From assembly GCA_946528255.1 (NCBI GenBank), contig CAMMYR010000029.1, positions 1 through 7,186 of the forward strand: a stretch of DNA of 7,186 nucleotides, written 5' to 3'. This document shows, one piece after another, positions 1-7,186 of the stretch. The notes under the pieces are model-generated. The model saw only the letters and a program-made list of their open reading frames with translations, was not told the DNA's origin and did no database searches. Numbering within the stretch: the first letter of the stretch is position 1; the number at the start of each line of letters is the position of its first letter. This DNA comes from an uncultured Methanomicrobiales archaeon (GTDB taxonomy: Archaea > Thermoplasmatota > Thermoplasmata > Methanomassiliicoccales > Methanomethylophilaceae). Made by a program: the position numbers and the translations under genes.

Positions 1-86
1 ACCTCCCCGGTCGTCTCGGTCTCCTTTCCGAAAAGCTCTCCTTCATATATGGTCCCGTCTTCGAGGACCAGGTATCCGCGTGCCAT
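1..86 (-). CDS. carA: Carbamoyl-phosphate synthase small subunit, N-terminus only
   Basis: Only the first 29 codons are in the window; the gene continues past the left edge. The reverse strand from the ATG at 86 translates to a peptide starting MARGYLVLEDGTIYEGELFG and continuing to TTGEV. This is the characteristic start of the glutamine-hydrolysing subunit of carbamoyl-phosphate synthase: a G-x-L-V-L-E-D-G-T strand, an F/Y-x-G-x-x-F-G turn, then T-T-G-E-V. The CarAB enzyme makes carbamoyl phosphate from glutamine, bicarbonate and ATP for pyrimidine and arginine synthesis in the cytoplasm. The gene is divergent from pelA. No Shine-Dalgarno motif precedes the ATG, and a TATA-like element lies about 27 bp upstream of a start very close to the ATG, so a leaderless mRNA is likely. 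The glutaminase domain is not visible. Confidence 0.85.
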   Translation of the reverse strand, partial: MARGYLVLEDGTIYEGELFGKETETTGE

Positions 87-110
87 CGGGGAATTATCAG
101 ATTTTGGTAC

Positions 111-120
111 TGTATATAAT
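111..120 (-). promoter_or_regulatory. TATA-like element in the carA/pelA divergent region
   Basis: The 144-nt gap between carA and pelA contains the AT-rich core TGTATATAAT. Read on the minus strand it gives TTATATAC, placed to start transcription near position 90, just before the carA ATG at 86. It could also serve pelA, but that would leave a leader of about 90 nt. A weaker AT-rich stretch at 171-180 is closer to pelA. A small CCCC/GGGG inverted repeat (216-219 with 226-229) sits directly before the pelA ATG. The assignment to carA is inference from spacing. Confidence 0.45.
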
Positions 121-230
121 GACATTGGTATCGGACTGACAGGTTTCAGAATCGGTTGTCGGATAGCGGACATTATTGTAACCTGCCGACGATGCGAAGA
201 GGTATTATGTAGGGTCCCCATCAGCGGGGC

Positions 231-1271
231 ATGCGCATAATCGGCACAGACCCCTCCGATAACTCCGTCAGGGTCCACATCGAGACCGATGAGGACATCT
301 GGCATCTGTACAATGTCATCGAGGTGGGGGACCTGGTCACGGCATCCACCACCCGCAGGGAGGAGAAGGCGGCCGACAAGCTCAGGGCCGAGAGGGCCGA
401 GAAGAAGCGCATGACGCTCGGCATCAGGATAGAGAAGATGGAGTTCTCCGAGGACGACCTGAGATTGAAGCTCCTCGGGACCATCGAGACCGGGCCGCAG
501 GACATCGGCCAGCACCACACCCTCATACTGGAGGTGGGGGACCAGCTCTCCATCGGAAAAGACCGCTGGAGGCAAACCCACCGCGACAGGCTGGACAGGG
601 CGGTCAACGACGCCAGGAAGCCGAAGATAGTGTTCGTCTCCCTGGACCAGGACGAGGCGACGGTGGCGGTGCTGAGGCAGTACGGATTGAAGGAGATCGT
701 CACCATCAGATCCGGGAGGTCCGGCAAGCAGTACGCCGAGAAGCCCCAGGCCGACAATTTCCACAAGGAGATCATGGAGAAGCTGCTCCCGCTGATGGAG
801 CCGGGGATGCCCCTTGTGCTCCTCGGACCGGGATTCGAGAAGGAGGCGCTGTCCGAATCCATGAAGAGGTCCGGGGAGCAGGCGTTCTCCAAGCAATACG
901 TCTACCACACCGGGCAGACCGGGATGGCCGGAATCAACGAACTCATGAAGGCCGGCATGGGAGCGGAGGTCCTGAGGGAATCCTCAGTGGGCACCGAGCT
1001 GGAGGCCGTGGAGCAGCTGATGACCGAGATCTCCAGGAACGGCCCGGCGACCTACGGCGACATGCAGATCCGCCAGGCCGCGGATGCCGGGGCGGTTGAG
1101 AGGCTGCTCATCCTGGATTCGAAAATCAGGGAGCAGGACCTGGACGACCTGGTCAGGGCCGTGGAGGCCCAGAAGGGGAGCGTCATCGTGGTATCCGCCC
1201 AGCACGACGGCGGGAAGCAGCTGGCCGCCCTCGGCGGCATGGGCGCCATCCTGAGATACAAGATGGAGCGA
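231..1271 (+). CDS. pelA: Pelota (aPelota) ribosome-rescue factor, ending at an in-frame CGA
   Basis: Pelota (Dom34 family) enters stalled ribosomes with aEF1A-GTP and, with ABCE1, splits them. It is an aRF1 paralogue that lacks the GGQ peptide-release motif. The N-terminal Sm-like domain (about residues 1-130) opens MRIIGTDPSDNSV and includes the typical DEDIWHLYNVI segment. The central domain (about 135-260) has VFVSLDQDEATVAVL and PLVLLGPGFEKEAL. The C-terminal domain (about 265-346) ends with the family signature QLAALGGMGAILRY followed by KME. No GGQ is present. At codon 347 (1269-1271) the frame reads CGA, where family members normally stop. The standard code would add 36 residues, to TGA at 1377-1379. 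That tail is encoded by the promoter and leader of the next gene and resembles no Pelota C-terminus I know. No strong Shine-Dalgarno motif precedes the ATG; the start is chosen because the conserved N-terminus begins there. Confidence 0.92.
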
Positions 1272-1286
1272 GCCTGCGTCCGTTTG

Positions 1287-1294
1287 TTTATATA
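1287..1294 (+). promoter_or_regulatory. TATA box of the homocitrate synthase-like gene
   Basis: TTTATATA is a near-consensus archaeal TATA box, standing out in GC-rich surroundings. It predicts a transcription start near 1312-1318 and a leader of about 60 nt before the ATG at 1376. It lies just downstream of the CGA that closes pelA, inside what the standard code would treat as the pelA tail. Only a weak purine-rich stretch (GGGATGGGA) precedes the ATG. Confidence 0.6.
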
Positions 1295-1375
1295 TGGATT
1301 AGCCCTTGCAGCCATTAGGATGCATTCGCCAGTTTCGCACGAATCAGCGGAGCATACGGATGGGATGGGAACCAT

Positions 1376-2554
1376 ATGAAAGATAAGAATCAGCTCATGG
1401 AATCGTTCAAGGACAAGAGGCTCTGCGTGGTCGACTCCACGCTCACCAACGGCGAGCAGGCCGCAGGTGTCGTTTTCTCAAGCCTCGAGAGGTACAGGAT
1501 CGCCCAGCTCCTCGACGAGGCCGGCGTGGACCAGATCGTTGCCGGCATGCCCATGATGGGCGACTCGGAGAAGAAGGCGGTCAAGCACATCGCCCGCATG
1601 GGCCTCGGGGCATCCGTCATGTCCTGGAACAGGGCCGACATCAACGATATCAACGCCAGCATCGAGTGCGACGTGGACTCCGTGACCATTTCGATCGGAG
1701 CCTCCGAGTACCAGTACTCCAAGGTATACGGCCAGGACGCCCAGTGGGTCATCGACATGCTCTGCAACGCGGTCTCCTACGCCGCCGAGCACGGGATGTA
1801 CGTGTCCTGCGTCGCCGAGGACGCCCCCAATGCGGACCTCGGATTCCTCATCGACTTCGCCAAGGCGGCCAAGGCGGCCGGAGCCAACCGCTTCGGATAC
1901 TGCGACAGCCTCGGCAACGACGACCCCTTCTCCTGCCACGAGAGGATAAAGACCCTCAGCCAGATCGTCGGCATGGACATGGAGATCATCGCCCGCGACG
2001 ACTTCGGGATGGCCACCGCCAACACCCTCGCCGCGATCAAGGCCGGAGCCAAATTCGCCAACGTAACCTCCGTGGGCATCGGCTCCAGGGCTGGATGCGC
2101 CCCCCTCGAGGAGGTCTGCCTCGGCGCCAAGAAGATCATGGACGTGCCCTGCGCCGTCGACGCCACCAAATTCTCCGCCATCGCGGAGGCCGTCGCACTG
2201 GCTTCCGGGCGCCCCGTCCCCGATGGCAAGGCCATCATCGGCGGCAAGATATTCGTCCAGGAGGCCGGCGTCTCCGAGGACGGAGTCATCCGCGATGAGA
2301 ACGGCGAGGCCTTCGACCCCGCCGAGGTCGGAGCCGTCAGGACCATCGCCATCGGAAAGCACTCCAGCAGGAACACCATCATCTCCGAGATGGCCCAGAT
2401 GGGCATGCAGCTCGAGAAGGATGCTGCCGACGAGCTCCTGGCCATGGTCAGGATCGCCTGCACCCAGATGCACCGCGGCATCAGCCGCAGGGAGCTTTTC
2501 CTCCTCTACGAGGACATGATGAACGGTGCCGACGTGTTCGACAGATCCGCTTGA
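1376..2554 (+). CDS. Homocitrate/isopropylmalate synthase-like protein lacking catalytic residues
   Basis: This is a 392-residue TIM-barrel protein of the DRE-TIM metallolyase superfamily, closest by eye to NifV/AksA-type homocitrate synthases. Family marks remain: GEQAAGVVFS (26-35), WNRADINDI (84-92), SCVAEDA, YCDSLGNDDP, FGMATANTLAAIKAGA, GIGSRAG and GKHSSRN. The catalytic positions are changed. The usual D-T-T-L-R-D-G is D-S-T-L-T-N-G (20-26), losing the catalytic Arg and a metal-binding Asp. The usual H-x-H-N-D is I-A-R-D-D (205-209), losing both metal-binding His. The usual H-E-x-G-I-H is Q-E-A-G-V-S (295-300). Condensation of acetyl-CoA with a 2-oxo acid therefore looks unlikely, and a pseudoenzyme or different reaction is inferred. 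Length is normal for the family. It stops at a standard TGA and has its own TATA box. The standard-code reading of pelA would end overlapping this ATG. Confidence 0.85.
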   Translation: MKDKNQLMESFKDKRLCVVDSTLTNGEQAAGVVFSSLERYRIAQLLDEAGVDQIVAGMPMMGDSEKKAVKHIARMGLGASVMSWNRADINDINASIECDVDSVTISIGASEYQYSKVYGQDAQWVIDMLCNAVSYAAEHGMYVSCVAEDAPNADLGFLIDFAKAAKAAGANRFGYCDSLGNDDPFSCHERIKTLSQIVGMDMEIIARDDFGMATANTLAAIKAGAKFANVTSVGIGSRAGCAPLEEVCLGAKKIMDVPCAVDATKFSAIAEAVALASGRPVPDGKAIIGGKIFVQEAGVSEDGVIRDENGEAFDPAEVGAVRTIAIGKHSSRNTIISEMAQMGMQLEKDAADELLAMVRIACTQMHRGISRRELFLLYEDMMNGADVFDRSA

Positions 2555-2564
2555 AACCATTCAC

Positions 2565-2588
2565 CGGGGCCCGGGATGCCGGGCCCCG
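2565..2588 (+). terminator. GC-rich perfect hairpin after the homocitrate synthase-like gene
   Basis: Ten bases (CGGGGCCCGG) pair perfectly with CCGGGCCCCG around a GATG loop, starting 11 nt after the TGA. No T-run follows, so it is not a classic intrinsic terminator. A transcript-end or mRNA 3'-stabilising structure is the best guess from its position. Confidence 0.45.
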
Positions 2589-2635
2589 AACACTTTACGA
2601 ATTGGCCGAAGCGATTTATCTCGGCTAAATGAGAC

Positions 2636-2643
2636 TATTAATC
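2636..2643 (+). promoter_or_regulatory. Candidate promoter element of the winged-helix regulator
   Basis: TATTAATC lies about 27 bp upstream of the ATG at 2667, the spacing expected for a TATA element driving a leaderless mRNA. No Shine-Dalgarno motif precedes that ATG, which agrees. An alternative, TTTATC at 2615-2620, would give a leader of about 25 nt. The sequence alone does not decide between them. Confidence 0.35.
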
Positions 2644-2666
2644 CTAGATGCGATTATCATCCGGGC

Positions 2667-3014
2667 ATGTCTACGCTAAAGATCAGCGAACTGCTGGGGC
2701 AGAAGCATGTCATCGACGTGATCGTCTTCCTGTACTTCTTCGGGGAGCGCAACCGCTCCGAGATATACCATTCGATATCATCGAGCCAGAAGATGCCCAG
2801 GAAGCTGGAGCAGATGGAATCCGCCGGCATTATCACCACGGACGAGTTCGGCGGCCACGGCCGCAAGGCCACCAGCCTGACCGAGAAGGGGCGCTTCCTG
2901 GCCGAAGCGCTGCTGACTATAGAGGAATCGATGAAAGGCACCGCGGAGGAGTTCCGCCAGCAGATGGCGGATTCCATCACCTCGAACCTGAAGGATATGT
3001 ACCGCAGGGTGCGA
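2667..3014 (+). CDS. Small winged-helix transcriptional regulator, ending at an in-frame CGA
   Basis: A 115-residue protein with a compact winged helix-turn-helix. A hydrophobic first helix contains VIDVIVFLYFFG (about 16-27). RSEIYHSI and the probable recognition helix SQKMPRKLEQMESAG (about 30-55) follow, then a wing with FGGHGRKATSLTEKG. A charged, probably helical tail runs from about residue 75 to 115 and may dimerise. There is no ligand domain, metal-binding Cys cluster or membrane segment. The start at 2667 is preferred because homology-like sequence begins there; the frame is open back to 2526, but that part overlaps the preceding gene and the hairpin. Codon 116 (3012-3014) is CGA. 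The standard code would continue to about 3095, antisense to the 3' end of the convergent paaK, giving a Cys/Arg/Pro-rich tail unlike a regulator. It may control the neighbouring paaK; that is inference from proximity. Confidence 0.75.
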
Positions 3015-3015
3015 A

Positions 3016-4317
3016 TCGCTCGTAGGACCTGTTGTCGGTCACGTGGCTGCCCTTGCCCTCGAACCTGGGCAGGGTGCCCGGGAGGACCAGCCTAACGTCC
3101 GCCTTGATGTTGAGGATGTTCTTCATGCGCTCGGCGGTCTTGCGGGTCATCTCGCCCAGCTTGACCATGTCATCGGTGAGGTGGGCCTCGTCCAGCTCCA
3201 CCTCCACCACCATGCTGTCCATGTAGTTGGCGTTGCTGAGGGTGATGTGGTAGAACGGGGACAGGAAAGGCATCTCGCCTATGACCGACTCGATCTGCGA
3301 CGGGAACACATTGACTCCGCGTACCACCAGCATATCGTCGGTCCTGCCGGATATCCTCATGAGCCTGGGGTGGGTCCTGCCGCACTTGCAGGGCGTCCAG
3401 TCCAGGGCGGAAATATCCCCGATCCTGTACCTGATCAGGGGGAAGGCCTCCTTCTTGAGCATGGTGACCACGATCTCGCCCCTCTCGCCCTCCTTGCAGG
3501 GCTCCCCGTTCTCGTCCAGGATCTCCATGTAGCACAGATCCGCCCAGACGTGCAGGCCGCACTGCTGGTCGCACTCCAGGAACATGGGGCCGTAGAACTC
3601 GCTGGCCCCGTAGCAGTTGTGGACGTGCACCCCGGTGCGCTCCTGTAGCTTCTGCCTCATGCTCTCCGACCAGGGCTCCCCGCCGGCGATGGCCAGGCGG
3701 ACCTTGGTGTCCCTGCGGATGTCTATTCCCTTCTGGTCGCATACGTCGGCGATGTGGAACATATAGGATGGTGTGCCGGCCCAGACGGTGACGGGCAGGT
3801 CCTGCATCAGCTGTATCTGCCTGTCGGTGTTCCCTGTCCCTATGGGCAGCACGGTGGCGCCGACCTTCTCGGCCCCGTAGTGGACGCCCAGACCCCCGGT
3901 GAAGAGGCCGTAGCCGTGGAAATTCTGGAACATATCCTTCTTGGTCATGCCGAACGACGTCATTCCCCTGGCCAGGGATTCGGTCCAGTTGTCCAGATCG
4001 TTCCTGGTGTAGCCGACCACAGTGGGCCTCCCGGTGGTACCGGAGGAGACGTGGACCCTCACGAGCTCTTCGTAGGGCCTGACGAACAGCTTGTCGGGAT
4101 AGTTGTCGCGGAGATCCGACTTCCTCATGAAGGGGACCTTGCGGAACGCCTCGAAGCTGGTGATATCCGATGGTTTCACCCCAGCCTCGTCCATGCGGGC
4201 GCGGAAGAACGGGGAGATCTCGTACATCTCGGCGACCTTCTCCTGCAGGAGCTTGAGCTGCAGGGCCTCGAGTTTCTCGCGGGGCATCGTCTCGATCTCT
4301 TCGTTCCAGAAAGCCAT
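3016..4317 (-). CDS. paaK: Phenylacetate-CoA ligase family protein, copy 1, ending at an in-frame CGA
   Basis: An AMP-forming aryl-CoA ligase of the ANL superfamily, 433 residues, activating phenylacetate or another arylacetate with ATP and CoA. Motifs: ATP-binding SSGTTGRPT (91-99), HGYGLFTGGLG (134-144), YGASEFYGP (236-244), YRIGD (297-301), CKCGRTHPR (310-318, possible metal-binding Cys pair), GRTDDML and GVNVFPSQIE (334-343), and C-terminal LPRFEGKGSHVTDNR. The Lys of the usual GKAKR stretch is kept, but the next residues are GSH. The start at 4317 (MAFWNEEIE) matches copy 2 and is preceded by GGAAGG; an upstream ATG at 4347 would add ten unconserved residues. After NRSYE the codon at 3018-3016 is CGA, within one residue of the end of copy 2. 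The standard code adds 12 residues, to TGA at 2979-2977, overlapping the regulator. Substrate preference cannot be read from the sequence. Confidence 0.9.
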
Positions 4318-4331
4318 GGGTGCAACCTTCC

Positions 4332-4347
4332 GTGCCCTTCGGGGCAC
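4332..4347 (-). other. Leader hairpin upstream of paaK copy 1
   Basis: GTGCCC (4332-4337) pairs perfectly with GGGCAC (4342-4347) around a four-base loop, TTCG on the plus strand and CGAA on the minus strand. If transcription starts near 4348, from the TTAAAT at 4376-4371, this stem would be the extreme 5' end of the paaK mRNA, just before the GGAAGG ribosome site. Its function is unknown. Confidence 0.4.
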
Positions 4348-4349
4348 AG

Positions 4350-4364
4350 TGCTATGTTATAGCA
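4350..4364 (-). promoter_or_regulatory. Palindromic candidate operator/promoter of paaK copy 1
   Basis: TGCTAT-GTT-ATAGCA is a perfect inverted repeat with six-base arms and a three-base centre. It sits 33-47 bp upstream of the paaK copy 1 ATG. On the minus strand it contains CTATAAC, itself a possible TATA element; TTAAAT at 4376-4371 is the alternative. A repressor bound here would compete with TBP, so it is a candidate operator, perhaps for the nearby winged-helix protein. I saw no second copy in the window. Confidence 0.4.
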
Positions 4365-4413
4365 TACCACATTTAACCGTGTCGGTCAGTATTAAGGTGA
4401 AAACATGAGAAGA

Positions 4414-4431
4414 GGGAGGGAGGACCCTCCC
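4414..4431 (-). terminator. Terminator-like hairpin after the EF-Tu-like gene
   Basis: On the minus strand GGGAGGG pairs perfectly with CCCTCCC around a TCCT loop, followed by a pyrimidine-rich stretch with a TTTT run. It starts 10 nt after the CGA at 4444-4442, the spacing expected for the end of an operon transcript. In the standard-code reading this hairpin would be protein-coding, which is unlikely. Confidence 0.6.
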
Positions 4432-4441
4432 GGATTCCGGA

Positions 4442-5404
4442 TCGCGGTAAGACGATGGATCCGAGGACGCGGAGCTTCCCGCCCTCCAGATACATCAGTA
4501 TGGCCTTGTCGCCGGGCTTGTGGATCATATCGGAGTCCATCTCGATGGAGACCTGGGCCTGCCTGAAATCGTCCCCGTCGTCGACGGATACGACCCTGCA
4601 GGGCAGCATCTGCATCCAGTGGCCCACATGGAGCACCATGCCCTCCTTCAGCGGGGTGGGCCAGTACTTCACCAGGGATACCTTACCGGATACGGACCTG
4701 GACATCTTCATGGACGGGTCGGTGGTGAGGACGAATCCCCTGTCCAGCTCCTCTGATTCGATGTTCCTGAGGGCCAGTCCGACATGGTCGCCTTTGACCC
4801 CGTCGTCAGCATCGATGTCGTGCTTCTGGATGGATTTGAGGATGACTTCCTTGTTCACAGGGAAGACCTTCATCTTGTCGTGCTTCCTGAAGTACCCGTC
4901 TATGACGGATCCCAGGACCACGGTGCCCACTCCCTTGACGTTGAAGTGGCTGTCGACCGGACAGGAACCGCAGGTCCCTTCGCCGGGCTGCTTCGCCTCG
5001 GCCTTGGCCATGGCGATGAGCTCCTCCCTCATCTTGATGGGGTCCTCCTCGCGGTACTCGTAGTGCTCCAGGCAGGTGCCCGCCAGTATGGGGGCCAGCT
5101 GCTCCGGCTGGATGTAGTTCCTGAGGATGATGAAGCCCCTGTCTATGCCCAGGGAATCCACCATGACGATGGTCTCCCCCAAATTGGCGTCGATCTTGTC
5201 GACCACCAGTATGCAGAACTCCGACATGGCGACGGAGTAGAACAGGGATGACAGCTTCTCCGGGTACTTGGACGGCTCGATGAGGGTGAACGAATCGCTC
5301 CCCGCCTTGTGGTCGTAGAACGTCATATCGGTGACGGTGCCCTTCTTGCCGACGGTGGCGGCGTATCCGGGTGTCCCGACCACTGCGATGTTCAGGTTGC
5401 CCAC
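4442..5404 (-). CDS. EF-Tu/SelB-like protein with degenerate GTPase domain, ending at an in-frame CGA
   Basis: A 320-residue relative of translational GTPases. The G-domain-like part (about 1-125) starts NIAVVGTPGYAATVGKKGT. It matches the frame around a P-loop, but the loop itself (G-H-V-D-H-G-K-T in relatives) is shortened and lost. The DxxG position reads EPSKYPEK, and the NKxD position reads RNYI. A linker with CGSC (145-148) leads to a well-kept EF-Tu domain II (about 151-228) with FNVKGVGTVVLGSV, KSIQKHD and GDHVGLALRNI. A domain III-like barrel (about 235-320) ends GGKLRVLGSIVLP. GTP hydrolysis is not expected; RNA or ribosome binding is possible. The start is GTG at 5404, four nt after the ACT gene stop, with AGGAG about 10 nt upstream. 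Codon 321 is CGA. The standard code adds 22 residues through the terminator hairpin, to TAA at 4375-4373. I recall similar P-loop-less proteins in methanogens, function unknown. Confidence 0.85.
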
Positions 5405-5408
5405 GGGA

Positions 5409-5831
5409 TCAGATCTCCTGCTCGGTGATCAGGGTGATTCCCGCTCCCTCGAGGACGCCGACGGCCTTCTGGCAGTCGTCCACCCTAAGGAAGAAGGCGG
5501 CCTTGCTCCTGCCGGTGTAGGCGTAGCCGTACTCGATGTTGATGCCCTCGCGTCCCAGGACGTCGGCGGCGGCGAATATGGAACCGGGCTCGTCGTCGAT
5601 GATGACTCCTATTACCTCGGTCTTCCTGACGATTATGTTCTTGCCCTGGAGCTTGGAGTAGGCGTCCTCCGGGTCATCCACGATGGCCCTCAGGATACCG
5701 AACTCCGCCGACTCGGCGAGGTTGAAAGCTTTCATGTTGACGCCGCAGTCCCTGAGGACCGAGACGATGTGGGCCAGGCGGCCCGGCTCGTTGTTGACGA
5801 AAATCGACAGCTGCTTGATTATCTTCGACAT
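5409..5831 (-). CDS. Tandem ACT-domain protein, probable amino-acid sensor
   Basis: A 140-residue soluble protein made of two ACT domains. The first (about 5-68) begins QLSIFVNNEPGRLAHIVSVL, the second (about 72-138) begins VIGVIIDDEPGSIFAAADVL. Each has the ligand-loop pattern (N/D)EPG at the start of its first helix. There is no catalytic domain, so it most likely binds an amino acid as a regulatory subunit. It lies between paaK copy 2 (5-nt gap) and the EF-Tu-like gene (4-nt gap), in one leftward operon. ACT proteins are commonly found next to archaeal aryl-CoA ligases, which suggests feedback by an aromatic amino acid; that link is inference. The start at 5831 follows a good ribosome site (AGGTGAT, 4-nt spacing). 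It ends at a standard TGA (5411-5409). Confidence 0.88.
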   Translation of the reverse strand: MSKIIKQLSIFVNNEPGRLAHIVSVLRDCGVNMKAFNLAESAEFGILRAIVDDPEDAYSKLQGKNIIVRKTEVIGVIIDDEPGSIFAAADVLGREGINIEYGYAYTGRSKAAFFLRVDDCQKAVGVLEGAGITLITEQEI

Positions 5832-5835
5832 CCCA

Positions 5836-5842
5836 ATCACCT
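5836..5842 (-). promoter_or_regulatory. Shine-Dalgarno site of the ACT gene, overlapping the paaK copy 2 stop
   Basis: AGGTGAT on the minus strand closely matches the archaeal anti-Shine-Dalgarno complement and sits 4 nt before the ACT ATG. It consists of the last AGG codon and TGA stop of paaK copy 2 plus one base, immediately after a CGA codon. It implies translational coupling. It also means the two codons after that CGA have a role of their own and need not be coding. Confidence 0.7.
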
Positions 5843-7141
5843 TCGGAACTTCCTCGTATCGATAACGCGTTTTGCCTTGCCCTCGAACCTGGGCAGCGCA
5901 CCGGGAGCCTTCAGCTCCACGGTGACCGCGATGTTGAGGTACTTCTTGAGTTCGGACTCGATGTGAGACCTGAGGCGGATCATGTCGTCCAGCTTGTCCG
6001 TGAACGCCTGCTCCTTGATCTCCACCTGGAGGACCATGTTGTCCAGGGTGCCCTCCCTGCTCACGAGGATCATGTACTGGTCGCCGACCTCCGGGATCTG
6101 CATGAGCGTGTACTCGATCTGCGAGGGGAACACGTTGATACCGCGGATGATCAGCATATCGTCGGACCTTCCGGTGATCCTGCTGATCCTCGGGGAGGTC
6201 CTGCCGCAGGGGCACTCGTCGTCGTGGAGGGTGGTGATGTCCCTGATCTTGTAGCGGATCATGGGCATGGACTCCTTCTTCAGCATGGTGACCACCATCT
6301 CGCCCTTCTGGCCGGGCTCCAGGGATTCTCCTGTGTCGGGGTCGAGGATCTCGACGTACATGATGTCCCCGGCGATGTGTATCCCGTTGCGCTCCTCGCA
6401 CTCGGTGAACATGGGACCTGCCTGCTCGGATGTGCCGTAGATGTCGTAGGCCTTGATGCCCATGGACTGCTCGATCTTCTGCCTCATGCTCTCGGACCAG
6501 GGCTCCGCTCCCAGGACGGCCTTCCTCAGCTTGGTGTCCCTCCTGAAGTCGACCCCCATCTTCGCGGCGACCTCGCCCATGTGCATCAGGTAGGACGGGG
6601 TGCAGGCTATGGCGGTGACCCCCAGGTCCTGGATGAGCTCGATCTGCCTCTCGGTGCCCCCGGTGCCGGTGGGCAGGACGGTGGCGCCGACCCTCTCGGC
6701 CCCGTAGTGGAGGCCGAGACCGCCGGTGAACAGCCCGTATCCGTAGGAGATCTGCATGGTGTCGTCGGATCCGATGCCGACCGATGTCAGAGACCTGGCC
6801 AGCGCCTCGGTCCAGTACTCCAGGTCGTTCCTGGTGTAGCCGACCAGGGTCGGCTTGCCTGTGGTGCCCGAGGATACGTGGTACCTGACGACCTCGTTGT
6901 TCGGCACTGTGAACATGTTGGTCGGGTAGTTGTCGCGCAGGTCCTGCTTGACCATGAACGGCAGCTTGGTGATGTCGGCCAGGCTGCTGATGTCGTCAGG
7001 ATGGACGTTCTGCGCCTTCATCCTGTCGTGGTAGAACTTGTTGAACGAGTAGAGGTTATTGACGAGCGCCTTCAGCTCGCGGTACTGCAGCTGCTTGAGC
7101 TGGTCCTTGGGCATGCACTCCATCTTAGGGTTCCAGAACAT
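5837..7141 (-). CDS. paaK: Phenylacetate-CoA ligase family protein, copy 2
   Basis: A paralogue of copy 1, 434 residues in the standard code and similar along its whole length. Motifs: SSGTTGKPT (90-98), YGYGLFTGGLG, YGTSEQAGP (235-243), YKIRD (297-301), CPCGRTSPR (310-318), GRSDDML, GINVFPSQIE (334-343) and the intact C-terminal stretch LPRFEGKAKRVIDTR. It should activate an arylacetate to its CoA thioester using ATP. In archaea such ligases work with indolepyruvate-type oxidoreductases, in aromatic amino-acid breakdown or in making them from arylacetates; no oxidoreductase gene is in the window. It is the first visible gene of the paaK-ACT-EF-Tu-like operon. The start at 7141 (MFWNPKMECM) is preceded by AGGGGTG. 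The end reads AAG TTC CGA AGG TGA. If CGA terminates, the protein ends at Phe432, aligned with the CGA of copy 1, and the gene ends at 5843. Confidence 0.92.
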   Translation of the reverse strand: MFWNPKMECMPKDQLKQLQYRELKALVNNLYSFNKFYHDRMKAQNVHPDDISSLADITKLPFMVKQDLRDNYPTNMFTVPNNEVVRYHVSSGTTGKPTLVGYTRNDLEYWTEALARSLTSVGIGSDDTMQISYGYGLFTGGLGLHYGAERVGATVLPTGTGGTERQIELIQDLGVTAIACTPSYLMHMGEVAAKMGVDFRRDTKLRKAVLGAEPWSESMRQKIEQSMGIKAYDIYGTSEQAGPMFTECEERNGIHIAGDIMYVEILDPDTGESLEPGQKGEMVVTMLKKESMPMIRYKIRDITTLHDDECPCGRTSPRISRITGRSDDMLIIRGINVFPSQIEYTLMQIPEVGDQYMILVSREGTLDNMVLQVEIKEQAFTDKLDDMIRLRSHIESELKKYLNIAVTVELKAPGALPRFEGKAKRVIDTRKFRR

Positions 7142-7146
7142 AAAAC

Positions 7147-7162
7147 ACCCCTTTCTGGGGGT
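7147..7162 (-). promoter_or_regulatory. Leader hairpin covering the paaK copy 2 ribosome site
   Basis: On the minus strand ACCCC pairs with GGGGT across a six-base loop, 5 nt before the paaK copy 2 ATG. The right arm contains most of the AGGGGTG ribosome-binding sequence, so folding could hide it. The leader continues to the window edge. TTATTT at 7186-7181 could be part of its TATA element but is cut by the edge. Confidence 0.35.
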
Positions 7163-7186
7163 TTATGATGTCTCCCGTAGAAATAA

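Follow-up and report, generated by a model that had tools for sequence, protein, structure and literature searches.

The window analysed here is a stretch of 7,186 nt of contig CAMMYR010000029.1, from an uncultured Methanomethylophilaceae archaeon (assembly GCA_946528255.1), and its seven genes are compared below with those of SIG8 (L001), a MAG of the Methanomethylophilaceae and the nearest genome to the window among those compared. It had been proposed that CGA acts as a stop codon in most of these genes, and all five in-frame CGA ends lie where the original prediction placed them, with TGA closing the remaining two (Table 1).

Table 1. Genes of the window and the codons at which they end.
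Gene	Positions	Strand	End	Remarks
pelA (pelota, mRNA surveillance)	231..1271	+	CGA, 1269-1271	Following standard stop 36 codons on
HMGL-like / homocitrate-synthase-like gene	1376..2554	+	TGA	PF00682, PF22617; SIG8 orthologue likewise TGA
Winged-helix regulator (HxlR-like)	2667..3014	+	CGA, 3012-3014
PaaK-like CoA ligase copy 1	3016..4317	-	CGA, 3018-3016
Translation elongation factor 1 alpha-related protein (EF1A-related)	4442..5404	-	CGA, 4444-4442	PF03144
ACT-domain-pair protein	5409..5831	-	TGA	PF19571; SIG8 orthologue likewise TGA
PaaK-like CoA ligase copy 2	5843..7141	-	CGA at expected end, 5845-5843	TGA two codons beyond

In a profile search, pelA matched TIGR00111 at 275 bits above the cut-off, with the last position of the model falling on residue 345 of 346. 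The TIGR02155 model ends at residue 430 of 433 in PaaK copy 1 and at residue 430 of 432 in copy 2, and the winged-helix regulator scores 19.7 bits against PF01638, under the Pfam cut-off of 20.8. The accompanying observation that no other CGA occurs within the window's genes also stands (0 of 2178 sense codons), but CGT and CGG are equally absent (0/2178 for each), and the internal zero is therefore weak evidence at this scale.

In SIG8 the orthologues of the five CGA-ended genes likewise end in CGA, and those of the other two in TGA. Identity to the window is 88% for pelA, 92% and 93% for PaaK copies 1 and 2, and just 46% for the winged-helix regulator, in which the CGA of SIG8 is shifted 4 codons downstream. 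The distance from CGA to the next standard stop differs between the two at each of the five ends, being, as codons in window/SIG8 and in the order of the table, 36/24, 27/91, 13/99, 23/129 and 2/16. For the EF1A-related gene, which ends in CGA in G022 (L235) as well as in SIG8, the same place is held by TGA or TAA in 17 of the 17 relatives listed besides SIG8 (16 TGA, 1 TAA), and a check for conserved tails in close relatives found that beyond CGA its tail is entirely different between the window and SIG8.

At the scale of a genome, de novo gene prediction over 740 kb of SIG8 yielded 622 genes, of which 274 end in CGA, 304 in TGA, 29 in TAA and 15 in TAG. The 30 codons past the stop scored above 0.1 after 4% of CGA ends and 5% of TGA ends, equivalent to non-coding sequence, and when control codons were taken as stops (CGT, CGG, AGA, TTA, CTA and TCA) coding persisted downstream in 31-71% of cases, against 4.7% for CGA. 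Alignment of C-termini with homologues, one of the checks advised at the outset, gave CGA at 95 of 243 expected ends in SIG8, alongside 127 TGA, 9 TAA, 2 TAG and 10 with none of these. By the same approach CGA was found at 36 of 124 expected ends in G022, at 13 of 64 in G068 (0 of 14 in a smaller earlier set) and at 14 of 404 in 19 other genome sets pooled; G022 and G068 are two further lineages with CGA stops, less heavily used than in SIG8. CGA occupies the exact expected stop slot 53 times in SIG8, 20 times in G022 and 4 times in G068. CAA, CAG, TGG, CGG, CGT and CGC are each found in that slot 0 to 4 times and occur by the hundred within genes; on these counts CAA, CAG and TGG are ruled out as additional stops and are ordinary sense codons.

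A search for conserved internal CGA codons aligned to arginine found only 3 among 4572 aligned Arg codons of SIG8, in genes other than aRF1. G022 has 3 among 2835 plus one in-frame CGA in its aRF1 gene, so CGA keeps a double meaning there. These counts used full open frames and are without bias from gene starts called with CGA as a stop; an earlier count took its starts from a CGA-as-stop gene model, which could overlook a CGA lying in codons 1-60. With nearly one in two surveyed genes ending in it and internal occurrences very rare, CGA is likely to be a fourth stop codon, a reading that extends the original prediction from seven genes to 740 kb of SIG8 and to two further lineages.

All 43 tRNA hits in SIG8 could be typed, and the sole type of the TGA-using relative G054 missing from them was Arg-UCG; as SIG8 is an incomplete MAG, a gap of one tRNA could be chance. 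BLAST with one query made tRNA-Arg(UCG) appear to be missing from many relatives, but typing of G056 revealed a divergent copy that had escaped the search, for which reason SIG8 alone is counted as lacking it. The suggestion that CGA has no matching tRNA thus holds in SIG8, but it cannot be the whole cause, since G022 and G068 both keep tRNA-Arg(UCG) and nevertheless have genes ending in CGA.

This retention also weighs against the notion that CGA is simply unassigned, read by neither a tRNA nor a release factor, with stalled ribosomes freed through the pelota rescue route. The tRNA gap in SIG8 and the presence of pelA in the window would suit such a scheme, but 44% of predicted genes, including aRF1, whose own gene ends in CGA in SIG8, would then rely on rescue, and we regard it as improbable. 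A shade less probable again is C-to-U editing of CGA to UGA in mRNA, after the manner of plant organelles: CGA and TGA differ solely in the base that would be edited and orthologues do end in TGA, but no motif flanks 273 CGA ends of SIG8 save a C/G preference at position -1 (0.51 bits), the CGA codons within aRF1 sit at Arg positions of the family, and editing leaves unexplained both the family-wide avoidance of internal CGA and the tRNA-Arg(UCG) missing from SIG8. As the evidence is DNA only and the window's contig is short, an artefact might be suspected, be it assembly error, pseudogenes or an ordinary arginine codon followed by real extensions; against this, the same ends recur on both strands in a second assembly with unrelated tails, and the pattern holds over 740 kb with matched controls, leaving an artefact almost no credence. 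Of the three mechanisms originally put forward, the best fit, judged by the residues of aRF1 and by the simulation reported in PMC5681627, is a release factor that reads the first base loosely.

In the CGA-avoiding genomes of the family, aRF1 has Met, rarely Leu, at the position of Arg68 in human eRF1, and SIG8, G022 and G068 all have Met68. In that simulation, an Arg68Ala change in eRF1 lowers discrimination against first-base C from about 6 to 1-2 kcal/mol, and loss of Arg68 is predicted to let eRF1 accept C at the first codon position (PMC5681627). Outside aRF1, CGA accounts for 12 of 15054 Arg codons in Met68 genomes, for 21 of 349 and 2 of 223 in family genomes with Lys68 and Arg68 respectively, and for 24 of 909 and 54 of 902 in outgroup genomes with Arg68 and Asn68. 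Met68 is not sufficient for CGA avoidance, because some internal CGA persists in G007, G008 and G031 despite it (1/30, 3/50 and 1/36 Arg codons), and the association may go back to a small number of changes on the tree. The codon-reading part of aRF1, whose NIKS region was singled out for inspection at the outset, is further altered in SIG8 and G068: SIG8 has NH in place of KN at 69-70 (K69N/N70H), alone among 117 NIKS-bearing homologues, and G068 has NIRS instead of NIKS. N69/H70 is rejected as a general cause, G022 using CGA ends without the change. The simulation (PMC5681627) predicts an equal loosening for CAA and CAG, yet both stay ordinary sense codons here.

Of 50 family genomes, 46 have a CGA in frame within the aRF1 gene itself, although most of them are nearly without CGA inside other genes; G031, G084 and G068 also have it. 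In the sister clade of SIG8 all 23 genomes carry the codon at +20, and across clades it recurs at several different Arg positions of the family. In Met68 genomes it makes up 29 of 9487 aRF1 codons vs 12 of 263697 elsewhere (about 67-fold). G002 has Met68 but no CGA in aRF1, and among genomes with Lys68 or Arg68, where CGA is an ordinary codon, 5 of 7 have it in aRF1. CGA was probably first retained within aRF1, at a site through which the factor would regulate itself. It is rather unlikely, though for this side claim only, that the codon is instead a rare-codon pause or a relic; other aRF1 codons are equally fixed in 23/23 genomes (CGT at +128, AGG at -8 and +104), but the spread over several Arg positions in different clades and the enrichment over other genes argue against it, as does SIG8, the heaviest user of CGA stops, whose aRF1 gene is without an internal CGA. 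Bacterial RF2 (prfB) offers a likeness, in that the factor's gene has an early in-frame codon that its product would read, in that case UGA; RF2, however, requires a +1 frameshift, whereas the aRF1 frame runs straight on through CGA (PMC5009743). Simple read-through self-regulation is described in that source as unknown for RF1 and RF2, a giant-virus gene excepted (PMC5009743).

For the lineage of the window, we put at roughly 0.87 the probability that a large share of the genes close with CGA as a likely true stop, probably read by aRF1. The route to such a code may have begun with a looser loop beside the first codon base, which would let aRF1 accept C before G-A, so that CGA would be contested by aRF1 and tRNA-Arg(UCG). 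With both present, the CGA in the aRF1 gene could serve as a thermostat: abundant aRF1 would stop its own synthesis early, and when aRF1 was scarce the tRNA would read through. Inside other genes CGA would be lethal or costly and so would be purged, which would leave TGA at gene ends free to drift to CGA. The lineage of SIG8 and the window would be furthest along, SIG8 having lost both tRNA-Arg(UCG) and the CGA inside aRF1, with CGA reduced to a plain stop. On balance we lean, with distinctly less assurance, towards a joint reading in which the family has a four-stop code, with CGA and UGA both read by Met68 aRF1, the aRF1 thermostat is overridden by tRNA-Arg(UCG) alone, CGA reached gene ends on two or more occasions, and the SIG8/window lineage, having dropped both tRNA and thermostat, is the first case of a cellular chromosome with a sense codon reassigned to stop.

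Sense-to-stop changes have previously been known from mitochondria and, since 2025, from plastids, with UCA in Sphaeropleales mitochondria, UUR in Pycnococcus mitochondria, AGA/AGG in vertebrate mitochondria and UUA/UCA in peDinoflagellate plastids, the last described in PMC12574857 as the first outside mitochondria (PMC6821328, PMC12574857). As reported there, these reassignments share with the present case a sense codon confined to gene ends and an altered release factor; the matching tRNA is lost or lacking in them and appears to be lacking in SIG8. Here, by contrast, a free-living archaeon shows the pattern on its chromosome and with CGA, the release factor is of aRF1/eRF1 type and its own gene contains the codon, and two lineages keep the tRNA. 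In bacterial cases reported with Codetta, the CGA/CGG codon family likewise loses its Arg meaning, with loss of tRNA(UCG) in some, but the codons pass to Trp or Gln in GC-poor genomes, whereas here CGA becomes a stop at 53-62% GC (PMC8629427). The Ser70Gly change of Blastocrithidia eRF1 also lies beside NIKS and alters stop reading, SIG8 having His at the aligned place, although there a stop is read as sense, the opposite of the present gain of a stop from a sense codon (PMC12153298). The original prediction knew of no described archaeon with a CGA stop, and a search confined to open-access literature other than bioRxiv listed no publication on CGA stops in either archaea or bacteria. If true, a fourth stop would be a kind of code change new outside mitochondria and chloroplasts, extending sense-to-stop change to a free-living cell with a genome of some 1.9 Mb in which CGA ends nearly half of the surveyed genes. 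Apparent stages stand side by side in the family, from ordinary codon, through one shunned but kept in aRF1, to minor stop, major stop and loss of the tRNA, and the published prediction for eRF1 Arg68 becomes testable in nature.

On this reading, standard gene calls for these archaea would bear false tails (P0001-P0003, P0123). The read-through frame is found in databases from several sources, in P0002 (8 members, 14 contigs), there at the level of protein sequence only, and in P0003 (2 members, 6 contigs). The ACT gene, closed by TGA in the window, is ended by CGA, 4 codons ahead of a TGA, in the relatives L010, L103, L111 and L119.

Five of the seven genes in the window end in CGA, at the codons originally predicted, and the other two in TGA. 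The winged-helix gene, weakly HxlR-like, and paaK copy 1 converge at 3012-3018, where their terminal CGA codons, one per strand, are separated by a single base (CGA-A-TCG). Upstream of pelA is a divergent gene start whose protein begins like a 374-aa frame at 15626-16750 of L001, the corresponding locus in genome SIG8; we take that frame to be carA-like.

Genes of the window and the codons at their expected ends, with those of SIG8
Feature	Window end	SIG8 end	Position	Strand
Gene start			1-122	minus
pelA (pelota)	CGA	CGA	1269-1271	plus
HMGL-like gene	TGA	TGA		
Winged-helix gene	CGA	CGA	3012-3014	plus
PaaK-like ligase copy 1	CGA	CGA	3018-3016	minus
Elongation factor 1 alpha (EF1A)-related gene	CGA	CGA	4444-4442	minus
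ACT-pair gene	TGA	TGA		
PaaK-like ligase copy 2	CGA	CGA	5845-5843	minus

Among 39 related loci from one scan of genome contigs, the nearest belongs to SIG8, a metagenome-assembled genome (MAG) of the same family, whose EF1A-related protein is 93% identical with CGA at the same end; in the 17 other relatives listed this end is TGA (16) or TAA (1). Gene order and end codons match in 7/7 genes, and for none of the five genes ending in CGA is the distance to the next standard stop the same in SIG8 and the window. Tails shared by close relatives had been named as evidence against a stop; the EF1A tails of window and SIG8 are unrelated. Four database proteins (P0001, P0002, P0003 and P0123) run through CGA, and their extra tails are likely false.

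Gene prediction with CGA allowed as a stop, over 740 kb of the 1.9 Mb of SIG8 taken in stretches, gave 622 genes ending in TGA (304), CGA (274), TAA (29) and TAG (15). The 30 codons past CGA appear as non-coding (mean -0.50) as those past TGA (-0.53), and with CGT, CGG, AGA, TTA, CTA or TCA as control stops 31-71% of downstream frames look coding, against 4.7% for CGA (648 kb). Past 73% of TAG ends the frame still appears coding, which would be expected if TAG is read as pyrrolysine here, as in this order (Methanomassiliicoccales). Where ends were set by homology to genes with standard-stop ends, the 243 usable genes gave TGA 127, CGA 95, TAA 9 and TAG 2, with no stop within 12 codons in 10; the exact stop slot holds CGA 53 times, CGC four times, CAG and TGG once each, and CAA, CGG and CGT never. 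Internal CGA, which the original prediction proposed to count, makes up 3 of 4572 aligned Arg codons. The SIG8 gene for the archaeal release factor, aRF1, itself terminates in CGA. An artefact is excluded by this second assembly together with the controls.

Further lineages share the pattern to differing degrees: among genes checked by homology, CGA is the end codon of 36 of 124 in G022 (EF1A-related protein 65% identical), 13 of 64 in G068 and 14 of 404 in 19 other sets together. The next standard stop lies at least 46 codons on in 7 of the 13 CGA ends of G068; in G054 it falls within 16 codons of CGA in 12 of 15, as in window paaK copy 2. Counts of CGA no more than 10 codons away from the expected end versus deeper inside are 107/4 (SIG8), 47/0 (G022), 20/0 (G068) and 16/4 (the rest), those of CGT 21/103, 6/123, 6/42 and 23/386; CGA thus leans to gene ends family-wide, even where rare. 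The literature searched yielded no archaeon or bacterium with CGA as a stop, in agreement with the original claim for archaea; known sense-to-stop cases are organellar. The Codetta screen, in its accessible text, reports bacterial CGA changed to amino acids and mentions no new stop codon (PMC8629427), whereas in the SIG8/window lineage CGA at gene ends probably serves as a stop.

Had CGA merely lost its tRNA, tRNA-Arg(UCG) should be missing; with all 43 SIG8 tRNA hits typed, it is indeed the sole type lacking relative to G054, albeit chance loss is possible in a MAG split into over 30 contigs. This tRNA is present in G054, G056, G022 and G068, and as the last two nevertheless end genes in CGA, a pure lack-of-tRNA model fails there: the predicted absence holds in SIG8, the mechanism does not extend to these lineages. 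C-to-U editing of mRNA would restore a standard stop, but no editing motif was found flanking CGA ends in SIG8 or G022. The sole marked flanking bias is C or G before terminal CGA (90% in SIG8, 84% in G022; 62% and 65% before TGA), with A avoided, perhaps since ATGA overlapping a start codon cannot turn into ACGA.

CGA is instead probably read by aRF1. Inspection of the NIKS region, as originally suggested, placed the changed residues beside this motif in an alignment to PDB structures: human Arg68 is replaced by Met and, in SIG8, Leu69-Ser70 by Asn-His, where 29/29 relatives and 116/117 NIKS-bearing homologues have Lys-Asn. The aRF1 of CGA-using G068 (L287) has NIRS in place of NIKS, as do database relatives P0172 and P0178; the residue altered is the Lys in contact with the first base of the stop codon. 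Reported simulations have Lys63 repelling a first-base C by about 6 kcal/mol, cut to 1-2 by Arg68Ala (PMC5681627). Outside aRF1, internal CGA accounts for 12/15054 Arg codons in Met68 genomes (zero in 33 of 39 sampled), 21/349 in family Lys68, 2/223 in family Arg68, 24/909 in outgroup Arg68 and 54/902 in outgroup Asn68 genomes, a comparison in which many genomes contribute small samples. Against a role of Met68, some internal CGA occurs in three genomes that carry it (G007, G008 and G031), and few events may underlie the correlation. Both CAA and CAG remain sense codons, such that aRF1 reading of CGA would need a second-base preference for G.

Of 50 family genomes, 46 carry one or more in-frame internal CGA codons in the aRF1 gene (L193-L221, L346-L364 and other loci), the exceptions being G002, G081, G082 and SIG8; such codons also occur in the aRF1 genes of G031, G084 and G068. 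Met or Leu occupies the Arg68 place in 43 of the 50, 41 of which carry aRF1 CGA. Per codon, CGA amounts to 29/9487 in aRF1 versus 12/263697 in other genes of Met68 genomes, and to 61/20183 versus 36/200514 when pooled without SIG8 and G022 and uncorrected for kinship. In the aRF1 tree SIG8, with CGC at +20 from NIKS, is sister to 23 genomes that all have CGA there, and G022 falls together with G012 and G015, a trio that shares CGA at -33. These codons may serve self-regulation, by analogy with bacterial RF2 (PMC5009743). The aRF1 frames of G084 (L392) and G031 (L394) are also interrupted, near the C-terminus, by one in-frame TAG and one in-frame TAA respectively.
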